From Planctomycetales bacterium (GTDB lineage: Bacteria; Planctomycetota; Phycisphaerae; SM23-33): 64,000 nucleotides of DNA. Location of the stretch: assembly GCA_030612725.1 (NCBI GenBank), contig JAUWNJ010000015.1:1-64000 (forward strand). The letters are read 5' to 3'. Under the pieces are notes generated by a model. It was not told where the DNA came from, made no database searches, and saw only the letters and a program-made list of their open reading frames with translations. Shown here piece by piece: positions 1 to 64,000 of the stretch. Every line of letters begins with the position of its first letter. Position 1 is the stretch's first letter. The position numbers and the translations under genes are program-made.

Positions 1-432
1 CGCGGTATCGACGTGGACGGCATAACCCATGTGATCAATTTCGACCTGCCCAACGAACCTGAGAGTTACATCCACCGTATCGGGCGTACTGCCCGGGCCG
101 GGCGGTCCGGCAAGGCGATATCTTTCTGCTCCGGTGACGAATTGGAATATCTCAGCGACATCGAGCGGATAATCAAGCGAAAGGTTCCGGTAGATCAGGA
201 CCACGCCTTCCATTCGGAGGATGCTGCCAAAGGTCTGGAAGACGGCGTCCCCGCCGAAAGCCCATGCAAGCGACAGGCCCGGAAACAGGCGGAACGGAAT
301 GGCCGGCGTCGGAAGGCAGGCACCCGTCTCGCCCGTCGCAGCCCGCAACGACAGAGCGCCAAGACACGCCAATCAAAGGGGGCCGCACCAGTGAAGAGTC
401 AACGACATACCCGCCGTCGTGCCGGAAACTGA
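1..432 (+). CDS. DEAD-box RNA helicase, C-terminal part only (gene begins before the window)
   Basis: The frame is open from base 1 and gives [17 protein letters not shown], then [10 protein letters not shown]. These are motifs V and VI of the second RecA-like domain of DEAD-box RNA helicases. The last roughly 75 residues are a basic, low-complexity tail rich in Arg, Lys, Ser and Gln, as in RhlE-type helicases, where such tails add non-specific RNA binding. The expected role is ATP-dependent RNA unwinding in ribosome assembly or mRNA decay. The ATPase domain (motifs Q to IV) lies upstream of the window, so the subfamily cannot be fixed. The stop is TGA at 430. Confidence 0.9.
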
Positions 433-500
433 AGATATCTATCGCAGACACACGGAGGTATCCGGGCCTCCGCGCCCGACGTAGGAAATAGGTGGCTGTG

Positions 501-632
501 GGGGTTGTTGAAAAAGTCCCCTTTATGAGTAGCACGGGCGTCTCGCCCGTGCTGGTTTTACCGGAAATCGCAGCATTTTCCGCGGTTCCTCACGGGCGCT
601 GACGCCCGTGTTACGACTTTTTCAACAACCCC
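501..632. repeat. 132-bp palindromic element with two inner hairpins
   Basis: Perfect 18-bp terminal inverted repeats, GGGGTTGTTGAAAAAGTC at 501-518 and its complement at 615-632, enclose two hairpins. One is GCACGGGCG/CGCCCGTGC at 532-540 and 544-552; the other is CACGGGCG/CGCCCGTG at 591-598 and 603-610. No coding capacity is evident. The design resembles a MITE or a REP-type palindrome pair; transcription termination after the helicase is a possible secondary role. It fills much of the 346-bp gap between the helicase and the next gene; nothing else is seen there except the ribosome binding site of the next gene. Confidence 0.75.
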
Positions 633-779
633 GCTGTACCCTGGTTTCTCACCTGATTTCCCAAATTATTAAACGCGGATGAAATATTGGAATATCTACT
701 GCGTTTATAACATGTAGATGGATTCGAGTGAAAGGCTAGGCCTAAACTTCTTCAACCAAGATAAAGATAGGAGAAAGTC

Positions 780-1394
780 ATGAAAACACGGAATCGAAAA
801 CTTGGAATGTTGGTTGTGCTGGTTGCGTGGTTTGTTTCCCTGCCGACCGCGCCGGCCTTGGCAAGGAACAAGGGCAGGAACGACAATAAGCGGCCAGTTG
901 TTACAAAACGAAATGATCGGAACGACCGCCGTGTTTCCCGTCGCAACAATAACAATCGTCGTGTTTCCCGCCGCAACAATAACAATCGCGTCCGGGTGAT
1001 CGTGCGGTTCGGCTCCGGCAGCCCAGGCATTGCGCAACGAAGGGTTCAGGGGCACTATGAGACTCGCACGGAGCAAGTCCTCGTCGAACCGAGCCACTAC
1101 GAAATCCGAACCGAACAGGTGCTCGTTGAGGCTGGACACTGGGAAACCCGCTATATCCCAGCCGTGTTGCGGACCGTTTATGACTCCGAAGGACGCAGAT
1201 ACACAGTGGTCATCGCTCCGGCCAGGACCGAGCGGTATTGGTGTCCGCCCCGCTACGAAACACGCTCTATCAAAGTCTGGGTACCGGCACGTTATGAAAT
1301 CCGCACCGTACAGGTCTGGGTGCCGGGTTACGCCGGCGCGAAAACGCTCCGCGTCAGGACTGGTTTCAGCCTTTTCGGATTACTACGCTGGTAG
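780..1394 (+). CDS. secreted basic repeat protein of unknown function
   Basis: 204 residues. AGGAG lies 5-9 bases before ATG and decides the start. Residues 1-30 form a signal peptide (basic start, hydrophobic LVVLVAWFVSLPTAPALA). Next is an Arg/Asn-rich stretch with two direct copies of VSRRNNNNR, then four or five degenerate repeats of about 17 residues of the type HYE(T/I)RTEQVLVEP, the last reading RYEIRTVQVWVPGY. The repeats alternate Tyr/Trp, Arg and Val and suggest an extended beta-rich periplasmic or surface protein. The gene stands alone between palindromic elements. I do not recognise a named family; export is well supported, the role is unknown. Confidence 0.7.
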   Translation: MKTRNRKLGMLVVLVAWFVSLPTAPALARNKGRNDNKRPVVTKRNDRNDRRVSRRNNNNRRVSRRNNNNRVRVIVRFGSGSPGIAQRRVQGHYETRTEQVLVEPSHYEIRTEQVLVEAGHWETRYIPAVLRTVYDSEGRRYTVVIAPARTERYWCPPRYETRSIKVWVPARYEIRTVQVWVPGYAGAKTLRVRTGFSLFGLLRW

Positions 1395-1459
1395 CAGCAA
1401 GCCTGGTATCCGGCCTGAAATGTAAATAGTTCGCTGGCATTTACGCCGCTACGTCGTGG

Positions 1460-1495
1460 CAGTCTTCGTTCGCCAACAGCGGCGAACGAAGACTG
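1460..1495. repeat. perfect 15-bp stem hairpin abutting the tmRNA 3' end
   Basis: CAGTCTTCGTTCGCC at 1460-1474 pairs perfectly with 1481-1495 around a 6-nt loop. It overlaps the last base of the tmRNA (minus strand). No T-tract follows on the minus strand, so it is not a canonical intrinsic terminator. It may terminate transcription, protect the end or direct 3' processing of the tmRNA precursor. Confidence 0.6.
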
Positions 1496-1846
1496 GAGGC
1501 GGCGGGAATCGAACCCGCGTCCCGTGACGTTTCAGTACCGGCTTCTACGTGCGTAGTCGCTGTTTTGATCTCGCCGCCGCCGACACGCAAGCGACACGCT
1601 TCGGAAACGACCAGCCCGACCAAATCTCGCCGCCTGAATAACCGGGCAACTTCCAGGCAGCCAGCCCGCTGGTTGACGTCCTGTCGGCCCCCGCGAGCGT
1701 GAAACCGACGGACGGGCTACTTAATTAAGCAGCCAGTGCATAGTTGTTATTGGCAACTATGAAGTTTCCAGGTGTTTAACCAGGCCTCCTGGAACCTGGG
1801 CACGCAACCGATACCTCAACTCGTCCGGTCGAAACCTTTCGCCCCC
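1494..1846 (-). ncRNA. ssrA: transfer-messenger RNA (tmRNA), trans-translation
   Basis: Read on the minus strand the RNA starts GGGGGCGAAAGGTTTCGAC (1846 downward), the typical tmRNA 5' end, and finishes with a T-arm and acceptor strand containing GGTTCGATTCCCGCCGCCTCCA. The first seven bases pair with the 3' end (one G-U pair) to form the acceptor stem. The resume codon GCC (1754-1752) follows TAGTT, and the frame reads A-N-N-N-Y-A-L-A-A, then TAA at 1727-1725. The YALAA end is the classic degradation signal for ClpXP-type proteases. CCA beyond the final A is not encoded. Its role is rescue of stalled ribosomes with SmpB. Confidence 0.95.
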
Positions 1847-1952
1847 ATATTCAGTACTCAGTAGACGAACAAGAAAACAACACCAATGTATTATATCAGC
1901 AATTCGCCAATCCGACAAGCGTAATAGCCCCAATGTCCATTTGCCTGAAAAA

Positions 1953-2100
1953 AAAAATGAATATTGAATATCGAACAGAGAATTTTGTGCGTAGCACCAC
2001 TACGTGGAATTACGAAGTGGAAAAAAACATCTCACAAAAGCAGATTGTTTCTTTTACTTCAAAATTCAAAATTCTTTGTTCGATATTCAATATTCATTTT
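1953..2100. repeat. heptamer-word palindrome between tmRNA and fliS
   Basis: Arms at 1953-1982 and 2071-2100 are inverted copies with one mismatch. The left arm divides into 7-nt words (GAATATT, GAATATC, GAACAGA, GAATTTT); the right arm divides into CAAAATT, CAAAATT, CTTTGTT, CGATATT, CAATATT. Between the arms lies TGTGCGTAGCACCACTACGTGG (1986-2007), itself a hairpin and identical to one at 13427-13450. No gene is supported here. The sequence 1847-1952 next to it shows no feature I can name. Confidence 0.75.
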
Positions 2101-2102
2101 AA

Positions 2103-2471
2103 TCAGATACTAATCGCCTTCCATCCTTCGTTGAGATCTTCCAGAAGGTCGATTACCTCGCGCATCATCCGTGTATCGTTCCTGATATTCGCCTGCAGGA
2201 GATGGCGAATCATAAACTGGTAAAGTCGCCTGAGATCGACGGCGATTTCACCGCCGGCTTCGACGTCCAATATCGCATTGAGTTCGTTTATGATGTTCGT
2301 AGCCTTGGTGATATATTCAGCCCTGTCGGCGATGCTCCCGTCATCCCCGGCCTCGATTTGTTCGATCGCCTGATTGAGGAACTTAACAGCGCCCTCATAG
2401 AGCATCACTATCAGATGACCACGAGACTGCGTGGTTATCGTGCTTTCTTTATATGCCGTTATCCCGTCCAT
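2103..2471 (-). CDS. fliS: flagellar export chaperone FliS
   Basis: 122 residues from ATG at 2471 (MDGITAYKESTITTQSRGHLI). The usual FliS opening with its aYkest-like motif decides this start over an upstream in-frame ATG at 2534. FliS is a small helical cytoplasmic protein that binds the C-terminal D0 region of flagellin, prevents premature polymerisation and delivers it to the export gate; the helices with LIVMLYEGAVKFLNQAI fit. It begins 23 bp after the fliD stop, so the two form one transcript from the promoter at 4583-4609. Confidence 0.93.
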   Translation of the reverse strand: MDGITAYKESTITTQSRGHLIVMLYEGAVKFLNQAIEQIEAGDDGSIADRAEYITKATNIINELNAILDVEAGGEIAVDLRRLYQFMIRHLLQANIRNDTRMMREVIDLLEDLNEGWKAISI

Positions 2472-2493
2472 AGTTAACCCTTCTCGTCTCAAT

Positions 2494-4518
2494 TTAATCG
2501 TCGTTTGTAGAAAGTGATTGCAACAGCGAGTCAACTGCGCCTCTTTGAGCGTCCAGTCCGGCCAGCGTCGCTTCCAGACGGGCGAATTTCGCCCTGAGGT
2601 GCTTTTCCTGCTGCTCCAGGCGTCTGGTCTGGAGCTCGACGGCTTTTTCTATGCTGTCTATCTGGTCCTGAAAGCCGTCCTTCATCAAAAACACCGTTCC
2701 GGTCTCGTCGGCAAGTACTGTGTCCATGTGGTCGTAAATCATCCCGGCGAACCCCCTCAGGACACGCAGTTCCGCCGTCTGCGTACTGCTGACGCCGTCC
2801 CACACTGCCGAGAATATCAACCCCTCTTCAGGATTACCTTCGCCACCGGTAATCGTGTTTCCGCTCCAGGTCGTGTTGCGCCACATCGTATCGCCCTTTG
2901 TCCTGATAAGGGCCTGGGCGATGTCGCCGCCGGCGCCGAAAGACACGCTGATTTCATAAGTACCGGCCTGTGTGGATTCTTCGGCGCTGGTGAACTTGAT
3001 GTAATCGTCGTCGGTGGTTCCGCTGGCAAGAGCGCCTATCAGCGAGAGCACGCTTTCGAAATCCTCTTCGATGGCGTTGCTGAGCGTGTCGGTATCCAGT
3101 TCCAGTTTACCTTCGGCGTCGAACTCGATGCCTATCTCGGCAAACATCGTATATGCGTCGGTACCGGCGACGAACCCTTCAGCCTTACCTGACATGATCA
3201 TTCGCATACGGCTGAGAATACTGGTAAGCGAGGCGTTCCCCTGAAGGATTCCGCTGGTCTCGGCTTCCTCATCGTAACCGGCGTGCGCATCGACCGTATC
3301 GACCAGTCCGTTGTAAATGGCGACCAAGTTTTCCAGGTCGTTCTCCAGTCCCGCCGTGCTCCTGGTCAGCGTTAACATTTCGCTTTCGTCCGCTGCGGTG
3401 GTATTCGCCAGCGTAAGCGTTACATCGGGAATAATGTCGCTGATCGTGTTGGTTGATCTTTCTATCCAGTCTCCGGCGGGGAAGCCGTCAACGCGGACTT
3501 GTGCGTTCTGGGCCTGTTGAGTTACCGTCCAGTTGTCCCCGACATCATTGAAACCCATCAGCGTCGTCCCGGCGTCAACCGTAATGTCGTAATCTTCGCC
3601 GGTGGTTTTTCCCGACAGCACCAGGTGATAGACCCCTTCTCCGCCGTCGTATTGCAGGAGACTTGCCGAGACGCCGGGGTTCTCCGCGTCGTTATTAATC
3701 AGGCCAACAAGGTCCGACAGCGTTGTCCCGTTGCCGGTGTTGATTGTGCGGGTTACGCCGTTATAGGTGTAGATAAACGTGCCGCCTGCACCGTTGTCCT
3801 TGGTCCAGTCGGCGGCGTCGTTGAGTTCGGCGATGGCGTCGCCGGAAGTGAGCGTATGGGTCAGTTCGCCGACGGGTCCTGGATCCTGCGACGTCAACCG
3901 CAAATAGTAATTCCCCGCATCCTCTTCAACGACAGCAGCGTCGTAACCTGCTACCGCCTGGCTTCGAACGTTAATCAGAGCGGCCACCTCGTTGAGCGAA
4001 TAAGTGGTATCGGCTGCGAAAACCACCTCGGTCATGTCGGCTTCATCGCCGAAATCGAAGGTATATGTAGCCCCATTTGCGCTCGTGGTGAACCAGGTCG
4101 CACCGGCGTCAGCCATGCTGTTGGCGTTCAGTGCGGTTGATTTGCTGCTTCCTATCGTGGTGTCTTCAGATGTCAATCCGTCGGTATGCACCATTCGATG
4201 CCCAGCGGCAAGTTGGTTGATTTCGACGCTATATTTTCCCTCGATCGCCGCACCCGAAGCAGTTGCCGTCATAACCGTACTGTCCGAAGACGATGCGAGT
4301 ACGCTGACAAGCGTATCCGAATCCCGCAACTGACCCGCCAGGTCTTTCAGCTGCACCAGACGGGATTCGATATTATCGACGGCGCTGATTTTATCTTCCC
4401 AGGTCCCCTGGCGAACTTTCATCAATGCCACAGGCCTGGTGCTGATGGCCATTATCCGAGCCACGAGTGTATCTGTATCGATTCCGGAAAAGACTCCGGC
4501 CATTCCGAGGCTGCTCAT
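2494..4518 (-). CDS. fliD: flagellar filament cap protein FliD (hook-associated protein 2)
   Basis: 674 residues. ATG at 4518 is chosen because AGGAG sits 6 bases upstream; a TTG two codons earlier is possible. The N-terminus (MSSLGMAGVFSGIDTDTLVARIM) is the FliD_N signature. The C-terminus has the coiled coil (about the last 80 residues, RRLEQQEKHLRAKFARLEATLAGLDAQ) that forms the D0 legs of the cap. The middle is long and rich in Thr, Gly and Asp, as expected for the exposed, variable domains. FliD assembles as an oligomeric cap at the filament tip and folds incoming flagellin. It is co-transcribed with fliS. Confidence 0.93.
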   Translation of the reverse strand: MSSLGMAGVFSGIDTDTLVARIMAISTRPVALMKVRQGTWEDKISAVDNIESRLVQLKDLAGQLRDSDTLVSVLASSSDSTVMTATASGAAIEGKYSVEINQLAAGHRMVHTDGLTSEDTTIGSSKSTALNANSMADAGATWFTTSANGATYTFDFGDEADMTEVVFAADTTYSLNEVAALINVRSQAVAGYDAAVVEEDAGNYYLRLTSQDPGPVGELTHTLTSGDAIAELNDAADWTKDNGAGGTFIYTYNGVTRTINTGNGTTLSDLVGLINNDAENPGVSASLLQYDGGEGVYHLVLSGKTTGEDYDITVDAGTTLMGFNDVGDNWTVTQQAQNAQVRVDGFPAGDWIERSTNTISDIIPDVTLTLANTTAADESEMLTLTRSTAGLENDLENLVAIYNGLVDTVDAHAGYDEEAETSGILQGNASLTSILSRMRMIMSGKAEGFVAGTDAYTMFAEIGIEFDAEGKLELDTDTLSNAIEEDFESVLSLIGALASGTTDDDYIKFTSAEESTQAGTYEISVSFGAGGDIAQALIRTKGDTMWRNTTWSGNTITGGEGNPEEGLIFSAVWDGVSSTQTAELRVLRGFAGMIYDHMDTVLADETGTVFLMKDGFQDQIDSIEKAVELQTRRLEQQEKHLRAKFARLEATLAGLDAQRGAVDSLLQSLSTNDD

Positions 4519-4582
4519 GTCCAACTCCTGTTTTCAACCGCATTTGCGTCGCTAAAAGAATAGCACCTTTACCCAGACTTTA

Positions 4583-4609
4583 TTATCGAGTCGGATCGCG
4601 AAAACTTAA
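4583..4609 (-). promoter_or_regulatory. sigma-28 (FliA) type promoter for fliD-fliS
   Basis: On the minus strand: TTAA at 4609-4606 (within TTAAGTTT), exactly 15 bases, then CTCGATAA at 4590-4583. The FliA consensus is TAAA, 15 bases, GCCGATAA. The predicted start near 4576 leaves a leader of about 58 nt. The same architecture appears before flgM and flagellin, which strengthens the call. Confidence 0.75.
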
Positions 4610-4798
4610 GGGCAACTACGGATATGTTGGGGGTTAAACTCATTGCACGAGATGCAAATATTCAGAATACGCGGATATAAGTACGGGGAACTAAAAATTT
4701 ACTACTTTTTTCCTTCCACTTTTCCCTTTGTTTCGTCGATAATAGGCGTGGGTTGGTAAGGATGCTTTTTCATCTGTAACAGGTTGAGAGTGCGGTAG

Positions 4799-6259
4799 AT
4801 GGACACGACTACGGAACGGATTCTGCGGTGTGTCGTTATTGTCGGGGAAGGTTCTGCACAGACATCCCGGCAGAAGACCCTCCTGAAGTCGATTTCCGAA
4901 GATGTAATCTCGGCCCGTTCGACCCCCGCCGCTATCGACCTCGTACGCCGACTCTGCCCCGAATTGGTCGTTGTTACCTTCAATGACTCGGCCATCGGCG
5001 AAACCGTCCAATTCATTCGCAGCCTGCAATCGTTCTCCCCGGAAACACCCGTGGTGGTCGTCTCGGAAGACCCCTGCGTGGACCATGCCGTCCATTTCGT
5101 CCGGGCAGGAGCGTTTGATTACATCGCCGGACCACTGGATGAGAAAACCCTGGGCCGGTTGATTGAAGGACTCGAAACGGTAAGGTTTTCCGATAGTGAA
5201 CGTCGCCAGCGTTTTTTCTGTAACGAATGTCCCGCCGGGGTAGAAATTGTCGGTAAAAGTCCCGGAATGGTCAAATATCTCGACACGATACGCCTGGTTT
5301 CCGAAAGCCGGTGCAATCCGGTGCTGATCCTTGGCGAAACGGGTGTCGGGAAGGAACTGGCTGCAAGGGCTGTCCACTGGTGGCGATATGGCGATTTCGA
5401 GCGATTTATCGCAATCAATTGTGCGGCTTTGACTTCGACACTCCTCGAAAGCGAACTGTTCGGACACGTAAAGGGTGCATTCACCGGCGCTGACCGCGAA
5501 AAGACCGGACTGTTTGAGCAGGCCAACGACGGCAGCATTTTCCTCGACGAGATCAGCGAAATGACGTCGGAACTCCAGGCAAAACTGCTTCGCGTTCTAC
5601 AGGAACGGACTTTCCGTAAGGTCGGCGGTAACAAAGACATACATTGCAACGCGACAATCGTGGCATCGAGCAACAAGAACCTGCTCGCCGAGACCCAAAC
5701 CGGAAAGTTCCGTCAGGACCTGTATTACCGCCTTGCGGTCTTTCCGATAACCATTCCCGCCCTTCAGGCCGATGATCGTCGTGATGATATAGGCCTGCTG
5801 GCGGAGTATTTTCTCGAATCGTCCGGAAATCCCACCCGCAACGGCATATCCCGGCTCGGCGAGGAGGCAAAGCAACGCCTTATTCAACACAATTGGCCCG
5901 GAAACGTCCGTGAACTGCGAAATGTTATCGAGCGGGCGATTATCCTGGAAAAAGGCGACGAAATCTCCGTTTCGAGCCTGGTTTTCGATGGTCAGGAAGC
6001 CCAGACCACGCCGGAACAGGCGCCGGCTTCGCCTGCGCAAAAGCCCAAAAAAGAGTTCTCGCTGGAATCGGCAGAACGCGAGTTTATCGTCCGGGCATTG
6101 CGGGAGACGGGTTGGCAGCGTACACGAGCCGCCGCCCTTCTGGGAATCACGCGAGCGACACTGCACGCGAAACTGAAACGATACGACATCCAGGCCCCCA
6201 ACGCACAGAAAGAGCAATCGCCCACTCCCGAAAAGGCCGAAGAACTCATCGCAAATTAG
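4799..6259 (+). CDS. sigma-54-dependent flagellar transcription activator with a degenerate receiver
   Basis: 486 residues with three parts. Residues 10-125 are a receiver-like domain that lacks the phospho-acceptor Asp (VVVTFND at about 57-63) and the usual C-terminal Lys (GP at 111-112). Residues 148-385 are an AAA+ domain with Walker A GETGVGKE (179-186), GAFTGA (226-231, the sigma-54 contact loop) and Walker B IFLDEI (247-252). Residues 430-465 are a Fis-type helix-turn-helix. It probably opens sigma-54 promoters of flagellar operons without classic phosphorylation, as FleQ/FlrA-type master regulators do. It diverges from fliD and lies upstream of the main operon. The exact orthologue is not assigned. 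Confidence 0.88.
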   Translation: MDTTTERILRCVVIVGEGSAQTSRQKTLLKSISEDVISARSTPAAIDLVRRLCPELVVVTFNDSAIGETVQFIRSLQSFSPETPVVVVSEDPCVDHAVHFVRAGAFDYIAGPLDEKTLGRLIEGLETVRFSDSERRQRFFCNECPAGVEIVGKSPGMVKYLDTIRLVSESRCNPVLILGETGVGKELAARAVHWWRYGDFERFIAINCAALTSTLLESELFGHVKGAFTGADREKTGLFEQANDGSIFLDEISEMTSELQAKLLRVLQERTFRKVGGNKDIHCNATIVASSNKNLLAETQTGKFRQDLYYRLAVFPITIPALQADDRRDDIGLLAEYFLESSGNPTRNGISRLGEEAKQRLIQHNWPGNVRELRNVIERAIILEKGDEISVSSLVFDGQEAQTTPEQAPASPAQKPKKEFSLESAEREFIVRALRETGWQRTRAAALLGITRATLHAKLKRYDIQAPNAQKEQSPTPEKAEELIAN

Positions 6260-6260
6260 T

Positions 6261-6434
6261 GGGCACCATGTAATGGCAGGAGGATAAGGTCAAGATGCGT
6301 GTTTTCGACGATTACCTTACAAAGGGCTTATCTGAAAACTCAAGGGAAATGGGCCTTGCCAGAATGCCAGGATGTCCCAAAGACCGCCAATCTAACCCCG
6401 GAAATCCTTAACCTCCTGCCATTATATAGTGCCC
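6261..6434. mobile_element. 174-bp MITE-like element with 29-bp terminal inverted repeats
   Basis: The left end GGGCACCATGTAATGGCAGG... (6261-6289) and the complement of the right end (6406-6434) match over 29 bp with three mismatches. The interior has no coding potential. It fills the gap between the activator gene and a lipoprotein gene. Flanks contain AATT on both sides, but a target duplication cannot be asserted. The end sequences do not let me name a parent transposon. Confidence 0.6.
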
Positions 6435-6459
6435 CCAATTATAAAGGAGAGTTACACTA

Positions 6460-7086
6460 ATGAGTGACCAGATCCATAGGGTTGCCCTACTCTGTTTCGT
6501 GTTCGCTCTTGGAAGCATCGGCGGCTGTGCGAACCATCCGACCTTCGGAAGTCCAGAGGAACTCGCACAGGAATTTGTCAGGAGCGCACAGGACTGGCGA
6601 ATCAAGGATATGCTCCAGTGCCTGCATCCGAGTATTCGCAGCCACGTAAGTAGAACGCTTGACGCATACTTCGATAATCTGGAGCAGAGAGACGTACTCT
6701 TGGGGCATCTGCGCAGGAGGTTCGGTGATTCTCTTCGCACGGAAGATTACGAGTCCCTGCAAGAGCTAGTCCCGTTTGCCGATTACAAGAGAGTCGATCT
6801 GCAAAGTCTCGGCCCGGATGCCATAGATCGCAAATCTCCCAAAGTCGCGTATCTTCGGTTGGAAATCCCATGGTCGTTCTGTCCCCACCGAGCCGAATTA
6901 GACATGGGTTCGTGGTGGCTCAAGCCGGCTCCGGAGGATACTGATGGATACCTGTGGACACTGAAAGTGTCTTGGGGACTCTTGCGGTTCCAGACCGATT
7001 ACTTTCGGGATCTGTCCGCTGGGATTCGGGATGGGACAATCAACGAAGCGAATGTCCGCGATCGCCTTGCGCGCAGGTGGTACTAA
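6460..7086 (+). CDS. hypothetical lipoprotein
   Basis: 208 residues. AAAGGAG about 11 bases before ATG supports the start. Residues 1-24 are a lipoprotein signal ending in the lipobox GSIGGC (Cys about 24), so the product should be acylated and membrane anchored. The mature part begins with a helical segment (PEELAQEFVRSAQDWRIKDMLQCLHP) like those of small NTF2-like or DUF4878-like secreted proteins. It lies between two flagellar regulatory genes but after a mobile-like element, so a motility role is not implied. No family is recognised with confidence. Confidence 0.6.
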   Translation: MSDQIHRVALLCFVFALGSIGGCANHPTFGSPEELAQEFVRSAQDWRIKDMLQCLHPSIRSHVSRTLDAYFDNLEQRDVLLGHLRRRFGDSLRTEDYESLQELVPFADYKRVDLQSLGPDAIDRKSPKVAYLRLEIPWSFCPHRAELDMGSWWLKPAPEDTDGYLWTLKVSWGLLRFQTDYFRDLSAGIRDGTINEANVRDRLARRWY

Positions 7087-7266
7087 CGTAGAAGTAATGT
7101 CTGAAAACCAAGCGCACGTTGACTAAAATCCTTACATCCCCCTGGCCTGTCGGCATTGAAAAAAAACAATCCCAGGGCAACCATTTCTACTGAAAAGGCA
7201 TTTGAAGGCTGTATTTACAGGCCTTTCGACGACCAGGCCCCGAAACAATCCATCCCTTAATACCGT

Positions 7267-7283
7267 TTGGCACAAGACTTGCA
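7267..7283 (+). promoter_or_regulatory. sigma-54 promoter of the main flagellar operon
   Basis: TTGGCAC at 7267-7273, five bases, then TTGCA at 7279-7283. The GG and GC dinucleotides are exactly 10 bases apart. This is a near-perfect -24/-12 element. The predicted transcription start is near 7294, giving a leader of about 79 nt before the gene at 7373. Two sigma-54 activators are encoded nearby. Confidence 0.85.
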
Positions 7284-7372
7284 ACAGAATCCGCGACTGG
7301 TTCTACGCCCGCTGCGCGGATTGACCTTTAACTTGGCCGGGCGAAGACGAAAAAAGAAAGCAATGGATTGCT

Positions 7373-10102
7373 ATGGTAGAAGAGTCTGTTCCTAATCCTG
7401 AACAGGACGCTGAAGAGGCTGACGATCAGCAGGCAGAAGTGCCGACTGATCCCGAATCCCAAGACCCCGTTGACTCTGAAGCCCAAGCCGACGATGCTCA
7501 GGCCAGCGAAGAGGCTTCAGACGACACCACCACCGATGCCCAGGAACCCATTGACCCCGAAGCCCAAGCCGAGGAAGCCGACGAAGAACCGTCCGAAACC
7601 GAAGCGCCCGACGAAGAATCAGCCGAGGAACCTGCCAAGGAATCAGTTGAAGAATCGGTGGCCGAAGCACTGGCCGGGGAATCCACCGATAACCAGGAAT
7701 CAAGCGGTTCTTCTGATCAACTCGCCCAAATCATCGCCGCTCAAAAGGCCAAGATGCACGCGAAAATGGCGGCAAGGGCCGACGACGCACCGGCGGAACC
7801 GGTAACCAATGCAGCCCCGGCAACGGTGGAAAAACCTGCCCCGACGGGTCAACAAAAACGCGAGACGCTAAAAACCGGTGGATTCCTGCGTCGTCTCTCA
7901 ACCACCCAGATATTCCTCATCGCCAACACACTGGCAGTTGTGATACTCGCTGCCTCCATATTCCACATCCCCTTCCGTCAAGTACAGACAACCCTTGGGT
8001 TCCAATCAGACCCATCAAAGGAGTCGCCCGAAAAGCCAAAGGATCTCTTCGTAATCGCCCAGTCGAAAGACGCCCAAAGCGTCTCCTGGAAACAGGCGCG
8101 GGATGCCTTCGCAAAAAAGGATTACGTTTCCGCACTGGGGCAGTATCTTCCGCTTTCAGGTCTGGCCAATAAGTCGCCCGAAGGGGAGTTGATGTACGAC
8201 TTTTTTCAACTCCGCATCGGGCAATGCCTTATACACCTCAACAAGGCCGCCCACGCCGAAAAACCCCTCATCACCGCAGCCCAGAGCGAGTCCCCGGCAG
8301 TGCGGGCGGCGGCAAATTACCGATTGGCTGTGCTAAGCGAACGAAACGGACAACACCTGCGGGCAAGGATGAAGGCCTACATGGCGGCATCGTCCTTTGC
8401 CGCCCTGTCGGCGAACTGCTCATCCGCCCAAACGGACTGCGAATTCCTCATCGCCAGAGTGCTCACAAAGAAGGCGCTGTCGTTCTACGGTATGGACCAT
8501 TTGGTATCCTGGAGCGATACGCGCTGGACCGATCCCTTTGCCGGCCTTGACGAAACGGACCTGCGAAAACTGCTGAACGAAGGGGTCGGCGAATCCTCCG
8601 ATGCGATGCTAGGCCCGAAAATCAGGCGGGTGAATGAAAAGAAACCGGTACTACGCTGGACCGCTACATGCCTGCAAACCTCAATATCAGACCTGCTTTC
8701 ACACTTCGCAACCAAGGCCAAAATGGACCTCCACTGGGTTCTCGTGAATAAACCCGTGCGTAACAGGCCTGTAAGTCTGCATTTCCGTCGCGTTACAGGT
8801 CAGAAGTTGTGTGAACTTGCTTGCGGGTCTGTGGGCCTGGTTGCGAGATTCACCGGCGAGTCGATCATCGTGCACAACCCCAGTGCCGGTAAATCAATGA
8901 ATCGCCAGCGCGACCTGCTGTTGACCGAAGCAATCTCCGCCTGGAGGCGTATATTCCTGCGAACGCCGCGAGATAAACGAGTGGCCGAGGGGCATTTCGC
9001 AATAGCCGTCCTGTATGAATATTCCGGTAACACGATCGACGCGATAAACGAATACCAGTTGACCGCGCAGCGTTTCAGTAAAGCGAAAATTGCCGCTCCG
9101 TCGTTCCTGCGAAGCGCGAACCTCCGCATAGGGCTGAAAGATTATACCGGCGCTCGAGCCGACCTGACGAACCTGCTGGACAGTTATCCCGACTGCCAGG
9201 AATCGGGGGACGCCTACGCCGCACTCGGCGAAGCGACTTTTGAATCAGGACTGACCGATGAAGCGCTCCGGATATTCAAAAAACTCTATTTCCTGAACCT
9301 GTCGGCCTCGACCAAAACGCAGGCGTGCTTCGGTACCGGAAAGTGCTTCTATCAAAAAGGCGACTACAAAGATGCTATTGAGTGGCTTGACCGTTACATA
9401 AAATTTTCCGCCAAAAGCGGTAAAAAGAACCGGCCGGAAGCATACCTCCTGCTAGGCAGGAGTTACTCATCCACCGGTAAATCCTCCCATGCCGTCAGGG
9501 CATTTCATCTTGCGTTGACTGCTCGACCCAGACCTGATGAACGAGTGGACGCCCTGACAGGGCTTGCCCAGGCGTATCGGGATTCGGGAAATTACGCTCG
9601 TGCGATTATATCGTTGCGCAGAATCGCCAAAGACGCCCGAAATCAACGTCAAAACTCTCGGATACTGTGCCTCACCGCCCAGTGCTACAGGGCTATGGGG
9701 CTTCCGGAAAAGGCGGCAAGTTTCCTGCGTGGAAACATCACTTCAATTACCGATTCGGTCCCCCGTGCCCAGGTCGGCGTGGAATTGGCGCAGTGTTACT
9801 ACGATGCCGATAAATTATCCAAAGCCTACGCCACACTGACCATTACGCTGGAAGTTCTCCCTCCGGGCGACTCAGCCCATCAAGCCGCCTGCAACCTGGC
9901 GAAAATCTGCCTGAAGACCGGAAAGGCGGACCAGGCAGTTACTCTCACTCGCGGGGTATTGAATTCATCGGCATCGAAGCAGCGGAAAAAAGAGGCGCGA
10001 AAAATTCTCGCCGATGCGTATCTGGCTAAAAGGCAGTACGAAAAAGCGACAATGACTATGACGGGTATGAAAACCAATCGGCCGGGAGCGAAGAAGAAAT
10101 GA
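7373..10102 (+). CDS. TPR-rich membrane protein with an STN-like segment, first gene of the flagellar operon
   Basis: 909 residues. Residues 1-150 are highly acidic (Glu, Asp, Ala, Pro) and presumably disordered. One membrane helix lies at about 178-199 (QIFLIANTLAVVILAASIF). The large C-terminal part is periplasmic if the acidic tail is cytoplasmic. Residues 240-380 and 510-905 are TPR-like helical repeats. Residues 428-503 resemble an STN domain (secretin/TonB N-terminal), with RPVSLHFRRVTGQKLCELAC and then GESIIVHNP. It is transcribed from the sigma-54 promoter and overlaps the next gene by 4 nt. A scaffold or assembly factor for the motor is plausible but inferred. It is not a standard flagellar gene of well-studied species. 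Confidence 0.7.
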   Translation: MVEESVPNPEQDAEEADDQQAEVPTDPESQDPVDSEAQADDAQASEEASDDTTTDAQEPIDPEAQAEEADEEPSETEAPDEESAEEPAKESVEESVAEALAGESTDNQESSGSSDQLAQIIAAQKAKMHAKMAARADDAPAEPVTNAAPATVEKPAPTGQQKRETLKTGGFLRRLSTTQIFLIANTLAVVILAASIFHIPFRQVQTTLGFQSDPSKESPEKPKDLFVIAQSKDAQSVSWKQARDAFAKKDYVSALGQYLPLSGLANKSPEGELMYDFFQLRIGQCLIHLNKAAHAEKPLITAAQSESPAVRAAANYRLAVLSERNGQHLRARMKAYMAASSFAALSANCSSAQTDCEFLIARVLTKKALSFYGMDHLVSWSDTRWTDPFAGLDETDLRKLLNEGVGESSDAMLGPKIRRVNEKKPVLRWTATCLQTSISDLLSHFATKAKMDLHWVLVNKPVRNRPVSLHFRRVTGQKLCELACGSVGLVARFTGESIIVHNPSAGKSMNRQRDLLLTEAISAWRRIFLRTPRDKRVAEGHFAIAVLYEYSGNTIDAINEYQLTAQRFSKAKIAAPSFLRSANLRIGLKDYTGARADLTNLLDSYPDCQESGDAYAALGEATFESGLTDEALRIFKKLYFLNLSASTKTQACFGTGKCFYQKGDYKDAIEWLDRYIKFSAKSGKKNRPEAYLLLGRSYSSTGKSSHAVRAFHLALTARPRPDERVDALTGLAQAYRDSGNYARAIISLRRIAKDARNQRQNSRILCLTAQCYRAMGLPEKAASFLRGNITSITDSVPRAQVGVELAQCYYDADKLSKAYATLTITLEVLPPGDSAHQAACNLAKICLKTGKADQAVTLTRGVLNSSASKQRKKEARKILADAYLAKRQYEKATMTMTGMKTNRPGAKKK

Positions 10103-10830
10103 ATCGCCGAACTACAATTTCCATCTGTCTGACCGTTGTGGTATCGGGCGGCGTGGCGATGCTTTGGGCGGAAGAAAAGCCCGCCTCAAACACCGTGTTA
10201 ATGCGGTCCGTCGTCGAAAATACCGCACTGGACCTGTGGCGTTCCAACATCAAACCACCGGCAGGTAAAGAGAATTCATCCGAACTCGCCGAGGCGCTTC
10301 GACGTCTGAAATCAATGCGTTTCCGAAAAAAGGCCGACCTCTTCGCCAATGCTGAAGCATCTCCAAAGCAACCGACCTCACGACCGACGTCCCAACCAAG
10401 CCAGGCCAAGTCTGACCAACCGGCGCGAATCAACCCTGAAATGCTGGCGAAACTGAAACAACTACCACCCGGAAGCATAACCGAACCCGCCGCACTGGCC
10501 GATACGCTGTTCCTCGGAGGGTATCTGGAATCAGCGGCATTTTTCTACGAACTGGCCCTGAAAAACGAAACGGACGCGGATGAAAAGGCGTGGTTGCTGT
10601 TCCAGACCGCCAACTGCTACCGGGAAACAAACCCGACCGAAGCAGTAAAAGCATACGCAAAACTCCTGGCAGAATACCCCAATTCGCTCTGGAGTTCCGC
10701 CGCTTATATGCCAAAAAACATCATTGAGTGGCATAAAGCAAACAAACTGGACGACCTGCTGAAGAAACTCGAAAAGCAAAACCGGAAGGACGTCGGCCCA
10801 ACGGCCACGCGGAAATCGTCGAATGATTGA
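10099..10830 (+). CDS. exported TPR-like protein of the flagellar operon
   Basis: 243 residues; ATGA overlap with the preceding gene. Residues 1-25 are a signal peptide (ISICLTVVVSGGVAMLWAEE). Residues 30-75 are helical (NTALDLWRSN...LAEALRRLKSMRF), followed by a Pro/Ser/Thr linker with PTSRPTSQPSQ. About residues 130-210 form two TPR-like pairs (AFFYELALKNETDADEKAWLLFQTANCYRE). It likely works with the preceding TPR membrane protein in the periplasm. Nothing in it points to an enzyme. It overlaps the next gene by 8 nt. Confidence 0.65.
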   Translation: MNRRTTISICLTVVVSGGVAMLWAEEKPASNTVLMRSVVENTALDLWRSNIKPPAGKENSSELAEALRRLKSMRFRKKADLFANAEASPKQPTSRPTSQPSQAKSDQPARINPEMLAKLKQLPPGSITEPAALADTLFLGGYLESAAFFYELALKNETDADEKAWLLFQTANCYRETNPTEAVKAYAKLLAEYPNSLWSSAAYMPKNIIEWHKANKLDDLLKKLEKQNRKDVGPTATRKSSND

Positions 10831-12202
10831 ACCCGTACGCATAAACGTGCTTATTGTCGCCGCGAAAGCGGACGCCGAAACGTCCCGCCTCGTCAACGAG
10901 GTGCTGGCAGAGAGAGACGTTCAAGGCCTCATCGTCGGCGATATGACCTCCGCGGCTTCGAAGATCGAGACCAGGCAATGGGATCTCGTCATGGGCGACT
11001 TATCGGCAAAAGGCGACGCGCCCGCCCTGCTGCGAAAAATCAGGGTTCTCTTACCCGAACTTCCCGTAATCCTCTTCGGCGACGACGCTTCAGTCGATCT
11101 CCTCGGCGACGTCCCGAACGAAGGATGCACGGAACTGATAAGAAAACCGATCCGGCGCAAGTCGCTCGAATCGACGCTCGAAACGCTCCTTCCCGCACAC
11201 CAGGTTCACCTGGCGGCGGCTTCCGATAACGAAGACGCCTCCCAACGGTATCAAATAGTCGGTAAGAACAAGAAATTCCTCCAGGCAATCCACTTGGCCC
11301 AAAAGGTCGCCCCGACCTCGGTTCCGGTATTGATTACCGGTGAAAGCGGAACCGGAAAGGAACTTGTCTCAAGCCTGATCCACCGTCAGAGCAATCGCTC
11401 GCGAGGCCCCTTCATCCACATCAACTGCGCCGCATTGAGCGAAACGCTGCTCGAAAGCGAACTTTTCGGACACGAAAAAGGTTCATTCACCGGCGCGCAT
11501 GAACGGCGAAAGGGACGCTTCGAGCGGGCGGACGGAGGTACGCTGCTACTGGATGAACTGTCTGAAACGGGATACAGGCTCCAGGCCGAACTGCTTCGAG
11601 TGCTGGAGCAGCAGAACTTTGAACGCCTCGGAGGAAGCGAAACCGTCCGCGTCAATGTCCGAATCATCAGCACCTCCAACCGCAACCTTGGCGAAGAAGT
11701 CAGGGAAGGCCGATTCCGCCAGGACCTGTTCTACCGCATCAGCGGAGTCCATATCCACGTACCCCCGCTTCGGGAGAGAATCGAGGACATCCCCACGCTG
11801 GTGTGGCATTTCGTCAACCTGTACGCACGCGAAGTCCGTCGGCTGATTACGGGGCTTGACGAACGGATGATGGAGTTTTTCAGTCAATACCATTGGCCCG
11901 GAAACGTCCGCCAACTCCGCAATATCGTTCGCGCCGCGCTGATATTCAACGATGGCCCGACGCTGTCGCTGGACGGTACGCCGGCATTGACGAATGAATT
12001 TCATCCGGCGGAAACAGGCCGGACAGACACGCTGCAACTGGCGGAACTGGAACGCCAGGCAATACTCGAAGCGCTCCGCAGAACCGAACGGAATCAGATC
12101 CAAGCCGCGAGATTACTCGGTATCACCGACCGGACACTACGAGAAAAATTACGTCGGTATCGACAGGCGGACGAACTGCAAACGGCAGGAGAAATCAAAT
12201 GA
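10823..12202 (+). CDS. NtrC-family sigma-54 response regulator of the flagellar operon
   Basis: 459 residues. The receiver (1-125) keeps the likely phospho-acceptor D59 (DLVMGDL) and K108-P109, but its N-terminal acidic pocket is reduced (AAKAD). The AAA+ domain (145-385) has Walker A GESGTGKE (173-180), the sigma-54 loop as GSFTGA (220-225, Ser in place of the usual Ala) and Walker B LLLDEL (241-246). The Fis-type HTH is at about 415-450 (RNQIQAARLLGITDRTLREKLRRY). The position directly before flgB fits an FlrC/FlgR/FlbD-like activator of middle flagellar genes. No cognate kinase is in the window. Confidence 0.85.
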   Translation: MIEPVRINVLIVAAKADAETSRLVNEVLAERDVQGLIVGDMTSAASKIETRQWDLVMGDLSAKGDAPALLRKIRVLLPELPVILFGDDASVDLLGDVPNEGCTELIRKPIRRKSLESTLETLLPAHQVHLAAASDNEDASQRYQIVGKNKKFLQAIHLAQKVAPTSVPVLITGESGTGKELVSSLIHRQSNRSRGPFIHINCAALSETLLESELFGHEKGSFTGAHERRKGRFERADGGTLLLDELSETGYRLQAELLRVLEQQNFERLGGSETVRVNVRIISTSNRNLGEEVREGRFRQDLFYRISGVHIHVPPLRERIEDIPTLVWHFVNLYAREVRRLITGLDERMMEFFSQYHWPGNVRQLRNIVRAALIFNDGPTLSLDGTPALTNEFHPAETGRTDTLQLAELERQAILEALRRTERNQIQAARLLGITDRTLREKLRRYRQADELQTAGEIK

Positions 12203-12552
12203 TAAAACCTCCGACTATTACCGAACACATCGAGGCCGCACTGAAAGGCGCAAGCGCCAGGCAGGCGGCAATCGCCAATAATATCGCCAACATCAACACG
12301 CCGAATTACCGCCGAATGGCTGTGGAATTTGAAAAACACCTCGCCGAAGCAATCGCCGACGGACGGAAAATCAACCTGGACGAGATTGCCTCGGAGTTCC
12401 TCAGGCCTAAAAACACGCCGGTCGATGCCAACGGTAATGACGTGAACCTCGAAATGGAAGTCGGCGATATGATCAAAAACAGCGCCATGTATAAGACCTA
12501 TATGCGTCTGCTCGCAGGCACGTACAGGAAGATGGAATTGGCCATACATTAA
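12199..12552 (+). CDS. flgB: flagellar proximal rod protein FlgB
   Basis: 117 residues, ATGA overlap with the regulator gene. It contains the flagellar rod N-terminal motif ARQAAIANNIANINTPNYRR (about residues 19-38) and the typical C-terminal GDMIKNSAMYKTYMRLLAGTYRKMELAI. FlgB, FlgC, FlgF and FliE form the proximal rod that joins the MS ring to the distal rod; the subunits are exported through the flagellar type III gate without a cleaved signal. The length is close to family norm. flgB, flgC and fliE follow in the usual order. Confidence 0.95.
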   Translation: MIKPPTITEHIEAALKGASARQAAIANNIANINTPNYRRMAVEFEKHLAEAIADGRKINLDEIASEFLRPKNTPVDANGNDVNLEMEVGDMIKNSAMYKTYMRLLAGTYRKMELAIH

Positions 12553-12575
12553 CCATAGACAGAGGTGGATAAAAG

Positions 12576-12986
12576 ATGAGCGTCAACGGAATATTAAATA
12601 CGAATCCGATTGATATCGCGGTATCGGGTCTGCGGGCGGAAACGACTCGCATGAACGTTATCGCCAACAACATCGCCAACTCAAATACGACCAAGACACC
12701 CTCGGGCGGACCCTACCGCAGACAGGAAGTCATACTGTCAACTGACGAAGGTATCAGCGGCGTAACGGTGGACCAAATCGCAGCCGATATGCTGACCAAC
12801 TTCAGACGCGTCCATCAACCCGGACACCCCGATGCCGACAAGGAAGGATATGTCCAGATGCCGAACGTGGACCTTCCCGTCGAGATGATAAACATGATAA
12901 CGGCAAGCAGGGCCTACCAGGCAAACGCCGCCGTTCTGAAGCGATACGAAGAAATGATGAACGTGGCAATAGAGTTGCTGAAATAA
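12576..12986 (+). CDS. flgC: flagellar proximal rod protein FlgC
   Basis: 136 residues. AGAGG about 9 bases upstream of ATG supports the start. The N-terminal heptad and signature read DIAVSGLRAETTRMNVIANNIAN (about 13-35), and the C-terminal rod motif reads VEMINMITASRAYQANAAVLKRYEEMMNVAIELL. Both helices pair in the assembled rod. It is slightly shorter in the middle than the Escherichia coli protein. It lies 23 bp after flgB and 15 bp before fliE. Confidence 0.95.
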   Translation: MSVNGILNTNPIDIAVSGLRAETTRMNVIANNIANSNTTKTPSGGPYRRQEVILSTDEGISGVTVDQIAADMLTNFRRVHQPGHPDADKEGYVQMPNVDLPVEMINMITASRAYQANAAVLKRYEEMMNVAIELLK

Positions 12987-13001
12987 TTCGAGGAAATACA
13001 G

Positions 13002-13313
13002 ATGCCAGGAATAACTCCTATCAACGGACCGACCCCGACGAATCTTTCGCCGAATATCTCCCGCGCCGACGGGCGGGATTCGTCAACATCGCCGGCAGGA
13101 TTCGACAAGACGCTCAAAGGATGCATCGACCAGGTCAACACCGACCAGCAGGCCTCCGCAAACACTATCCAGGAACTCCTTACCGGTAAAAATCAGGACA
13201 TAATGTCGGTAGTGGCTTCCACCGCCAAGGCGGATATGAGTTTCAAACTGCTGATCGGCGTCAGAAACAAGGTCATCGAAGCATACAAGCAAACATTGAA
13301 CATGCAGATATGA
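13002..13313 (+). CDS. fliE: flagellar hook-basal body adaptor FliE
   Basis: 103 residues. GAGGAAATACAG precedes ATG. The first 35 residues are Pro/Ser/Thr-rich. The remainder is the conserved helical part: FDKTLKGCIDQVNTDQQAS and the signature DIMSVVASTAKADMSFKLLIGVRNKVIEAYKQTLNMQI. FliE sits between the MS ring/export gate and the rod and is needed for rod export. Typical length. A palindromic repeat interval separates it from fliF, but the gene order flgBC-fliEFGHIJ is conserved. Confidence 0.95.
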   Translation: MPGITPINGPTPTNLSPNISRADGRDSSTSPAGFDKTLKGCIDQVNTDQQASANTIQELLTGKNQDIMSVVASTAKADMSFKLLIGVRNKVIEAYKQTLNMQI

Positions 13314-13320
13314 CAAAGGA

Positions 13321-13450
13321 GCAGTCAGCAGTCAGCAATCAGCAGTCAGCAAAAGATTAAAAAAAACCGCTGATTGCCGAACGCTGAACGCTGAATGCTG
13401 AACGCTGAATGCTGAACGCTGAATGCTGTGCGTAGCACCACTACGTGGAA
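13321..13450. repeat. heptamer-word palindrome between fliE and fliF
   Basis: The left side is a run of 7-nt words CAGTCAG, CAGTCAG, CAATCAG, CAGTCAG. The right side (about 13371-13427) is GCTGATT-like and then alternating GCTGAAC/GCTGAAT words, six in series. The two sides are inverted and can pair. At the end is the 24-bp word TGTGCGTAGCACCACTACGT... (13427-13450), identical to 1986-2009. The element lies inside an operon, where a long hairpin could tune the amount of downstream mRNA. Confidence 0.75.
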
Positions 13451-13471
13451 CGCTTTTTAAGGTGAAGACCA

Positions 13472-15025
13472 GTGGCACAGGCAATGCAAAATTTCAAGCA
13501 GATATGGGGACGCACGAGCCTTATCCATCGCGTGTTGCTGTTGACTATCCTGCTGGCCTGCGGCGGAGCCGCCGCACTCATGGTCGGATGGGCGCAAAAA
13601 CCGGATATGGCCATGCTCTATAGCGAACTGACGCCCGAAGACGCCGCCAAGGTCGTCGATAAGGTCCGAGACGCCGGTGTACCGTATGAACTGACCGCCG
13701 GCGGAACCACCGTCAACGTACCGTCTGATAAGGTCTATTCGCTCAGACTGACAATGGCCGGGGCGGGACTACCCACCGGGCAGGCGAAGGGGTATCGAAT
13801 ACTCGATGACAGCAAAATCGGCACCAGCCCATTCAAGGAACGAATCAACTACATACGCGCCATCGAAGGCGAACTGGCGAAAACCATACAACTACTCGAA
13901 GGCGTCTCAATGGCAAGGGTGCACATAGTCAAACCCGAAGCCACTCTCTTCGCCGGACAAAAAAACAGAGCGTCAGCCACCGTCGCACTGAAAACAAAAC
14001 CGGGATGGAGAATGACACCTTCAAATATCGCCGCAATCATACACCTCGTAGCAGGAGGCGTAGAAGGTCTGATGCCCGAAAAAGTAGTCGTCGTGAACAA
14101 CAAGGGCAAACTGCTCTCCGGCGAAGGCGTCAAAGACGAACTGGCAGGTAAGGCCGGTAACTTCCTCGACTACAAAAGCAGAGTCGAAGATTACCTCTCC
14201 GGAAAGGTCGAAGACATGCTGGCGGCGGCATTGGGGCCGAATCGCGCTTCGGTTCGCGTCGATGCCGTTATCGAAACCAGTAGAACCGACGAAACGACCG
14301 AAACTTACGATCCGGTCAAGAAGGTTATCTCCAAAGAGGAAATTAAGAGTAAATCATCCACCCCGGTCGGCGCAACTGCCGGCGGCGAGACAAAAAACGG
14401 GATCAAAACCACCGAAGAAAACATCGTCAGCGAATATAAACTCAGCCGGGTCGTCCAGCAGAAAACAGCCCTTCCCGGACAGGTAATATCGCTGACAGTA
14501 GCGGCGTTCGTGGATTTATCGCCCCCGAAAAAGGCCGAGGGCGACGAAAGCGAAACACCGGCGGCAACACTCAAGATCGAGGACGTCGAAGAGATTATCC
14601 GAAACGCCATAGGACTGAAAAAAACCGACACCCTCAAGGTGGTATCGACGACGTTCCCTCAGGCCGCTATGGCCGAATCGCTTCAGATGCCCGAAGAAGA
14701 CGGCGGGATGTTCACGCCCGGTTTCATGCTCGATCTGGCAAGGCGTTTCTCGCTGGGAATCCTGGTCATCGGGGTGCTTCTGGTTCTGAAGATGTTCCGT
14801 GGTAAAAAGAAGAAATCGGACGCCGAAGACGCCGCATTGGAAGGTCAAGGCGCTACGCTCGCCCTTGCCGGACAGGCAGGTGGCGGAAATCTGCTTCCGG
14901 GGGTGCCGTCCGAAGCCAACGCCGAACTTCTGAAGGCGCAGATTACCAACGCCCTCCAGGAAAACCCCGAAGAAGTAAAACGTCTGTTTCTCAGTTGGGT
15001 AAATTCCGATAAAGGAGGCGTGTAA
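13472..15025 (+). CDS. fliF: flagellar MS-ring protein FliF
   Basis: 517 residues, GTG start with AAGGTGA about 7 bases upstream. An N-terminal membrane helix lies at about 21-41 (VLLLTILLACGGAAALMVGWA). Periplasmic ring-building motifs follow (YSELTPEDAAKVVDKVRDAGVPYEL, then the YscJ/FliF domain with MARVHIVKPEATLFAGQKNRASATV). The second membrane helix is at about 428-445 (SLGILVIGVLLVLKMF). The cytoplasmic tail ends with NPEEVKRLFLSWVNSDKGGV, which binds FliG. The protein forms the inner-membrane ring on which rotor and export gate assemble. Its stop directly precedes the fliG start. Confidence 0.95.
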   Translation: MAQAMQNFKQIWGRTSLIHRVLLLTILLACGGAAALMVGWAQKPDMAMLYSELTPEDAAKVVDKVRDAGVPYELTAGGTTVNVPSDKVYSLRLTMAGAGLPTGQAKGYRILDDSKIGTSPFKERINYIRAIEGELAKTIQLLEGVSMARVHIVKPEATLFAGQKNRASATVALKTKPGWRMTPSNIAAIIHLVAGGVEGLMPEKVVVVNNKGKLLSGEGVKDELAGKAGNFLDYKSRVEDYLSGKVEDMLAAALGPNRASVRVDAVIETSRTDETTETYDPVKKVISKEEIKSKSSTPVGATAGGETKNGIKTTEENIVSEYKLSRVVQQKTALPGQVISLTVAAFVDLSPPKKAEGDESETPAATLKIEDVEEIIRNAIGLKKTDTLKVVSTTFPQAAMAESLQMPEEDGGMFTPGFMLDLARRFSLGILVIGVLLVLKMFRGKKKKSDAEDAALEGQGATLALAGQAGGGNLLPGVPSEANAELLKAQITNALQENPEEVKRLFLSWVNSDKGGV

Positions 15026-16060
15026 GTGGCATTGAGTGGTGCACAAAAAGCGGCTGCTTTGCTGATGACTCTCGACCCGCCGACAGCGGCTGAACTGCTA
15101 CGGTCGGCTGGTCCCGATATGCTCACCGAGGTCGCCGCCGAACTGACATATCTCGGTCAGAGCGGTCAGGCAAACCAAGCCGCCTCAATGGAACCGATAC
15201 GCGAGTTCTTCGGACTGCTTTACGGGAAAAATAAATCGGCAGGTGGAGAAAACCTCGCCGGCGAAATACTGAAGATCATCCTCGGCGAGCAAAAGTCGCA
15301 GGAAGTTCTTGTCCAGGTCGGCGAACGCCTCAAGGTGCGGGATCCGTTCCGCGACATCCGCTCGGCTGAAGTTACCGGTATAGCCAAGACGCTGGCAGGC
15401 GAGTCGCCCCAGGTCATCGCGGTGGTGCTGTCAGAATTACCGGCGAAGAAAAGCAGCGAACTTCTGGAACTTCTGGAAGAAGACATCCGCGCCAAGTCAG
15501 TGCAAAGCATGGCAGGCGGACAGGGAGTGTCCCAGAAGGCGAAGTTGCGCATCGCCTCAACAGTTCAATCCCGACTGTCCGAAGCCGCCCAGGCCGCTGC
15601 CCAGGCAGAACCCGGCGCTGCCGATACAGACGCCGACGACGAACACCGCCAACAGCAATTGAGAAAAGTTGCCGTTCTGCTTCGAGGCCTGGAAGTCGAA
15701 GCACGCGACAACCTGACAAAGTCCCTCAAAGAAAAGGACAGCGAATCTGCCGAGAGCGTCCAGAAACTAATGGTGATATGGGAAGATATACCCCTTGTTG
15801 CAGAGCGACCGCTGCAGGAGGCATTGCGATCGACTGAATCTCGCAAACTCGCCCTTGCGCTCGTCGGTGCGAATGAACAAATCGCCTCAAGGATAAAAAA
15901 TAATATCTCCGAACGCGCCAAGGCGATGCTCGATGAGGAAGCCGAACTGCTCTCGAACCCGAAAGCAAACGAGATCGAACAGGCAAGGGAAGACATCCTC
16001 GACGCGATGCGGGAACTGAACGCCAAAGGTGAATTGCAGTTCGAGGAAAATCAGGAATAA
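15026..16060 (+). CDS. fliG: flagellar motor switch protein FliG
   Basis: 344 residues, GTG start immediately after the fliF stop, with AGGAGG at 15014-15019 inside the fliF end, so the two are translationally coupled. The N-terminal FliF-binding domain begins LSGAQKAAALLMTLDPPTAAELLRS. Middle and C-terminal ARM-like domains follow, with charged torque-helix residues in the C-terminal third (ESVQKLMVIWEDIPLVAERPLQEALRST...LALALVGANEQIASRIKNNISERAKAMLDEEAELL). FliG couples stator movement to rotor rotation and, with FliM and FliN, forms the C ring. Confidence 0.95.
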   Translation: MALSGAQKAAALLMTLDPPTAAELLRSAGPDMLTEVAAELTYLGQSGQANQAASMEPIREFFGLLYGKNKSAGGENLAGEILKIILGEQKSQEVLVQVGERLKVRDPFRDIRSAEVTGIAKTLAGESPQVIAVVLSELPAKKSSELLELLEEDIRAKSVQSMAGGQGVSQKAKLRIASTVQSRLSEAAQAAAQAEPGAADTDADDEHRQQQLRKVAVLLRGLEVEARDNLTKSLKEKDSESAESVQKLMVIWEDIPLVAERPLQEALRSTESRKLALALVGANEQIASRIKNNISERAKAMLDEEAELLSNPKANEIEQAREDILDAMRELNAKGELQFEENQE

Positions 16061-16062
16061 CA

Positions 16063-16623
16063 ATGGATTATCCGGAAATACAACTTCCAGGACAGGTATC
16101 AACGGTCACCGTAGTGCCGGGGCGATCCGACAGCGGAGATACGCCCTGCCACGACGAAGCGACGCAACCCGGACCGTCCGGGCAACTTGATGCCGAACTG
16201 ACCGGAATCCGCAACGCTCGCAAGGCGCTGCAGCAGGCAGCCGGGAAATTTAAGGAACTCCAGGGGCAATTTCTCGCCGAAGCCCAGCAGCAATTGGTGG
16301 ACCTGTCCATCGAGATAGCAAAAAAGGTTCTTATGCAGGAAATTCAGGCTGATCGGCATCATATCGACCCGATTGTTACCGAAGCGTTAAGCCGGGTTCC
16401 TAACCGGACCGACGTCGTCGTGCATCTGCATCCTGACGACCTCGCCCGTTGCGAACAGGCCGGTGAGTCTGATGAAGCAAGCGACAAAAGCACCGTCAGT
16501 TTCGTTGCCGACCCGAAAATCAAGCGTGGCGGATGCCTTCTGCAAACCTCGCGTGGAGATGTGGAATCCTCCATAGACGGACAATTGGAAGAAATCGCCC
16601 AGGCACTGAAGAACCCGGAGTAA
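16063..16623 (+). CDS. fliH: flagellar export ATPase regulator FliH
   Basis: 186 residues. It begins 3 bp after fliG. The N-terminal 45 residues are variable. Residues 50-100 are a helical, coiled-coil-prone region with Ala/Gln/Glu-rich repeats (NARKALQQAAGKFKELQGQFLAEAQQQLVDLSIEIAKKVL). The C-terminal domain has VVVHLHPDDLARCEQ and DPKIKRGGCLLQTSRGDVESSIDGQLEEIAQAL, typical of FliH/YscL. It forms the peripheral stalk linking FliI to the C ring and controls ATPase activity. It is followed directly by fliI. Confidence 0.92.
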   Translation: MDYPEIQLPGQVSTVTVVPGRSDSGDTPCHDEATQPGPSGQLDAELTGIRNARKALQQAAGKFKELQGQFLAEAQQQLVDLSIEIAKKVLMQEIQADRHHIDPIVTEALSRVPNRTDVVVHLHPDDLARCEQAGESDEASDKSTVSFVADPKIKRGGCLLQTSRGDVESSIDGQLEEIAQALKNPE

Positions 16624-16629
16624 CGTTCC

Positions 16630-18003
16630 ATGCTGGTTGATCTTGAGACATTTCAGAGCAGGCTCAAACGGGTCAATTCCATACCCTATCGCGGGACCGT
16701 CGTCCGCGTATCCGGTATGGTTGTGGAATCCAAGGGTCCGCCGGTCGGTATCGGTCAGTTGTGTGAAATTCGCCTCACCGACGGTAAGAGCGCATTGGCT
16801 GAAGTGGTGGGCTTCAACAACGAAAACTGTATCCTCCTTCCGTTGGAGGGTATCGGCGGAATCGCGCCGAACGACGTGGTCATTACCCGGTCTTCACCAA
16901 GATACATGAAACTCAGCGAGGATATTCTCTCAAGAGTAATCGACGGACTGGGAAGAGACCTCGACGGTAAAGGTCCCATCGTCGGAGACGAAATGCGCCC
17001 GCTTGACTGCGCATCGGTGCCCCCCCTGAGCCGGAAAAAGATTACCGAACCCCTGTCGTTCGGTATCCGTTCATTCGACGGGTTGTTGACGTGCGGGAAA
17101 GGTCAAAGAATCGGAATCTTCGCCGGTAGCGGGGTGGGAAAAAGCATGCTGCTCGGCGAAATCGCACAGGTCAGTTCAGCCGACGTCAATGTCGTGGCGC
17201 TCATCGGCGAACGCGGAAGGGAGGTCCGCCAATTCCTCGAAGAATCCCTCGGACCCGAAGGTCTCGCCAAAAGCGTGGTAATCGTAGCAGCCGCCGACGC
17301 CTCACCCATCCAGCGGGTCAAAGGCGTATTCACCGCTGTTACTATCGCTGAATATTTCCGCGATAAGGGTAACGACGTCCTGTTTATGATGGATTCGCTG
17401 ACCCGTTTCGCCCAGGCCCAACGCGAAATAGGACTAGCAGCCGGTGAACCGCCCGCCACCAAGGGATACTGCCCCAGCGTCTTCACGCTCCTTCCGAAAC
17501 TCACCGAACGCCTCGGATGCACCGAAACCGGAAGCATTACAGGCGTACTGACGGTCCTCGTCGAAGGCGACGACATGAACGACCCCGTAGCCGATGCCGC
17601 TCGCTCCCTGCTCGACGGGCATATCGTGCTTTCGCGAAAACTCGCCGAACAGGGACACTACCCCGCCGTAGATATTCTACAAAGCGTCAGCCGATTGATG
17701 AGTTCGGTTACCACCGACGAACACCAGTCGGCCGCCCGCAATTTCAAGGCAATCTATTCGACCTATCAGAACGCCGAAGACCTGATAAACATCGGCGCTT
17801 TTTCGCCGGGAAGCAACCATCGAATCGACAAGGCAATCTCGCTCATCGACCAGGTGAACGACTTCCTGGTCCAGCCAATCGGCGAGCGGTCCGGCTTTGA
17901 CCAGACGACTCAGCGACTACGTGAAATAACCCAATCGTGGGAATTTCTCCTGCCCGAAGCGCAGCCAGTCGGCGCAGGCGCAAAGAGTGAGGCAAGTAGA
18001 TGA
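16630..18003 (+). CDS. fliI: flagellum-specific export ATPase FliI
   Basis: 457 residues, ATG 6 bp after fliH. An F1-ATPase-beta-like fold: N-terminal beta-barrel (about 15-90), Walker A FAGSGVGKS (164-172), GERGRE (193-198), Walker B VLFMMD (250-255), the type III ATPase signature with PPATKGYCPSVFTLLPKLTERLG, and a C-terminal helical domain. It forms a hexamer at the base of the export apparatus and uses ATP to unload and unfold substrates with FliH and FliJ. Full length for the family. Confidence 0.96.
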   Translation: MLVDLETFQSRLKRVNSIPYRGTVVRVSGMVVESKGPPVGIGQLCEIRLTDGKSALAEVVGFNNENCILLPLEGIGGIAPNDVVITRSSPRYMKLSEDILSRVIDGLGRDLDGKGPIVGDEMRPLDCASVPPLSRKKITEPLSFGIRSFDGLLTCGKGQRIGIFAGSGVGKSMLLGEIAQVSSADVNVVALIGERGREVRQFLEESLGPEGLAKSVVIVAAADASPIQRVKGVFTAVTIAEYFRDKGNDVLFMMDSLTRFAQAQREIGLAAGEPPATKGYCPSVFTLLPKLTERLGCTETGSITGVLTVLVEGDDMNDPVADAARSLLDGHIVLSRKLAEQGHYPAVDILQSVSRLMSSVTTDEHQSAARNFKAIYSTYQNAEDLINIGAFSPGSNHRIDKAISLIDQVNDFLVQPIGERSGFDQTTQRLREITQSWEFLLPEAQPVGAGAKSEASR

Positions 18004-18482
18004 AGCGATTTCAATGGCCATTACAACGCCTTCTCGACGTTACGATCCAGCGAGAACTGGCGGCAAGGGCGAAATTGTTCGCTCTTTCACGCAAGATCGC
18101 CGACGTCCACAGGAAAATTTTCTACCACCAGGCATCCCTGCGAATCGCATTGGCTGAACTGTCCAATAAAAACCTCGAAAAACGCCTCCCCGAACAACAG
18201 GTCTTTATGCAGTGTTCCGAAGCCGAGGAGGAAAGACTCGACAAATTGAGAGAAAACCTCCGTGTCCTGAAAAAAGAACGGGCCGAGAAAATCGACGTAT
18301 TCACCAAGACGAAATCCTCGCGTGAAACACTGGAACGATTGCGGGAAGAATCGCTTCAGCGACACGAGAGAGAAACGATTAAAGAACAGCAAAAACAACT
18401 GGATGAAAACGCCCAGACTGCATTCGCCCGCAAAATGATTTCACTTGCGGGTATGCAGCCCGGTATGAGGAGCGCGACATGA
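18000..18482 (+). CDS. fliJ: flagellar export chaperone/stalk protein FliJ
   Basis: 160 residues, ATGA overlap with fliI. It starts MKRFQWPLQRLLDVTIQRE, the typical FliJ opening. It is almost wholly coiled coil, with runs of Glu/Lys/Arg (ERLDKLRENLRVLKKERAEKIDVF...). FliJ is the central stalk of the FliI hexamer, similar to F1 gamma, and links it to FlhA. Position after fliI and size match the family. The sequence is weakly conserved, so the call leans partly on context. Confidence 0.88.
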   Translation: MKRFQWPLQRLLDVTIQRELAARAKLFALSRKIADVHRKIFYHQASLRIALAELSNKNLEKRLPEQQVFMQCSEAEEERLDKLRENLRVLKKERAEKIDVFTKTKSSRETLERLREESLQRHERETIKEQQKQLDENAQTAFARKMISLAGMQPGMRSAT

Positions 18483-19129
18483 CCGGAAAATTACGAATTA
18501 TCGTTCTGGCAGGAATCGGGATCGTGGGGTTCGGAGGGGCGTACCTCGCCTCGTCCATGTTTGGGACTAAGCAACAACCGACAACCCGTCCTGCAGGTGA
18601 AACAAAAGACCAAGGGGATGATTTTGCGTCTTTACCGACGTCAGGACAATCGATATCAAACGCAAAGAGGGAAAAAGAACTGACCGAACTGATCAGGGAA
18701 GTCCGCCTGAAAATCAGGAATTGCAGGAAAAAGACCGACGAACTGGAAAAGCGAGAGAAACGCGTCCGTATCGCCGGCGAAATGCTCAAGAAACAGGCGG
18801 AGGAACTCGAAGCGCTGCGAATGCAACTGGTCTCGCCGTTGACGCGTATCCGCGAAGTAATTGCCGAACTCGAAAGCACCAGGGTACACATCGCCAAAAA
18901 CGAACAGTCCAACATGAAACGCATCGCCAAAATGTGCGAAAAAATGGACTCCGCCAACGGCAGCCAGATGCTTATCGGAATGTGCCAGAACAACCAGGAA
19001 GACGACGCGGTGAAGATACTTTACTACATGTCGGAACGATCAGCTGGGAAACTGCTTGCGGAAATAACCGACAAGACACTCGCCGCCAAATTGTGCGGAA
19101 AATTGAAGAAAGTCCAGGAAAAGGGGTAA
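18479..19129 (+). CDS. MotE/YlxF-like membrane-anchored motility protein
   Basis: 216 residues, ATGA overlap with fliJ. An N-terminal membrane helix (about 5-25, IIVLAGIGIVGFGGAYLASS) is followed by a short linker with PTTRPAG and a long coiled coil (about 60-150). The C-terminal segment (KMCEKMDSANGSQMLIGMCQNNQEDDAVKILYYMSERSAGKLLAEI) resembles the MgtE N-terminal-like/MotE region. In other species MotE-like proteins are encoded between fliJ and motA or fliK and help periplasmic or stator components. The family assignment is inferred from architecture and position. Confidence 0.7.
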   Translation: MTGKLRIIVLAGIGIVGFGGAYLASSMFGTKQQPTTRPAGETKDQGDDFASLPTSGQSISNAKREKELTELIREVRLKIRNCRKKTDELEKREKRVRIAGEMLKKQAEELEALRMQLVSPLTRIREVIAELESTRVHIAKNEQSNMKRIAKMCEKMDSANGSQMLIGMCQNNQEDDAVKILYYMSERSAGKLLAEITDKTLAAKLCGKLKKVQEKG

Positions 19130-19133
19130 TACC

Positions 19134-19931
19134 GTGGATATCGCAACTATCGTAGGCGTAATCCTGGGTCTGATATGTATCGTCGGCGCTATTGTTACCA
19201 GCAGCAGCATCGGGCTGTTCGTGCACATACCCTCCATGCTGATTGTGATCGGCGGGATGCTTGCAGCGACACTGATCCACTTCTCGCTGAAGCAGGTGAT
19301 GAGCATCGTGCCGGTAGTCAAAAAGACTCTGTTCTGCAAACTGCCGACACACCAGGAACTCGTCCAGGACATGGTGAACTACTCCGCCATCAGCAGGAGG
19401 GACGGGGCACTGGCGCTGGAGCAGCAACTAAGCAACGTGGATGACCCGTTTCTACTAAAGGCAATGAGGCTTGTAGTGGACGGTCAGGAAGAGCAGGCAG
19501 TGGCCGAAACGCTCGCTACCGAGATCCAATACCTCCAGGAACGACACTCCGACGGTAAAAAGATCATGGAGTTCATGGGCGCATCCGCTCCTGCCTTCGG
19601 CATGATCGGAACACTGATCGGACTGGTGGCAATGCTCCAGAACCTCTCCGACCCGTCAGGTCTGGGCGCCGGTATGGCAGTGGCGTTGATTACCACATTC
19701 TACGGAGCACTCGTGGCAAACCTGGTGTTTATCCCCTTGGCGGGGAAACTGGGAATCCGCTCGAAACAGGAAACACTGATGCGGGAAATGATCCTCGAAG
19801 GCACAGTCGGAATCGCTCGCGGTGAAAGCCCGACCGTCGTGCGGGAACGGATGCAGACCCTCGTCTCGGCCAAACATCGCGAAGAAGTCAAACCCGACAT
19901 CAGTTCAAAGGGACAATCACAGGCGGCATAA
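19134..19931 (+). CDS. motA: flagellar stator protein MotA
   Basis: 265 residues, GTG start with AAAAGGGG about 10 bases upstream. Four membrane segments: about 5-25 and 30-52 at the N-terminus and about 148-170 and 180-202 later (FGMIGTLIGLVAMLQNL and GMAVALITTFYGALVANLVFIPLA, both MotA/TolQ/ExbB signatures). The cytoplasmic loop between carries the charged residues that touch FliG. With MotB it forms the ion channel that drives rotation. The gene abuts the first motB-like gene. Confidence 0.94.
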   Translation: MDIATIVGVILGLICIVGAIVTSSSIGLFVHIPSMLIVIGGMLAATLIHFSLKQVMSIVPVVKKTLFCKLPTHQELVQDMVNYSAISRRDGALALEQQLSNVDDPFLLKAMRLVVDGQEEQAVAETLATEIQYLQERHSDGKKIMEFMGASAPAFGMIGTLIGLVAMLQNLSDPSGLGAGMAVALITTFYGALVANLVFIPLAGKLGIRSKQETLMREMILEGTVGIARGESPTVVRERMQTLVSAKHREEVKPDISSKGQSQAA

Positions 19932-20636
19932 ATGCTCAGACTGAGACCAAAAATAGTTAACGAAGACACTCCGGACGACGTGCCGGCGTGGATGTTGACC
20001 TTCAGCGACTGCATGACGCTGCTGCTGACCTTTTTCGTGCTGCTGTTGAGTTTTTCGTCGTTCGATGAGACCTCGCTGAAACAACTGTTCGGGGCTTTGA
20101 AGTGCCGGCCTCAACCGTCGATATTGAACCACCCCCAGACGGTTGATGATACGTTGGTGCGTGAAAAACCCCCCGTGGTGGATCGTACGGATAAGGGCGC
20201 TGAAAAAATCGCCTCAGAGAAACTGGATATAGTAAAGAATCCCAGGGAAACCGAACCCATCGTGGAGACGGACGCATACCACAACGAAAGGATATTCTAT
20301 ATTCCCACGGGTCGGCTGTTCTGGGGCAACGGTAGTGCCCTGACTCACAAGGGACAGAAATACCTGGGGAAGATTGCTCTATTCATGAGGCTGGTGCCGT
20401 GCAAGGTGATCATCGGCCAGATGAACTCGAACAGGTCGAAGCCGGCCGAGGCCAACGCCGACAACGCCGACAACGGACTGATCAGGTCCTGTGCGATTGT
20501 AAGGTTCCTGACGCATCGGCAGGGCCTTCCGGTCAGATGGTTCTGCATCCGCCCGACGCGCCCTTCACCACCGCAGAGATTCCGAAGCGAATCCGTCATG
20601 CAGGTCAGACTACTTGCCAAGGACTTGACGCAATGA
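19932..20636 (+). CDS. motB: MotB-like stator subunit 1, with divergent C-terminal domain
   Basis: 234 residues, ATG directly after the motA stop. Residues 14-45 (DDVPAWMLTFSDCMTLLLTFFVLLLSFSSF) match the MotB plug and single membrane helix; D26 is the probable ion-binding Asp. The C-terminal part (about 115-234) should be the OmpA-like peptidoglycan-binding domain. It keeps the order of secondary elements but is poorly conserved, with no clear NxxLSxxRA motif, and has a basic, Pro-rich end (RPTRPSPPQRFR). It may pair with the next gene product. Confidence 0.8.
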   Translation: MLRLRPKIVNEDTPDDVPAWMLTFSDCMTLLLTFFVLLLSFSSFDETSLKQLFGALKCRPQPSILNHPQTVDDTLVREKPPVVDRTDKGAEKIASEKLDIVKNPRETEPIVETDAYHNERIFYIPTGRLFWGNGSALTHKGQKYLGKIALFMRLVPCKVIIGQMNSNRSKPAEANADNADNGLIRSCAIVRFLTHRQGLPVRWFCIRPTRPSPPQRFRSESVMQVRLLAKDLTQ

Positions 20637-21379
20637 GAGACAGCGGTAAACCACAGGGAGACACAGCCCCGAGAACACCTGCATGGATCGTCTCATTCGC
20701 CGACATGACCACGTTGCTACTGGCGTTTTTCGTCCTGCTTCAGTCCTTTGCAGTGGAACAAAACCCGGATCTGTTCTATAAAGGCCAAGGCTCCTTCCGC
20801 AGGCACATCGCCGGGCTGGGGATCCCAAACCTGCTCTACGGTAAAGAGCAGAAAATTGATGCCGATCAACTGAAGAAGAGATTCCCCACGGAAGAAAGCG
20901 AGGGCAGGATTACCCGAATTCGCGTCCTCGACCCCGAAGACGAGCAGATTCGCAAGGTTTTTCAGGATCTCAAGCGGATGATCGAGACGAAGACCGCCAA
21001 AATCAACGTCAAGCCGAGCAACGTCTTTTCGACGCCTATCCGTTTTGAGCCTTCCGACGCGTCGCTGGATGCGCCGGCGCGGAAATACCTGAGTAATCTG
21101 GCGATGAACCTGAAACAGAACGTCGATAAAGACAACATAAAGATATATGTGGTCGGTTCGGCGGCGGACATACCGCAGGGACCGGAACAGTGGCTCCTCT
21201 CGGTCCACCGTGCAAAGGCAGCGGCGAATTTTCTGTCAAAGGCGCTGGCAGAGGAAACGGACGGACGGTCCTGGAAACTGATTGCCTGGGGAGCGGGGAG
21301 CGGAAAAGGACGACGCTCACGCTACGACGCATCGGCAGGGCAGGGATTCATTCGAATCGCAATCATTGGAGCGAAGTAA
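20633..21379 (+). CDS. MotB-like stator subunit 2
   Basis: 248 residues, starting at the ATG that overlaps the previous stop (ATGA). Residues 14-40 (RTPAWIVSFADMTTLLLAFFVLLQSFA) form the MotB membrane helix, with Asp in FADMTTLL as the candidate ion-binding residue. The C-terminal OmpA-like domain is recognisable: IRFEPSDASLDAPARKYLSNLAMNL, then IKIYVVGSAAD and WLLSVHRAKAAANFL. It retains the domain better than subunit 1. Two MotB-like genes after one motA suggest either a mixed stator or one accessory periplasmic partner. Confidence 0.85.
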   Translation: MRDSGKPQGDTAPRTPAWIVSFADMTTLLLAFFVLLQSFAVEQNPDLFYKGQGSFRRHIAGLGIPNLLYGKEQKIDADQLKKRFPTEESEGRITRIRVLDPEDEQIRKVFQDLKRMIETKTAKINVKPSNVFSTPIRFEPSDASLDAPARKYLSNLAMNLKQNVDKDNIKIYVVGSAADIPQGPEQWLLSVHRAKAAANFLSKALAEETDGRSWKLIAWGAGSGKGRRSRYDASAGQGFIRIAIIGAK

Positions 21380-21383
21380 TACC

Positions 21384-21941
21384 ATGGCAGAAGAAGAAAA
21401 AGACCCTCAATCAGTCGCAGAGGCCCTGGCGGGCGATGACGAAGGTGGTTCCGGCGGTGGATTGAGTAAAATCCTGCGTCTCGCGCTTCCCGTAGGGATT
21501 CTGGTACTCGCAGCCGGTGCCGGATATTTCGCCAACCGGATGATCGGCGGTTCGAGCGATACCCCCGCCAAAGTGTTGGCCGAGGAAGAGGAAGGACCGC
21601 CACCATCGTCCGACGACAAAGAGTACACCTATTACGACCTGGAACCAATCGTCGCCAATCTTAACGTTCCGCGACTTGAACGCTATATCCGCGTAACGCT
21701 GACACTGAAACTCCGAAAAGACGATGATGAAAAAGCCAAAGAAGTCATCGAAAAAAAGATGCCGGAACTCAAGAACAGCCTGATCCTGTACCTCTCAGAC
21801 TGCTCGCTTGATGAGATTCGCGGAAAAAAGAACCTCAACCGCATCCTGCGCGAAATTCAGGACTCCTTCAACGGGAGACTCTGGCCTGACCAACGAGGAT
21901 TAATTGCCAAGGTGGGCTACAAGGAATGGGTGATTCAATGA
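21384..21941 (+). CDS. fliL: flagellar basal body-associated protein FliL
   Basis: 185 residues from ATG at 21384 (MAEEEKDPQS). An acidic cytoplasmic tail is followed by one membrane helix at about 32-51 (LALPVGILVLAAGAGYFANR) and the periplasmic FliL domain (YTYYDLEPIVANLNVPRLERYIRVTLTLKLR...KEVIEKKMPELKNSLILYLSDCSLDEIRGKKNLNRILREI). FliL rings surround the stators and stabilise them under load. An upstream in-frame ATG at 21282 falls inside the preceding gene and is less likely. Confidence 0.93.
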   Translation: MAEEEKDPQSVAEALAGDDEGGSGGGLSKILRLALPVGILVLAAGAGYFANRMIGGSSDTPAKVLAEEEEGPPPSSDDKEYTYYDLEPIVANLNVPRLERYIRVTLTLKLRKDDDEKAKEVIEKKMPELKNSLILYLSDCSLDEIRGKKNLNRILREIQDSFNGRLWPDQRGLIAKVGYKEWVIQ

Positions 21942-22912
21942 CATCGGCGACGTCAAAATCCGACCGGATGATCAGCGACTTCCTCGCCGCTGCGAATAAA
22001 CAATCATCCTCTGCGCCCGAAGAACCCGAAGCCATTGATTACGACTGGGATTCACCCTCGTCCTTCACACTGTCCGAACTCGAAAACCTGGAGACATTCA
22101 CCGCACAGGCCGGTATCGAAATCGCAAAGGCACTGAGCGGACAAATCCACGAGGAAGTTGAATTACAAGCGGAAAAGCCGGGACAGTATTACGCCGGAAA
22201 ACTCTCGCTCCTGCAAAGCGAAACTGCCAATTATTGCGTATCGCTTTCCGCCGACGGGACCAAAACCTGCGGATTGATAGCGATTCCCGGCAAGCAGACC
22301 ATCGAATGGGTTGCGAAGGTACTGGGCGGTTCTGCAAGCGATTCAGAGCAGGAGCGAGAACTCTCTTCGCTGGAAGCGGCACTATTGCAGGATATTCTCG
22401 ACTCGGTAACAAAAGCGTTTTCGAGCGTATTCAGGCAGGCTGGCGGAAAGACCCTCAAACCGGGTACGGAAGTATCCCCAAAGGCCGAACTTCCCGAAGC
22501 GGACCCGAGCGACGAGTACACGCTTCTGTCGTTTCGGACAAGCCCTGACGAGAAGCAACCCACAATTTCAATTATTCTGACATGTGATGTCCTCGCCGAT
22601 GCTACAGGGGCCCGAAAGGCGGAGCAAGATAACGAATCGCCGGAAAATATCAGAAAAAAGATGCTGGCCACTGTCGAACAGACGCACGTGGAAGGGTTCG
22701 TAAGCCTGGGAACGGCAGACCTGACCGTACGCGAAGTTATGGGCCTTGAGGAAGGCGATGTAATGCTGATCCATAAAAAGATCGACGAACCGACTGAATT
22801 TATCGTACACGGTAAAGCAGTCCTGTCGGGATACCTGTCCCGTTGCGAAGGTCAATACGCATTGCGTATAGCCAAGCCGGAAAAAACCGCCGGTAAAGGG
22901 AAAAAACGCTGA
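21938..22912 (+). CDS. fliM: flagellar motor switch protein FliM
   Basis: 324 residues, taking the ATG that overlaps the fliL stop (ATGA); an ATG at 21926 is also possible. The middle domain begins YDWDSPSSFTLSELENLETFTAQAG, as in FliM, and the C-terminal SpoA domain reads EGFVSLGTADLTVREVMGLEEGDVMLIHKKIDEPTEFIVHGKAVLSGYLSR. The N-terminal CheY-P binding motif (LSQxEIDxLL in most species) is not clear; SDRMISDFLAAAN is only a faint match. FliM builds the C ring between FliG and FliN. Confidence 0.9.
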   Translation: MTSATSKSDRMISDFLAAANKQSSSAPEEPEAIDYDWDSPSSFTLSELENLETFTAQAGIEIAKALSGQIHEEVELQAEKPGQYYAGKLSLLQSETANYCVSLSADGTKTCGLIAIPGKQTIEWVAKVLGGSASDSEQERELSSLEAALLQDILDSVTKAFSSVFRQAGGKTLKPGTEVSPKAELPEADPSDEYTLLSFRTSPDEKQPTISIILTCDVLADATGARKAEQDNESPENIRKKMLATVEQTHVEGFVSLGTADLTVREVMGLEEGDVMLIHKKIDEPTEFIVHGKAVLSGYLSRCEGQYALRIAKPEKTAGKGKKR

Positions 22913-22939
22913 AGGAATCTCTGAAAAAGGATAAAACCA

Positions 22940-23338
22940 ATGGCTGATACACAGACAGCAGAAGCAGAAACAACAGAACAAACCGAACAAACCCCAGCCG
23001 CAGGCGATGATTCCGTGCAAGTACAGGAAGCCGACCTGCCCGAATCGACTGATAAACCCGCCGGCGGGAACGGCGGACAAATCGGCATCCTTCTGGAAAC
23101 GACAATGCCTGTGTCGGTCCAACTCGGACAAGTCAAAATCCAGGTGCAGAAACTGCTCCAGATGGGACCCGGATCGGTATTGAAACTCGACAGAAAGGCC
23201 GGCGAACCGGTGGACGTGTTCCTGCGAGGAACGAAATTCGCCACAGGACAACTGGTCGTCGTAGGCGAACACATCGGCGTGCGAATAAAGGAAATACTCT
23301 CAACGGAAGCAGACCAGGACGGAAAGGAACAGGACTGA
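22940..23338 (+). CDS. fliN: flagellar motor switch protein FliN
   Basis: 132 residues. An N-terminal 45-residue acidic, Thr/Glu-rich tail precedes the SpoA/FliN domain (GILLETTMPVSVQLGQVKIQVQKLLQMGPGSVLKLDRKAGEPVDVFLRGTKFATGQLVVVGEHIGVRIKEIL). FliN forms the bottom of the C ring and docks FliH for export. It is the last gene before a long palindromic interval, so the transcript may pause or end here. Confidence 0.94.
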   Translation: MADTQTAEAETTEQTEQTPAAGDDSVQVQEADLPESTDKPAGGNGGQIGILLETTMPVSVQLGQVKIQVQKLLQMGPGSVLKLDRKAGEPVDVFLRGTKFATGQLVVVGEHIGVRIKEILSTEADQDGKEQD

Positions 23339-23440
23339 AACAGGCAGAGCATTGATAACATTCCCTTATACTGGGCGCACAAAGTAAATACGCTGTCGGG
23401 CGATAAACGAGCCGCGACCGTGAAGGAGCGGTCAGGCCGA

Positions 23441-23602
23441 GAATTAAGGAATTAAGGGGAGGAATTAAGGGGACGGAGCACTTAATTATTGCCATGCGAC
23501 ACTAACTACCACAGAAAACAGTCTGCGTCAAGATAATTAAGTGCTCCGTCCCCTTAATTCTAATTCCGTCCCCTTAATTCCCTTAATTCCTCCCTTAATT
23601 CC
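23441..23602. repeat. REP-like palindrome with AATTAAG words between fliN and a lipoprotein gene
   Basis: A perfect 28-bp inverted repeat (23462-23489 with 23533-23560) contains AAGGGGACGGAGCACTTAAT and its complement. On both outer sides are more copies of GGAATTAAGG-type words (23441-23461; 23561-23600). The AATTAAGTGCTCCGTCCCC core resembles palindromes that accompany REP-associated transposases in other genomes, but no such transposase is in the window. The stretch 23339-23440 shows nothing else. Confidence 0.7.
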
Positions 23603-23620
23603 TGGGAATAGGAGTTTATT

Positions 23621-24637
23621 TTGAATAATACAGCCTTTGTGTTCTCGCTTGCGATTGTTGCGCATCTTGCGTGTTTATCCGGGTGCAGCACGTGTGATCA
23701 GTCTGATATAATCAAAGTTGCAAACCTGCCAATTGTAAATGCGAAGGTCTGTCCTGATCTCACCAACTGGACCATGCTCTCTTGCGTCGCCCCTCCGGAA
23801 GCAGAAATCACGGACAAAAGGTTATCTTACAAGAGACTGCCATATGGCAGGGGCTTTGCGTCAAGTCCAATCACCGGTTGCTTCGTATATGACAAAGAAG
23901 ATATCAGTGCCCCCGGATACCAGCTCTGTGTAAGGGCACGTCCCAGTGCTCCGGAAAGAGTAATCTTCACGGCCCCGTACGGACCGTCTATACGTTGGCC
24001 CTGCTTCTCGCCCAAAGGGGATAAGGTCGCATTCCTGGTGGCACATCGAACATCACGGGGCAAACTGGCTCCGCTGCAGCGTCTTTTCGTAGCCGAGTTA
24101 ATACCCAAAACCGGCAGTATGCACCGCTTGCACGATTGCGGCATGGTGAACATAAACGGAGGAAGAGTTATCTGGCGGAGTGACGGCGAGTCCATTCTTT
24201 GGGTCAATAGAAACGGTCAAATAGTCGAACTTGACCTGTCGTCCGGCGACAAATCATTCCATGAAAAAGTTGACGTACTGCTCGCTGCGACGAGGGACAA
24301 ATTCCTGGGTGCACGGAAGCACCGCCCTCTTTTTTCTGAACGTGGCTCATGGATATTGCTGTCAATATCACGAAAAGACGGAAGTGAACGTGTAATTGCA
24401 CGCATCGACGGACGATCTACTCCTTGTCTCGGACTGTTCATTCCCCGTACCTCCATTCTTTCTCTCGTTGTTGATCATCAAATCGACGAAAAAACCTTCT
24501 CCCTGCCCACTATTTTCATAGATACCGTATCCGGCACCGTCCTGGGAAAGACCGAGTTCTCTGTTGACGGATATGTTTCCAGGAAGCTCGCCGAGAGGTC
24601 TTGGCAACGCGGCTCAACAACCGTCCCGAGCAAATGA
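23621..24637 (+). CDS. TolB-like beta-propeller lipoprotein inserted in the flagellar cluster
   Basis: 338 residues, TTG start with AGGAG about 9 bases upstream (no nearby in-frame ATG). The signal peptide ends in the lipobox CLSGC (Cys 22). The rest is beta-rich with repeats resembling WD40/TolB propeller blades (SIRWPCFSPKGDKVAFLVAHRT; GGRVIWRSDGESILWVNRNGQIVELDLSSG; RGSWILLSISRKDGSERVIARIDG). It probably sits in a membrane facing the periplasm. The gene separates fliN from fliO and follows a repeat element, so it may be an insertion and not a flagellar gene. Function unknown. Confidence 0.6.
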   Translation: MNNTAFVFSLAIVAHLACLSGCSTCDQSDIIKVANLPIVNAKVCPDLTNWTMLSCVAPPEAEITDKRLSYKRLPYGRGFASSPITGCFVYDKEDISAPGYQLCVRARPSAPERVIFTAPYGPSIRWPCFSPKGDKVAFLVAHRTSRGKLAPLQRLFVAELIPKTGSMHRLHDCGMVNINGGRVIWRSDGESILWVNRNGQIVELDLSSGDKSFHEKVDVLLAATRDKFLGARKHRPLFSERGSWILLSISRKDGSERVIARIDGRSTPCLGLFIPRTSILSLVVDHQIDEKTFSLPTIFIDTVSGTVLGKTEFSVDGYVSRKLAERSWQRGSTTVPSK

Positions 24638-24802
24638 AGAATGCCCAAACCCAAAGAAAAACAGTGAAAATCGCCTATTCGTAAAGTTTTTCGACGTTTT
24701 TTTTGTTCTTCGCGTCTGATTCTTTCACGCCAAAGACCCCAAAAGAAGCATTTTATCGCTAAAATCGCTTAAAATGCCCTGAAAATAGGGGTTTAAAGGC
24801 TC

Positions 24803-24818
24803 TGGCACGGTATGTGCA
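24803..24818 (+). promoter_or_regulatory. probable sigma-54 promoter before fliO
   Basis: TGGCAC at 24803-24808 and GTGCA at 24814-24818, with GG and GC exactly 10 bases apart. One -12 base differs from TTGC. The predicted start lies near 24829, only about 3 nt before the fliO ATG at 24832. Either the message is nearly leaderless or the true fliO start is further downstream; a start at 24814 is ruled out if this promoter is used. Confidence 0.55.
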
Positions 24819-24831
24819 CCTCTTACGGGAT

Positions 24832-25404
24832 ATGAAGGCTGCGCATACATCGTCTAAACACACCCAAATCGTCTGGCGGGCGTCTGCCGCAATGGCTGCG
24901 ATTATACTCGTGCTGATGATGGCGGGGAACGACTCGTCCGCCTCGGACACCACCACAACTTCCGCACCGACCACTACCTCGGCTCCGTCCACCACAACTT
25001 CCGCACCAGCAAGTACTTATGAGCCACCCAAGCCCGCTAATACGGAACTGACGGAAGTTCCGCCTTATGACCCTCGTAGCCTGATGTGGCAAATGCTGGC
25101 TGCGCTTGTGGTGGTACTGATCCTCGGTACGCTGGCTTACGTCGTCGTCAAAAAGGTGCTGCCGAAAATAGGTCAGACCACCGGGAAACGCATCTCCCTC
25201 CTGGAAACCGTCTATCTCCAGCCAAAGCAGGCATTGCACCTGATACAGGTCGGTTCCCGAAAACTCCTCATCGCCAGTTCACCCGAAGGACCGGTCAAAC
25301 TTGACGACGTAACCGACGCAATAGGCCCCGATTACGCCGAAACCGCCCAGCAAATCGAAGACGCGGAAAAGGCGAGCGAAAACAAACAAGACGCCGCAAA
25401 ATGA
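24832..25404 (+). CDS. fliO: flagellar biosynthesis protein FliO
   Basis: 190 residues from ATG at 24832. A signal peptide or first membrane helix lies at about 16-32 (ASAAMAAIILVLMMAG). A Ser/Thr/Pro linker with repeated TTTSAP units follows. The second helix is at about 85-107 (MWQMLAALVVVLILGTLAYVVV), then the FliO domain (ISLLETVYLQPKQALHLIQVGSRKLLIASSPEGPVKLDDV), which is diagnostic. FliO helps FliP5 assemble into the export gate. It overlaps fliP by 4 nt. The start is uncertain because of the promoter position. Confidence 0.88.
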   Translation: MKAAHTSSKHTQIVWRASAAMAAIILVLMMAGNDSSASDTTTTSAPTTTSAPSTTTSAPASTYEPPKPANTELTEVPPYDPRSLMWQMLAALVVVLILGTLAYVVVKKVLPKIGQTTGKRISLLETVYLQPKQALHLIQVGSRKLLIASSPEGPVKLDDVTDAIGPDYAETAQQIEDAEKASENKQDAAK

Positions 25405-26234
25405 GCACTTTATCACAAAAAGCAGTGTTGGTTCTTTTGCTGGTAATGTCAGCCGGCAGCAGCGAGGTTTTCGCGCAGGCGGCGGACGCCCCACCACCCA
25501 AGCCGGAGAAATCGTCCCTTCCGACGCCGCAGGAAGTGCTGGATCTCGTCGATAAGGCCACCTCTCCCGAAAAAGCGGATGAGGCGGGTGAACCCGGCAA
25601 ACCCGGCGACTGGTCCGCCCCGGTAAAACTGGCGGTCGTATTCGCTATCCTGGCCATTCTTCCGAGCCTGCTGGTGATGATGACGTCGTTCACGCGAATC
25701 ATCATCGTTCTTTCGTTCCTTCGCAGGGCGCTGACCACGCAGAACATCCCCCCGACAATCGCCATAATCGGTCTGGCGTTGTTCCTGACGCTCTTTACGA
25801 TGGCGCCGACGTTCACGCAGATTAACGCCCAGGCAGTCCAGCCTTACATGAACGACCAGATGAAGTTCCCCGATATGTGCGCTAAAGCGAACAATCTGAT
25901 GAAGGTTTTCATGTACCGCCAGACCCGCTCCGACGATCTTGAGTTGTTCCTGGAAATGGCCGGCACCGAACAACCTGAATCGGTGGAAGACATTCCGTCG
26001 CACATAATGATCCCCTCGTTTGCAATCAGCGAATTTCGCAAAGCATTCGAGATGGGTTGTTTGATTTTCATTCCGTTTCTTCTGATTGACCTTGTAACGT
26101 CGGGCATCCTGTTGAGCGCGGGTATGATGATGCTCCCGCCGGCGATGATCTCGCTTCCTTTCAAGATAATCCTGTTCGTGTTGGTGGACGGATGGCGGCT
26201 GATCGCGAACACATTGATATCGAGTTTTCATTAA
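25401..26234 (+). CDS. fliP: flagellar export gate protein FliP
   Basis: 277 residues, ATGA overlap with fliO. Cleavable signal peptide (about 1-26, VLVLLLVMSAGSSEVFA), a Pro-rich linker, then the conserved core: LPSLLVMMTSFTRIIIVLSFLRRALTTQNIPPT, FAISEFRKAFEMGCLIFIPFLLIDLVTSGILLSAGMMMLPPAMISLPFKIILFVLVDGW. Both FliP signatures are present. FliP5-FliQ4-FliR1 forms the helical export pore within the MS ring. Typical size including the extended N-terminus. Confidence 0.96.
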   Translation: MSTLSQKAVLVLLLVMSAGSSEVFAQAADAPPPKPEKSSLPTPQEVLDLVDKATSPEKADEAGEPGKPGDWSAPVKLAVVFAILAILPSLLVMMTSFTRIIIVLSFLRRALTTQNIPPTIAIIGLALFLTLFTMAPTFTQINAQAVQPYMNDQMKFPDMCAKANNLMKVFMYRQTRSDDLELFLEMAGTEQPESVEDIPSHIMIPSFAISEFRKAFEMGCLIFIPFLLIDLVTSGILLSAGMMMLPPAMISLPFKIILFVLVDGWRLIANTLISSFH

Positions 26235-26244
26235 GGCGAATGAA

Positions 26245-26520
26245 ATGGACGCTGATCTGGTTCTGTTTATAGGTCGAAGGGCGATGGAAACAGCGATGCT
26301 GATGGCAGCGCCGGTGCTCGGAGTAGCGTTAGTCATCGGTGTTGTCGTCGCCATGATCCAGGCAGTTACTTCCATACGCGACATGACGATGGGGCTGGTG
26401 TTGAAGATCGCCTGCATCGGTATCACCCTGCTTATCTGTGGCGGCTGGATGATGCAGATCGCTGTCGGATTCACCTCGGAGATATTTAATCATATTCAGG
26501 CTGTTGGATTGGGGCAATAA
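26245..26520 (+). CDS. fliQ: flagellar export gate protein FliQ
   Basis: 91 residues; AAGGCGA about 6 bases upstream of ATG. Two membrane hairpin helices (MLMAAPVLGVALVIGVVVAMIQAVTSI and MTMGLVLKIACIGITLLICGGWMMQI), as in all FliQ/YscS proteins. It packs around FliP/FliR in the export gate. Context fliP-fliQ-fliR is the standard order. Confidence 0.95.
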   Translation: MDADLVLFIGRRAMETAMLMAAPVLGVALVIGVVVAMIQAVTSIRDMTMGLVLKIACIGITLLICGGWMMQIAVGFTSEIFNHIQAVGLGQ

Positions 26521-26522
26521 CG

Positions 26523-27275
26523 TTGGATGAATGGATTTCCATTCTGTTGCCGTTTGCGTTGCTCATGGCGAGAGTTGCGGGTTTCATGCTGGTTAGTCCG
26601 ATTTTCGGATGGCGGGCTGTGCCGATTATTATTCGAGCAAGTATAATTGTGGTGATTACGGTGTTTTTCGCCACGATCATGCCCCCGCCCGTCAACGCCG
26701 CCGGTGTGAACTGGCTATGGGCGGTCGTGCTTATCGCAATCGAAGCCACGATAGGATTGGCTTTGGGGCTGGCGGCGAGGCTTGTTTATTCATCCATTCA
26801 GCAAGGCGCGTTAATCGCCGCCCAGCAGATGGGCTTCGCCGATGCCGGAATTATCGACCCTGCATCAGGTGTCCAATCTCGCCCGCTTGCCACGTTGTTC
26901 GATATGCTGTTCGCGCTGCTTTTCCTGGCGGCAGGCGGACATCACATCCTGCTGATGGTGCTTGGGCGAAGTTTCGCCGCATTCCCGGCTGCGTCCGGGA
27001 TAGATATAACCGTACTGACCGAAGGCGTCGTAAGGGCCGGTTCTGCGATGCTTCTGTTCGCGTTGAGGTTCGGCGCGCCGATGCTGGGAGGGTTCCTGAT
27101 AATGGCGGTTATGCTGTGCATCCTGGCGAAAGTGCTTCCGGAAATGAATATCCTGCTGGCGAGTTTCCCGCTCCGCGTTGGGGCGGGGTTATTCCTGGCG
27201 GCTGCGATTATGCCTTCACTGAACGCCTTTACGATAGAACTGGCGAGGTGGATGAGTAAATACCTTATCGCGTAG
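26523..27275 (+). CDS. fliR: flagellar export gate protein FliR
   Basis: 250 residues, TTG start 2 bp after fliQ; nearby ATG codons are out of frame. Six membrane segments; signature parts include WISILLPFALLMARVAGFMLVSPIFG and QQMGFADAGIIDPASGVQSRPLATLFDMLFALLFLAAGGHHILL. FliR caps the FliP5FliQ4 spiral and contacts FlhB. It is followed by flhB after 18 bp. The start codon is unusual but decided by the frame and the first helix. Confidence 0.94.
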   Translation: MDEWISILLPFALLMARVAGFMLVSPIFGWRAVPIIIRASIIVVITVFFATIMPPPVNAAGVNWLWAVVLIAIEATIGLALGLAARLVYSSIQQGALIAAQQMGFADAGIIDPASGVQSRPLATLFDMLFALLFLAAGGHHILLMVLGRSFAAFPAASGIDITVLTEGVVRAGSAMLLFALRFGAPMLGGFLIMAVMLCILAKVLPEMNILLASFPLRVGAGLFLAAAIMPSLNAFTIELARWMSKYLIA

Positions 27276-27293
27276 GACAAGGAACCGACTGAA

Positions 27294-28367
27294 ATGCCCG
27301 ACAAGGGAGCATCAGAACGAACTGAAAAGGCGACACCTGATCGTCTGAAAAAGGCCAGGACTGAAGGGCAGATTCCCCAGAGTCAGGAAGTCCCGTCGGC
27401 CCTGATGGTCGGGTCGCTTCTTCTGCTGCTTGGATTGATGGCAGGTCGGCTTTATCAATGGTTCGTTACGCAGTTGTCCGGCGGGTTGTCGCTGCAAGTG
27501 TCAGGCTCGATAGACAACGAGGCGTTTGCGAAACTGCTGTACTCCAACGGTTCAGCCTGCCTTTCCATCCTGGCGCCGTTCCTGTTCGTGGCTGGGGGAG
27601 TGTCGATTATCGGAAGCATGGCGGCCGGCGGATGGGCGTTCTCGCCGAAAGCGATCCGACTGGACTTCTCACGGATCTCACCGATAAAAGGATTCAAAAA
27701 TCTCTTCGCCTTGAAATCGCTGGTGAAGTTGCTCGTTTCAATGGCCAAACTCACCGTACTCCTGATAATCGCGTGGAAGTACATCGGCGGGCGTATGGAT
27801 GACCTGCTCGGACTTCAGTGGGCGACACCGGACGCTACCTTACACGCCATTGCCGGTTTTGTTTTCGGCCTGGCCGGGAGAATTGTAGTGGCGCTTGTGG
27901 CTATTGCCTGCGCGGACCTGCTCTATCAACGATGGAACTACAAGCGCGAACTGCGAATGACCCGACAGGAAGTCAAGGAAGAACACAAGCAGCACGAGGT
28001 CTCACCGCAAATTAAGGGCAAAATCCGGGCGATGCAAATGGCGATGTCACGCAAGCGAATGCTCCAGGATGTCCCGACCGCCGACGTGATCATAACCAAC
28101 CCGACACACTACGCCGTCGCACTTCGTTACGATGCCGGCGATATGGCCGCTCCGCAAGTGGTGGCAAAAGGCGCTGACTTCATGTGCGCGAAAATCAAGG
28201 AAGTAGCCGCTGAACACAACGTCCCAATCGTCGAAAAACCAGAACTCGCCAGAACGCTCTACGCCACAGCAAAGGTCGGACAAGTCATACCGGAAGCACT
28301 GTTCGTCACCGTGGCCGAAGTGCTGGCGATGGTGTACAGGATGCGAAAGAAAAATCGACTCAGTTAA
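27294..28367 (+). CDS. flhB: flagellar export switch protein FlhB
   Basis: 357 residues, AAGGA about 12 bases before ATG. It opens ASERTEKATPDRLKKARTEGQIPQSQEV, the FlhB N-terminal signature. Four membrane helices lie between about 33 and 210, then the cytoplasmic domain with the autocleavage site N269-P270-T271-H272. FlhB controls the change from rod/hook to filament substrates together with FliK (not in this window). All expected catalytic residues are kept. Confidence 0.96.
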   Translation: MPDKGASERTEKATPDRLKKARTEGQIPQSQEVPSALMVGSLLLLLGLMAGRLYQWFVTQLSGGLSLQVSGSIDNEAFAKLLYSNGSACLSILAPFLFVAGGVSIIGSMAAGGWAFSPKAIRLDFSRISPIKGFKNLFALKSLVKLLVSMAKLTVLLIIAWKYIGGRMDDLLGLQWATPDATLHAIAGFVFGLAGRIVVALVAIACADLLYQRWNYKRELRMTRQEVKEEHKQHEVSPQIKGKIRAMQMAMSRKRMLQDVPTADVIITNPTHYAVALRYDAGDMAAPQVVAKGADFMCAKIKEVAAEHNVPIVEKPELARTLYATAKVGQVIPEALFVTVAEVLAMVYRMRKKNRLS

Positions 28368-28380
28368 GAAACCATAACAG

Positions 28381-28555
28381 AATTTACCACAGAGAACACA
28401 AAGGTATCAGAGGTATTAGAAGAAGCAGAAGAAACAGAATTTACCGCAGAGATCGCAAAGAACGCGGAGATGTTTATTATAAAAAGAAATAAAAATAACA
28501 ATGATATCTGTTTTTTTCTCTGCGGTCTCCGCGTTCTCTGCGGTGAATTTCTCTT
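28381..28555. repeat. word-repeat palindrome between flhB and flhA
   Basis: The left arm (about 28437-28471, AATTTACCGCAGAGATCGCA...) and right arm (about 28518-28553, the complement of AAATTCACCGCAGAGAACGC...) can pair over about 35 bp with several mismatches. The arms are built from CGCAGAGA/ACGCGGAG words of 7-9 nt; a looser purine-rich run precedes at 28381-28436. No coding potential. It separates two genes that are otherwise expected to be co-transcribed. Confidence 0.7.
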
Positions 28556-28576
28556 TTTTATGTGCGATAAGAAATA

Positions 28577-30697
28577 ATGGCTGATGAAAGTAAAAATACC
28601 GAATCTTCACCGTTGTCCCTGGCGCCCAGCCCTCTGAACAGGCTGATGGCGCACAGCGACGTCATCTTTGCAATCGGCGTGGCTGTGGTGCTGGCAACGT
28701 TGCTGATTCCCATGCCGACGTTCATTCTGGACATGCTGCTGTCATGCAGTATCGCCGTGGCGCTGGCGACGCTCGTGGTAGTACTATCAGCCAGGGAATC
28801 CATCGAACTTTCGACGTTTCCTTCGCTGCTACTGTTCGTAACGCTGTTTCGCCTGTCGCTGAACGTAGCCTCGACGCGATTGATCCTTCTCCAGGGCGAT
28901 GCCGGCGCGATTATCAGAACCTTCGGCGACCTCGTAGTCGGAGGAAGCCTGGTTATCGGGCTGGTAATCTTCCTGATACTGGTGGTAATCCAGTTCGTCG
29001 TAATCACCAAAGGTTCCGAGCGAATCAGCGAAGTGGCTGCAAGATTCAACCTCGACGCCATGCCCGGTAAGCAAATGGCAATCGACGCAGACCTCAACGC
29101 CGGGCTTATCGGAGAAGAAGACGCCCGCCAAAGACGGGAAAAAATCGTCCGGGAAAGCGAATTCTACGGAGCAATGGACGGTGCGAGCAAGTTCGTCCGA
29201 GGAGACGCCATCGCCGGGCTGATTATCACAGCCGTCAACCTCATCGGCGGATTCGCCGTCGGGCTTAGCGGTGGTTTAACCGCCGCCGAAGCAATGAAAA
29301 CCTATGGTATTCTCGCTATCGGCGATGGTTTGATTTCGCAGATACCGGCAGTGATTATCTCCACGGCAGCCGGTTTCCTTATCAGTAAAACCTCCACAAA
29401 AAGCAGCATCAGCCAGGACCTTATCCACCAGATGATGGCAAGGTCCAAGCCGTTCGGTATCGCATCGTTCCTGCTGGGGGCAATGATCTTTGTGCCGGGC
29501 TTCCCGAAAATACCGTTCATTGTGCTGTCGATTGGGTCGGCTTTGGTGTGCAGAACGCTGAGCCGGCGTGAACGGGAAACAAAAGAGGAAAAGCCGAAAA
29601 TATCGGATCAGCCAATCGAAGCGCCGGTGGAAGAACTTCTGGACGTTGACAGGCTTTCCATCCAGGTCGGCGCAAGACTGATTAAGACAGTCGATCCGCG
29701 TCGCCAGAACAGTCTGTCCCACCGTATCTCGCCGCTGCGACGGAAATTCGCCCAGGAATACGGTATTGTTCTTCCGCTCATCAGGCTGAGGGATAACGTG
29801 TCGCTTGAGCCGAACACTTACGAAATCCGCCTGCACAACCACACAATCAGCGCAGGCCGGCTTGAACCGGAGAAATTCCTGGCGATGGACCCCGGAACCG
29901 TTCAGAAGGAAATCGCCGGACAGGTTACACAGGAACCGGTGTTCAATCTTCCCGCACTCTGGATCGAGCCTGACCAGAAACAACAGGCTGAGATAAGCGG
30001 TTATACCGTCGTCGATCCTGAATCGGTACTGGTAACGCACTTATCCGAATCGCTCAAGCGTCATGCGTATGAATTGCTAAGCCGCGACGATGTCCAGAAA
30101 CTCGTGGACCGTTTGCAGGACAAACAGCCGACGCTTGTCAACGAAGTCGTCGGCGAACGAGTATCCATAGGCATGCTCCAGCGAGTGCTCCAGAACCTCC
30201 TGCGAAACGGTATCGCCATCCGCGACCTGACGCAGATTCTGGAAGTTCTCGGAGATAATTCAGCCAGGACCAAAGACATCGGAACACTGACCGAACTGAC
30301 GCGAAAGGTGCTGACCAGGACGATAACCGAACAGTACTGCGACGCCGAAGGCAAAATCCAGGCAATCGTCATGGAACCCTCGCTGGAATACGAACTTCGC
30401 AACACCATAAGCACCGATCAAGGCTCCGAAACATTCGCAGTAGCGCCGGAACGGGCAATGGAACTGGGACGAAAAATCGCAGAGGCGTGGAGAACCGCAA
30501 TGGAAGCGGGGAACGACAAGGCCGTTATGCTATGCGATTCCAGGCTCAGACCGCACATAGGCGATATGCTCGCGCGACAACTGCCGCAACTTCCGATCCT
30601 CGCCTATGACGAAATAACAATCGGTACGAAAGTGGATTCCGTTGCCACTGTTTCCATCCCAGCCCTGCGGGCAGAGGAGGTCGCCACAGCGGGATGA
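28577..30697 (+). CDS. flhA: flagellar export gate protein FlhA
   Basis: 706 residues. Eight membrane segments in residues 25-330 with the FHIPEP-family signatures (FPSLLLFVTLFRLSLNVASTRLILLQGDAG; SERISEVAARFNLDAMPGKQMAIDADLNAG; ASKFVRGDAIAGLIITAVNLIGG). The large cytoplasmic domain begins at about residue 350. FlhA forms the nonameric ring that receives chaperone-substrate complexes such as FliS-flagellin and couples the proton gradient to export. Full length for the family. The ribosome binding site is weak. Confidence 0.96.
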   Translation: MADESKNTESSPLSLAPSPLNRLMAHSDVIFAIGVAVVLATLLIPMPTFILDMLLSCSIAVALATLVVVLSARESIELSTFPSLLLFVTLFRLSLNVASTRLILLQGDAGAIIRTFGDLVVGGSLVIGLVIFLILVVIQFVVITKGSERISEVAARFNLDAMPGKQMAIDADLNAGLIGEEDARQRREKIVRESEFYGAMDGASKFVRGDAIAGLIITAVNLIGGFAVGLSGGLTAAEAMKTYGILAIGDGLISQIPAVIISTAAGFLISKTSTKSSISQDLIHQMMARSKPFGIASFLLGAMIFVPGFPKIPFIVLSIGSALVCRTLSRRERETKEEKPKISDQPIEAPVEELLDVDRLSIQVGARLIKTVDPRRQNSLSHRISPLRRKFAQEYGIVLPLIRLRDNVSLEPNTYEIRLHNHTISAGRLEPEKFLAMDPGTVQKEIAGQVTQEPVFNLPALWIEPDQKQQAEISGYTVVDPESVLVTHLSESLKRHAYELLSRDDVQKLVDRLQDKQPTLVNEVVGERVSIGMLQRVLQNLLRNGIAIRDLTQILEVLGDNSARTKDIGTLTELTRKVLTRTITEQYCDAEGKIQAIVMEPSLEYELRNTISTDQGSETFAVAPERAMELGRKIAEAWRTAMEAGNDKAVMLCDSRLRPHIGDMLARQLPQLPILAYDEITIGTKVDSVATVSIPALRAEEVATAG

Positions 30698-30742
30698 TAA
30701 TTTCAGGCCGAAGCACAGGTCTTTTATGGACGAAATAATAAT

Positions 30743-30967
30743 ATGCGACAGATTACGATAACATTATCCGCGATAGTCTTTTTCGCCCTGGCATTCGTGG
30801 GATGGTGCAGCGATGTGCCCGTCTTCGTTTGCGGAACCAGAGCGATAGCCGGTGCGGGAATAATGTACATCGTAATCAGCCTGGCTGGAACCGCCGTTAT
30901 TCGCATCATTGCCGATGCAGCCGTTAAGTCCGCTACCGACAACACCAGCGCCGGGAAAAAGCAATAG
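30743..30967 (+). CDS. small membrane protein between flhA and fliA
   Basis: 74 residues; the stop overlaps the fliA GTG start by one base (TAGTG). Two hydrophobic segments, about 6-21 and 34-56 (GIMYIVISLAGTAVIRIIADAAV), joined by a short loop with CSDVPVFVCG. The C-terminus is hydrophilic and ends in GKKQ. The place is often taken by flhF/flhG in other bacteria; this product is unrelated to those. Tight coupling to fliA supports a real gene; function unknown. Confidence 0.6.
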   Translation: MRQITITLSAIVFFALAFVGWCSDVPVFVCGTRAIAGAGIMYIVISLAGTAVIRIIADAAVKSATDNTSAGKKQ

Positions 30968-31740
30968 TGAGCACTCAAACCGACAAGACAGCGCCTGGTC
31001 TGATCGACACAAAGGTGCTCCGCGCGCAGATTACACAGGCATACGCCAAACAATCGCGGGAGGCCGCCGAGGAGCAGTGGATTCTCGAAAACCTTCCAAT
31101 GGTCAAACATATCGCGCAAAAAATCGCCTCGTACTTATCAAACCGGGACGACATGGAAGACCTGATCTCTGCCGGTACGGTCGGTCTGGTGCAGGCGGCA
31201 CGCGCATACGACACCGACAGCGACGCAGAATTCAGAACCTACGCCTACATCCGCGTGCGCGGAGCCATTATCGACGAAATGAGGCACAAGTCTTTCGTAC
31301 CCTCGGCTGTGCATAAGCAAATTCGCCAGATTCGCCAGGTGTACGAGAATTTGATCGCGGCAACGGGCACTCCGCCTGACGACGCCGAACTTGCAAATGA
31401 GGTCGGACTGTCGCTCGAACAATTGTATCGCACGCTCCAGACGGCACGAAAGCAGCAGTTCCTCTCCATCAACGGACTGTCGGAAGACTCACCTGCGAAC
31501 GGGCCGATGATTATCGACAAACTGCCTTCGCCGGATGCGCAAGTCGAGCAAAAGGAAACAACAGAACTCCTGGCTGGGGCAATCAGGAAACTACCAAAAA
31601 GAGACCGGACAATACTGCTGTTGTACTACGAGCGCGACCTGACCATGAAAGAGATCGCGCAGGTGCTGGACATTACCGAATCGCGCGTCAGCCAACTGCA
31701 CGCCGGCGCGCTGTTCAAACTGTCGGTAAAACTGGGATAG
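30967..31740 (+). CDS. fliA: flagellar sigma factor 28
   Basis: 257 residues, GTG start. Region 2 spans about 35-115 (WILENLPMVKHIAQKIASYLSNRDDMEDLISAGTVGLVQAARAYD...FRTYAYIRVRGAIIDEMRH), region 3 about 120-195, and region 4 about 205-255 with the HTH (LTMKEIAQVLDITESRVSQLHAGALFKL). This matches the FliA/WhiG group. It directs late flagellar genes and is held back by FlgM until the hook is finished. Three matching promoters are seen at 4583, 33582 and 34075. Confidence 0.94.
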   Translation: MSTQTDKTAPGLIDTKVLRAQITQAYAKQSREAAEEQWILENLPMVKHIAQKIASYLSNRDDMEDLISAGTVGLVQAARAYDTDSDAEFRTYAYIRVRGAIIDEMRHKSFVPSAVHKQIRQIRQVYENLIAATGTPPDDAELANEVGLSLEQLYRTLQTARKQQFLSINGLSEDSPANGPMIIDKLPSPDAQVEQKETTELLAGAIRKLPKRDRTILLLYYERDLTMKEIAQVLDITESRVSQLHAGALFKLSVKLG

Positions 31741-31746
31741 GCAGCC

Positions 31747-31959
31747 ATGGTCGATAACGCAGACTACAGAGTGAACGCGACGGACGGGGCAGTCAGGCCC
31801 ACACCGCTGACGGATAAGAAAAACCGGGAAAAGAAAGGACCATCCAGGAAAAAGAAACGCGCTACACCCAAAGCAAACGCAGATCGGAATACCGACCCTG
31901 CCTCTGAAAATACCGAAACAAAAACCGACTCGGATCATCTGGTGGATTATTACGCTTGA
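31747..31959 (+). CDS. small basic hypothetical protein
   Basis: 70 residues starting 6 bp after fliA. Highly charged and probably disordered: a Lys/Arg-rich middle (KKNREKKGPSRKKKRATPK) and an acidic end (ENTETKTDSDHLVDYYA). No membrane segment, no recognised domain. Overlap-free close spacing within the operon is the main support. Confidence 0.45.
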   Translation: MVDNADYRVNATDGAVRPTPLTDKKNREKKGPSRKKKRATPKANADRNTDPASENTETKTDSDHLVDYYA

Positions 31960-31972
31960 AAGGACTTTGTTA

Positions 31973-32185
31973 ATGCATTTGGAAACATCGGGATTACTGA
32001 AACGTGAGCAGGTAAAAATGACCGGTCATTGCCGGCTTGGAAGCGCCGCTGCGGGCGTTATGCCGTCCGTCAGACCAAGGGCAAAAATCGTCGAACAGGA
32101 CGAGAAAAACACCATCATCGAAGTCGTATGTCATTGTGGCGAAAAGATTTACCTGCATTGCACCTACGCCAAAGCCGCTGAATAA
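31973..32185 (+). CDS. small Cys-containing protein, possible metal-binding knuckle
   Basis: 70 residues from ATG at 31973, with AAAGGAC about 9 bases upstream (a TTG two codons earlier is possible). The C-terminal half reads KIVEQDEKNTIIEVVCHCGEKIYLHC, with Cys-x-Cys and a later Cys-x-x-like spacing that could hold zinc. The first half has GHCRLGSAAAGVMPSVRPRAK. It lies within the late flagellar accessory group. I do not recognise a named family. Confidence 0.5.
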   Translation: MHLETSGLLKREQVKMTGHCRLGSAAAGVMPSVRPRAKIVEQDEKNTIIEVVCHCGEKIYLHCTYAKAAE

Positions 32186-32193
32186 TTTGACGG

Positions 32194-32247
32194 CAATCAG
32201 CAATCAGATTCTTCTTTCTGTCTGTTTTTGCTGATTGCTGATTGCTG
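32194..32247. repeat. short heptamer-word palindrome
   Basis: CAATCAGCAATCAG (32194-32207) and CTGATTGCTGATTGCTG (32231-32247) are two inverted runs of the same 7-nt word around a pyrimidine-rich loop. The same word family occurs between fliE and fliF (13321-13427). Confidence 0.7.
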
Positions 32248-32312
32248 AAAGCCAATGGCTGGTATTTAATAATTTATGAAACGACCTATAATTTCAGAAA
32301 GGAGTTTTTCCA

Positions 32313-32885
32313 ATGCGATGGATTAACGGAATTACAATTACAGGCATGTTTGCAATTCTCATGTTTAGCGGGTGCAACTGGGATACGTCCAATTCGACCG
32401 CACCTGAGGTTACGAACGACACCAAGGCGAATGGCGGGCAAACGTACCTCGACAAAACAGCCATTCGTGACAACGTCGGGAAAGAAACCAATAACGCGGT
32501 CGATGCCGCAATGGAGTGGGCAAAGAAATACACCGAAGCCTCCGCAAAATGCAACCAGTTGCTTCAGGAAAACCGACAGTTGAAGCAAAAGCAACAGACG
32601 CACCAGCAGCAGGTTACCAAACTGGAAATCGAACTTGGCAACGCCGAGAAGGAACTCGCCCAAGCCAACAGCATGTTGCTGGAAATGAAAACGGAACTGG
32701 AAAAATGGAAAACCAACGTCCTGGGTTTCCGAAACGAGATGCGCCAGTCTCAAAAGGCCCAACTGGACGCACTGGTCAGGATACTGACGCTAATCGGCGG
32801 AGAAGTCGCCGAAAAACCAGCGGCAGCAAAACCGACGACGAAAACCACCGACTCTAAAGAGGAGAAAACTGGTGGAGCGACTTAA
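32313..32885 (+). CDS. coiled-coil lipoprotein
   Basis: 190 residues; AAAGGAG about 11 bases upstream. The signal peptide ends in lipobox MFSGC (Cys 21). After a short linker a coiled coil spans about 75-145 (CNQLLQENRQLKQKQQTHQQQVTKLEIELGNAEKELAQANSMLLEMKTELEKWK), then a Lys/Thr-rich tail. It overlaps the next lipoprotein gene by 14 nt, so the two probably act together, perhaps at the outer membrane near the flagellar base (inference from context between fliA and flgM). Confidence 0.6.
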   Translation: MRWINGITITGMFAILMFSGCNWDTSNSTAPEVTNDTKANGGQTYLDKTAIRDNVGKETNNAVDAAMEWAKKYTEASAKCNQLLQENRQLKQKQQTHQQQVTKLEIELGNAEKELAQANSMLLEMKTELEKWKTNVLGFRNEMRQSQKAQLDALVRILTLIGGEVAEKPAAAKPTTKTTDSKEEKTGGAT

Positions 32886-33573
32886 TAAAATCTCGATCCT
32901 GACGATGTTGTCTTTGGTCTGGCTGTCCCTGCCGGGTTGTCAACAACCGTACAAAATCGGGCACTATATCAGCCAGCCGGAGGATTTCACCCCCATAAAT
33001 CGCGTGGTTTTCGTGCAGTTGGCCAATCAGGACAGTTGTTCCGGGATAGCCGAAGATTTGACCACTGCACTGTCCCACGCCATTCGAAATCACAGGCTCT
33101 TCCGCCTGGACGTAGTAGCCAGGGAAGACCCGAAGTGCAAGACCGTCTCGCTGGACGGGCGGGAGGGATTCACCATAAAGCAACTGCGGGATATGCGGGA
33201 AACCTTCAAGTGCGACGCGATCCTGCTGGGAACATTAAGGGATTTCCGCCCGCATCCGCGTATGCAGATGGGGCTGGACTTACGACTGATGGACCTGAGA
33301 AGCGGCAAACTGGTCTGGGCGGTCGAACATGTCTGGGACACGACAGACAAGTCTGTTACCAAACGGATTAAACGCTTCTTCAACAGCCAGATGCGCGATG
33401 GATACGAACCGATGAACTGGCAACTTGCAATGATAAGCCCCAAGGCGTTCGAGAAATTCGTCGCGTTTGAGGTCGTCGAGACCCTCCCGGACAAATCGGA
33501 TACAAAGACAAAAAGCAAACCGTTCTGGCGGATAACTTTAGGAAAAAACAAAAAAAATCGAAAAACTTTTTAA
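32872..33573 (+). CDS. lipoprotein, periplasmic FlgT/TolB-N-like fold possible
   Basis: 233 residues, GTG start overlapping the previous gene. Lipobox LPGC (Cys 23). The central part looks like an alpha/beta domain of the kind in CsgG/FlgT-type or DUF799-type lipoproteins: NRVVFVQLANQDSCSGIAEDLTTALSHAIRNHRLFRLDVV, then KCDAILLGTLRDFRPHPRMQMGLDLRLMDLRSGKLVWAVEHVWD. Such proteins recruit assemblies in the outer membrane or ring. The family call is tentative. The basic C-terminus ends KNKKNRKTF. Confidence 0.6.
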   Translation: MERLNKISILTMLSLVWLSLPGCQQPYKIGHYISQPEDFTPINRVVFVQLANQDSCSGIAEDLTTALSHAIRNHRLFRLDVVAREDPKCKTVSLDGREGFTIKQLRDMRETFKCDAILLGTLRDFRPHPRMQMGLDLRLMDLRSGKLVWAVEHVWDTTDKSVTKRIKRFFNSQMRDGYEPMNWQLAMISPKAFEKFVAFEVVETLPDKSDTKTKSKPFWRITLGKNKKNRKTF

Positions 33574-33581
33574 AATACCCT

Positions 33582-33608
33582 TTAAGTCATCGAGACAACT
33601 AACGAGAA
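33582..33608 (+). promoter_or_regulatory. sigma-28 type promoter for flgM
   Basis: TTAA at 33582-33585 (in TTAAGTCA), 15 bases, then AACGAGAA at 33601-33608; the -10 differs by one base from the AACGATAA found before flagellin. The predicted start is near 33615, about 40 nt before the flgM ATG. Confidence 0.65.
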
Positions 33609-33610
33609 TA

Positions 33611-33648
33611 ATATCGACCGAAGGTCTTGATATCGACCGAAGGTCTTG
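33611..33648 (+). repeat. two tandem 19-bp copies in the flgM leader
   Basis: ATATCGACCGAAGGTCTTG occurs at 33611-33629 and again at 33630-33648 without change. Each copy contains the small hairpin GACC-gaa-GGTC. The second copy ends 6 bases before the ATG at 33655, so it occupies the ribosome binding region. Confidence 0.8.
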
Positions 33649-33654
33649 GGAATT

Positions 33655-33936
33655 ATGAACATGCGAATAGACAGACCCAACAGAACGGATGTACCCAACC
33701 CATCAGAGGGTAACGGGGTAAAACGACCAGTCGCCGGACCGTCCGGTACGCCCGATGCCGTTGCGACCAGGATCGGCGAGGAAACATGTAAATCGTACAT
33801 CCAAAAAGCATCCGCATGCGAAGAGGTCAACCTCCAAGCCGTTACCGAAGCGAAAAAACTCATCGAATCAGGGCAACTGGACACACCCGAAACGATCAAC
33901 CAAGCCGCTGAAAGAATTATCTCTATAGGAATATAA
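33655..33936 (+). CDS. flgM: anti-sigma-28 factor FlgM
   Basis: 93 residues from ATG at 33655; ATG at 33661 (MRIDRPNR) or TTG at 33646 are alternatives, and no strong Shine-Dalgarno separates them. The N-terminal half is disordered (Pro/Asn/Ser-rich). The C-terminal half has the FlgM sigma-binding helices (NLQAVTEAKKLIESGQLDTPETINQAAERIISIGI). FlgM binds FliA and is exported once the hook is complete, which frees sigma-28. Its own sigma-28-type promoter gives the usual feedback loop. Confidence 0.85.
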   Translation: MNMRIDRPNRTDVPNPSEGNGVKRPVAGPSGTPDAVATRIGEETCKSYIQKASACEEVNLQAVTEAKKLIESGQLDTPETINQAAERIISIGI

Positions 33937-33967
33937 CAGCGTATTACCCTTGTAAATAGGGTTTTTG

Positions 33968-34002
33968 AAGGGATTTTGCATGGATGCAAAATCCCTTTTT
34001 TT
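33968..34002 (+). terminator. intrinsic terminator after flgM
   Basis: AAGGGATTTTGCAT (33968-33981) and its complement (33984-33997) form a 14-bp stem; a run of seven T ends at 34002. It closes the flgM transcript before the flagellin promoter. Confidence 0.85.
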
Positions 34003-34074
34003 CACTCTTCCCAAACACCAAAAACGCCATTTCCCACTTTTTTCCCAAATACCAAGAAATTTTCCCTATTCCCC

Positions 34075-34101
34075 TTAAGTTGTCTATCTTGCCAACGATA
34101 A
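34075..34101 (+). promoter_or_regulatory. sigma-28 promoter of the flagellin gene
   Basis: TTAA at 34075-34078 (TTAAGTTG), 15 bases, then AACGATAA at 34094-34101, close to TAAA-15-GCCGATAA. The predicted start near 34108 leaves a leader of about 130 nt, ending in GAGGGAG before ATG 34239. The 302-bp gap 33937-34238 holds only the flgM terminator, this promoter and the leader. Confidence 0.8.
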
Positions 34102-34238
34102 ATAGTCGTAGAGCAGTTATCGCCTGATATGCAAACAAGCGGCTTGGGCTGTTTGGCTGCTTTTGGAAATACTTGGTACGGAAACAGGCTGCGTTGGTCT
34201 GTTATGTCAGAGAACTCTATTTTTGAGGGAGCAAACAC

Positions 34239-35444
34239 ATGCTAGCAATCAAGAACAACATAATGGCTGACAATGCAGCCAGACACTTGAGCAGGAACTA
34301 TGACGCCCTGTCCAAGTCAGTTGAGAGGCTTTCGTCCGGCCTGCGGATTAACTCCGCAAGGGACGACGCGGCAGGCCTGGCCGTAAGAGAGTTGATCCGG
34401 GCAGACGTGGCTATGTTCCGGCAGGCATCCAGGAACGCACAAGACGGTATCAGTATGCTGCAGACGGGTGAAGGTGCGATGGCCGCCATCGACGAAATCC
34501 TCATTCGTATGAAGGAACTGGCGGAGCAGGCATCGACCGACACGTATTCGACCGACCAGCGCGCGATTATGAACAACGAGTACTCCGAACTGTCGGACGA
34601 AATCACACGTATCTCAGGTGCGACGAAGTTTAACGAGAAGGAACTGTTGAACTCGACCGACGCCATCGACATCCACCTTGGTGAGGGAGTACTGACAATC
34701 ACACCGCAGGTCATGAACGCCACCGAACTCGGCGTCAACACCACGCTCGCCGTCAAGGAAGTCTGGTCCCACTTGAAGACGGTCGCGAATGCCGGCGATG
34801 AGTACATCGCGGCGGGCGACATCACGGCGGACACAGAGGACATGATCAAGTTTGACTTCGCGGAAGTCAATGTCGTCGGTCCCGTCGAAGTCGACCTGGA
34901 CGCATATGCAGGCACCGGCATTACGCTTAACCAGTTGGTCCAGGAGATTAACACAGCGGCTGGCTATGCTGCGGCGTTTGCCACCTATAACAGCGAATAT
35001 GCCAGTTACTCTCTGCAGTTAAAGGCCGAGGTTGCCGGTGATACTACGTTCGCCATTACGGACGATGGCACCACGTGTACGGCGATAGACAACATCGCCA
35101 ACTTTGGCGGTGCGCCTTCGACAAACGGCGCCGCTGGAACCGGTAACGACCTGCTCAGCGCCGCAAACGCCCAGAACGCACTGGCTTCGGTAACATCCGC
35201 TATCGGAACCAAGGACAGTTATCGTGCGACACTCGGTTACTGGATGAACCGCCTGTCGGCAGCCGTTACGGTTCTTGACATTCAGGTCGAAAACCTCTCT
35301 GCCGCTGAATCCCGTATTTCAGACGTGGACGTTGCGACCGAGATGGCGGCAATGACGCGGAACCAGGTGCTGGCACAGGCCGGTATCGCCATGCTGGGCC
35401 AAGCGAACATGATGCCGCAGATGGCACTGCAGTTGCTTGGATAG
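34239..35444 (+). CDS. fliC: flagellin
   Basis: 401 residues, GGGAG about 9 bases before ATG. The conserved N-terminal D0/D1 region spans about 1-140 (MLAIKNNIMADNAARHLSRNYDALSKSVERLSSGLRINSARDDAAGLAVRELIRADV) and the C-terminal D1/D0 about 315-401 (ENLSAAESRISDVDVATEMAAMTRNQVLAQAGIAMLGQANMMPQMALQLLG). The central D2 part is short, with one Cys (TTCTAID). It is exported by FliS/FlhA and polymerises under the FliD cap. Transcribed from its own sigma-28 promoter and closed by terminators. Only one flagellin gene is in the window. Confidence 0.96.
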   Translation: MLAIKNNIMADNAARHLSRNYDALSKSVERLSSGLRINSARDDAAGLAVRELIRADVAMFRQASRNAQDGISMLQTGEGAMAAIDEILIRMKELAEQASTDTYSTDQRAIMNNEYSELSDEITRISGATKFNEKELLNSTDAIDIHLGEGVLTITPQVMNATELGVNTTLAVKEVWSHLKTVANAGDEYIAAGDITADTEDMIKFDFAEVNVVGPVEVDLDAYAGTGITLNQLVQEINTAAGYAAAFATYNSEYASYSLQLKAEVAGDTTFAITDDGTTCTAIDNIANFGGAPSTNGAAGTGNDLLSAANAQNALASVTSAIGTKDSYRATLGYWMNRLSAAVTVLDIQVENLSAAESRISDVDVATEMAAMTRNQVLAQAGIAMLGQANMMPQMALQLLG

Positions 35445-35464
35445 TTTTGACAATTGAGCGAAAA

Positions 35465-35520
35465 TAAGGCGGCCTGATTTACTCAACCGCACCAAGCACC
35501 GACCCCCCCAGGTCGCCTTA
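35465..35520. terminator. hairpin just after flagellin
   Basis: TAAGGCGGCCTG (35465-35476) pairs with CAGGTCGCCTTA (35509-35520) with one G-U position, over a 32-nt loop. It has no T-tract on the plus strand. It may protect the flagellin mRNA 3' end or act with the stronger terminator that follows. Confidence 0.5.
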
Positions 35521-35529
35521 GTTATCAAC

Positions 35530-35592
35530 CCGGCTGCGGGGACTTTTGAGAGTACAACCTACTCTCAAAGTCCTCGTAGCCGGCTTTTTTTA
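35530..35592 (+). terminator. strong intrinsic terminator of the flagellin transcript
   Basis: An extended stem starting CCGGCT and including GGACTTTTGAGAGT pairs with ACTCTCAAAGTCC and AGCCGG; it has small bulges and a 7-nt loop (ACAACCT). TTTTTTT follows the stem. This marks the end of the flagellar cluster. Confidence 0.85.
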
Positions 35593-35652
35593 GAACATTT
35601 CACGTCAATTTTTCTGTTTTCGGATAAAGCATCTTGACGACGAAATCCCCCT

Positions 35653-36033
35653 CTATTTACCAAGTAACGCCAGAAGCGACTGTCGTATTCGCCCTGCTAT
35701 TTCGAAGGCCTCGACGGCATCCTGACGCCCGGACGATTCGCCGGGATAACGAAAAGTTACCGCAGCGCGAGATACAAGACGAAGTTCGTTCACCGACCAA
35801 GACCAATCCGAGCAGACGGGGGTGAGAATACTGTCAAGATACACCAAGTCATGGGTCTTAGGCGGAATCGTTCCGAGGTGAATCAACAGGCCTTTCATTA
35901 GTTTCTCGACACATTGCTGCGAATGAAAACACGCAGCATCATAATTTGGAGACTTTTCCGCGTGAAGTTCCCTGCCGGCAGTAACGAAGTCCCCTTCGGC
36001 CTTGTCGATCCATTCCCTAACCGTCTCGTTCAT
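35653..36033 (-). CDS. HEPN-domain protein, partner of the MNT nucleotidyltransferase
   Basis: 126 residues from ATG at 36033 (MNETVREWIDKAEGDF). The HEPN four-helix fold is indicated by AEGDFVTAGRELHAEKSPNYDAACFHSQQCVEKLMKGLLIHLG, then PPKTHDL and the RYPG motif. HEPN proteins next to a minimal nucleotidyltransferase form HepT-MntA-type toxin-antitoxin or defence modules; many HEPN proteins are RNases, but I see no clear Rx4-6H catalytic motif in this one. It overlaps its partner by 17 nt. Confidence 0.82.
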   Translation of the reverse strand: MNETVREWIDKAEGDFVTAGRELHAEKSPNYDAACFHSQQCVEKLMKGLLIHLGTIPPKTHDLVYLDSILTPVCSDWSWSVNELRLVSRAAVTFRYPGESSGRQDAVEAFEIAGRIRQSLLALLGK

Positions 36034-36334
36034 ACAGAATTTTTCCTTTGTCAACAGCCTCACGGATGAGCGGGTCGCCTTCGACATAACGGCGGTTCAC
36101 GTCCTCTGGCGATCTGGTAATCAGGTCGAGCGGGAAACGCACGTCGAGGCGGTTCAGGATTTCCAAAGACTTGCGAAAACCGCTCCCCTCAAACTGCATA
36201 ACGACCAACAGGTCAACGTCGGAATCGTCCGTGGCTGACTCACCTGCGCGAGACCCGAATAACACTATGCGTTGCGGGTGAAACTCACGTCCGATTCGCC
36301 GACCAACATCTTCGATTTGACCCATTGTAACCAT
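36017..36334 (-). CDS. minimal nucleotidyltransferase (MNT) of a HEPN/MNT pair
   Basis: 105 residues from ATG at 36334 (AAGGTG 5 bases upstream; ATG 36349 and 36325 are alternatives). The pol-beta-type signature reads IVLFGSRAGESATDDSDVDLLVV, with GS and the DxD metal-binding pair. In known pairs the MNT enzyme AMPylates and silences the HEPN toxin. It is encoded upstream of the HEPN gene, the usual order. Both genes are downstream of pheT but separated by about 95 bp. Confidence 0.82.
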   Translation of the reverse strand: MVTMGQIEDVGRRIGREFHPQRIVLFGSRAGESATDDSDVDLLVVMQFEGSGFRKSLEILNRLDVRFPLDLITRSPEDVNRRYVEGDPLIREAVDKGKILYERDG

Positions 36335-36428
36335 AATTACACCTTGCATCCTATCTCATCTTATACCAGAAATTCACGTTACAAGCATCTTCTTATCAGA
36401 TTTTCAGAGGTGGTTACGAAATGGCGAT

Positions 36429-38438
36429 TCAGGACCGCAGTTCAGCGCCGAGTTGTTTTCCAACGGCGGCGACTACCTGGGCTACCATGTCATCAACCTG
36501 CTCGCCTCGAAGCGTTCCAGCGCCCGAACGATATGTCAGCGAAAGTGTTACGGATTTTTTTCCGTCGGAAACCTGCTTGCCCCGGTACGTTCCGACGTAT
36601 TGAATCGATTCCCGTTCTGCCTGGTCCGCCGAACCTATCGCGCCGACAAGTTTCCCCCAGGTAACGCCTTCATCGACCACCAGCGATAAGTCGCGCCCAA
36701 CGGAGGGGAACTTCGGAAGCGGCGTGTACGACCGCCCACTTGCGACAAAACCCATCAAAACCTCGAAATTCATCATCGCGGCGACACAAGGCCTTTCCAG
36801 GCCATAATAATCCAGCACCTTCGACGAGACCATTCCGATAAGTCCGACAGGCTTACCGTCAATATGAACCGCAGCGGACTCGCCATCAGCCAATCCGGCG
36901 ACCGGACCGGGAACGATTTCAACTTTCGCCGTCGGCGCTAATCGTTTTATCACTGCCTCCAAAGCGCCTCGCAAATGCGGTAGATCGTGCTGCGTTACCA
37001 TCCCCAGAGCGGTGTACTCTTCGGGCAGGTCGCCGGTTTCGCCTTGTGGAAAAACCGCTGCCAGTTCGTACAGGTTCACGTCGCTGTTCCCGACGTCCTG
37101 ATTGGTCTTGCACGCCCGCAGAAGCGAGCCGAGCAGCGTCGGACGGAGCATGTTATTTGTCCGCCGGACTTTAGCATCGACATGCAGACCGGTAGCGAAA
37201 CCAAACAGAGCGGCTTCGGCGTCGTCGGTGAAAGTGTAGGTAATTGCCTCGTCGAACCCAGCCGCTACCAATACGTCCCGAACTTCACGACGGAAACGTT
37301 CGCCCGGAGCGTCGCCGACGACCGGATGCGTTACCTCGTCGCAGAGCGGAATCTTATCGTATCCGTGCAGACGGGCGACCTCTTCTATCAGGTCAACTTC
37401 GCGGGGCAAATCACCCCGCCAGGATGGTATCCGGCAGAGAATTTTACCGCCGGATAATTTCGCCTCAAGCCCAAGTCGCCCAAGGATTTCCGCCTGCGAT
37501 GCGTCGTCAATATCCACGCCCAGCAGTTTCCGACAGCGATCGGGACGCAAAGTTACTTCCGGCGACTCGTAAGGTTCGGCCCATACGTCGATTAGGCCTG
37601 AAGCCAATTCGCCCCCGGTTATCTGAAGCATCAGTTGACATGCCCGCAGAGAAGCAGCCTCAATGGCCACCGGGTCCACGCCCCGCTCGAAGCGGTATGA
37701 TGATTCGCTCATCAGCGACAACGAACGAGCAGCCTTGCGAATGGTAAGCGGGTCGAACTGCGCGCTTTCGATGAGAATATCGGTCGTATCGTCGCCGACT
37801 TCGCTTTTCAGACCGCCCATGATACCGGCCACCGCCACGGGCCTCTCGGCATCGGCGATTATCAGCATCTCCTCGGTCAGCGTGCAGCGAGTCTCGTCGA
37901 TACTGACGATTTCTTCACCGGGCCGGCCTCGGCGGACGATAATCCTGCCTTCAGCCAGACGTTTCCGGTCAAATGCGTGCAGAGGCTGGCCGAACTCCAT
38001 CAGGACGTAATTGGTTACATCGACGACGTTGTTGATGCCTCGCAGGCCGACGGCTTCGAGTCGCTCGACCATCCACGACGGGGAAGGCCCGATCTTCGCG
38101 CCGCGAATGACCCGCGCAGTGTATCGACCACACAGGTCCGGGTCGAGCACCTCGACGCTGGTAAGTTCTTCGACGCCTGTCGCGCCGACCGGCACTGCCG
38201 ATAAGTCCGGAAGTTTCAACTCCATAGACAAAGCAGCCGCCAATTCCCGCGCCACGCCGATGTGACCAAGGCAGTCCGGGCGGTTGGAGGTAACTTCCAG
38301 GTCCAGAACGATGTCGGTATCGGTCTGGTCGATTCCCTCGCAGCACAGTCCTATGCGCGTAAAGACCTCAGCCAATTCGCCCACAGGCATTGCCGATACA
38401 TTCACGTAATCCGTCAGCCAATTCAGTGATATCTTCAT
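36429..38438 (-). CDS. pheT: phenylalanyl-tRNA synthetase beta chain, short form without EMAP domain
   Basis: 669 residues against about 800 in most bacteria. The N-terminal MKISLNWLTDYVN passes directly (about residue 45) to LDLEVTSNRPDCLGHIGVARELA, which in typical PheT comes after the EMAP/OB tRNA-binding insertion. So that roughly 100-residue domain is missing. B3/B4 editing region (about 110-330), B5 (about 300-380), core (about 400-570) and C-terminal ferredoxin-fold anticodon-binding domain (LPKFPSVGRDLSLVVDEGVTWG, 580-669) are present. It pairs with PheS (not in the window) to charge tRNA-Phe. Confidence 0.93.
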   Translation of the reverse strand: MKISLNWLTDYVNVSAMPVGELAEVFTRIGLCCEGIDQTDTDIVLDLEVTSNRPDCLGHIGVARELAAALSMELKLPDLSAVPVGATGVEELTSVEVLDPDLCGRYTARVIRGAKIGPSPSWMVERLEAVGLRGINNVVDVTNYVLMEFGQPLHAFDRKRLAEGRIIVRRGRPGEEIVSIDETRCTLTEEMLIIADAERPVAVAGIMGGLKSEVGDDTTDILIESAQFDPLTIRKAARSLSLMSESSYRFERGVDPVAIEAASLRACQLMLQITGGELASGLIDVWAEPYESPEVTLRPDRCRKLLGVDIDDASQAEILGRLGLEAKLSGGKILCRIPSWRGDLPREVDLIEEVARLHGYDKIPLCDEVTHPVVGDAPGERFRREVRDVLVAAGFDEAITYTFTDDAEAALFGFATGLHVDAKVRRTNNMLRPTLLGSLLRACKTNQDVGNSDVNLYELAAVFPQGETGDLPEEYTALGMVTQHDLPHLRGALEAVIKRLAPTAKVEIVPGPVAGLADGESAAVHIDGKPVGLIGMVSSKVLDYYGLERPCVAAMMNFEVLMGFVASGRSYTPLPKFPSVGRDLSLVVDEGVTWGKLVGAIGSADQAERESIQYVGTYRGKQVSDGKKSVTLSLTYRSGAGTLRGEQVDDMVAQVVAAVGKQLGAELRS

Positions 38439-38620
38439 AGGTAACGCCTTGGTAAGAAGTTCTCAAGGTAAGACATGCTATCGAATCGCCGGCGACAGTC
38501 AAATTTTATGTGTTACAAAAAATTGTTGCCGGAGGGTATTTTTTGCTGGTTTCAGGTGTGAGCGGAAAATAGATTACTCGTTGATTCGTGTCGCGTTCCT
38601 GTCAGAAGGAGTCTCTCAAG

Positions 38621-40717
38621 ATGAGCAAGAGAAAAAATAAGCCGACGGATCATCATGTTGTGCGGGCCGTCTGCGACGGCGTACCGCTTTACTCCTACGG
38701 CTACACCAACATCCTAGGCCAAAGCCCCGACCTGATTGACGATCCGCGGGTCCAGAAAGGTAATGATTCGCCGCTGCGGAAGATTCAACCCAAGAAAAGT
38801 TGGGAGATTCACAGCAATCGCCTGGGCGCGACTGCGCCTCGCATGCCACGGACGCCGGAAAACGATTACCGCCCGCTGGAGGCGATTCACCTGATCGACG
38901 GCGACGTGCAGACCTGCTGGAGCAGCGAGGGTCAGGCGCAGCCGGACGTCGAAGAAATCTGGATTCGCCTCGATCTGCCGGTCGAGCGAGACATTTCCGG
39001 GGTCGTACTGCGGAAGCGCCCGCCCGGACCGAAGCGAGGCATCGTCGGCAGCGTGTCGCTGGACGAAGGTTCCGTCGAGGTCGGCATGGGCGTACCGGCG
39101 GAACTGACTATCAAGGTCAGCCGAGACGGATGGCACTGGGAGACGGTCTTCGAAGGCCCCAGCGGCGACGCGCCCGACCGGCGGGAGTTGGAATTCACCT
39201 TCAACGCCCGCCCCGCAAAGCAGATATGGATCATAGGCCGGAACCTTCCCCGCGTGGAAAACTGGGGCTTCTCATTCTCCATAGCCGAGGTTGAAGTCCT
39301 GGACCCGCAAGGCGGAAACCTCGCCCTGGCAACGCGCGGCACCGGCATCACGGCCAACTCAACACGTCATACCCCCGGCGAGCCGCTCGTAGCCCACCAG
39401 TGGTACTGGCCGCTTCACTATGACCTGGGACTGAAGTGGGTCCGCGTAGGCTATCACGACGACACCATCAACTGGCACTGGGTAGAGAAGGAAAAGGGCA
39501 AACTGGTTCTGGACCCGGTAACCGACCAGGCGATAACCGACATGGTGGACCATGGTATTGACGTTGTCATGGCGTTGGACGGCGGTAATCGGCACTACAC
39601 GCACAAGGACCCTGCCCGAAAACTCCCGCAACTGTGGGAATGGTATTACGAAAACCCTTTGCCCCCGACCACGCCGGAGGCGCTGGAGGCATGGAAGCGA
39701 TACGTGCGATTCATGGCCGAGAAATTCTGCGACCGGGTGAAAGTCTTCGAGATATGGAACGAGTGGAATATCAACTTGTACTGGGGAGGTCTGGTTAACA
39801 TCGACCACTATATCGCGGTGGCCCGCGCGACGATTCCGATCCTCCGCGAGGTCTGCCCCAAGGCCAAGATCATGCTTGGCTCCGTCTCGCACTTAGGCTG
39901 GGAGGATTCCTGTTTCGGTATGGCGACCTGGAGCCAGGAAGAACTAGCCGCCAAGGCGACCAAAGAGCTGCTCCTTCAGGCTGTCCGGGCGTTGGCCGGT
40001 GACGTTGACCTGATCGGCTGGCACCCATTCTACCAGCACGATCCGGAACTTCCCGTCATCAAAAGTTACACCGCCGACGTGCGGGCATTCAAGGAGTTTT
40101 GCAGGGCAGAGGGTTTCGGTGGTGAGTTCATGGTTACGGAGTGGAGTTACGGCGCGCATTATCCGCCCACCACGGTTCCCACCTGGTGGGGCGACTTCGA
40201 GCCCAGCGAACTTCAGAAGGCAAAGTACATCGCCCAAGTTACCGTCAAGCACACAGCCCTTGGCATGGAGTCGTTCTTCTGCGAGACGTGGAACACCGCA
40301 TATCCGCTGGACCTGAGCCTGATGCGCCGCTCGTTCACCGCCGACCCCATCTGTCCGATCCAACCGCAGGCCGCTTATTACGTTACGCGGAACCTGGCGA
40401 CGGCGCTGGAGGATTTACAGCCCGCCGACGAGGTGAAATTCCATCTTGAAAAACCTTCGCCGGAGAACCTGGAGACCTTCGCAATGAAGCGCAAGGGCGA
40501 AACGGTGCTGGCGGTGTGGACCGCCGGGCGCGCCGGCGATTCGTGCGAAGGCAAACCCTGCGACGTCGTTGTGGATGGGACCTTCTCCAAGGCAGAGGGG
40601 TACGACCCGCTGAACGGCACGACCCACGCGCTGAAAATGAAAACCAAGTCCGGTCAAACGGTGCTGCCGGAAATCCTCGTCAAGGATTACCCAATCCTGC
40701 TGCGCCTGCGGGTTTAA
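38621..40717 (+). CDS. glycoside hydrolase, clan-A-like TIM barrel with N-terminal F5/8-type domain
   Basis: 698 residues from ATG at 38621 with AGGAG about 11 bases upstream. Residues about 80-228 look like a discoidin/F5-8-type carbohydrate-binding domain (AIHLIDGDVQTCWSS ... ENWGFSFSIAEVEVLD). Residues 250-610 form a beta/alpha barrel: VKVFEIWNEWN with acid/base candidate E381 preceded by Asn, and FMVTEWSYG with nucleophile candidate E507. This fits clan GH-A (GH39/GH5-like). No signal peptide is visible, so the enzyme may be cytoplasmic. Its end overlaps convergent mnmA by 38 bp. Substrate unknown. Confidence 0.75.
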   Translation: MSKRKNKPTDHHVVRAVCDGVPLYSYGYTNILGQSPDLIDDPRVQKGNDSPLRKIQPKKSWEIHSNRLGATAPRMPRTPENDYRPLEAIHLIDGDVQTCWSSEGQAQPDVEEIWIRLDLPVERDISGVVLRKRPPGPKRGIVGSVSLDEGSVEVGMGVPAELTIKVSRDGWHWETVFEGPSGDAPDRRELEFTFNARPAKQIWIIGRNLPRVENWGFSFSIAEVEVLDPQGGNLALATRGTGITANSTRHTPGEPLVAHQWYWPLHYDLGLKWVRVGYHDDTINWHWVEKEKGKLVLDPVTDQAITDMVDHGIDVVMALDGGNRHYTHKDPARKLPQLWEWYYENPLPPTTPEALEAWKRYVRFMAEKFCDRVKVFEIWNEWNINLYWGGLVNIDHYIAVARATIPILREVCPKAKIMLGSVSHLGWEDSCFGMATWSQEELAAKATKELLLQAVRALAGDVDLIGWHPFYQHDPELPVIKSYTADVRAFKEFCRAEGFGGEFMVTEWSYGAHYPPTTVPTWWGDFEPSELQKAKYIAQVTVKHTALGMESFFCETWNTAYPLDLSLMRRSFTADPICPIQPQAAYYVTRNLATALEDLQPADEVKFHLEKPSPENLETFAMKRKGETVLAVWTAGRAGDSCEGKPCDVVVDGTFSKAEGYDPLNGTTHALKMKTKSGQTVLPEILVKDYPILLRLRV

Positions 40718-41870
40718 AGGCCTGGATCCATCCGCCGCCGAGGAGTTTGTCGCCGTCATAAACCACGGCTGCCTGTCCGGGCGTGATGGCCATTATCGGT
40801 TCGGCAAACTCGACCTCGAATCGCCCCGACCCAGTGATGCGAACCCGTCCGGGGCAGCCGGCGTGGTTGTAACGAATCTGCACCGTCGCATCGAATTCAA
40901 TGGGTGGCACCTTCAACCGGAGCGGAGCGGAGGTTGTGGGTGCTGGATGGACAATACCATCGAACACCCACAAGCTCCGCTCCACTTCGTTCCGCTCCGC
41001 TTGAAGGTGCCACCCTTCATTTATATCAATGTGCCAGTTGGCTCCACAGGCTGATAGTTGCCGGGACATTACCTCGTCTTTCGGACCTATGGTAACGGTG
41101 GCTGTGGCTGGGTCGATTCGTGTAACGTACCTCGGCTCACCGGCAGCGACGCGAAGCCCGCGACGCTGGCCTATCGTAAAATTGGCTACGCCCTCGTGCC
41201 GGCCCAGGACGTTGCCGGATGAATCGACAATATCGCCGGGCTTCAGAGCGCCGCTCCGGCGGGCGCGGAGCAAATCCACGTAATCGCCCGAAACGAAGCA
41301 TATCTCCTGGCTGTCGGGTTTGTCGGCCACAGACAGTCCCAGTTCGGCGGCGATGCGACGAACCTCGGACTTATCGGGCAAATCGCCTATCGGAAGGAGG
41401 ATCCGCCCCAGATACTCGCGCGGAACCCCGAAAAGAGCGTAGGATTGGTCCTTCTCGGCTGCCCGACAGATAAGCCCGTCGGACATCCTGGCGTGATGAC
41501 CCGTAGCGATATAGCGAATGCCCATCGCGTCGGCCTGGGCAATCAGGCCGGCGAATTTGATGTGCGTATTGCAGCGGATGCAGGGGTTTGGCGTTCGCCC
41601 GCGAGAATACTCATCTACGAAATAGCCGATTATCCGTGCGAAATCCTTGCTGACATCAAGATTGATAAGTTCTATTCCGAGTCGGTCAGCCACTCGCTGC
41701 GCATCGACAGCACCTGCCTGCTTACCGTAGGCAGGCAGGTCGCCGCCGTGGCCACAAAGGAAGAACAGACCTGTAACGTCGTAGCCTGCCTGAAGCAGCA
41801 TACCGGCAGCGACGGCTGAATCGACGCCGCCGCTGATTCCGACGAGGACCGTTTTTTCGTTCTTTTTCAT
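40680..41870 (-). CDS. mnmA: tRNA-specific 2-thiouridylase MnmA with a 38-residue in-frame insertion
   Basis: 396 residues. PP-loop SGGVDS (13-18), nucleophile C97 (TPNPCIRC) and second cysteine C191 (SQEICFV) are all present. The enzyme makes s2U34 in tRNA for Lys, Glu and Gln. The C-terminal beta-barrel is interrupted at residues 286-323 by GWHLQAERNEVERSL..., encoded by a 114-bp palindrome (40902-41015). The flanks NWHIDINE and IEFDATVQIRYNHAG read as normal MnmA. The frame is kept, so the protein is probably functional. It is convergent with the glycoside hydrolase gene. Confidence 0.93.
   Translation of the reverse strand: MKKNEKTVLVGISGGVDSAVAAGMLLQAGYDVTGLFFLCGHGGDLPAYGKQAGAVDAQRVADRLGIELINLDVSKDFARIIGYFVDEYSRGRTPNPCIRCNTHIKFAGLIAQADAMGIRYIATGHHARMSDGLICRAAEKDQSYALFGVPREYLGRILLPIGDLPDKSEVRRIAAELGLSVADKPDSQEICFVSGDYVDLLRARRSGALKPGDIVDSSGNVLGRHEGVANFTIGQRRGLRVAAGEPRYVTRIDPATATVTIGPKDEVMSRQLSACGANWHIDINEGWHLQAERNEVERSLWVFDGIVHPAPTTSAPLRLKVPPIEFDATVQIRYNHAGCPGRVRITGSGRFEVEFAEPIMAITPGQAAVVYDGDKLLGGGWIQAFKPAGAAGLGNP
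40902..41015. repeat. 114-bp palindromic element inserted in frame inside mnmA
   Basis: Perfect 15-bp ends GGGTGGCACCTTCAA (40902-40916) and complement (41001-41015); an inner 9-bp stem TTGTGGGTG (40934-40942) with CACCCACAA (40965-40973); GGAGCGGAGCGGAG-type repeats between. Its length is 38 codons. The flanking bases on the coding strand are TGAA on both sides, a possible 4-bp target duplication. It is comparable in concept to Rickettsia palindromic elements. Confidence 0.85.
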
Positions 41871-41985
41871 CGGGACTATTGTACTATTTGCCCGCGTACA
41901 TTTTCAGGGTAAGTTGTGGGAAAGGCGCCTCACGCGGGAAAGACGGTGCAACTGCACTAAAGGCCAACTGGTTAAAGGAAACACG

Positions 41986-42489
41986 ATGTCGGATATTTTT
42001 TCTGATCTTCAGTCCAACCAATACCTATGGATCGTCATTCTGACGTTCGTACCGGCATTGGAACTCCGGGCCAGTATTCCCTACGGCATCCTCGTGGCGG
42101 AACTTCCGTGGTTCGTGGTTGTCCCCGTCGCGGTAGTGTCCAATATCGTGCTCGGACCGATTATCTATCTTCTGCTGAATCAATTTCTTCACATCCTGCT
42201 GCGGATTCGGATAGTGAACCGGTTCTGGGACCACATGATTCTCAAGACGCAGAAGAAGGTTCATCCACTCGTTGAAAAATACGGTGTCTTGGGTTTGAGC
42301 GTTTTTATAGGCATTCCCCTTCCGGGGTCGGGCGTGTACAGCGGGGCAGTCGGCGGGTATCTGCTGGGGTTCACGAAGCGGGAGTTCTATATTTCCACGG
42401 TTCTCGGCGTGTTAATCGCAGCCACAGCGGTTACGATCATCGTAATGACCGGCTCGGGCGCGCTGGGCCTGTTCGTCAAGAATGTATGA
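41986..42489 (+). CDS. small membrane protein of the putative multidrug-export (COG2426) type
   Basis: 167 residues from ATG at 41986 with AAAGGAA about 7 bases upstream. Four or five membrane segments. Characteristic stretches are VPALELRASIPYGI, PIIYLLLNQFLHILL, KYGVLGLSVFIGIPLPGSGVYSGAVGGYLLGF and a final helix. These match the sm_multidrug_ex family, whose transport role is only putative. It stands alone, with no partner genes nearby. Confidence 0.75.
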   Translation: MSDIFSDLQSNQYLWIVILTFVPALELRASIPYGILVAELPWFVVVPVAVVSNIVLGPIIYLLLNQFLHILLRIRIVNRFWDHMILKTQKKVHPLVEKYGVLGLSVFIGIPLPGSGVYSGAVGGYLLGFTKREFYISTVLGVLIAATAVTIIVMTGSGALGLFVKNV

Positions 42490-42491
42490 TT

Positions 42492-42557
42492 AAACTGGGA
42501 CGGTTTTTCTTCCGAAAGATTTGTTACGAAAGACCTGGTGGAAAAATCCCACAGTTT
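42492..42557. terminator. imperfect inverted repeat after the membrane protein gene
   Basis: AAACTGGGA...GTTTTT near 42493-42507 can pair with AAAAATCCCACAGTTT near 42542-42557, with bulges. It may end the upstream transcript before the toxin-antitoxin pair. The following bases TTACAT (about 42573) and TACAAT (about 42595) are a weak sigma-70-like promoter for that pair. Confidence 0.35.
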
Positions 42558-42625
42558 GAGAGAATCCTTCCTTACATTGACGAAAAAAAGATGTACAATA
42601 AAGATGTTCAACTTAGCGGAGACTA

Positions 42626-42865
42626 ATGATGAAGGCTCTTAGTGTAAAAGAAATCCGAACGCGGCTGAGCAAGGTAATCCACGAGGCTCAATGCGGCGAA
42701 TCTACCACTATCACCCGCTATGGAAAGCCAGTGGCTCGAATTGTCCCCGCCGATACTCGTCGTCCCGCCTTTCCTGACCAGTCGGAGTTCCGCGCCTCGA
42801 TTAAACCTCGCGGCAAGACCCTGACCGACACGCTCCGTGAAATGCGCAAGGAGGAACGGGTTTGA
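42626..42865 (+). CDS. Phd/YefM-family antitoxin
   Basis: 79 residues (ATG 42626, or the adjacent ATG 42629), GGAG about 5 bases upstream. The N-terminal Phd fold is clear: ALSVKEIRTRLSKVIHEAQCGESTTITRYGKPVARIVPA. The C-terminal tail (RGKTLTDTLREMRKEERV) would wrap the PIN toxin. Such antitoxins bind their own promoter as dimers. It overlaps the toxin gene by 4 nt. Confidence 0.85.
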   Translation: MMKALSVKEIRTRLSKVIHEAQCGESTTITRYGKPVARIVPADTRRPAFPDQSEFRASIKPRGKTLTDTLREMRKEERV

Positions 42866-43281
42866 GGGCGTATATCGACACCAGCGTATTAACCGGAGCG
42901 TACTGCGCCGAGCCGGGCAGCACCCGCTCACAGAAAGCGTTGCAGCGTTACACGCCGGTAATCTCCCGCCTGACGTGCCTGGAGTTCAGTTCCTCGGTGG
43001 CTAGGAAGCTTCGTATGAAAACCTTCTCCAAAACCGAGGCAGTCCGGGTGATTCACCAGTTTCATTCTCACCTCCAACAGAACATCTTCGAACTAAAGAC
43101 GGTTCGGGACATGCACCTGGTATTGGCAAACGAGTGGATTGATTCGTTTGCGACCAGCCTGCGTCCGTTGGATGCAATGCACCTCGCGATCGCCCATTCC
43201 AATCAACTGCTCCTGGTTACATCCGACGTGGCGTTTGCCAAGTCGGCCCGGCAACTCGGCGCAGCAGTGGAACGAATCTGA
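42862..43281 (+). CDS. PIN-domain ribonuclease toxin (VapC-like)
   Basis: 139 residues, TTG start overlapping the antitoxin stop. PIN acidic residues are visible: YIDTSVL (Asp 5), a Glu in RLTCLEFSSS, RPLDAMHLAIA (Asp), and VTSDVAFAKSA (Asp near the end). PIN toxins cleave RNA, often initiator tRNA or rRNA, when the antitoxin is degraded. Complete length; the acidic active-site residues are kept. Confidence 0.87.
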   Translation: MRAYIDTSVLTGAYCAEPGSTRSQKALQRYTPVISRLTCLEFSSSVARKLRMKTFSKTEAVRVIHQFHSHLQQNIFELKTVRDMHLVLANEWIDSFATSLRPLDAMHLAIAHSNQLLLVTSDVAFAKSARQLGAAVERI

Positions 43282-43308
43282 CCCGTCGTAGTAAAATTCG
43301 CGACCACG

Positions 43309-43842
43309 CTAATGCCCAATTGACGAAAATCTGCCAATCATCGGCAAGTGTTGTCTAACCCTAACCATGATTGCACGTCGGGGGCCAGAGTCTGGTAAAC
43401 CTTGAAACTCAACCCCATGCGAGACAGAATGCGTCGGGGAAGGCTCGTTGGCACACCCGTGGGAAAGTTCCCTGGAGAACGCAAAGAGTTCCGTTCCGGC
43501 GATGTCTGCAGGCCAGAGAACTCTGCTGTTGAAATCGGTCGAATAAACCAGTTCGCTTGTTAGTTCCACTCCAAGGTGAGAGCCGATTTGACTAAGGAAT
43601 TCATCGCGCCCAGCGGCACTGATAGACGCCTCATACCACATCTCGTCGGCATTGACGATGAAAGCGAGAAACCAGTCATCCGCTCCCGGGCCATCCTGGT
43701 TTGTGTACTCCCCAATGATCCGAACCTTCTGAATCGGCAGGTTCCAGTCGCCATAAACGCTTGAACGATAACGGATAACGTCGCCATCAAGCTGGATTCG
43801 CCCGGATTTTTCGTTCTTATCCATGGCACGCAGGTTACGCAT
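43309..43842 (-). CDS. hypothetical protein downstream of the HD-hydrolase gene
   Basis: 177 residues; ATG 43842 follows TAAGG by a short spacer, 6 bp after the HD gene stop (ATG at 43824, MDKNEKSG, is an alternative). The middle (QLDGDVIRYRSSVYGDWNLPIQKVRIIGEYTNQDGPGADDWFLAFIVNADEMWYEASISAAGRDEFLSQIG) looks like a single beta-rich soluble domain. No signal peptide and no named family. Position suggests co-transcription with phoH and the HD hydrolase gene. Confidence 0.5.
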   Translation of the reverse strand: MRNLRAMDKNEKSGRIQLDGDVIRYRSSVYGDWNLPIQKVRIIGEYTNQDGPGADDWFLAFIVNADEMWYEASISAAGRDEFLSQIGSHLGVELTSELVYSTDFNSRVLWPADIAGTELFAFSRELSHGCANEPSPTHSVSHGVEFQGLPDSGPRRAIMVRVRQHLPMIGRFSSIGH

Positions 43843-43847
43843 TTACC

Positions 43848-45605
43848 TTACTCTTTTTTCGGTTTGGAACCGTTGGGGGTTTCTTCTTCGCCTTCGGTTT
43901 TTGGTTTTTCCTGCGAGGGGTATTTCAGGCGGACGTGGTACATTCCGCAGAGGCTCTTGACCAATGACGTTTCGATAACGTGGACCTCCCGGAGCGTCAA
44001 TTCGCATTCGTCGAGTTGTCCATCCATCAGCCGCTTGGTAATTACAAAGTGGACCTGCGTTTCGATTTTACCGGCTGTCTGTTCCGGTGCGGCACGGACG
44101 CTCGATTCTGACGCGTCGGCCAGCATTAGAATGGCAGCCTCTTTCGTTCCGGGCTTCGGGCCTGGATAGCGAAACTCTACCTCGTCGGGCGCGCTTTCGC
44201 CGCTGTCCGCCCGCTGCTCAGCGGCAGCGTGATAAAAATACTCCACCAGCGTTGTGCCGTGGTGCGTAGCGATGAATTGCCGCAGCACCCTCGGCAAGCC
44301 ATACTGCCTGGCCATTTCCACGCCGTCCTTGACGTGGCCCTTGATAACCAGCAGGCTCATCGCCGGTGAGAGTTTTTCGTGCTTCGATGCCGATCCCGCC
44401 TGGTTTTCCACGAAATAATCCGGCTTGTTGATTTTCCCGACGTCGTGGTAATAAGCGCCGACCCTCGCGAGCAATCCGCGAGCGCCGATGGCCTCTGCGG
44501 CCGATTCGCACATCGCGCCCAGCACCAGCGAATGGTTGTACGTACCGGGGGCCTCGAGCGCCAGGCGTTTCAGCAGGGGCTTGTTGGCGTCGCACCATTC
44601 CAGAAGCGTCAGCGAGGTCGCAACGGAGAATGCCCGTTCGGTCAGGGGCAGGATGCCCTGTGTGATAAATCCTGCGACAATGACCGCCACTGCGGCACAA
44701 CATCCATCCACGAGAATGATTTGCCACGGCGCGTCGGATGCGGATTCAACCAGCCAGACAGCAAGCAACATCACCACCGTCACCACGCCGCCGACTTCGA
44801 TGAGTTTGATGCGAGTACGAACTTCGTGCAACTGAAAGACGGTTACCGCCGCTGCCGACCAGAGCGCCAACATCCCACCAATACCGAAACGAACCTGAAG
44901 GGCAGTCAATATCACCAGCGCACCGGTAACGGCGAAGGCAAATCGCTGGTCGTAGGCGACCGCGAACATCGCAGCGGCTACGAATATCCCGAAAACCGAC
45001 AGGTACGGGTTCATCCCGCCGGCGCCGATCACCACTCTGGTCAACAACAGCACCAGCAGGATCAATGTCGCGATTGCAAAAGCCCGCCAGTGGTTCTTCA
45101 CGATCCGAGGGCTGTACTTGGCGACGTAAAGGCACAGCATCGCGATGACGCCGGCGATTACACCGGCCCGACCAAGGAATATCCAGAACCGTCGCCACGA
45201 CGACTCGTTGTTGCGCTGTCGCAGAAAGGCTTCGTGTTCAGCCGACAGGATCGCCACCTGTGCCTCGTTCAACCTGCCGCTTGTGGTCCTGGTCCCAATC
45301 AGTCTTCCTTTGGGTATGACCTCGCGGGACAGTGGGGTCGCCGGTGCGGTAGTCGGGCTTTGGGACTCGGCAAATTGAAACTCAACGCGAGCGTACACGT
45401 CTTCGGCAAGGTATCCGTCCACGCGATATGGCGCAGGTTCCAGCGGGCAGGTGTCCATTATCAACACCGCGACAAACAGCCCCACAGCCACCAGGACCGA
45501 ACCGACCCCACCGGCATCGCGGAACCGCTGCCAGCGTCCAGGACCGGCCGATACGCTCTTGCGAATCTCCCGCCGCTGTCGATTTTTCTTCTTATTAAAA
45601 AACAT
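43848..45605 (-). CDS. 7TM-HD family phosphohydrolase (PgpH-like)
   Basis: 585 residues. One N-terminal helix (about 34-50), a short extracytoplasmic part (reduced compared with PgpH), six to seven membrane helices (about 145-330) and a C-terminal HD domain (about 350-545) with GTYNHSLVLGAMCE, YYHDVGKINKPDYFVENQ and ATHHGTTLVEYF. In PgpH-type proteins this domain hydrolyses cyclic di-AMP. The gene follows phoH, as in Firmicutes and others where phoH, pgpH and ybeY cluster. Substrate is inferred, not shown. Confidence 0.85.
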   Translation of the reverse strand: MFFNKKKNRQRREIRKSVSAGPGRWQRFRDAGGVGSVLVAVGLFVAVLIMDTCPLEPAPYRVDGYLAEDVYARVEFQFAESQSPTTAPATPLSREVIPKGRLIGTRTTSGRLNEAQVAILSAEHEAFLRQRNNESSWRRFWIFLGRAGVIAGVIAMLCLYVAKYSPRIVKNHWRAFAIATLILLVLLLTRVVIGAGGMNPYLSVFGIFVAAAMFAVAYDQRFAFAVTGALVILTALQVRFGIGGMLALWSAAAVTVFQLHEVRTRIKLIEVGGVVTVVMLLAVWLVESASDAPWQIILVDGCCAAVAVIVAGFITQGILPLTERAFSVATSLTLLEWCDANKPLLKRLALEAPGTYNHSLVLGAMCESAAEAIGARGLLARVGAYYHDVGKINKPDYFVENQAGSASKHEKLSPAMSLLVIKGHVKDGVEMARQYGLPRVLRQFIATHHGTTLVEYFYHAAAEQRADSGESAPDEVEFRYPGPKPGTKEAAILMLADASESSVRAAPEQTAGKIETQVHFVITKRLMDGQLDECELTLREVHVIETSLVKSLCGMYHVRLKYPSQEKPKTEGEEETPNGSKPKKE

Positions 45606-45616
45606 GACAAAGACAG

Positions 45617-45692
45617 TAATTGGTAATTCGTAATTGGGTATCAGTTTTTTTACTAATTACCAATTACGAATTACGAATTACCAATTACGAAT
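45617..45692. repeat. heptamer-word palindrome that supplies the phoH stop codon
   Basis: The left run is GTAATTG, GTAATTC, GTAATTG. The right run is CTAATTA, CCAATTA, CGAATTA, CGAATTA, CCAATTA, CGAATCC. They are inverted and can pair over about 25 bp. The phoH stop TAA (45687-45685) lies inside the right run, so the last codon and stop of phoH come from the repeat. Confidence 0.8.
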
Positions 45693-46653
45693 CCCTCTTT
45701 TCTCCATACGCATCCACAACATTCTGCACCAGTCTATGCCGAACGATGTCATGAGTATCCAGGCGAATGAATATCAATCCCTTGATTCCCTTTAATCGGC
45801 GGGCCGAGTCGATAAGTCCACTTGTAACATTATCGGGTAAATCGATCTGCGAATCGTCGCCGGTGATAATCATTTTCGACCCATGCCCCATCCGGGTCAA
45901 GAACATCAACATTTGTGCGGGGGTGGTGTTCTGGGCCTCATCGAGGATTATCACCGAATCATTGAGCGTCCGCCCTCGCATAAACGCCAGCGGAATGACT
46001 TCGATGATGTCGTTGGCCATGAACCGGCGGGACTGCTCGAATTCCATCATGTCGTGCAGCGCGTCGAAAAGCGGGCGAAGATATGGATTAACCTTGGCCT
46101 GCATATCTCCCGGAAGGAAGCCGAGTTTTTCGCCTGCTTCAACGGCCGGTCGGACCAGTACCATGCGTTTTGCCTGTTCCGTCCTGAGCATGTGAACCGC
46201 CATAGCCACAGCCAGGTATGTCTTTCCTGTCCCCGCCGGTCCCGTGCAGAATACCATATCGTGTTTTTTGATGACATCTATGTATCGTCTCTGCCCCGGC
46301 GAGCGAGGCTGGACGATCCGCCCGCTATAAACGGAAACAACCTCGGCGGAACCGGACGAATCTCCTTGATTCGAGGACTCGGAAAGGGCATCGGCGACGA
46401 TTTGTGGAGTGATGGTCTTGTTGTGCCTCATCTGTCGCTGAAGCGTCGCCAGCACCGCTGCGGCATGTGAGACGTTCGGAGCAGCCCCGGTTATCCTAAC
46501 CGTGTCGCCACGAGCGAACATCTGGACGCCAAGCGTCTGGCGTATCGTCTTGAGGTGAACATCGGCCGGGCCGAACAACGCCGACGATTGCTCAGGATGC
46601 TCCAATGTAACAGTTAATTCCAACTCAAAATCTCCATCTGTACTGACGTTCAA
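45685..46653 (-). CDS. PhoH-family ATPase (YbeZ-like)
   Basis: 322 residues with a TTG start at 46653 (no in-frame ATG nearby and a weak upstream Shine-Dalgarno, so the start is uncertain). N-terminal KH-like part (1-100), then the P-loop GPAGTGKTYLAVA (about 138-150), LVRPAVEAGEKLGFLPGDMQAKVNPYLRPL and Walker B SVIILDEAQNT. PhoH proteins are RNA-linked ATPases that act with the ribonuclease YbeY in rRNA maturation. ybeY itself is not in the window. Both ends of the gene run into repeat elements. Confidence 0.92.
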   Translation of the reverse strand: MNVSTDGDFELELTVTLEHPEQSSALFGPADVHLKTIRQTLGVQMFARGDTVRITGAAPNVSHAAAVLATLQRQMRHNKTITPQIVADALSESSNQGDSSGSAEVVSVYSGRIVQPRSPGQRRYIDVIKKHDMVFCTGPAGTGKTYLAVAMAVHMLRTEQAKRMVLVRPAVEAGEKLGFLPGDMQAKVNPYLRPLFDALHDMMEFEQSRRFMANDIIEVIPLAFMRGRTLNDSVIILDEAQNTTPAQMLMFLTRMGHGSKMIITGDDSQIDLPDNVTSGLIDSARRLKGIKGLIFIRLDTHDIVRHRLVQNVVDAYGEKRDS

Positions 46654-46799
46654 AATACGAAATACAAATCACGAAACCCGAAATTCAAATGCTCAAAACA
46701 AATGCGCGACGGATAAGAGAAGGTTATCAGTTTGGGATTTTGGATTTTGGTCATTGGGATTTGTTTCGTATTTCGGATTTCGGTATTCGGATTTCCGCT
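46651..46799. repeat. heptamer-word palindrome between phoH and cdsA
   Basis: The left side can be read as CAAAATA, CGAAATA, CAAATCA, CGAAACC, CGAAATT, CAAATGC words. The right side reads TTTGGGA, TTTTGGA, TTTTGGT ... TCGTATT, TCGGATT, TCGGTAT, TCGGATT. The two sides are roughly complementary. The phoH TTG start is at its edge. Confidence 0.7.
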
Positions 46800-46808
46800 T
46801 CATACTCC

Positions 46809-47708
46809 CTACATCAGCGACAGGAGAATATACGCCACCGGCGCTGAAAGCAGCGGCGAATCGAGCATGTCCAGCACTCCGCCGAAGGGTCCTGCCGACG
46901 TTCCGGCATCCTTAAGCCCGGCATCACGCTTCAGCGTTGATTCGCATAAATCGGCGACCTGACCGAACAGACCAACAACCACGGCAAAGCAGGCAGCGGC
47001 AGCGAATCCGATCCGCCAGCCGGAAACCCATTGCTCCATCACAAAGACAAACCCTGTCGCCACTACCGCCGCAAAAATCAACCCGCCGATAAGCCCTTCC
47101 CAACTCTTTCCGGGACTGACCCGGGGCGCCATTTTGTGCCGACCAATGGCTGAACCCGTAAAGTAAGCGCCGATGTCGGTGGCCTTGACGACCAGAAGGA
47201 ACAGTACGAACGCGTGAACGCCGAACTGCATCCTGATGTCCAGTATAACGGCTCCGCATACGCCCAGATAGCATATCGCCAGAAGCCCCACGCCGACACG
47301 TCGAATAGCGCCGTCTGTACCGTGATGGATAATCTGATCGGCGAAAAGCACCAGCAGCGCCGCCGCGAGAACCACCTGAAAAAGCGACGCGAAACGCTCC
47401 GGACCGGCCAATAACTGACGCCAGAACGGAAGCGTCCCAACCATGATTGCGCAAACCATTCCGCTGAAGCGGGATATGGACACGCCGACCCCTTCCGATA
47501 GACGCGACAACTCCAAATACCCCGCCGATACCAGCAGCATCACGAGCACCGCCAGAGGCAGGCCTCGAAGAACAATGCTCGCAGCGCCGGACCCTAATGT
47601 CAATGCCGGAATGGACGACTGCTCCAGCCACCAGTCCAGCCAAAACAGTCCACCGACCAGGACGATCAGAACAGAACCGACTATTGTTCGCTTCAGCATT
47701 GATGTCAT
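46809..47708 (-). CDS. cdsA: phosphatidate cytidylyltransferase CdsA
   Basis: 299 residues, seven to eight membrane segments. It converts phosphatidic acid and CTP to CDP-diacylglycerol in the inner membrane. SPGKSWEGLIGG and the C-terminal signature region STLKRDAGLKDAGTSAGPFGGVLDMLDS identify it. Two usual signature residues are changed: Phe in place of His before GG, and Met in place of Arg in DRxD. The gene lies next to uppS, as in many genomes (uppS-cdsA), though a repeat element separates them here. Confidence 0.93.
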   Translation of the reverse strand: MTSMLKRTIVGSVLIVLVGGLFWLDWWLEQSSIPALTLGSGAASIVLRGLPLAVLVMLLVSAGYLELSRLSEGVGVSISRFSGMVCAIMVGTLPFWRQLLAGPERFASLFQVVLAAALLVLFADQIIHHGTDGAIRRVGVGLLAICYLGVCGAVILDIRMQFGVHAFVLFLLVVKATDIGAYFTGSAIGRHKMAPRVSPGKSWEGLIGGLIFAAVVATGFVFVMEQWVSGWRIGFAAAACFAVVVGLFGQVADLCESTLKRDAGLKDAGTSAGPFGGVLDMLDSPLLSAPVAYILLSLM

Positions 47709-47740
47709 TTTATTTTGGATGATACGGTCCGGGCGTCGCC

Positions 47741-47910
47741 GAAACAGAATAGCGGGATTACAGGGATTTTAAGATTACAGGGAAAAAACAGAAAAATCCA
47801 TGCAATCCAGTAATCTCCGTAATCCTGCTATCCTTTTCTTCTTCTTCTTTTAGACAAGATTAAAATCCCTGTAATCCAGTAATCCCTGTAATCCTGCTAT
47901 CTCTGTTTCT
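47741..47910. repeat. GATTACAGG-word palindrome between cdsA and uppS
   Basis: The left arm (about 47741-47782, GAAACAGAATAGCGGGATTACAGG...) is complementary to the right arm (about 47867-47910). Words of 8-9 nt such as GGGATTACA and ATCCAGTA recur in the middle (CAATCCAGTAATCTCCGTAATCC). No gene is supported here. Confidence 0.75.
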
Positions 47911-47930
47911 TCTTCTTTCAGTAATCAACT

Positions 47931-48704
47931 TTATGAATCTGTTTTTTCCAGACCGCCGAATCTGCGATGGCGATTGGCGAATGCGTGAATTGCCTCGACA
48001 AAGGATTTTTCATCGAAGTCGGGCCAGAGCGTTTCGGTTACGTAAAATTCGGCATAGGAGACTTGCCAGAGCAGAAAGTTGCTCACTCGCATCTCACCCG
48101 CGGTTCGTATCAGAAGGTCCGGATCGGGCAAACCGGCGGTATCGAGCGAGTCGGAGATGACCTGCTCGTCGATTTTTTCAGGTGCGATTTTTCCTTTTGC
48201 CGCCTCGGATGCGATTGCGCGAACGGCTTTGGTCAATTCCGCACGCCCGCCGTAGTTCAATGCCAGGTTCAGCCACATCCCCGTATTGCTGCTGGAGATT
48301 TCCAGCGAGCGGTCCAGTTCGAGAAGGACGCTTTCGGGAAGCCCCTCGCGCTGACCAAGATGACGAAGGCGAACATTATTTCTCATCAACATCGGCCGCT
48401 CACTAACAAGGTAATCGGCGTAAAGGTGCATCAGGGCGTTGACCTCGTCCTGTGGGCGAGACCAGTTCTCTATGGAAAAGGAATACAACGTCAGCGCTTC
48501 GAGTCCAAGCCTGGCCGATTCGGTTATGATCTTTCGGACGACTTTTCCGCCTTCGGAATGCCCCATAGTCCTGGGCAACCCCCTGCCCGAAGCCCAACGA
48601 CCGTTACCGTCCATTATAATCGCAACGTGATGGGGAAACCGCTCGTCCGGAATACCCAGCCCGACCCGGGCCTCTGCAATCGCCTGTGGAGGAATCTCTG
48701 CCAT
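47931..48704 (-). CDS. uppS: isoprenyl transferase (undecaprenyl diphosphate synthase)
   Basis: 257 residues. HVAIIMDGNGRWASGRGLPRTMGHSEG (about 26-52) holds the catalytic Asp and the substrate-binding residues of cis-prenyltransferases. SFSIENWSRPQDEVNALM and DLLIRTAGEMRVSNFLLWQVSYAEFYVTETLWPDF complete the family signatures. It makes the C55 lipid carrier for peptidoglycan and other polymers. It follows purA on the same strand by 16 bp. Confidence 0.96.
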   Translation of the reverse strand: MAEIPPQAIAEARVGLGIPDERFPHHVAIIMDGNGRWASGRGLPRTMGHSEGGKVVRKIITESARLGLEALTLYSFSIENWSRPQDEVNALMHLYADYLVSERPMLMRNNVRLRHLGQREGLPESVLLELDRSLEISSSNTGMWLNLALNYGGRAELTKAVRAIASEAAKGKIAPEKIDEQVISDSLDTAGLPDPDLLIRTAGEMRVSNFLLWQVSYAEFYVTETLWPDFDEKSFVEAIHAFANRHRRFGGLEKTDS

Positions 48705-48720
48705 AAGGTATCCCAGTTCC

Positions 48721-50055
<1,335 letters not shown>

Positions 50056-50223
50056 TTATTGTCAGTCAGCGCCAACCACGAAAGCATAGGCCCCCACGAC
50101 TGTATGTCAAGACTTCCGCGTCGCCCGTCTGTTCATGCATTATGGCTTGCATACACTCCGACCCGAATATATCTTACCGAACATGTTTAAGCCTTGTTCG
50201 TAATTTCGGCGGAGAGTGAATCT

Positions 50224-50985
50224 ATGATTGAGATACATCTTAGCGAGAAGGTATTCCTGGTTACAGGTGCGTCGCGGGGTCTGGGCGCTGAGACGATGCT
50301 TCGGCTTTGCCAGGCCGGCGCTGTCGGGGCCGTCAATTATGTAGCCGACCCGGACGAGCGGAACCGGCGCGACGCCGAAGAGGTGCTCAAGCGGATTACC
50401 GCCTCCGGCGGCCGGGCCCGCCTGTACCAGGCGGACGTCAGCGACGCCGGGCAGGTCGAGGAAATGGTCGGGCAGATTCTCGCAGACCATGGTCGGCTGG
50501 ACGGAATCGTCAACAACGCCGGCATCATCCGCGACCGCACCGCCCGTAAGATGACCGGCCAGGAGTGGCAGTCCGTCATTGACATCAACCTTACCGGCAC
50601 GTTCCATGTCTGCAAGTACGCCGCCGAGGTTATGTCCGAGGGCGGTCGGATCGTCAACATCTCCAGCATCTCCGGCGTACTGGGCCTGTTCGGGCAGGCG
50701 AACTACGCCGCCTCCAAGGCCGGGGTCATCGCCCTGACCAAGGTCCTGGCGCGTGAACTGGCCCGCAAGCAAATCACCGTCAACGCCGTGGCGCCGGGGT
50801 TAATCGAAACCGACATGTTCCGGCAGATTCCCGAGGAAGCTCAGCAGCGGATGCTTGGGCAGATTCCACTCGGCAGGGTCGGTCAACCGGCGAACGTTGC
50901 CGATACGGTGCTTTTCCTGTGTTCCGACCTGGCAGCCTACATTACAGGGCAGGTCATACACGTCAACGGGGGATGGTACATGTGA
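50224..50985 (+). CDS. short-chain dehydrogenase/reductase, FabG/PhaB-like
   Basis: 253 residues from ATG at 50224, GGAGAG about 9 bases upstream. Rossmann motif TGASRGLG (about 14-21), NNAG (about 98), catalytic Ser in SSISG, YAASK (Tyr and Lys) and the C-terminal end [12 protein letters not shown]. It reduces 3-oxoacyl-ACP or -CoA with NADPH. Adjacent CoA-transferase and thiolase genes suggest it works on acetoacetyl-CoA (hydroxybutyrate or butanoate metabolism) and not only in fatty acid synthesis. It overlaps the next gene by 4 nt. Confidence 0.88.
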
Positions 50986-52505
50986 GTATCCGAGACAGAC
51001 TTGTCGGTCCCGAGCAGGCCGCCAAACTGATCGGCGACGGCGCGACCGTGGCGATCAGCGGGTTTGTCGGCGCAGGTCATCCTGAGGCAATAACCTCCGC
51101 GATGGAAAAGCGGTTTATCAGCGAAGGTCAACCGACCGGATTAACGCTGGTTTACGCCGCCGGTCAGGGCGACGGAAAGAAACGCGGTATGAACCACCTG
51201 GCCTACGAAGGAATGATCAAGCGCGTCGTCGGGGGACATTGGAACCTGGCTCCCGGCCTGGGAAAACTGGCGGTCGAAAACAGGATTGAGGCCTATAACT
51301 TTCCCCAGGGGGTCGTTTCCCAGTTATTTCGCGACATCGCCGCAGGTCGGCCGGGGCTGATTACCCACGTGGGGCTGGACACCTTCATCGACCCCGCCTA
51401 CGACGGCGGAAAACTCAATTCCCGCACCACCGAAGACCTTATCGAAGCGGTGGAATTGGGCGGGAAGAGATGGCTGTGGTACAAGGCGTTCGGCATCGAC
51501 GTAGGACTGATTCGCGGCACGCGGGCGGACTGCTACGGCAATATCGGCATGGACCGCGAGGCCATTATCGGCGAGGTGCTTCCCATCGCCCAGGCCGCCC
51601 ACAACAGCGGCGGAATCGTCATCGCCCAGGTCGAACAATTGCAGGACGAGCCGCTGGACCCCTACCAGGTGCGCGTGCCGGGAATCCTGGTGAACGCTAT
51701 TGTTCAGGCCGATCCGGACCACCACTGGCAGACGTTCGCAGAACCGTTCAATCCCGATTACGTCTCGCCGGCCCGCGGCGGAGAAAGTATTGAGCCTATG
51801 GCGCTGGACGCCAGGAAGGTCATCGCCCGGCGGGCAGTCAAAGAGATTAAACCAGGCTCGCTGGTGAATCTGGGGATCGGCATGCCCGAAGGGGTCGCTG
51901 TGGTCGCCGCCGAGGAAGGGCTGTGGGATCAGTTCACACTGACCGTCGAAAGCGGACCGACCGGCGGAATACCGGCCGGCGGACTGAGTTTCGGCGCCAG
52001 TCGGTTCCCCCATTCGATAATCGACCAGCCGGCGCAGTTCGACTTCTACGACGGAGGCGCGCTGGACATCGCCGCTCTCGGAGCCGCACAGGTGGACACC
52101 GAAGGCGACGTTAACGTCTCCAAGTTCGCCTCGCGCCTCGCCGGCGTGGGAGGCTTCGTCAACATCACGCAAAACGCCAAAAAAGTGCTGTTCTGCGGTA
52201 CATTTACCGCCAAGGGACTCGCCGAACGCATCGGCGACGGCAGGCTTGTCATCGAAACAGAAGGCCGCATCAGAAAGTTCGTCAAACAGGTCCAGCAGCG
52301 GTCCTTCAGCGGGCGACTGGCCTGTGAGCGAAAGCAGGAGATTCTGTATATCACCGAGCGGGCAGTCTTTCGGCTCGCCAATAATGGCCCGGTCCTGATC
52401 GAAATCGCGCCGGGTGTGGACATGCGGCGTGACGTGCTGGACCAAATGGAATTCACCCCCGCTATCGAGGGACCAGCCACAATGCCCGAAGAGTTCTTCC
52501 GCTAG
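50982..52505 (+). CDS. family I CoA-transferase (acetate/acetoacetate type)
   Basis: 507 residues taking GTG at 50982, whose GTGA overlaps the reductase stop; ATG at 50973 is an alternative. The two halves correspond to alpha and beta subunits fused: residues about 1-260 ([26 protein letters not shown]) and 285-507 ([28 protein letters not shown]). The active-site Glu lies in [14 protein letters not shown]. It moves CoA between acyl groups such as acetate and acetoacetate or butyrate. YdiF-like architecture. Confidence 0.88.
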
Positions 52506-52528
52506 TATCTTTTTAAGGATGGTGTTCT

Positions 52529-53713
52529 ATGTCTGAAGTCTATGTTGTAGGAGCGAGGCGAACGGCTATCGGCCGGTTCGGCGGCGTTTTCGCCGATACC
52601 AGCGCGGTGGAACTGGGCAAGGCAGTCACCGAGGACCTGCTCTCGGCCTTACCGGATGCGAACCTCGTTGAGGAGGTGATATTCGGTAACGTTCTCGGCG
52701 CCGGCTGCGGAATGAACGTTGCCCGGCAGATCGCCATCGGAAGCGGACTGGACGTGAGCATCCCCGCCTTTACGGTTAACAAGGTCTGCGCATCGAGTCT
52801 GAAGGCGATTACGCTGGCGGCCCAGTCCATCCGCGACGGAAGCGCCGACCTGATATTGGCCGGCGGGACCGAGAACATGAGCCAGGCGCCCTACCTGCTG
52901 CCAAAGGCCCGGTCCGGATATCGGCTGGGTGACGGCGAAGTCCTTGACTGCCTGTTAAGCGAGGGGCTGGTAGATGTCTTTTCAGGCCGGCACATGGGCC
53001 TGACGGCAGAACGACTGGCGGAGGAATTTCACATTACCCGCGCCGAGCAGGACGCCTTCGCGTTGACGAGCCAGCAGCGCTGGGCCAGGGCGCACGAGGC
53101 GGGCGTTTTTGAAAACGAGATCGTTCCGGTCCCGGTCAGGATCAAGAAGCAGGAACATCTTGTCGTCAAGGACGAACATCCCCGCCCGGACACCTCCGAC
53201 GAAAAGTTGGCGTCTTTACCCCCCGCCTTCAAGGACAATGGAACGGTTACCGCCGGTAACGCCTCCGGAATAAACGACGGCGCTGCAGCCTTGCTGCTGG
53301 CCAGCAAGAAGGGTCTGGAGAAGGCGAACCTGACGCCCATTGCCAAACTCACCGCCTACGCTTCGGCGGGCGTCGAACCGGGCCTGATGGGTCTGGGACC
53401 CGTCCCGGCAACCAGAAAACTGCTCGAACAGACGGGCAGATCGCTCGACGGCATCGACCTGATTGAACTGAACGAGGCCTTCGCTTCACAATCTCTGACC
53501 TGCATTCGGCAACTCGCCCTGGACACCGAGCGGGTCAACGTTCACGGCGGGGCGATCGCAATGGGGCATCCCATCGGCGCCAGCGGCGCACGAATTGTCG
53601 TTACGCTCCTGAACGGACTTCTCCGGCACGACAAGCAAACCGGACTGGCCACTTTGTGCGTCGGAGGCGGCATGGGAATGGCGGCGATGTTCGAACGTTG
53701 CCACTCTAAATAA
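52529..53713 (+). CDS. acetyl-CoA C-acetyltransferase (thiolase)
   Basis: 394 residues, AAGGA about 12 bases upstream. Active-site Cys in NKVCASSLKAI (about residue 88), His in GGAIAMGHPIGASGARI (about 350) and Cys in LCVGGGMGMAAMFE (about 380). It condenses or cleaves acetoacetyl-CoA. With the reductase and CoA-transferase upstream, the three genes can carry acetoacetyl-CoA between acetyl-CoA, acetoacetate and 3-hydroxybutyryl-CoA. Complete family length. Confidence 0.95.
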   Translation: MSEVYVVGARRTAIGRFGGVFADTSAVELGKAVTEDLLSALPDANLVEEVIFGNVLGAGCGMNVARQIAIGSGLDVSIPAFTVNKVCASSLKAITLAAQSIRDGSADLILAGGTENMSQAPYLLPKARSGYRLGDGEVLDCLLSEGLVDVFSGRHMGLTAERLAEEFHITRAEQDAFALTSQQRWARAHEAGVFENEIVPVPVRIKKQEHLVVKDEHPRPDTSDEKLASLPPAFKDNGTVTAGNASGINDGAAALLLASKKGLEKANLTPIAKLTAYASAGVEPGLMGLGPVPATRKLLEQTGRSLDGIDLIELNEAFASQSLTCIRQLALDTERVNVHGGAIAMGHPIGASGARIVVTLLNGLLRHDKQTGLATLCVGGGMGMAAMFERCHSK

Positions 53714-53735
53714 TTCAAACTGACCGAATACGTAC

Positions 53736-53763
53736 CACGGGCGTCTCACGTAGTGATGCTACG
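53736..53763. repeat. composite copy of two palindrome words found elsewhere
   Basis: CACGGGCGTCTC (53736-53747) is identical to 533-544. It runs into CACGTAGTGATGCTACG (53747-53763), which is the complement of CGTAGCACCACTACGTG at 1990 and 13431 with one change. It lies between the convergent thiolase and YhcH-type genes. Confidence 0.65.
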
Positions 53764-53775
53764 TATTGCCGCTTT

Positions 53776-54222
53776 TTATTCCTCGGCGACCTTGACGACG
53801 ACCTTGTGCACAGGTCCGTCGCCTCCGAGCGGGGCATGAGCGTCAGCGGGGAAGAATATCGCAAATCGTCCGGGACCGACGGCCACCCACGCTTCGGCGG
53901 CGTCTCTGAAGAAGCCGAGGTCCTTGTCCTCGTCGAAACCTTCATCGCCGCTGCAACAGTCCGTCGGCCTCCATCCGATTTCGTCACAGCCTGTGACGCA
54001 GAACTGTATATCGATGTACTTTTTGTGGATTTCCATCCTGGCCTTGTCGTGTCCGAGGCCATCGGCGCGGACAATAATCGCAAAAACGCTCTCGCCGTCA
54101 ATCTGGTGTTTGCCTTCGGGCAATTCCGCCAGGTCGCTGCGACCGAGAAACTCAAAGGCCTTGGCGAATCCGCCGTTCAAGGCGGCATATTGTTTCCAGT
54201 TTTCCAAACAGTCCAGGATCAT
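53776..54222 (-). CDS. YhcH/YjgK/YiaL-family cupin-like protein (DUF386)
   Basis: 148 residues, GGGAGCG about 4 bases before ATG. Conserved parts: EGKHQIDGESVFAIIVRADG, ARMEIHKKYIDIQFCVTGCDEIGW, DLGFF and RFAIFFPADAHAPLGG, including the His/Glu set that binds metal in the family. The family is linked to sugar metabolism (anomerase-like or sialic acid gene clusters), but the reaction is not settled. It has no functional neighbours here. Confidence 0.9.
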   Translation of the reverse strand: MILDCLENWKQYAALNGGFAKAFEFLGRSDLAELPEGKHQIDGESVFAIIVRADGLGHDKARMEIHKKYIDIQFCVTGCDEIGWRPTDCCSGDEGFDEDKDLGFFRDAAEAWVAVGPGRFAIFFPADAHAPLGGDGPVHKVVVKVAEE

Positions 54223-54476
54223 CTTCGCTCCCTTCTTCTCTTCACCATTACGGATTTCCGTATATCACAGCCCAGAAATAGCAAAATCAGACTCTCGTGG
54301 CAAGTTTCAGCCCTCACCGAAAAGGCGCAGGTTTTCGACAAAACTTCTCTGGACTAATGAGGCGGCTGGAGATTAGACTTATTCCTTACAGGTATCCAGG
54401 ATATCGGCGGCACAGTAATCAAGGCGGCTGCCGGAAGTTACAGGCTGAAGAATAGCCGTCAATTCGGATAAACGGT

Positions 54477-55427
54477 ATGTCTGAAAACATCATTACTACC
54501 GACGCCCTCCGCAAGGAATACTACGAGACAGTGGCAGTGGCTGATATCAATCTGGCTGTCGGTACCGGTGAGATTTTCGGGCTGATCGGTCCAAACGGGG
54601 CCGGTAAAACCACCACGCTGCGTATGCTCGCGACCACGCTGGAGCCGACCAGCGGGCGGATCTTCTTCCGGGATAAGGACATCTGGAAGAGGCCTGAGAA
54701 GGTTCGCGCTCAAATCGGCTTCATGCCGGATTTTTTCCAGATGTACGGTAATCTCAAGGTGTATGAGTTGCTGAAATATTTCGGAATAGCCCACGGTCTG
54801 TCGGGCAGCGAACTCGATCATCGCGTTACAGAAATTATCGGCTTGGCGGACCTGAATGAAAAGTACGACAGTTTCGTCAAAGGCCTTTCGCGCGGAATGA
54901 TGCAGCGGCTGTGCCTGGGCAGGAGTATCCTGCATCGTCCGAAACTTCTTCTTCTGGATGAGCCGGCCTCCGGGCTGGACCCGCTCGCCAGGAAGAATCT
55001 CTTCGATTTGCTCAAGAGGGTCCACGATGAAGGCGCGACGATAATAATCTCCTCACACATTCTCGGAGAGTTGTCCGACCTGTGCACCAGCGTCGGGATC
55101 ATGCACAACGGCGCCTTTCTGGAGACCGGACGGACGGACGACATTATCAGGAAAATCATGCCGAAAAGGCAGATCGTTATCCAACTCGTAACGGACCCGG
55201 CGGCGGCTGCGGGCCTGCTCGCCGACCGACCTGGAATCTCGGAAATAAAAGTGGACGAGACTCGCGTGCAGTTCAGCTTCGACGGAACCGACAACGGCCT
55301 GGCGGAACTGAACGCCGCTCTGGTCGGCGCCGGGGTCGGCGTATCACTGCTGGAAGAGGGAAAAACTTCCCTGCACGAGTTGTATTTCGCAATTGCCGAA
55401 AGGGACGCCGATGCCGGCTCTTCATAG
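54477..55427 (+). CDS. ABC transporter ATP-binding protein
   Basis: 316 residues. Walker A GPNGAGKTT (about 36-44), signature LSRGMMQRL (LSGGQ variant), Walker B LLLLDEPASGLDP, His switch SSHIL. The C-terminal 90 residues form the DUF4162-like part seen in Ccm/Nat-type exporters. It pairs with the membrane protein that overlaps its end. It probably powers export or lipid-related transport; substrate unknown. The intergenic space before it (54223-54476) shows no clear feature. Confidence 0.93.
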   Translation: MSENIITTDALRKEYYETVAVADINLAVGTGEIFGLIGPNGAGKTTTLRMLATTLEPTSGRIFFRDKDIWKRPEKVRAQIGFMPDFFQMYGNLKVYELLKYFGIAHGLSGSELDHRVTEIIGLADLNEKYDSFVKGLSRGMMQRLCLGRSILHRPKLLLLDEPASGLDPLARKNLFDLLKRVHDEGATIIISSHILGELSDLCTSVGIMHNGAFLETGRTDDIIRKIMPKRQIVIQLVTDPAAAAGLLADRPGISEIKVDETRVQFSFDGTDNGLAELNAALVGAGVGVSLLEEGKTSLHELYFAIAERDADAGSS

Positions 55428-56940
55428 GAATCCACTAATCTGGCGCGAGTGGCGTATTTTCTCCAGACCCGGAAAACTCTGGGGATCGTTGATTGCGCTG
55501 TTCGGGCTGCTGTTTCTGGGATACCTGTTCATTTCGATGAATCAGCGTTGTGACAACGTTCCCGTCGATCGACGGAAGGTCTTTCATGATTTCAGCCTGT
55601 TCGTTCTCGCCATTCAGATTTTCGCGGCGTTTTACGTCAGTCTGGGCATGACGCTCGACAGCATCGTCATGGAAAAATCCCGCAATGCCTACGAGTTCCT
55701 TGTTACACTGCCTATCAGCGCTTCGGACAAGACAATTGGGCTGTGTTTCGGCACGACCATCATGCCGCTGACGGTGCTTGTGTTGCTTACGCCGGTGGGG
55801 TTCCTTTCAGGTCTGGCCGGTGGTCTGGAACCAGGGAACCTCCTCTGGTTGTACGCGCTGATTTTTACGGGTTTCGCCGCGTTCAGCCTCGCGGGGGTCG
55901 CAGCAAGCAACGGTTTAGGAAAGTTTCGCGGAGCCTGGATATTGGTGCTGGTGTTCTTCGGTTTCAGCATTTCGTTCATGCGTGCTGTTCAATATGATGA
56001 TTTCACAGCCGTGCCTGCATTGACATTGAGTCCTTACAGTCTTTTCCTCGCTTCTGTAGTCGATTCATCGGACCTTGCCGACGTGTTCAACAGTGGGAAT
56101 TATCATTTTTATTCGTTCGAGGCACCGTGGCAGATATGCCCGTTTGTTTTTTATCTTTTTCTTGCCGGTTTATCGTATGCAACTGCCGTCCAAAGATTAT
56201 CGAAGCCATCGGGCCGACCATTACCCAGATGGGCGGTCATGGCGGCGTTCGGGCTGTTTCAATTCCTGCTGACGGGGTTCCTCGCCGACACTCTGCGTGG
56301 CTGTCCGGGCGGCTGCATCGAAGTAGTAATGGTTTATTTCGTGTCCTTTTTTATCATCATTCTCTTCTGGACGATGTTCAGCATTCCCGAATATGGCAGG
56401 CTGATGGAATGGGTCGAAAAGAAACGTTACTGGCCGGTGCGGCTCCTGAGTGAATCATTCAGCGACATCCGCACGCCGACATTCGTTCCGACCGCTGTTC
56501 TCTGGCTGCTGACGGCGGGGACGGTGATATGTATCGACCTGCTGTACTGGGACGTGTTGAACATACCGGCTCTGCTGCTCATAGCCCTGATATGGCTGAT
56601 TTACATCTGGGCTTATCAGACGCTTTTCCTGTTGGGATGTCAACTGGTCAGAAAGAGCGGGAATATGATAGGGGCGCTGTTTATCGCGGTTGCGATAGCG
56701 GTACCTCTGGTGTTTATGAATATCAGAGGGCTGGAATCGCTGATACACGCCACGCCGTTCGGCCTGATATCCGACGACGTATCAATCAGAGATTATCTTC
56801 TGTATGCGACGCCCGTTCCGAAGGAAATGTATATAAGTTTGATCTGGGCCGTCGGGCAACTGGTCGTTTTCGGACTTATCTCGGCGGGCCGGTTCAGAGC
56901 GATGCTCGCAATCTCACCACTGGGCAAACGGGTAAAATAG
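55411..56940 (+). CDS. ABC-2-type transporter permease
   Basis: 509 residues from ATG at 55411, overlapping the ATPase gene by 17 nt. About twelve hydrophobic segments, the first at about 17-36 (KLWGSLIALFGLLFLGYLFI). The N-terminal cytoplasmic LIWREWRIFSRPGK is typical of ABC-2 permeases (coupling helix). Length suggests a fused or full-size permease. The stop lies in a palindrome shared with the convergent ilvA gene. Confidence 0.82.
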   Translation: MPALHRNPLIWREWRIFSRPGKLWGSLIALFGLLFLGYLFISMNQRCDNVPVDRRKVFHDFSLFVLAIQIFAAFYVSLGMTLDSIVMEKSRNAYEFLVTLPISASDKTIGLCFGTTIMPLTVLVLLTPVGFLSGLAGGLEPGNLLWLYALIFTGFAAFSLAGVAASNGLGKFRGAWILVLVFFGFSISFMRAVQYDDFTAVPALTLSPYSLFLASVVDSSDLADVFNSGNYHFYSFEAPWQICPFVFYLFLAGLSYATAVQRLSKPSGRPLPRWAVMAAFGLFQFLLTGFLADTLRGCPGGCIEVVMVYFVSFFIIILFWTMFSIPEYGRLMEWVEKKRYWPVRLLSESFSDIRTPTFVPTAVLWLLTAGTVICIDLLYWDVLNIPALLLIALIWLIYIWAYQTLFLLGCQLVRKSGNMIGALFIAVAIAVPLVFMNIRGLESLIHATPFGLISDDVSIRDYLLYATPVPKEMYISLIWAVGQLVVFGLISAGRFRAMLAISPLGKRVK

Positions 56941-56962
56941 GGACGCTAAACCTATTTTACCC
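56930..56962. terminator. hairpin between convergent permease and dehydratase genes
   Basis: GGGTAAAATAGG (56930-56941) pairs perfectly with CCTATTTTACCC (56951-56962) around a 9-nt loop. It overlaps the permease stop and lies 2 bp from the dehydratase stop, so it can act for both strands. The U-tract is absent. Confidence 0.6.
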
Positions 56963-56964
56963 CG

Positions 56965-57915
56965 TTACAGTATTTCTTTCAGCAGTTCAGTGTCGATGTT
57001 TCCGCCGCTGACGACGGCGGCGACTTTCAGGCCGGCGATTTCCTTCTGGTGAGTCAGCATCGCCGCCAGCGTAACCGCCCCTGCCGGTTCGGGTACGATC
57101 TTCGCCTGCTTGACGAGCATTTTTATGGCTTCGCGGATGTCGGATTCATCTACCAGCCAGATGTCGTCAATGTACTGCCGGACAATCTCGACGCCGAGTT
57201 GCCCCGGCTGGCGGACCGCTACGCCGTCGGCGATGGTCTTTCCTTCCGGCACGGAAGCACACTTGCCCTGCCGGACGGATTCAGCCATTGACGGAAAGGC
57301 CGTCGTTTGAACGCCGACGACCTTAATGGACGGGCGGGATTCCTTAATCGCCACCAGAATCCCTGCTATCAACCCCCCACCGCCAATCGGCGCGAGGACC
57401 ATCTCGACTTCGGGAAAATCTTCCAGTATTTCCAGTCCGATGGTTCCCTGACCGGCCATGATTTCCGGATCGTCGAAACTGTGGACATACGTCCGTCCTT
57501 CAGCCTCCGCCAGTGTGTGGGCGTGTTCGCAGGCAGCCTGGTAGTCGCTGCCGATTACGACTAATTCAGCGCCGTAGTTGATAATCGCCTCGCGTTTGGT
57601 CTTCGGGGATGATTCGGGCACGACGATCTTGGCGGAGATATTCGCAGTCGCCGCCGCCAGCGCCAAACCCTGGCCATGGTTGCCCGTCGAGGCAGTGATG
57701 ACGCCGCCTTCGCACCGGCCTTGAAGATGAGCAATCTTGTTCATGTTCCCGCGGACCTTGAATGCGTGCGTCAACTGGAAGTTTTCCAGTTTCAGCCAGA
57801 GGTTGCATCCGATGGTTTGCGAGATGTCGCGTGCGTCGAGCAGCGGCGTGCGAATGACCTTTCCGCGGATAGTTTCAGCCGCCTTCTGTATGTCTTTGAG
57901 AGTAATAACGCTCAT
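56965..57915 (-). CDS. threonine/serine dehydratase-type PLP enzyme
   Basis: 316 residues, fold type II. The PLP lysine lies in HAFKVRGNMNK (about residue 54), the Asn loop in ASTGNHGQGLALAA, and the phosphate-binding glycines in APIGGGGLIAG. The length equals catabolic TdcB or serine racemase and lacks the ACT regulatory part of IlvA. It deaminates threonine or serine to 2-oxo acids; serine racemisation cannot be excluded. It overlaps the upstream small gene by 4 nt. Confidence 0.92.
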   Translation of the reverse strand: MSVITLKDIQKAAETIRGKVIRTPLLDARDISQTIGCNLWLKLENFQLTHAFKVRGNMNKIAHLQGRCEGGVITASTGNHGQGLALAAATANISAKIVVPESSPKTKREAIINYGAELVVIGSDYQAACEHAHTLAEAEGRTYVHSFDDPEIMAGQGTIGLEILEDFPEVEMVLAPIGGGGLIAGILVAIKESRPSIKVVGVQTTAFPSMAESVRQGKCASVPEGKTIADGVAVRQPGQLGVEIVRQYIDDIWLVDESDIREAIKMLVKQAKIVPEPAGAVTLAAMLTHQKEIAGLKVAAVVSGGNIDTELLKEIL

Positions 57916-58316
57916 TTCCGTTCTTCCGTTTTTTTCATATCGCTAATGATATTGGTCATCTCGGCTATCCGGCGGGTGAGCATGTTCATCTGAAATTCAA
58001 TCGAGTTGAGAATCCAGAACTGGAAATGGTCCACCTTGGACTGTTTGTGGATCATCCAGATAATCTTCAGCGACACCAGCAGCACAGCCACTTCCAGCAG
58101 GAGCAACGGCGGAAGGACAGGAATTTTCCATCCCATGACGTGTCGGAGCAGGTCGAACATAAAAGCAGACACTACTACGATGAGAAAACCAATGTTAATC
58201 ATCGTAACCCGCCGGTGACTGGTCGCCCCGCCGATCTGACCGACCACGTCGCGAATCTTGTCCTTCTGGGCCTTGTAATGCTCCAACTCCTCACGCAGTA
58301 CATCCATCTCGTCCAT
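57912..58316 (-). CDS. small two-helix membrane protein
   Basis: 134 residues. A helical, charged N-terminus (DEMDVLREELEHYKAQKDKIRDVVGQIGG) is followed by two membrane helices (about 38-58 INIGFLIVVVSAFMFDLL and about 68-90 LPPLLLLEVAVLLVSLKIIWMI) and a helical C-terminal tail. No known domain recognised. Overlap with the dehydratase gene suggests one transcript, without explaining its role. Confidence 0.65.
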   Translation of the reverse strand: MDEMDVLREELEHYKAQKDKIRDVVGQIGGATSHRRVTMINIGFLIVVVSAFMFDLLRHVMGWKIPVLPPLLLLEVAVLLVSLKIIWMIHKQSKVDHFQFWILNSIEFQMNMLTRRIAEMTNIISDMKKTEERK

Positions 58317-58342
58317 TGTTTCTTCTCCGTCAACGCGCCCTA

Positions 58343-59290
58343 TTATGCCTTTTTCCTCGCCAAAACATAGGCCGTTATGGTCTTAAAATCATCGTCGGTA
58401 AAGTGGGCGAACCGGGTGGCGAGGCTATTCCGGGTAATTCCCGACACATCGTCGGCATTGAGTTCGCTGACGATATCAAAGCCGGTTTTCTCAATCAGTT
58501 CGCGGTGGGTCGAGTAAGGTTCCCTGTTTATCAGCCAAGGCCGATTTCCTTTGATGAGTTTCCATGTCAGGAGCGAGTAGGCCCAGTGTCCGTTCCAATG
58601 TTTAGACAGACCATGGGAGGACAAGTCGATCTGATGGCTCATAAACCCGCCGCCCTTGAGCCAACGATACAATGCCTCATAAGTGCCGCCCAGGTCCTCG
58701 ACGTGCTCCAGCACTGCCTGGGAAAATATCATATCGACGGATTCGGACTTTATCACGCTACTGTCGTTCCACGGTGCAAAATAGCGGATTTTGACGGTGC
58801 TTTCGTCTGCATTATCGGGATTGATAATCGCATTGCGAATTTCCTGAATCCGCGACGGGACCAGTGTTTCGGCGAGACGTTCGTCGGTGAGTATCTCGTG
58901 CGGAAATCGGCACGAAGTTAATTGCGGCGTGATTTCGGGAAATTCATCCCGCCCTGGGATTGGCCGACGTTCACTGAACAGAGAAACCAACTCCTCGAAG
59001 ATATTCAAATTGGCCTGCGTATTGGCGTACTCGACGACATCGAGTGCGTAGTATTTTCGCGCGCCCGTCAGCAGCGCCGCCAGACCCGTTCCGATAGAAT
59101 CGCCCGGACCAAGTTCAGCCACGACCTTGGGGTAAGTATCAAGACCGGCCTGGTGAATCATCACCAGATGCCGAAGCCAGACGGAATAGCAATATCGGGC
59201 AGAATCCGTCCCGCCGGTCCTCCGGCAGGTGAACCTGCCCATACCGGGAAGATAGGTTGCGATACCTTTGATTATGTGTTTGATGCCCAT
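58343..59290 (-). CDS. class I SAM-dependent methyltransferase
   Basis: 315 residues. SAM-binding motif I is VAELGPGDSIGTGLAALL (about 56-73), the acidic motif II lies in YYALDVVEYAN, and a Methyltransf_11-like segment is SVDMIFSQAVLEHVEDLGGTYEALYRWLKGGGFMSHQIDLSSHG. The C-terminal part resembles sugar or cell-surface glycan methyltransferases, but acceptor evidence is lacking. The start ATG lies just upstream of a hairpin region. Confidence 0.82.
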   Translation of the reverse strand: MGIKHIIKGIATYLPGMGRFTCRRTGGTDSARYCYSVWLRHLVMIHQAGLDTYPKVVAELGPGDSIGTGLAALLTGARKYYALDVVEYANTQANLNIFEELVSLFSERRPIPGRDEFPEITPQLTSCRFPHEILTDERLAETLVPSRIQEIRNAIINPDNADESTVKIRYFAPWNDSSVIKSESVDMIFSQAVLEHVEDLGGTYEALYRWLKGGGFMSHQIDLSSHGLSKHWNGHWAYSLLTWKLIKGNRPWLINREPYSTHRELIEKTGFDIVSELNADDVSGITRNSLATRFAHFTDDDFKTITAYVLARKKA

Positions 59291-59325
59291 GTGTTATCGA
59301 TCCGTCATGGATAAGTCGCGGCGGG

Positions 59326-59398
59326 TGCCGTGGCCGCTGCGTTTGCGGCCACGTGGAGATGCAAGCACAGTCGTGGTCGTAAACACCGCGACCACGGC
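59326..59398. repeat. two inverted copies of a GTGCCGTGG-type hairpin
   Basis: The first hairpin is CGTGGCCGC (59329-59337) with GCGGCCACG (59345-59353). The second is CGTGGTCG (59372-59379) with CGACCACG near 59388-59395. The complement of the second reads GTGCCGTGGTCGCGGTGTTT, close to 59326-59345, so the two are the same word facing each other. A third copy is at 61545-61569. Confidence 0.65.
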
Positions 59399-59404
59399 AC
59401 CCGA

Positions 59405-59548
59405 TTACGCATCCGTCAGACGTTCTATTATCTCCGCAAAATCGGGATGTCCCCGTATCAAATCCTCCCGCCGGGCCGGTTGATAGTCATCGAAATCGAA
59501 TGCCGGCGCTATGGTGGTTCCCATCATCGCGAAACTTCCGCCGGCGTT
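59405..59548 (-). pseudogene. 3'-end remnant of a cupin gene (duplicate of 61578-61720)
   Basis: Read on the minus strand it gives NAGGSFAMMGTTIAPAFDFDDYQPARR... and ends with TAA at 59407-59405, matching the last 48 residues of the intact cupin. Bases 59381-59482 equal 61554-61655 without change (102 bp), while 59483-59548 match at roughly three quarters. The upstream two thirds of the gene are missing. The start of the remnant overlaps the end of the secreted-protein gene in another frame and supplies its stop. Confidence 0.85.
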
Positions 59549-61503
59549 ACGATCCCAAGATGCCTGAGATACCCAAACAGCCGCTCGTTCACGTACTTCG
59601 GATATTTCAAAGAAAAGGCCTTGAAGGACGCCTCCTCGGCTACGAAGAACTGCTCGCCCATGGCATCGGCGACGCCGAAACGCCCGTTGGCGGCCTGATT
59701 TATCAGCAGAATCGCCTCGCCATTCGCTCCCAACACCCGGATTCGCATCGCCCCCCGGCCATCATCGACTATCTCAATCTGGCGCGAAGGATACTTACGC
59801 TCTACCAGAGTAATCTCGATCCCGTCGTCCTGAATCTTCAGTTCCGCACGGAATTTTCCGCCGGTACCAAAGTTCATGCTTATCTTTCCGGTACCGCCAC
59901 CCCAGCCGCCTCCACAGCGCCCCCATCGTTGCGCGCACGCCTGTTGAAACAACCTCACCGCAAACGCGCCTTCCTTTGCCAGTTTCACGCTATCTTCAGG
60001 CCAACTTTGAAACAGACTCTTGTCGTTGAGCTTCATTATCCCAAGTTTCTCCTGCCTGGCCCGCAATTCGTCCAGGTCTCGACCTTTCAGGACTCGTCGC
60101 CAGAGTGTCCTGTCGAAGCAAAGTCCCTTTTGGTTGACGGTCAGACCGATAAGTCGGCCTACGTCGCCGTGAATTTCCTGCAACAGGCCCGTCTTCCAGT
60201 CCGCCTTGCCCGAATCGGCAGGCGGGACCGCCGCCTTGCCCTGCGCAGCAGCGGTGTCGGGCACTTCAGGAAGTGCCGGAAGGACTACTCCCAGGCGTTT
60301 GAGGCAAGAAAAGACCCGCTCGTTCGCATATTTCCGGTGCTTTCGACAAAAGGATGTGAATGAGTCCTCTTGAAAAAACACCGAGCCTTTGCCATCTGCC
60401 CGGCCGACCGAGAATTTCCCGTCCGGGCGCTGGTGGAGCACCAAGACCGACCCGTCGGTCAGACTGGTCAGCATTATGCGTATCCCGCCGGTACCGCTGT
60501 CCCAGACCTCCAGACGCCGGCGGGGGCTTGACCTTTCTTCCAGTGCAATCCCGATCGTTTCGTCTCGACGGGAAAAAACGCCCTTGAACGCTCCGCCGAA
60601 ATTACCGAACATGAAACTGATCCTTGTCTCCCCGGACGAGCGAAGTCCCACACCCCCTTCCTCGGCAGCCAGTGCGAGCAGTGTAAAGACCAGTCTGGAA
60701 TCCGGGCCTTCGACCGCATCCCTCGCCCGCTTGAGCGCCCACTGTTTGTTACGGCTATCTTTGTCGTAGCCTGCCAGAATTTGCCTCTTCAATTGCTCTT
60801 TATCTGTCTTCTTCGCAACTTCGGCCCAGTGGCCGCGGTCCAAGCACAGGGCCTTGCCAACGGCCTTGAATCGAATCAGGTCTCCCACTTCCGGCGCGAC
60901 CTGATCGAACTTGCCCCACGACTTCTGTCCGGACCACCACTTCTTCCAGGCAGGGACGTCCTGGCCGAAGGTCTGCCTGGTTACCTTTTGGAGCCTTTCG
61001 GCCACGGCGGACCGATCCCGGTCTTTGGTTTCTTTCAGCAGATCGATCAGGTAACCCGGCTGATCGAGCAGGCATTTCGACTCTACCAGCCTCTCGGCCC
61101 TTTTGAACATTTTAGCGGCCTCGCGGAGTTTACCGCTTGAGAACAATTTTCCTATCCGGGCGTTCTCTTCCCTGCCGAGGTCAAACTTCTTCCAGGGTGT
61201 CATATCGAGCACGTATCCGTAGCGCACATAGTCCGCCAGGAACTGCTTGACCGCCTTGTCGCGTTTTTGGGCATCTTCGCCGGCCATCCCTATCGCCCGG
61301 ATTTTTCGCTTGACCTGCTCGACATCTTCGGGCTTCAGTTCGCGGAGTTTGGCCAGGACGAGCTGTTTGACTTCGGGCGTCTCCGGTGTCAGTGGCTTCG
61401 GTTTTTCAGCCGCACCGGCAGAAACTGCCAAGGGCAGGACTGTTCCAAAGACAAACAAAGCGAAACAGCGTTTACCGTTAATCGGGAATTCGTAACGCAT
61501 CAT
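59524..61503 (-). CDS. secreted protein with two tandem related domains
   Basis: 659 residues from ATG at 61503 (AAGGAG about 6 bases upstream). Signal peptide about 1-32 (FALFVFGTVLPLAVSAGAAE). Residues 40-190 are helical. Two homologous domains of about 200 residues follow: KALCLDRGHWAEVAKK ... HRKYANERVFSCLKRLGVVLP and KGLCFDRTLWRRVLKG ... YPKYVNERLFGYLRHLGIVTP. They share a LCxDRxxW start and an NERxFxxLxxLG end. The final residues AEVSR and the stop come from the cupin remnant. No family name recognised; probably periplasmic. Confidence 0.65.
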   Translation of the reverse strand: MMRYEFPINGKRCFALFVFGTVLPLAVSAGAAEKPKPLTPETPEVKQLVLAKLRELKPEDVEQVKRKIRAIGMAGEDAQKRDKAVKQFLADYVRYGYVLDMTPWKKFDLGREENARIGKLFSSGKLREAAKMFKRAERLVESKCLLDQPGYLIDLLKETKDRDRSAVAERLQKVTRQTFGQDVPAWKKWWSGQKSWGKFDQVAPEVGDLIRFKAVGKALCLDRGHWAEVAKKTDKEQLKRQILAGYDKDSRNKQWALKRARDAVEGPDSRLVFTLLALAAEEGGVGLRSSGETRISFMFGNFGGAFKGVFSRRDETIGIALEERSSPRRRLEVWDSGTGGIRIMLTSLTDGSVLVLHQRPDGKFSVGRADGKGSVFFQEDSFTSFCRKHRKYANERVFSCLKRLGVVLPALPEVPDTAAAQGKAAVPPADSGKADWKTGLLQEIHGDVGRLIGLTVNQKGLCFDRTLWRRVLKGRDLDELRARQEKLGIMKLNDKSLFQSWPEDSVKLAKEGAFAVRLFQQACAQRWGRCGGGWGGGTGKISMNFGTGGKFRAELKIQDDGIEITLVERKYPSRQIEIVDDGRGAMRIRVLGANGEAILLINQAANGRFGVADAMGEQFFVAEEASFKAFSLKYPKYVNERLFGYLRHLGIVTPAEVSR

Positions 61504-61544
61504 TTCTGCTCCTTGTGTTTGCAAACATCCCATCGACGTGTAAA

Positions 61545-61569
61545 CGTGGTCGCAAACACCGCGACCACG
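61545..61569. repeat. hairpin after the cupin gene
   Basis: CGTGGTCGC (61545-61553) and GCGACCACG (61561-61569) form a perfect 9-bp stem with a 7-nt loop. The hairpin lies in the downstream part of a block (61554-61655) that is repeated without change at 59381-59482. It follows the cupin stop by 8 bp (minus strand) and may serve as terminator. Confidence 0.65.
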
Positions 61570-61577
61570 GCACCCGA

Positions 61578-62084
61578 TTACGCATCCGTCAGACGTTCTA
61601 TTATCTCCGCAAAATCGGGATGTCCCCGTATCAAATCCTCCCGCCGGGCCGGTTGGTAGTCCTCGAAGTCGAAGGCAGGGGCGACGGTGGTTCCCATCAG
61701 TGCGAAACGCCCCCCGGCGTTCAGGTGCATACCCTGCCAGACGCCCTGCGGAACGACGCATTGGAGGCAATGGCCTGCTTCGATGTCCTGACCCAGGATT
61801 ATCGTCTCGCCACGCCCGTCGGGATGCAGATGGAGCATCGTTACCGGATCGCCCAGGTAGAAATGAAAAATCTCGTCGCTGACCAGCCGATGAATGGCCG
61901 AAAAAGTCTCCGGCGTCAGGAGATAGTAAATGGCAGTGGCGATGTGCTTGTCGGATGAATATCGCTCCGGCAGCGCGACGGCGGGGATTGTTCCGTCGCT
62001 GCTGCGGTAGGTTTCCCTAGAAAACCCACCTTCGCCCGGCAGCGGCTCCAAGCCAAGATGTTCAATGATTTCCCTTGCGTTCAT
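61578..62084 (-). CDS. cupin-fold protein (DUF985/cupin_5)
   Basis: 168 residues. EGGFSRETYRSS, TAIYYLLTPETFSAIHRLVSDEIFHFYLGDPVTMLHLHPDGRGE, LGQDIEAGHCLQCVVPQGVWQG and MGTTVAPAFDFEDYQPARREDLIRGHPDFAEIIERL are typical of the family (YML079w-like). It may bind a small ligand or metal; function unproven. Its 3' end is duplicated downstream at 59405-59548. Its start overlaps the end of the preceding hydrolase gene by 23 nt. Confidence 0.92.
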   Translation of the reverse strand: MNAREIIEHLGLEPLPGEGGFSRETYRSSDGTIPAVALPERYSSDKHIATAIYYLLTPETFSAIHRLVSDEIFHFYLGDPVTMLHLHPDGRGETIILGQDIEAGHCLQCVVPQGVWQGMHLNAGGRFALMGTTVAPAFDFEDYQPARREDLIRGHPDFAEIIERLTDA

Positions 62085-64000
62085 TTTCCGGTTTCTGTCT
62101 CAATTGCTCGAATTGCATCATCGCGCACATTGCGTGCTGGACGTAGTCGATTCTAACCTCGGCTGACCGCCTGTTGAACGATTTGCTGAATTTCGGATGG
62201 CCTTTCGGAAGTGGCCTCATCGCGCGTGGGATACCGCCGGCGTATTTTCCTGTACGAATCTGGTTCCGCAGGAGGAACGATATCCCCGCCGACGCCGCAT
62301 CGGCGATGCGCTTTCGCAGAGCCTTATCCTCCGCCGGAAGAAACGTCAATGCCGCCAGAAGCCCTTCGGCCCTCGTAGCCACAGGGCAAGTCCGCGCATC
62401 GGACCCAAACGAGCCGAACTCCGGCGCATCGGTCCGACATTGCGTCTTCTCGGCCAGGATACTGTTGCAGATTCTGCGGGCATGACGCAGGAGCAATTCG
62501 CGATGGACCGACTGTTTGCAGCGATCGTATATCGGCAGCAGTTTCGCCATTGCCAGAAGTGTCCATTGGTCGGCTTCGACGGCGGTTTTGTCGGCCTGGG
62601 TGCGGGCGAGGTATGTAATTGCCCTGGCAGCGCCGTCGAGCCACTTCTGTCGAAGACCCGCCTGGGCAGGCGACGGGTCCTTCTCGTAAAGCATCAGCAA
62701 ACCCAATGCCGCCTCGCCGGGATAATAAAGCGACACCCACTCGCCGACAAGCCCGCCACGGGCGGGGATGTATTTGGAATAGAAACTCCCATCCTCTTTC
62801 TGCATAAAAAGAATGCACCGCCCCATCTTTCGCAGGTCGTCAATCGGAGTGGTCGTAGCCCCCGCCTTCTCAGCACTGAGCAGCGCGACAAGCCCAAGAC
62901 CGACCCCGCCGAGCTTGACCTGCATTAGCATCGGCTTACCGCTTATCCGGCTACGAGACCAAACACCGAGAAGGTCTTTGTTCTTCGGCATCGGCGCAAT
63001 GGTCTCCTTTTTGAGGAAGCCTACCGCGCGGGCGATTGCATCTCGCGTTTTCTTGTCAGGCCGACGTTGTTCGTACATCGCCAGTGCGTATATCGCCCCG
63101 GCGTGGCGGAGCACGTTATACGCCGGCTTGGGGGTAATTTTGGGATTCGTGCTGATTCGATATACGAATTTTCCGTCCTTACCGCACGCGCGAACGAGAT
63201 AACCAGCCGATAAGCCAATGGCCTTGTCGAGCCTGCCTGATACGGGGTCGGCCATTCCGGCAAGCGAGTCGATTTGCTTGATAATCCATTGCTCGCGCGC
63301 TATTTCCGAGGCGTGCCCGTCGATAGGAAGCCGGATGAACCGCTTCGGTTCGGGAGCGGCATTGAATATCTCCTTGCTGTGCTGGAACGGTACGACGCAA
63401 TCCAGGGCGCCATGGACTATCACGAGCGGGCAGGACAGTTTTCCCGCCGCTGCGACGGCAGAAGCCTCGTCAGGGTCGAATCCGCCCAGTTGCCCCGCTC
63501 TGACCAGAGCTTCTTCGACATTGGCGGGGCTTTCCATAAGGAGTATCCGCCGGGCAATCTTCCTGAACGACGCCGGAGGCGCTATGGCCATCACACCTTT
63601 GCACCGAGGCTCGATTGCGGCGTACTGAATCGCCACTGCGCCGCCCATGGATGAGCCTAATATGTAGATATGATCGGAAACGATTTTTCCCCGCACGAGT
63701 TGATCGACCACGCGATTGAGATCATGTTTTTCCTTGGCGCCCCAGGTTATGTACTTCCCGCCGCTGCGACCATGGGCGCGGAGGTCCGGCAGCACTACGT
63801 CCCATCCGTACCGGGCCAGATTTTCTCCGAGCGACAAAAACCACAACTTGCTCGTTACCAGAGGATGCAACAGCACCACAGTACCGCGAGTTATCTTCCG
63901 CTCAGGCTCGGCGGAATCGACGAGTCGGCTGTTGATTACCCAGACGTCGATTTCGCAACCGTCCATGCCTTTGAGGCGACGATGCAGCGAGATTCGCCCC
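62062..64000 (-). CDS. alpha/beta hydrolase fused to an alpha-toroid-like domain (5' end outside the window)
   Basis: The frame is still open at 64000, and ISLHRRLKGMDGCEIDVWV reads through an internal ATG at 63966, so the true start is probably beyond the window. Counted from that ATG (634 residues), an alpha/beta hydrolase spans about 25-245: oxyanion region VVLLHPLVTSK, nucleophile S106 in GSSMGG, acid Asp in HGALDCVVPFQHS, and His in DGHASEI. About 260-625 is helical with repeats such as AYNVLRHAGAIYALAMYEQ and YYPGEAALGLLMLYEK, as in alpha/alpha-toroid (terpene-cyclase-like) domains. Substrate unknown. Confidence 0.75.
   Translation of the reverse strand, partial: GRISLHRRLKGMDGCEIDVWVINSRLVDSAEPERKITRGTVVLLHPLVTSKLWFLSLGENLARYGWDVVLPDLRAHGRSGGKYITWGAKEKHDLNRVVDQLVRGKIVSDHIYILGSSMGGAVAIQYAAIEPRCKGVMAIAPPASFRKIARRILLMESPANVEEALVRAGQLGGFDPDEASAVAAAGKLSCPLVIVHGALDCVVPFQHSKEIFNAAPEPKRFIRLPIDGHASEIAREQWIIKQIDSLAGMADPVSGRLDKAIGLSAGYLVRACGKDGKFVYRISTNPKITPKPAYNVLRHAGAIYALAMYEQRRPDKKTRDAIARAVGFLKKETIAPMPKNKDLLGVWSRSRISGKPMLMQVKLGGVGLGLVALLSAEKAGATTTPIDDLRKMGRCILFMQKEDGSFYSKYIPARGGLVGEWVSLYYPGEAALGLLMLYEKDPSPAQAGLRQKWLDGAARAITYLARTQADKTAVEADQWTLLAMAKLLPIYDRCKQSVHRELLLRHARRICNSILAEKTQCRTDAPEFGSFGSDARTCPVATRAEGLLAALTFLPAEDKALRKRIADAASAGISFLLRNQIRTGKYAGGIPRAMRPLPKGHPKFSKSFNRRSAEVRIDYVQHAMCAMMQFEQLRQKPENERKGNH

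Follow-up and report, generated by a model that had tools for sequence, protein, structure and literature searches.

Inverted pairs of REP sequences (REPINs) that form hairpins and carry a GTRG-type tetranucleotide tag have been described together with their transposases, the RAYTs, whose genes are flanked by the same REPs. In these REPIN/RAYT (TnpA-REP) systems (Bertels and Rainey 2011, PMC3116915; PMC8266576), several classes are found per genome and no target duplication is seen. GTGG is an accepted form of the tag (PMC6006769, PMC3733652). The tag guides the cut made by the RAYT, and a tag changed to GTGG results in cutting at CC (PMC8266576). REPs can also reside in genes: in Opitutus terrae, Thauera and others, intragenic GTAG/GTGG REPs form dimers lying in frame inside ORFs (Di Nocera 2013, PMC3733652). 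A different type of coding palindrome is the Rickettsia palindromic element (RPE), which, in the account given by a later paper, lengthens unrelated proteins in frame by some tens of residues (Ogata 2000, 2002, cited in PMC10969869).

The window analyzed here is a 64,000-nucleotide stretch of a Planctomycetales bacterium (assembly GCA_030612725.1, contig JAUWNJ010000015.1), in which the tRNA-modification gene mnmA carries a palindromic insert. This insert is a REPIN, a pair of REP hairpins in inverted orientation, rather than an element of the Rickettsia type lacking a known mover. It shares with the REPIN/RAYT systems the hairpin-forming inverted REPs, the type of tag, a RAYT gene with the same REPs on either side, several classes per genome and the lack of target duplication, but its REPs are longer (about 42-51 nt), form an asymmetric long/short pair and bear a GTGG tag; moreover, no RAYT was found in the assembly of the host genome, and residence in frame in conserved genes is repeated. 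With GTAG-20 of Opitutus terrae (PMC3733652) it has in common both the GTGG tag and a host in the PVC superphylum. The Opitutus and Thauera sequences differ from those described here, although they were not compared letter by letter, and our comparison of species adds unoccupied and occupied alleles as well as an apparent replacement of one class by another at the same base. RPEs, for their part, differ in phylum and anatomy, and the present element has a transposase that can be named.

Neither REPINs and RAYTs nor REPs lying in frame inside genes are new (PMC3116915, PMC3733652). An earlier note on this DNA had held that an example in a conserved tRNA-modifying enzyme of a planctomycete-like genome would be new; as a kind, an element of this sort in a gene is not, since in-frame intragenic REPs had been reported in other phyla (PMC3733652). 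Relative to the open-access literature, the novelty lies in the family and the genus that hosts it, in copies of both classes that flank a RAYT, and in a comparison of alleles that are unoccupied or hold class A or class B, the fresh part of the finding being the apparent class turnover in place.

A tagged palindrome in frame within mnmA

The ORF at 40680-41870 (minus strand) encodes tRNA 2-thiouridine(34) synthase, 396 aa long with a 38-residue insert included. Its product scores 339.7 bits against NCBIfam NF001138 (cut-off 284) and contains Pfam domains PF03054, PF20259 and PF20258; both the family score and the domain order are those of MnmA, the identity that the earlier note had read from the letters alone. 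At its 3' end the gene overlaps a convergent neighboring ORF (38588-40717, plus strand) by 38 bp, at 40680-40717.

The insert is a class A REPIN of 114 bp at 40902-41015 (minus strand), which keeps the reading frame and adds residues 286-323 of MnmA (GWHLQAERNEVERSLWVFDGIVHPAPTTSAPLRLKVPP). Alignments with solved MnmA structures and with PF20258 place it just before the strand matching E. coli CTVKTRYRQ, in a length-variable loop of the C-terminal beta-barrel; PF20258 itself aligns from its position 20 only, downstream of the insert. MnmA-like matches were obtained in 56 of the 60 relatives searched. Outside the genus, strand ANWH leads through a short loop into strand VQIRYNH and the 38 residues are absent; among the 56 relatives, inserts at this site are restricted to genomes of the same genus. 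The expectation that relatives lack residues 286-323 thus holds beyond the genus; within it, an insert of class A is present in two species and one of class B in a third. We refer below to the genome of the window as G000 and to its same-genus sister genomes as G001, G002 and G003. Between G000 and G003, dN/dS outside the insert is about 0.19, indicating purifying selection; the gene is therefore not decaying.

The element is a near-palindrome whose terminal inverted repeats (GGGTGGCACCTTCAA/TTGAAGGTGCCACCC) are perfect over 15 bp and whose inner stem (TTGTGGGTG/CACCCACAA) measures 9 bp; these two features and its length of 38 codons are as first noticed. Its predicted folding energy is -52.8 kcal/mol, against -18.3 +/- 2.9 kcal/mol for shuffled sequences (z = -11.7). 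Three parts can be distinguished. A short REP (40902-40943, plus strand) consists of the GTGG tag and a hairpin CACC(TT)CAACC...GGTTG(TG)GGTG, supported by the fold and by compensated stem changes across copies. A long REP (40965-41015, minus strand), with stem CAAGC...GCTTG, forms the 5' end of the element on the coding strand. The spacer between them (40944-40964, unstranded) holds all 7 differences from the mnmA copy of G003.

We catalogued 72 copies over the four genomes of the genus, 42 of class A and 30 of class B, the latter with ends GGGTGGCACGGTCAA. A class A half reads GTGG, then CACC-TT-CAAGC...GCTTG-TG-GGTG; a class B half also has the GTGG tag, followed by CACGG-T-CAAGC...GCTTG-G-CCGTG. 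Outer and inner arms co-vary between classes (GCACC/GGTGC versus CACGG/CCGTG), and inner arms are compensated among copies (CAAGC/GCTTG, CAACC/GGTTG, CAAGT/ACTTG, CAATC/GATTG). By a strict rule, 115 of the 144 halves pair perfectly with themselves. The two halves of class A are usually unlike, positions 16-17 being GC in one and CC in the other, so that they do not pair with each other there, yet each still pairs with itself. As halves pair with themselves and stems are compensated, the conserved unit is the tagged hairpin, that is a REP, and the element as a whole is a REPIN.

Dispersal, target sites and linked transposases

In the 3.16-Mb genome G000, GGGTGGCACCTTCAA with at most one mismatch occurs at 38 ends, against 0 for a reversed-pattern control; most matches form inverted pairs 104-147 bp long. 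About 20 dispersed class A copies result, mostly extragenic. The earlier note had described a palindromic element in frame within mnmA and had counted on further copies in the genome; both such copies and other genes carrying it in frame were indeed found. The modal length of class A is 114 bp (19 copies), both classes are present in all four genomes, and about 14 of the 72 catalogued copies lie inside supported genes. Outside the genus, single ends were detected in only 3 of 56 relatives, and a scan of the named genome collection returned full elements in three Planctomycetales MAGs only (CSMAG_1454, CSMAG_432 and CSMAG_3057).

The further genomic copies refute the view that the insert is a loop conserved for its function in the MnmA of this genus and encoded by DNA that is palindromic by chance. 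Such a loop would agree with an insert that is in frame in three species and nearly unchanged between G000 and G003 (7 differences, with a dS of 0.07 in the insert versus 0.83 outside), but copies of this DNA are scattered through the genome, most of them outside genes, G002 carries a different, class B peptide at the site, and orthologous intergenic REPINs are conserved to a similar degree; we give this view almost no credence. Since intergenic orthologs are equally conserved, we also dropped the near-identity of the G000 and G003 inserts as proof of recent independent insertion.

Several loci display additional repeats. About 20 bp beyond one of their ends, the class A copies at L013, L018, L027, L031, L034, L036 and L037 are accompanied by an additional repeat (GGCGGGTGGCCGGGGCAA or a close variant), and at L036 one class A REP is nested within another palindrome. 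A third REP class (GGGTGCCGTGGTCGCGGTGTTTGCGACCACG) occurs in the window at 59322-59403 and 61544-61576, beside a 177-bp duplication of 92% identity (59372-59548 and 61545-61721); its REPs match those flanking a 44%-identical RAYT in G001 (L152).

Target-site duplication was rejected. Over the 72 copies, direct repeats of 1, 2, 3 and 4 bp in the flanks numbered 12, 4, 1 and 0, with 8.7, 5.6, 2.4 and 0.1 expected, hence no excess; the TGAA duplication suggested for mnmA does not abut the element on its right side and is missing from G003. Both ends show instead a flank preference of RNY type, with a purine at -3 in 125 of 144 cases and a pyrimidine at -1 in 122 of 144. In several pairs of element-free and occupied orthologs the flanks differ beyond the element itself, so that some events were not clean insertions.

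A likely mover is visible next to the element in sister species. In G003, class A ends enclose a complete 191-aa REP-associated tyrosine transposase (C39:5842-6568; 101.1 bits for NCBIfam NF047646, cut-off 80; Pfam Y1_Tnp). In G002, class B REPs lie on both sides of a RAYT (contig C232) that is 63% identical to the class A-flanked one. No close homolog of either, RAYT-A or RAYT-B, was found in the G000 assembly, where the best match has 29% identity, so the mover is seen in sister species only; the RAYT of G000 may have been lost or may fall within an assembly gap. G000 has six Y1_Tnp genes and one weak RAYT match, and the six that were checked have no flanking class A or B ends. One locus, L041 (G000:C32:21535-21819 and flanks), encodes a Y1 transposase fused to a LexA-like N-terminal DNA-binding domain in a single 237-aa ORF (66 bits for the IS200 model, 62.5 bits for the LexA model).

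These observations bear on two other origins. Inverted ends and a short non-coding body would suit a classical MITE of a DDE insertion sequence, a cut-and-paste element with long terminal inverted repeats that duplicates its target. Duplications are absent in 72 copies, however, the full-length copies carry Y1 HUH transposases and not DDE enzymes, and the two halves are unlike in their inner stems, each pairing with itself; a DDE-type MITE is refuted and its probability is negligible. An RPE, moved by an unknown agent and selected for insertion into proteins, resembles our element in being a palindrome of about 100-150 bp found in frame in unrelated genes (PMC10969869). The comparison with Rickettsia drawn in the earlier note was apt as regards in-frame presence in genes; it does not extend to the nature of the element, whose copies are mostly extragenic, whose ends flank a RAYT gene and whose conserved unit is the tagged REP hairpin, and we consider an RPE very improbable. 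An inverted REP pair, tagged hairpins, a RAYT flanked by the same ends in a closely related genome and a mainly extragenic, dispersed distribution together identify a REPIN.

Occupied and unoccupied sites, and a possible exchange of class

In-frame copies with domain or ortholog support were found in at least 8 genes of the genus. Besides mnmA (class A in G000 and G003, class B in G002), they reside in an O-antigen ligase/TPR protein (class A in G003, and in G002 at an offset of about 21 bp; near residue 209, class B in G000 and also class A in G002, where a contig end cuts the copy). The others are an FtsX permease (class A in G002; three genomes without the element), a small membrane protein (class A in G000, class B in G002, none in G001), comEC (class B in G001 and G002, none in G000 or G003), a methyltransferase (class A in G003), a DUF3604 protein (class B in G000) and a histidine kinase, in its ATPase domain (class B in G002). 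The unoccupied G000 ortholog of the methyltransferase gene lies in the window itself, at 58343-59290 on the minus strand (alignment with L083; Pfam Methyltransf_11). Element length is a multiple of three in 9 of 14 intragenic copies versus 19 of 58 others (p = 0.04), and leaves a remainder of two in none of the 14 supported intragenic copies versus 20 of 58 others (p = 0.008), orthologous copies not being independent in either comparison; the excess of multiples of three within genes is suggestive only.

Occupied sites can differ in class between species. At the mnmA site, the sequence A/A/B in three species has the same base at both boundaries for class A and class B. The O-antigen ligase copies near residue 209 (B in G000, A in G002) share the same base on the single readable side, and the right flanks of the small membrane protein copies are identical. 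An intergenic site, L230 (G002:C232, about 18288-18455), has a longer A/B hybrid where the ortholog is of class A in G000 and G003. In all, the class changes at 4 of the 6 orthologous sites compared between G000 and G002. In the composite REPIN at L230, one end is of class B and the other of class A, with a duplicated class A REP between them.

We prefer exchange in place as an explanation: unless such a site is a strong target, it would be odd for separate insertions to have hit an identical base. Resident REPINs in conserved genes would then be exchanged for the other class in place, base-exact and in frame, through RAYT-driven or REP-REP recombination, a proposal that we make tentatively and rate at slightly under an even chance.

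Conclusions

Taken as a whole, the element is very probably a non-autonomous REPIN that a RAYT once moved and that, within genes, has been kept at tolerant in-frame sites where its class may be switched. The putative mover is a single-strand transposase of the Y1 HUH type; in a sister species, its gene lies between copies of these REPs. By analogy with RAYT and IS200/IS605 biochemistry, it would recognize the tagged hairpin on single-stranded DNA, cut beside it and join the element into a new place without target-site duplication. Most copies would land between genes; an intragenic copy would survive only if the reading frame is preserved overall and the insertion falls in a loop or linker that tolerates it. 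The element averages three stop-free frames, and its common length of 114 bp amounts to 38 codons. In mnmA, the copy would lengthen a loop of the C-terminal beta-barrel while the gene remains under purifying selection. A resident copy would be long-lived and may switch from class A to B or back, probably through recombination between REPs or through a new insertion into the element already present.

Ever since the Rickettsia elements, how selfish palindromes enter working proteins has been a standing question. In the present case the copies flanking its own gene identify the likely mover, and for a given gene the sister genomes supply alleles without the element, with class A and with class B. 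The host protein, moreover, is a conserved enzyme for which an assay exists. Together, these make it possible to test directly how coding REPINs are tolerated, where they come from and whether they are exchanged in place. If exchange in place is true, loops such as that of MnmA would be long-lived docking sites, at which the peptide is swapped between species.
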